A stretch of DNA of 10,587 bases from Gemmatimonadota bacterium. Lineage in GTDB: Bacteria; GCA-2686955. This document shows positions 1 through 10,587 of the stretch, in pieces. The position numbers were made by a program, and so were the translations under genes. The DNA is taken from NCBI GenBank assembly GCA_002686955.1, contig NYZA01000112.1, forward strand, positions 1 to 10,587, read 5' to 3'. The notes beneath the pieces were generated by a model. That model made no database searches and was not told where the DNA came from. It worked only from the letters and a program-made list of their open reading frames with translations. Numbering within the stretch: the first letter of the stretch is position 1; every line of letters starts with the position of its first letter.

Positions 1-210
1 ATGCTCACCAGCAACGGCGGCCTCATCGAAATGCTCACCAGCAACGGCGGCCTCATCGAAATGCTCACCAGCAACGGCGGCCTCATCGGAATGCTCAACA
101 GCAACGGTGGCCTCATCGGAATGCTCAACAGCAACGGCGGCCTCATCGGAATGCTCAACAACAACGGTGGGTTGCTCGGCACGATGAACAACAACGGGTC
201 GGGACTCAGG
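1..210 (+). repeat. 30-bp tandem repeat, seven units
   Basis: Units start at 1, 31, 61, 91, 121, 151 and 181. Units 1 and 2 are identical, unit 3 differs from them by one base, units 4 and 5 by two or three, unit 6 by more, and unit 7 is strongly degenerate. Divergence increases towards the 3' end, the usual pattern where internal copies are homogenised by slippage or unequal exchange while terminal copies drift. The period is a multiple of three, so copy-number change would keep the reading frame. Confidence 0.95.
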
Positions 211-222
211 CCCCTCCAGTAG
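1..222 (+). CDS. C-terminal part of a decapeptide-repeat protein (5' partial)
   Basis: Unrecognised protein; only its C-terminal 73 residues lie in the window. Six copies of a ten-residue unit, consensus MLTSNGGLIE shading to MLNSNGGLIG and MLNNNGGLLG, are followed by a degenerate seventh copy and the end PLQ, with TAG at 220-222. Each unit alternates a short hydrophobic stretch (GLI-x-ML) with a polar Ser/Asn/Gly turn, as in strand-turn repeats of beta-solenoid or amyloid-like proteins; that structural reading is inference. Changes between copies are partly silent (ggc to ggt) or conservative (Ile to Leu), which supports this frame as coding. The opposite strand is also open through the tract in two frames, so strand is likely rather than proven. 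The ATG at position 1 is just the first residue of a repeat; the true start should be upstream. No function can be assigned. Confidence 0.6.
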   Translation: MLTSNGGLIEMLTSNGGLIEMLTSNGGLIGMLNSNGGLIGMLNSNGGLIGMLNNNGGLLGTMNNNGSGLRPLQ

Positions 223-228
223 GGCGAG

Positions 229-277
229 GCGGGCGCCCTCCGGCTGGCTTCTCCCTCGCAGCCAGAGGAGCGCCCGC
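229..277 (+). terminator. Hairpin after the repeat gene, candidate terminator
   Basis: The stem starts 6 bp after the TAG stop. It pairs GCGGGCGC with GCGCCCGC, then CCTC with GAGG and GGCTG with CAGCC across a 12-nt loop, interrupted by one C/A mismatch and one bulged A. No T-run follows, so it does not match a classic intrinsic terminator. Its place in a convergent intergenic gap is the main support. Confidence 0.4.
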
Positions 278-361
278 TCCACCTCCTTCGATCCGAGACC
301 ACAGCCCCCCTTCCGACGCACTTGCCATACCTGCGCGTCACACTTCTGGGATCGAAGCGAT

Positions 362-393
362 CACCGCTCCGGACCTCTCGGTCCGGGGCGGTG
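362..393 (-). terminator. 14-bp perfect hairpin after the CotH gene, candidate terminator
   Basis: CACCGCTCCGGACC pairs with GGTCCGGGGCGGTG over a TCTC loop; thirteen Watson-Crick pairs plus one G-T wobble. It lies 18 bp beyond the TAA stop (412-414) of the minus-strand CotH gene and would fold on both strands. Neither side carries a convincing T-tract, so it may be a bidirectional, U-less terminator or a 3'-end stabilising stem. With the hairpin at 229-277 it accounts for most of the structure in the 223-411 gap, which otherwise shows no gene. Confidence 0.45.
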
Positions 394-411
394 TCTCGTT
401 GCGCACGCCAG

Positions 412-3400
412 TTACGGATTCGCGTCTCCGGGCGTCGCGTACGGCAGCACTACCCAACTCGGGCTTCCGTCGGGCGAGCGTCCCTCGCTTACGTCGCTCA
501 CTTGGGGACCGAAGGGAACGATATCGACCGCCGTGTTTTCACGTAGATCCAGATCGAAGATGCCGACCTCCTCTCCCGACTTGCTCAGCTTGAAAGGCGC
601 GTGCGTCCACCCCTGCTCCGTATCGTCGTCGCACCACACGATTCGATAGGCTCCGGGCGGCAACTCCTCGTCCGGCAGTCGCCACTTACGCGGCTCGGCG
701 GCGTCGTCGGAGAGGAACAGACCGTCCAGATGCACCGTGTGGGTCCCGGCGTTGTAGATCTCGACCCAGTCGTCGAAATCGTCTCCCTCGTCGGCGATCG
801 TCGTGTCGTTCGACGCCATGATCTCGTTCACCACCAGATCCGGCGCGCGCGGATCGCGCAAAGCCACGACCGCTTCCACTTCGTGGATCGGCCGCCCCAG
901 CTCGTCCTCGACCGACGCGATCAGCGTCACCACGATCGGGTCGATACCGGTGGGAAGCATGCGGGATATCGGCACCACGACCGTGGCGTCGCCCGCGAGC
1001 ACGATCGTCCCGCGCCCGAGCTCGATCTCACCCGGGTCACCACGAATCGTCAATGCCATGTCGATCGTGCGAGGGAATGAACGACGGTTCTCGACCGACA
1101 CCCGGAACGTGACCTGATCCCCCAGGAAATACTCCGGATCCACATCGATTCTCACTTCGACCACCGGTGTACTGTCGTTGCGGGCTCCTGGTGTGCTCTT
1201 CGCCGCCAAGTGGACCCGGTGCGCGGCATCTTCGACCCTCGCGGCCGCAAGATCGGGCAGCGATATCGTGTCGAGCCCGAAGCGGTCGACAGCCGCGCCG
1301 TCGGTCTGCGACAGAATCAACTCCTCGGTCTCGGTCCCCACGCGAAAACCGGAATGCAGGGGGCCTTCCGCGGGCTCACCGTCGAGCCAGACGAGCAGAT
1401 GCGATTCGGCTTCGAGTGTCTCCCCCAGGGGTAGTGCCCACTTCATACGATCGGCTGGGTCGTCGGAAAGCCACATCCCGCCCAGATCGATGCTCTCGTT
1501 GCCGAAATTGTAGATCTCCAACCATGGCTCGGGCTCGCCGGCTTCGTCCACAATCCCACTCAGATTCCAGAGCAGTGCTTCGTTGATGAAGAGATTGACG
1601 CTCGGGTCGGGCGCGAATGTCTCGAGTTGCTCGTAGAGCCTCGCGCCCCGTCTCTCCACGAAAGTCTCCAGCACCTCCTTCTCGTCGTCGAAGGGCCCCA
1701 TATCCTCCCAACCGAGTTTAGTCTTGTCGCGCTCGACGTCGGGTCGGATCAGAGCGTGGTCGCTGCGGATCATGCCGACCAGCGTCGGACCGTCCACTGG
1801 TCCCTCGATCAGTTCCTGAAGACGAACCGCGAGCATCCGCCGGTACTGGGGCACCGTCGTCATGCGATCGTAAAGACGGTTCCAGAAGAAGAGGAGGACC
1901 GGATGGTCGCTCGTGGCGATATCGATCGGCTGCCCGACATTCTCCATCTCCCACGACCCGTCGAGGTCCCAGGGAAGGAACTCGAAGAGCCCGGTCGATG
2001 CGTCTCGGAAGAGATAGAGATTCCAGCCGGCGATATCCCAACCCGAGAAGACCGCGTTGCCGCCGTAGTAGTCGATGAACTTCGCCACGTCGAGGTGCTT
2101 CTTGATCTCGGTCCGGAACTCCTCATCGCTCGTGAGCGCGACGACATCGACGAGATCGGATAGATACTCGAAGTCGCCGTAGCTGCCGACCTCGAGCTTG
2201 TAGTCCCCGTAGTAGGAATCGATGTTGTTTCGCCTGATGAAGGTCGCATCGATCCCCTTCCAAACCGAACCGTCGAGCGACCGGTTCTCGAGAAAGTGCT
2301 CGTCGACCTGTTCGGCGCTCTGATAGACACCGATAAACTCCCCGTTTCGCTCCAGATGTACGTACTCGGCGATGCTGGAAGTGACCCCCGAGCGCGCCAT
2401 CACCTGATACGAAAGCGCCTCGCGCATCATCGAGGGATCGAACCAGTGGGCCTGCAGATTCAGCACGTCGTGCCCCGAAGGCAAGGGCGAATCCACTCGG
2501 ATCTTGTGGTTCTTTTTCACGTTCGACCTCGATGTGTTGCCCCGATAGCGAACCCGCGCATCGGGCCACGAATCATCGAGTGTCCAGAAAAGACCGGGAA
2601 GGTAGTCGTCGGACTGGCGATGTGTGTTCAGCCAGATCAGATCTTCCTGCGCCATCTCGAATCCGTACACCACTAAATCGGACTGATCCGAGCTCAGTGG
2701 AATGCCCGAGGCCACCGCCGACGGCACACTCGTGTTGCCGGCCGCGTCGACCGCCACCAGGCGATAGGCATAGTCGCGATCCGGCTCCAGCCCTGTATCG
2801 ACATAACGTGTCGCCACCACGGGGTCGGGCGTGATGACCTCCTCCGGTCCCCCATCGATGCTGCGCAGAACAGCTACACCGAGTTGATCTCGATCGTAGT
2901 CGGTCGCCCAGGTGAGCACGTTCTCAGAATAGCCGGGAACCACGGCGACATCCTCGGGAACCGCCGGCGGGATCCCATCGTCGACGACGCTCTCTACATG
3001 GACCGCCGCGAGAAGTGGCTCCTCTTCGATCGCCCGGGCGATGATACTGAGCGAACCGTCGTCGACATCGACCACACGCCGCAGATTGAGCGCGTAGAGG
3101 CGATCGACCTCGGTGAAGATGTCGAAGCCGTCGAAAAGCACTTCCCCCTCGACCTCGATATCGAAGACCCGAACCCCACTCCAATGCTGTGACCATTCCA
3201 TGAAGTGAAACGAAACCAGATAGCTGCCCGGCGGGAGATCGAACCGGTACTCCTGCCAGCCGACCCGCCTCGAGGAGACGATGTTGCGGGCCTGAACCCC
3301 CGGAACGATCCCTCCGAGAGGGTTCAGTCGGGCAAGCAGATCGGGCTGAACCGCCTCGCCCCCGACATAGCCCGATCCGTTGCTCTGAGTGTAGGCTCGG

Positions 3401-3528
3401 TCCTTCGTGTAGACCGCCCCATCGCCCATCGTGCGGGTATTCGTTCCTCCGCAGTTGAAGCCCTGCTGGTAGGCGAAGGCGTTGCTTCCACCGGCAAATG
3501 CGGCGGCGATGGCCAATCGACGTAACAT
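412..3528 (-). CDS. Secreted CotH-kinase protein with malectin, FN3 and lamin-tail domains
   Basis: Exported 1038-residue protein. A signal peptide covers residues 1-19 (MLRR, hydrophobic core, cleavage after AFA). A malectin-like carbohydrate-binding domain runs over about 22-182 (FNCGG, then YTQSNGSGYVGG), then fibronectin type III over about 188-277. A CotH atypical-kinase domain covers about 284-640: RYRGNTSR at 327-334, Lys338/339/342, WDIAGWN at 497-503 and FLPWDLDGSW at 516-525. Asp498 and Asp521 are 23 residues apart, as I recall for the catalytic and metal-binding Asp of Bacillus CotH, which phosphorylates spore-coat proteins. Lamin-tail domains lie at about 645-785 and 897-1038, with a beta-rich linker between. 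No sorting tag or C-terminal membrane anchor is seen. The start is set by GGAG 6 nt before ATG 3528 and by the signal peptide; 36 extra upstream codons look non-coding. Likely role: cell-surface or matrix protein phosphorylation or binding (inference). Confidence 0.88.
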   Translation of the reverse strand: MLRRLAIAAAFAGGSNAFAYQQGFNCGGTNTRTMGDGAVYTKDRAYTQSNGSGYVGGEAVQPDLLARLNPLGGIVPGVQARNIVSSRRVGWQEYRFDLPPGSYLVSFHFMEWSQHWSGVRVFDIEVEGEVLFDGFDIFTEVDRLYALNLRRVVDVDDGSLSIIARAIEEEPLLAAVHVESVVDDGIPPAVPEDVAVVPGYSENVLTWATDYDRDQLGVAVLRSIDGGPEEVITPDPVVATRYVDTGLEPDRDYAYRLVAVDAAGNTSVPSAVASGIPLSSDQSDLVVYGFEMAQEDLIWLNTHRQSDDYLPGLFWTLDDSWPDARVRYRGNTSRSNVKKNHKIRVDSPLPSGHDVLNLQAHWFDPSMMREALSYQVMARSGVTSSIAEYVHLERNGEFIGVYQSAEQVDEHFLENRSLDGSVWKGIDATFIRRNNIDSYYGDYKLEVGSYGDFEYLSDLVDVVALTSDEEFRTEIKKHLDVAKFIDYYGGNAVFSGWDIAGWNLYLFRDASTGLFEFLPWDLDGSWEMENVGQPIDIATSDHPVLLFFWNRLYDRMTTVPQYRRMLAVRLQELIEGPVDGPTLVGMIRSDHALIRPDVERDKTKLGWEDMGPFDDEKEVLETFVERRGARLYEQLETFAPDPSVNLFINEALLWNLSGIVDEAGEPEPWLEIYNFGNESIDLGGMWLSDDPADRMKWALPLGETLEAESHLLVWLDGEPAEGPLHSGFRVGTETEELILSQTDGAAVDRFGLDTISLPDLAAARVEDAAHRVHLAAKSTPGARNDSTPVVEVRIDVDPEYFLGDQVTFRVSVENRRSFPRTIDMALTIRGDPGEIELGRGTIVLAGDATVVVPISRMLPTGIDPIVVTLIASVEDELGRPIHEVEAVVALRDPRAPDLVVNEIMASNDTTIADEGDDFDDWVEIYNAGTHTVHLDGLFLSDDAAEPRKWRLPDEELPPGAYRIVWCDDDTEQGWTHAPFKLSKSGEEVGIFDLDLRENTAVDIVPFGPQVSDVSEGRSPDGSPSWVVLPYATPGDANP

Positions 3529-3534
3529 GGTGGT

Positions 3535-3538
3535 CTCC
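3535..3538 (-). promoter_or_regulatory. Ribosome binding site of the CotH gene
   Basis: On the minus strand GGAG lies 6 nt before the ATG at 3528. The in-frame ATG at 3636 would add 36 residues before the signal peptide and falls inside the palindrome, so this site decides the start. Confidence 0.65.
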
Positions 3539-3559
3539 GGGGTGCTGGACGGCGGTCCG

Positions 3560-3587
3560 GTCATAATCCCCGCGCCTTCAATGCCAA
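3560..3587 (-). promoter_or_regulatory. Candidate sigma-70-like promoter for the CotH gene
   Basis: On the minus strand TTGGCA (3587-3582) is followed after 16 nt by TATGAC (3565-3560). These match the -35 box at five of six and the -10 box at four of six bases. Transcription would begin near 3553, giving a leader of about 25 nt with the GGAG site in it. The match is modest and unverified. Confidence 0.25.
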
Positions 3588-3674
3588 GGGTTCGCGCAAG
3601 AATAACTTGTAATTTGGCATCCCATCTACGGCACATCTGGACGCCAAGATGACGAGCTATTCTTGCGCGAACCC
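3588..3674. repeat. 87-bp nested inverted repeat between divergent genes
   Basis: The outer arms GGGTTCGCGCAAGAATA (3588-3604) and TATTCTTGCGCGAACCC (3658-3674) are perfect 17-bp complements. Inside them 3613-3622 pairs with 3639-3648 at nine of ten positions, including one G-T wobble, around a 16-nt loop. The whole element could form one long interrupted hairpin on either strand. A competing pairing exists: ATGCCAA (3581-3587) is the perfect complement of TTGGCAT (3614-3620), and it cannot form together with the inner and outer stems. No flanking target-site duplication is visible. It could be a small non-autonomous element, a REP-like palindrome, an operator or a structured leader. Confidence 0.85.
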
Positions 3675-3683
3675 CATAACCGA

Positions 3684-4328
3684 ATGGTCATGCAAGATCC
3701 TCACTCCCCCAAGCGCTGTCTCGGCTCCATCGCCACCCCCGCGGTTGCGGCTCTCCTCCTCGCCCTCACCCTCGTCACGCTCTGGAATCTCCGCGGCATC
3801 CGCGGGCGAGAAGCTCCTCTACCCGAGCTGGGTCCGATCCACCAGTTCGAGCTGACCGATCAGCTCGGTCGCGAATCCACTGCCGCGGAGCTGCGAGGCA
3901 AGGTCTGGATCGCCAACTTCATCTTTACGCGCTGCCCTACGATCTGTCCCGCTCTGACGCGCCAAATGTGGGAGATCCAAGAGAAGAACCGCGACCTGGG
4001 GGACCGACTCCGGCTGGTCTCCTTCAGCGTCGATCCGGACTTCGATACTCCCGAAGTGCTGAGGGAGTACGCCCGCCGCCACCGGGCCGACGAAGCCATC
4101 TGGAGCTTTCTGACCGGCCCGCTCGAGGAGATTCGCCGCACCGTCGTGGAGGGGTTCAAGATGGCGATGGGCGGGAAGTCCGAGGATTCCCTGAGCATCT
4201 TCCACGGCAGCCACTTCATCCTCGTAGACACCGAGGGACGAATCCGGGCCTACTACGATTCGAGCGAGGAGGCGGTCGTCGACCAGGTCCGGCGCGGGGC
4301 ACGATCGCTGCTCGCGGAGGAGCGATAG
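3684..4328 (+). CDS. Sco1/SenC/PrrC-family copper chaperone
   Basis: Membrane-anchored thioredoxin-fold protein of 214 residues. Sco proteins deliver copper to the CuA site of cytochrome c oxidase or act as periplasmic thiol-disulphide factors. One N-terminal membrane segment spans about residues 14-36. The copper-binding TRCPTICP motif places Cys84 and Cys88, and the third conserved ligand His177 is in GSHFILVD. FSVDPDFDTPEVL (about 114-126) is also typical of Sco. Length is normal for the family. The start is uncertain: ATG 3684, ATG 3690 and TTG 3663 are all in frame and none has a clear Shine-Dalgarno; TTG 3663 lies inside the palindrome, so I prefer the ATGs. The 3' end overlaps the oppositely oriented cytochrome c gene by 76 bp, and the two probably share a respiratory role. 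Possible alternative: a SenC-like redox sensor rather than an oxidase assembly factor. Confidence 0.92.
   Translation: MVMQDPHSPKRCLGSIATPAVAALLLALTLVTLWNLRGIRGREAPLPELGPIHQFELTDQLGRESTAAELRGKVWIANFIFTRCPTICPALTRQMWEIQEKNRDLGDRLRLVSFSVDPDFDTPEVLREYARRHRADEAIWSFLTGPLEEIRRTVVEGFKMAMGGKSEDSLSIFHGSHFILVDTEGRIRAYYDSSEEAVVDQVRRGARSLLAEER
4253..4328. other. 76-bp convergent coding overlap, Sco1 and cytochrome c genes
   Basis: The plus-strand Sco1 stop TAG is at 4326-4328 and the minus-strand cytochrome stop at 4253-4255, so both C-terminal ends use the same DNA. The gene ends would produce complementary mRNA tails. There is no room for a separate terminator between the genes. Confidence 0.85.
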
Positions 4329-5155
4329 GCGCGCAGCCAATGCACGTAGTGCGCCAGAGCCCAGATATCGCCGCTCTCGAGTGCGCCGTGCATCGCCGGC
4401 ATCCCGGTTCCTCCGATGCCGGCGGCGATGACCAGGTAGAAATCTCGCGCTTTCGATCCAAAACGCATCGTGCCGTCGATGAGGTCGGGTGAAACCGCCC
4501 GGTAGCCGTATGCAGTGTCGGTGAGCTTCGTTTCGTAGAGGTCGTCCGGGAAGCTCGAAGGTGGTTGGCCCCGCATCTCGAGATGAATCTCGGCGATCTC
4601 CCGGCGACTCAGGTATGCGGGATGGCAGGAGTGGCATTGCGCGAGGCCGTGGTAGACCTTCTTGCCTCGATCGATCGCCTCGTCCACGCGCCCCGGCCAG
4701 GGATCGGGCTCCGCGACGATCGCTTCGCCCGGCTCGAAATCGGTCCAGTCCTCCGAAAACGTCTTGAGGTAACGGATCACGGCGGCGAGATCACGGTCCG
4801 AGATCTTGATCGGGAACATCGCCGTTCCGCTCAGACCCTTTCGAATGACGCGGGCGAGGTCGCTGTCGTTCGGCAGCTCGCCGCTCTCCACGGCCGCGAA
4901 CTTGAACTTTGCGAGGGTGAAATCCCTTGGCGGCGGATCGAGGGCGAAGGCGGCGGGGCCCTTTCCGTCTCCGGCCTCCCCATGACAGGCGCGGCAATAG
5001 TGGCGGTAGATATACGGGCCTCGCTCCAGCTCGGTGGAGTGCTCCACTCCCCCGGCGGATGGTGAATCGGCTTCCGGGAACCGGTCGCACGCTGAAAGGA
5101 CCGGTATGAACGCTGTCGCGATTGTCGGGATGACGGATCGGGTGATCGATTTCAT
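4253..5155 (-). CDS. Di-haem cytochrome c lipoprotein
   Basis: A 300-residue electron carrier on the outer face of the inner membrane or in the periplasm. A lipoprotein signal ends in LSAC (Cys23); Asp at +2 is the inner-membrane retention signal in enterobacteria. Two cytochrome c domains follow: haem site CRACH at 54-58 with likely axial Met113 in GTAMFP, and CHSCH at 174-178 with likely Met252 in GTGMPAM (Met255 is another candidate). The fold ends near residue 278; the last 22 or so residues, rich in Ser and Arg, are encoded opposite the end of the Sco1 gene and look like read-through tail rather than domain. The start is the only in-frame ATG that gives a signal peptide; no clear Shine-Dalgarno precedes it. 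The divergent YihY gene begins 31 bp away. Partner is unknown; an oxidase, or a detached caa3- or cbb3-like donor, is possible. Confidence 0.9.
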   Translation of the reverse strand: MKSITRSVIPTIATAFIPVLSACDRFPEADSPSAGGVEHSTELERGPYIYRHYCRACHGEAGDGKGPAAFALDPPPRDFTLAKFKFAAVESGELPNDSDLARVIRKGLSGTAMFPIKISDRDLAAVIRYLKTFSEDWTDFEPGEAIVAEPDPWPGRVDEAIDRGKKVYHGLAQCHSCHPAYLSRREIAEIHLEMRGQPPSSFPDDLYETKLTDTAYGYRAVSPDLIDGTMRFGSKARDFYLVIAAGIGGTGMPAMHGALESGDIWALAHYVHWLRAYRSSASSDRAPRRTWSTTASSLES

Positions 5156-5186
5156 GGGTAGCCGTCGCGCAGGGTATCATGCGGCC

Positions 5187-6542
5187 ATGCAACATCTATG
5201 GTTCGAGCTGGAAGATCGGGCGTGGGCCGCCTCGCCCGAGACCCGCCCGAGATGGAAACGTTGGGGCTTCGATGCGGTGCGCACGCTCAGCGTGGCATTC
5301 GGAGGGATCGGGGCACATGGCGTGACCGACCGGGCCCATGCCCTGGCGATGGTGACCGCGATCGGGTTGGTGCCGATGCTCGCCACGGTCTTTTCAGTTT
5401 CGAAGGCGGTCGGATTGGGCGCGCAGCTCGAGCCGGTCCTCTACCAGGCATTCGGAGTGGTTCCCGAATCGCACGATGGCGCGGCCGAGGGCCCCGCGGT
5501 CGTCGACGTAGTCGACAAGATCCTCGGTGTCGTGCAAGAGGCCGATGCGACCCGGCTCGGCGTCGTCGGTGTGTCGCTGACGATCGTCGCCGTCGTGCTG
5601 ACTCTGGGACGGGTCGAGCGGGCGCTCAACAAAACTTGGGGGATCGATCGCCCACGCACCTTCGCGAGGAAGTTTTCCGACTATCTCAGCGTCACTCTGA
5701 CCGTTCCGCTCCTTCTCGTCGGTGCGACGACACTTGGAGCAACACACACTCTGAGCGAGATGATGCCGGAAGAGGGGGCGAATTGGATGATGCCTTTGCT
5801 CGACCTCACGCCCGATCTGGGACCGGTCGTGCTGGCATTCTTCGCGTTCACCTTTCTATATGTGTTCCTACCGAACACGAGGGTGCCGTTGGCCTCGGCT
5901 CTCGTCGGCGGAGCGTTCGCGACAGTTTCGTGGGCACTGCTCCAGAAAGGTTGGCTGACGGTTCAGGTGCATGCGAGCCGAGTCGGTACGATCTACGGCA
6001 CTTTCGCTGCGATCCCTCTGCTCCTTACTTTCTTGATCATCTTCTGGGGAATCGTACTCTGCGGTGGGGAGCTGGCGCACGGGTTTCAGCGGCGGCGACT
6101 CAGGCGGCCGAAGCCGGAGTCCGGGCCACCTTCGGCGTCGGCTCGACTCCGTCTCGAGCTGGCCGCTCTGATCCACGGTTCGGTTCAGCAAGCGCGGGGA
6201 GAGGCGCCGCCCACGGTGGAGGAGCTGGCCGACGCGCTCGAAGCGGGAGAGGGGACCGCCGAAGAGACGGTCGCTTCACTGGTGGGGGCGGGCTGGCTGC
6301 GAAGGCTGCAAGAGGGGGAGCGCGATGTCTACGTTCCAGCCTGGCCGATCGGAAGCATGCGGCTCGGATCGGTCGTGGCGGGTCTGATTCGGGGGCCGAA
6401 GAGGGCCGTCGAGCAGGTCGATGGCCCGCCTTCGGAGCTTCTCCCCCTCGACGCGGCGCAGCGATCGATCGACGAGGCATCGGCCTCCATTCCCGCGCAT
6501 TTGCGTGGATCGGAGCTCGACGCGGGAAAGCTCGAGACCTGA
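5187..6542 (+). CDS. YihY/UPF0761-family membrane protein with C-terminal extension
   Basis: Inner-membrane protein of 451 residues from the YihY (formerly BrkB or 'RNase BN') family; the molecular function is not established and the old RNase assignment was withdrawn. About six membrane segments lie near 53-72, 122-141, 167-187, 209-229, 235-253 and 267-293. Family motifs are ALNKTWGI (146-153), FLPNTRVP (227-234) and GTIYGTFAAIP (267-277). After a basic stretch (302-309) the soluble C-terminal part, about 315-451, has helices plus VASLVGAGWLRR, which resembles a small winged-helix fold (inference). An open frame reaches back to 5034, but that part is antisense to the cytochrome signal peptide; ATG 5187 gives the normal family N-terminus. 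TATCAT at 5175-5180 could be a -10 box for a leaderless transcript. UbiD follows after 4 bp, probably co-transcribed. Confidence 0.88.
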   Translation: MQHLWFELEDRAWAASPETRPRWKRWGFDAVRTLSVAFGGIGAHGVTDRAHALAMVTAIGLVPMLATVFSVSKAVGLGAQLEPVLYQAFGVVPESHDGAAEGPAVVDVVDKILGVVQEADATRLGVVGVSLTIVAVVLTLGRVERALNKTWGIDRPRTFARKFSDYLSVTLTVPLLLVGATTLGATHTLSEMMPEEGANWMMPLLDLTPDLGPVVLAFFAFTFLYVFLPNTRVPLASALVGGAFATVSWALLQKGWLTVQVHASRVGTIYGTFAAIPLLLTFLIIFWGIVLCGGELAHGFQRRRLRRPKPESGPPSASARLRLELAALIHGSVQQARGEAPPTVEELADALEAGEGTAEETVASLVGAGWLRRLQEGERDVYVPAWPIGSMRLGSVVAGLIRGPKRAVEQVDGPPSELLPLDAAQRSIDEASASIPAHLRGSELDAGKLET

Positions 6543-6546
6543 CTCC

Positions 6547-8361
6547 ATGCCCGATCTTCCGCCGGGGGACCTCCGGAGCTTCTTGAATCTGCTGGCCCGC
6601 GAGGGGGAGCTCTGCGTCGTGGAGACGCCGGTTGATCCCTACCTCGAGATCGCCGAAATCCACCGCAGGGTGATCGCGGCGGGCGGTCCGACCCTGGCCT
6701 TCGTGAAGCCGAAGAGATCGGATCTCACCGTCGTCACCAACCTCTTCGGCACCAAGCGGAGGATCGAGCTCGCTTTCGGAAACCGGCCGGCGTGCTTCGT
6801 CCGCGACGCAGCGCGCATGGTGCGCGAGGCGATCCCTCCGACGCTGGAGAGTCTCGCCCCCTTCCGCGGCATGGTTCGAGACGCGCTCAATATCGGCGTT
6901 CGGCGCGGTCTGAGGGGACCGGTCACCGAAACGATCGAGCGCCCTCCAAGACTCGGACGCCTGCCCTTCCTCACCTCTTGGATCGGCGACGGCGGCCCCT
7001 TCGCCACGCTTCCCCTGGTCTACACCGAGCATCCCGAGGGCGGCGACCACAACCTCGGCATCTACCGAATCCAGCGCTTCGACGACGAGACGGTGGGGGT
7101 GCATTGGCAGATCGCCAAGGGGGGCGGATATCACCACGCCGCCGCCGAGGAGCGCGGAATGAGCCTTCCCTTGGTCGTGAACCTCGGTGGCCCACCCGCG
7201 CTCACCCTGGCGGCCGTGGCACCGCTTCCGGAAAACGTCGGCGAGCTCCTGCTCGCATCGCTCGTCTTGGGATCGAAGGTCGCCCTCTCGGAGAGCCCCG
7301 CCGGTCCTCTTCCGCTGCTCGCCGATGCCGAAATCGCTCTGATCGGCCGGGCCCCCGCCGGCGAACGGCGCATCGAGGGCCCCTTCGGCGACCATTACGG
7401 CTACTACTCTCTCGCACACCCTTTCCCATACGCACGAATCGACGCCCTCTGCCGCCGCGAGGACGCGATCTTCCCCGCGACCGTGGTGGGCAAACCACGG
7501 CAAGAGGACTTCTATCTCGGCGACCACCTGCAAGAGCTCTTGAGCCCCCTTTTTCCACTGGTCATGCCGGGAGTGATCGACCTGTGGAGCTACGGCGAGA
7601 CCGGCTACCACTCCCTCTCGGCGGCTGTCGTTCGGGAGCGATACCGTCGCGAGGCTATGGTGTCGGCCTTCCGCATTCTAGGCGAAGGACAGCTCTCGCT
7701 CACCAAGTTCCTGCTCATCACAGACAAGCAACAAGATTTGAAGGACTTCCGATCGCTGCTCGAGCACATTCTGGAGCGTGTTCGTTGGGAGACCGATCTT
7801 TTTGTGTTTCCGAATCTGTCGCTCGATACCCTCGACTATTCAGGCCCGCGTCTGAACGAGGGTAGCAAGGGAGTGTTGTTGGGACTGGGGGACGCCATTC
7901 GGCGGCTGCCCGAGGAGCTCGTCGCCACGCTGCCGGCGGGTGCCCGCGACGCGCGGCTCTTCTGCCGGGGCTGCCTCGTCATCGACGGCCCGTCGAAAAA
8001 GGACGAACCAGATTATGCGCGTCGCGCAGCTCGGCACCCCGACTTCGAGGACTGGCCCCTGATCGTGGTAGCCGATCGCGCCGGCCAAGCCGCGGCGAGT
8101 GTCACGAACTTCCTTTGGACAACTTTCACCCGCTTCGACCCGGCATCCGATATCGTGGCCGCCGAAGAGCGTGTCGTAGAAAACGCAATCGTGCGCAGTG
8201 GCCCGATCGCGATCGACGCACGCCTGAAGCCCGACTTCCCCGATGAGCTTTTCTGCGATGGAGACACCGCCCGGATGGTAACGGCGCGGTGGAAGGAGTA
8301 CTTCCCTGGGGGAATGGAGATGGGGTCGAGCGATTGGGCTGATTTGGAGCCTTCTCGATAG
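6547..8361 (+). CDS. UbiD-family prenyl-FMN-dependent decarboxylase
   Basis: Cytoplasmic 604-residue enzyme that reversibly decarboxylates aromatic or alpha,beta-unsaturated acids using prenylated FMN made by a UbiX partner (no ubiX in the window). DHNLGIYRIQ at 167-176 gives Asn169 and Arg174, and IEGPFGDHYGYY at 276-287 gives Glu277 and Asp282; these fit the Glu-Arg-Glu/Asp catalytic set of the family. About 100 residues longer than E. coli UbiD, matching the long form often annotated for menaquinone-type synthesis in other phyla. The extra length lies mainly after residue 460 (LFCRGCLVIDGPSKKDEPDY and on). The true substrate is open: quinone precursor or another aryl acid. ATG 6547 lies 4 bp after the YihY stop; 42 upstream codons in this frame overlap YihY and look non-coding. 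A weak hairpin (8369-8381) without T-run follows. Confidence 0.9.
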   Translation: MPDLPPGDLRSFLNLLAREGELCVVETPVDPYLEIAEIHRRVIAAGGPTLAFVKPKRSDLTVVTNLFGTKRRIELAFGNRPACFVRDAARMVREAIPPTLESLAPFRGMVRDALNIGVRRGLRGPVTETIERPPRLGRLPFLTSWIGDGGPFATLPLVYTEHPEGGDHNLGIYRIQRFDDETVGVHWQIAKGGGYHHAAAEERGMSLPLVVNLGGPPALTLAAVAPLPENVGELLLASLVLGSKVALSESPAGPLPLLADAEIALIGRAPAGERRIEGPFGDHYGYYSLAHPFPYARIDALCRREDAIFPATVVGKPRQEDFYLGDHLQELLSPLFPLVMPGVIDLWSYGETGYHSLSAAVVRERYRREAMVSAFRILGEGQLSLTKFLLITDKQQDLKDFRSLLEHILERVRWETDLFVFPNLSLDTLDYSGPRLNEGSKGVLLGLGDAIRRLPEELVATLPAGARDARLFCRGCLVIDGPSKKDEPDYARRAARHPDFEDWPLIVVADRAGQAAASVTNFLWTTFTRFDPASDIVAAEERVVENAIVRSGPIAIDARLKPDFPDELFCDGDTARMVTARWKEYFPGGMEMGSSDWADLEPSR

Positions 8362-8444
8362 GCGTGAGGCGGCTCTGCCGCTCGATCTCGGATCTGTTGA
8401 CAGCTGGACACACGATTCGAACGCCCTTCCCACGGCGGCGGGGC

Positions 8445-8450
8445 TACAAT
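8445..8450 (+). promoter_or_regulatory. Candidate -10 box for the beta-propeller gene
   Basis: TACAAT matches TATAAT at five of six and lies in the 156-bp gap after the UbiD gene, 68 bp before the ATG. No good -35 box sits at the right distance. A perfect TTGACA occurs at 8397-8402 but is 42 bp away. Confidence 0.3.
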
Positions 8451-8504
8451 TGAAGTGTCCCTCGTGGCGGGAGCGACGGCGATTCGCGAGGACACGGAAG
8501 AGCC

Positions 8505-8509
8505 GGAGG
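8505..8509 (+). promoter_or_regulatory. Shine-Dalgarno of the beta-propeller gene
   Basis: GGAGG lies 8 nt before ATG 8518. It is the strongest ribosome site in the window and fixes this start over the in-frame GTG at 8455. Confidence 0.75.
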
Positions 8510-8517
8510 ATAGGAAC

Positions 8518-9868
8518 ATGAACGATCCGAAGCGAACCGGACGGACGGCAGTGTTACGGGTGTGGGGACCAGCGCTCTGCCTTGCGGGTAGTTCCCCCGC
8601 CGTAGCGTTCACCCTGGAAGCAACGCGAGCAGCGGACATCGTGGGTGTGGGGAGCGAAGTGATCGTGCTCGGAGCCGATGCCCGGGGCCGACCGGTCGAG
8701 CGGGGCGACACGAGCTGCGCGGTGGTCTGCGGGCGTTCGCTCACGACGACGGACTCGCTTTGCTGGCCACGGAGCAAGGCGACACGGTCGTGGTGGTGGA
8801 TGTCTCCGCGCCGCTTGAGCCGGAGCCTCTGGCGGCCTACGCTCCGGTCCTCGAGAGAGACCGGGTGGTGGACGTGGCGATCGACGAAACGCTCGGGATC
8901 GTGCTCACGATGCGGGGGCGCCTGGAGCTGCTCGATCTAACCCTTCCCAGCCTGCCGGGCCTGCTCGGGCGCTGGGAGACCGGCTGGGACTCGGGCGTCT
9001 CCGTCGTGGCGGGGGAGGAAGGCGCCATCTACCTCGGGACCGTGGACTCTACGGGAAACAAGTACTGGGGACGCCACGCGCTCCAGGTCGTCGACGCCTC
9101 CGACCCTCTGGCACCGATCCTGGTCTCGACCCACGACCTTGGCGATGCCCGACTCGATTCAGAGAAGCGTCACGAACTCGTTCTGAGGGACCGTACGCTC
9201 GTCATGCCCTACGCCCGAGGGCTCACCGCGTGGGACCTGACGGACCCTCTGCGCCCCAAGCACCGCTGGACCAGAAGCTCCCTCTTCGTGGACCAGCTCG
9301 CGCTGGCTGCCACCGACTCCTTTGCCGTGATGCTCGGGCGCGACAGCTGGGAGGACTCGACGCGGGTTTCCACGTGGCACCTGAGCGACGGGCGGGAGCT
9401 TCCCACCGTCGCGCTGGCTCGCGAGGAGTTCGACGGAGATCTGGCGGCCGCCGGCGATCATGTCGCCGCCTTGGAGGAGGGCGAGCCGATGGCGGGGTCC
9501 ACATGCTCCGAGTACACGAGGACGGATCGATCGAGTGGGAGGACGGGATCTCGGACTGTCGGGACAGAAAATTCGTCGCCGTCGCGCGCCGGGACGGCGG
9601 TCCCGTCTACACGGCGGTGCGATACAGCGTATTCGATACCAACTTCAATGAACGCTCCTACCAAGACGGGTGGTCGGGCCGACGGCTCTACGTGGGGTCT
9701 CTCATGTCGCTGGGGCGGATCAGCAACGACCTGTGGTGGCGCGCCCCCGACTTCTTCGCCCTCGGAGACGCGCTCGTCAGCACCGGCATCGACGACACAT
9801 TGCGCGTGAGCGCTCCTCTCCTTCCGCTGCCGCCGAGGTCGCTGGGGCGTTGGTACGAGACCCCGTGA
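8518..9868 (+). pseudogene. Secreted LVIVD-type beta-propeller gene with two apparent frameshifts
   Basis: Coding sense moves through three frames. From ATG 8518 a signal peptide (cleavage after SPAVA) leads into FTLEATRAADIVGVGSEVIV. Near 8684-8706 sense passes to a second frame carrying blade-like repeats such as VVVVDVSAPLEPEPLAAY, LQVVDASDPLAPILVST and LTAWDLTDPLRPKHRW, typical of LVIVD/beta-propeller proteins. Near 9494-9497 it passes to a third frame (VHMLRVHEDGSIEWEDG to LGRWYETP) ending at TGA 9866-9868. Adding one G to GGGG at 9494-9497, and one G to GGGG at 8702-8705 or 8684-8687, would join everything into one secreted protein of about 450 residues. Both events therefore look like loss of a G in a four-G run: sequencing error, true mutation, or slippage control. 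Strong start signals argue that the gene is or was recently functional. Propellers of this type bind ligands or partners; function unknown. Confidence 0.72.
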
Positions 9869-9960
9869 TCGCATCCACGCGCACATCTCCATCGAGAATC
9901 GGAGGATCGCGCCGACGGTGGGCGGGACGGACGATCGGTTACGATTGGCGCACTCAGCCG

Positions 9961-9976
9961 GGAGCCTGTCGGCTCC
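9961..9976 (+). other. Small hairpin in the leader of the AMP-binding gene
   Basis: GGAGCC pairs perfectly with GGCTCC over a TGTC loop, about 50 bp before the proposed TTG start. No T-run follows, so it is not a convincing terminator for the propeller gene. The remainder of 9869-10024 shows no gene. Confidence 0.35.
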
Positions 9977-10024
9977 GCGAGCAATGGCCCCAATTGCCGG
10001 ACCACTCCACCGTCGAGAGGACCC

Positions 10025-10587
10025 TTGGATCTCATCCTGGACTCCACCATCGCGGCGCCGAGCGCTCCGCCGCGCTTCGCAACGATCAGTGAGCTGCTCG
10101 ACACCCCCGAGCCCGAGGAGATCGCGACCCGGCCGCTGCTCAGCGGCGAGATCGACGACCTGGACCGATCTTTCGATCTACCGGCCCTGCGAGCCATCGC
10201 GGGGCGGACGCGGGTTTGGCTAGCCGAGCACCACCTGGGCCCCGGCGATACCGTTGCCCTCTTGCGCCTACCCGACGCGTCGGAGCTTCCTCTGGCGGCC
10301 CTGCTGCTCGGCCTGCTCGCTTGCGGCGTCCGGGTGCTGCTGACCACCGGCTTCGAGATCCCCGACCTCGAGCGACTCCTGCGTCTGGCTCGGGTCCGCC
10401 GCGTTCTGATCGCCCCTTGCAGCCGCCCCTCCGAGCAGCAGCGCCGAGCCCGCTCCGCTCTGGCTCGCCTCTGCGCCGCCATCGACACTCCGCTGAGCGC
10501 GCCTGCCTCGGAGCTGCTGGACGGCGACGAGGCCGGTCAAGCCGCACCCGGCGCCCGCGCACCGTCCCCCTCCGCCCTTCTCTTCAC
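10025..10587 (+). CDS. Adenylate-forming (AMP-binding) enzyme, N-terminal part (3' partial)
   Basis: An open frame of 187 codons runs off the window without a stop. Residues about 55-106 (LRAIAGRTRVWLAEHHLGPGD, then TVALLRLPDASELPLAALLL and ACGVRVLL) match the N-terminal pattern of acyl-CoA synthetases, NRPS adenylation domains and related ligases, which activate a carboxylate with ATP to an acyl-AMP. The final residues SALLFT are where the family's Thr/Ser/Gly-rich ATP loop begins, so the diagnostic motif lies just outside. The start is TTG 10025 with GAGAGG at 10015-10020; no ATG or GTG is available early in this frame and the frame is open back to the TGA at 9866-9868, so an upstream non-ATG start is possible. 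Substrate and subfamily cannot be told. Ala, Leu and Arg content is high, as in neighbouring genes. Confidence 0.7.
   Translation, partial: MDLILDSTIAAPSAPPRFATISELLDTPEPEEIATRPLLSGEIDDLDRSFDLPALRAIAGRTRVWLAEHHLGPGDTVALLRLPDASELPLAALLLGLLACGVRVLLTTGFEIPDLERLLRLARVRRVLIAPCSRPSEQQRRARSALARLCAAIDTPLSAPASELLDGDEAGQAAPGARAPSPSALLF

Follow-up and report, generated by a model that had tools for sequence, protein, structure and literature searches.

The window is the whole stretch of 10,587 nucleotides that was analyzed. An 87-bp palindrome lies in it between a sco1-like gene and a divergently transcribed gene for a CotH/lamin-tail/malectin protein (Table 1). The original prediction had described a perfect 17-bp inverted repeat with an inner stem, far beyond chance expectation, with one arm within 10 bp of the sco1 ATG. 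Each of these points was confirmed. The outer arms and the inner stem together form paired 26-nt arms that are 88% complementary, and 9 nt separate the right arm from the ATG at 3684. Folding of the 87 nt as DNA gave z-scores of -8.2 and -8.1 for the two strands, and folding of 126 nt as RNA, flanks included, gave -6.8; no shuffled sequence was equally stable in either analysis. The longest perfect inverted repeat elsewhere in the window (1,032 other 87-bp stretches) is 10 bp. A competing fold had also been proposed. ATGCCAA, immediately left of the palindrome, is indeed able to pair with TTGGCAT (3613-3619), but the segment is host flank outside the repeated unit and is found beside 0 of the 46 other complete copies described below.

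A search of positions 3400-3800 revealed no promoter-like or terminator-like site and no sigma-70-like promoter, and an Rfam covariance-model search of the window at the gathering score returned 0 matches. The signal-peptide-like sequence MLRRLAIAAAFAGG makes a CotH start at 3528 or 3564, outside the element, more likely than one at 3636, inside it. The longer CotH frame from 3636, which starts within the repeated unit, is probably spurious.

Table 1. Coordinates of features in the window and of one insertion sequence (IS) copy elsewhere in the genome
Feature	Position	Strand	Basis or remark
Probable short-form MITE copy, whole element, 87 bp	3588-3674	+	Recurs end to end in the genome at 81-89% identity; same ends in 46 other complete copies
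Left terminal inverted repeat, GGGTTCGCGCAAGAATA	3588-3604	+	
Right terminal inverted repeat, perfect complement of the left one	3658-3674	-	
Inner stem and loop; inner arms differ among MITE sub-families	3605-3657	+	
Putative deletion junction: sole remaining 15-bp direct repeat (ATCTGCGGCACATCT type)	3624-3638	+	179-bp form has two, 92 bp apart
Left target-site flank CAA, apparently decayed 3-bp duplication	3585-3587	.	
Right target-site flank CAT, one mismatch to CAA	3675-3677	.	
ATGCCAA "third segment", host flank and not element	3581-3587	+	Beside none of 46 other complete copies
sco1-like gene (SCO1/SenC), likely ATG 9 nt past the element	3684-4328	+	Predicted start
Gene for the CotH/lamin-tail/malectin protein; ATG 3528 (or 3564), outside the MITE, is the likely start	412-3528	-	Start predicted from a signal-peptide-like N-terminus
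Transposase_29 IS, C108 copy	L102:2984-5460 (G000 C108)		

Copies, target site and internal history of the repeat family

The source genome (4.28 Mb in 270 contigs, 84.5% complete) gave 84 BLAST matches to the palindrome stretch. When up to two mismatches were allowed, the 16-bp arm pattern GGGTNCGCGCAAGAAT had 177 matches versus 5 for a reversed control pattern. At two arms per complete element the number of elements is estimated at ~80-90, and solo arms and truncated copies exist. The copies adjoin unrelated genes, and contigs often terminate at one of them, as repeats do in fragmented assemblies. Because these ~80-90 copies are dispersed near unrelated genes, the palindrome is a repeat element and not a purpose-built regulator. 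Many dispersed copies had been named in advance as the observation that would turn the regulator reading into a repeat element, and this is what the genome contains.

Analyses of complete copies used the 47 from which both ends were extracted, the window copy included. Their sizes are 176-180 bp (28 copies), 151 bp (1), 98 bp (2), 86-90 bp (14, the class into which the window copy falls), and 40 bp (2). The family is described here as a MITE, short and non-coding, of 86-180 bp (plus the two copies of 40 bp) with GGGTYCGCGCAAGAATA ends in inverted orientation. A crude codon-based gene caller placed 37 of the 47 copies outside called genes versus 109 of 363 control CTNAG sites, a bias toward intergenic positions.

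The two flanks of a copy match over exactly 3 bp in 25 of the 47 cases versus 9.1 expected from pairing left flanks with the right flanks of other copies, and matches are few at the other lengths tested. The empty site reconstructed from the copies has the palindromic consensus CTNAG, of which TNA is duplicated, and the commonest duplications are TAA, TTA, TGA, and TCA. A transposase acting in trans probably binds and cuts at the terminal repeats. If the element inserts at CTNAG and TNA is cut with a 3-bp stagger, a TNA triplet would remain on both sides; the duplication is established statistically over the 47 copies, and the stagger would follow from it. The window copy has no exact duplication, and its CAA and CAT flanks match at two of three bases. 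These flanks appear to be a decayed target duplication, which would date from the landing of the MITE upstream of the sco1 ATG. The dispersed copies and the 3-bp target duplication bear out the MITE-like insertion that the original prediction listed among its options. The palindrome is very probably (roughly 95%) a copy of a non-autonomous fold-back transposon of the MITE type, and the best explanation of the hairpin is that it is a by-product of the two terminal repeats.

The 179-bp form carries an imperfect 15-bp direct repeat, ATCTGCACCACATCT and ATCTGCGGCACATCT, 92 bp apart, and removal of one repeat with the intervening DNA leaves exactly 87 bp. The 87-bp form would have arisen by deletion between these repeats, provided that the change ran from long to short. 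Some short copies retain the left version of the repeat (AC) and others the right version (GG), as the window copy does, and the two kinds of junction suggest more than one deletion event. Inner stems vary by sub-family, with AACTTGTCAT, AACTAGCGAT, and AGAATGCTAT as examples. Arms are more alike within an element than between elements (mean edit distance 4.3 versus 5.8; 0 of 10,000 permutations as low). Whole-element descent of sub-families, hairpin correction, or selection on the transposase site could each account for such paired changes, which are uninformative on a role at the window locus.

Several copies have unusual forms or positions. Two are hybrids with arms from different sub-families (L030:2003-2181 and L085:1967-2146), which suggests recombination between copies. 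The two 40-bp copies (L064:1987-2026 and L079:1985-2024) are barely more than back-to-back terminal repeats, and both are flanked by a perfect TAA duplication. At L032:2048-2082, L040:2031-2066, and L086:5503-5537, a spacer of only 3 bp separates the arms of two elements (...GGACCC TNA GGGTCC...), which suggests insertion beside an existing copy. At L012, L020, L060, L085, and L101 a copy sits precisely on the upstream gene's stop codon, as placed by the crude gene caller; duplication of TAA or TGA on insertion would preserve that stop codon.

No autonomous element that shares the terminal repeats turned up in the 84.5%-complete assembly, which is weak evidence since the assembly breaks at repeats. 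Several candidate parents were rejected. The two DDE_Tnp_1 matches in the assembly and an ISAzo13-type fragment are without the MITE ends, and DDE_Tnp_4 and DDE_Tnp_1_2 gave no match in the incomplete assembly. The MITE was not found in one genome of the same family, 58 other genomes, or the plasmids or phages searched; a single 17-mer match in viral contigs is unrelated sequence with no second arm. No sco1 match was detectable in one same-family relative, which therefore offers no empty allele of the sco1/CotH site. The MITE family is apparently undescribed and comes from a sparsely sampled phylum (two genomes in the comparison set).

A Transposase_29 insertion sequence within the MITE arm

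Tracing solo MITE arms uncovered an IS that codes, in different frames, for a 173-aa HTH protein and a 607-aa PF21804 Transposase_29 protein. The PF21804 match is 1.1e-138 for the C99 fragment and 1.8e-190 for the C108 copy. In two copies (L102 and L103) and in the decayed L104, the junction of the two frames lies near a run of A's, which suggests programmed frameshifting or transcriptional slippage. Many phyla contain relatives of the IS (up to 59% identity), which have the common ends CAGACCTCCTGAYCTC; an exact 5-bp duplication is present in 5 of the 29 relatives with both ends recognizable. In the literature collection searched, no paper on the Transposase_29 family was found.

Eight IS ends are recognizable in the genome at seven loci; seven of them match the end motif exactly, and the eighth has two mismatches to it. 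All eight (L102:2984-5460 and L193-L200) abut position 21 of a MITE arm, where the target is AACTT/AAGTT. AACTT borders the C108 copy at each end, and beyond it lies a MITE terminus in one direction and MITE interior in the other. Three loci (C108, C3, and C62) have the 5-prime end of the IS toward the MITE interior, and two (C99 and C102) have it toward the MITE terminus. The presence of both orientations at one MITE site means that at least two insertions occurred there, unless the IS inverted after insertion. AACTT/AAGTT is common (~820 per Mb in the stretches of this genome that were examined), and confinement of the IS to the MITE is therefore unlikely to be a coincidence.

From the sequence arrangement, the chances are evenly balanced that the MITE family serves as a dedicated landing site of the Transposase_29 IS. 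The alternative to homing on the MITE arm is a MITE-IS composite that was spread by the transposase of the MITE, and the choice is between these two. No IS copy has both outer MITE flanks intact. As a general Transposase_29 trait, hairpin targeting finds no support, since the flanks of 25-29 relatives are not unusually structured (mean z -0.3 to 0). If homing is true, a DDE-type IS of an almost unstudied family limits damage to its host by homing on another mobile element.

Alternative readings of the palindrome

Two alternatives keep the mobile origin and change the type of element. The Transposase_29 IS at first seemed to carry the MITE ends, and MITE sequence does lie beside the ends of every recognized IS copy, so the MITE could be a deletion derivative of this IS from the same genome. 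Against this, the MITE lacks the IS's own ends (CAGACCTCCTGATC), which are conserved in relatives of many phyla with differing outer flanks, and itself ends in GGGTYCGCGC; the duplication at C108 is 5 bp versus 3 bp for the MITE. The C108 IS is also placed between a MITE terminus and MITE interior, as expected for insertion into a MITE. The arm is the insertion site of the IS, and descent of the MITE from it is very improbable. Still less probable is a REP/REPIN-type repeat moved by a RAYT (Y1 HUH) transposase. The copies are palindromic, mostly intergenic, and numerous, as that reading has it, but the family has a 3-bp duplication at a palindromic CTNAG target and its unit is one long terminal-inverted-repeat element with no REP pair. 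REPINs, with their HUH Y1 transposition, are not expected to produce target duplications.

The other two alternatives assign the palindrome a function at the locus. The least probable of all readings is that the palindrome evolved in place as a dyad operator or RNA switch dedicated to the control of CotH and sco1. Its position between divergent genes and its strong dyad symmetry would suit such an element, but the 87-bp unit recurs with target duplications at dozens of unrelated loci, which refutes this origin. Both the operator and the switch of the original prediction are left unsupported: the competing fold uses host flank, and the searches gave no Rfam family in the window and no sigma-70-like promoter. 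A milder proposal is that this MITE copy was co-opted and that its hairpin, lying in the leader of sco1 or in the space separating the divergent genes, now modulates sco1 or CotH, for example by slowing translation or shielding the mRNA. The proximity to the sco1 ATG, the very stable RNA hairpin, and the outer arms, still perfectly matched in the window copy, speak for it. However, well-matched arms are common across the family and local selection is not needed to explain them, the region has no promoter-like or terminator-like signal, and the alternative fold relies on flanking sequence that accompanies no other copy. Co-option is unlikely, though it has more in its favor than the other alternatives, and any effect of the hairpin on sco1 or CotH expression would be incidental. 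The reading as a MITE copy removes a false lead: the CotH-sco1 palindrome is mobile-element debris, and annotation as an operator or riboswitch is unwarranted.

Comparison with known mobile elements

The IS1031 group of the IS5 family has a 3-bp TNA target duplication and ends that start with G's. The MITE shares the TNA duplication and GGG ends, a likeness that does not by itself establish membership, and it differs in that no IS5-type transposase with matching ends was found in the incomplete assembly. Like described bacterial MITEs (PMC10969869), the family is short, has no coding capacity, and has terminal inverted repeats, a target duplication, tens of copies, and size classes from internal deletion. 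Unlike them, it has no parent found in the assembly and no match outside the genome in the collections searched. It resembles REPINs and REP sequences (PMC3116915, PMC8266576) in being dispersed, palindromic, and mostly extragenic, and is set apart from them by the 3-bp duplication, the CTNAG target, and the single long terminal-inverted-repeat unit.

The window feature is an ordinary MITE copy; of more interest is a by-product of the analysis, the IS found only inside the MITE. REP palindromes are the insertion sites of ISPsy8, ISPa11, ISPpu9, ISPpu10, ISRm22, and ISRm19 (Tobes and Pareja 2006, PMC1525189). The Transposase_29 IS parallels them in its confinement to a dispersed palindromic repeat, although its relatives in other genomes have no hairpin preference. 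It differs from the REP-inserting ISs in its transposase family, PF21804, and in its host repeat, a MITE with its own target duplication. An IS at one fixed MITE site makes it possible to test whether a mobile element exploits a different one as a harmless place to insert.
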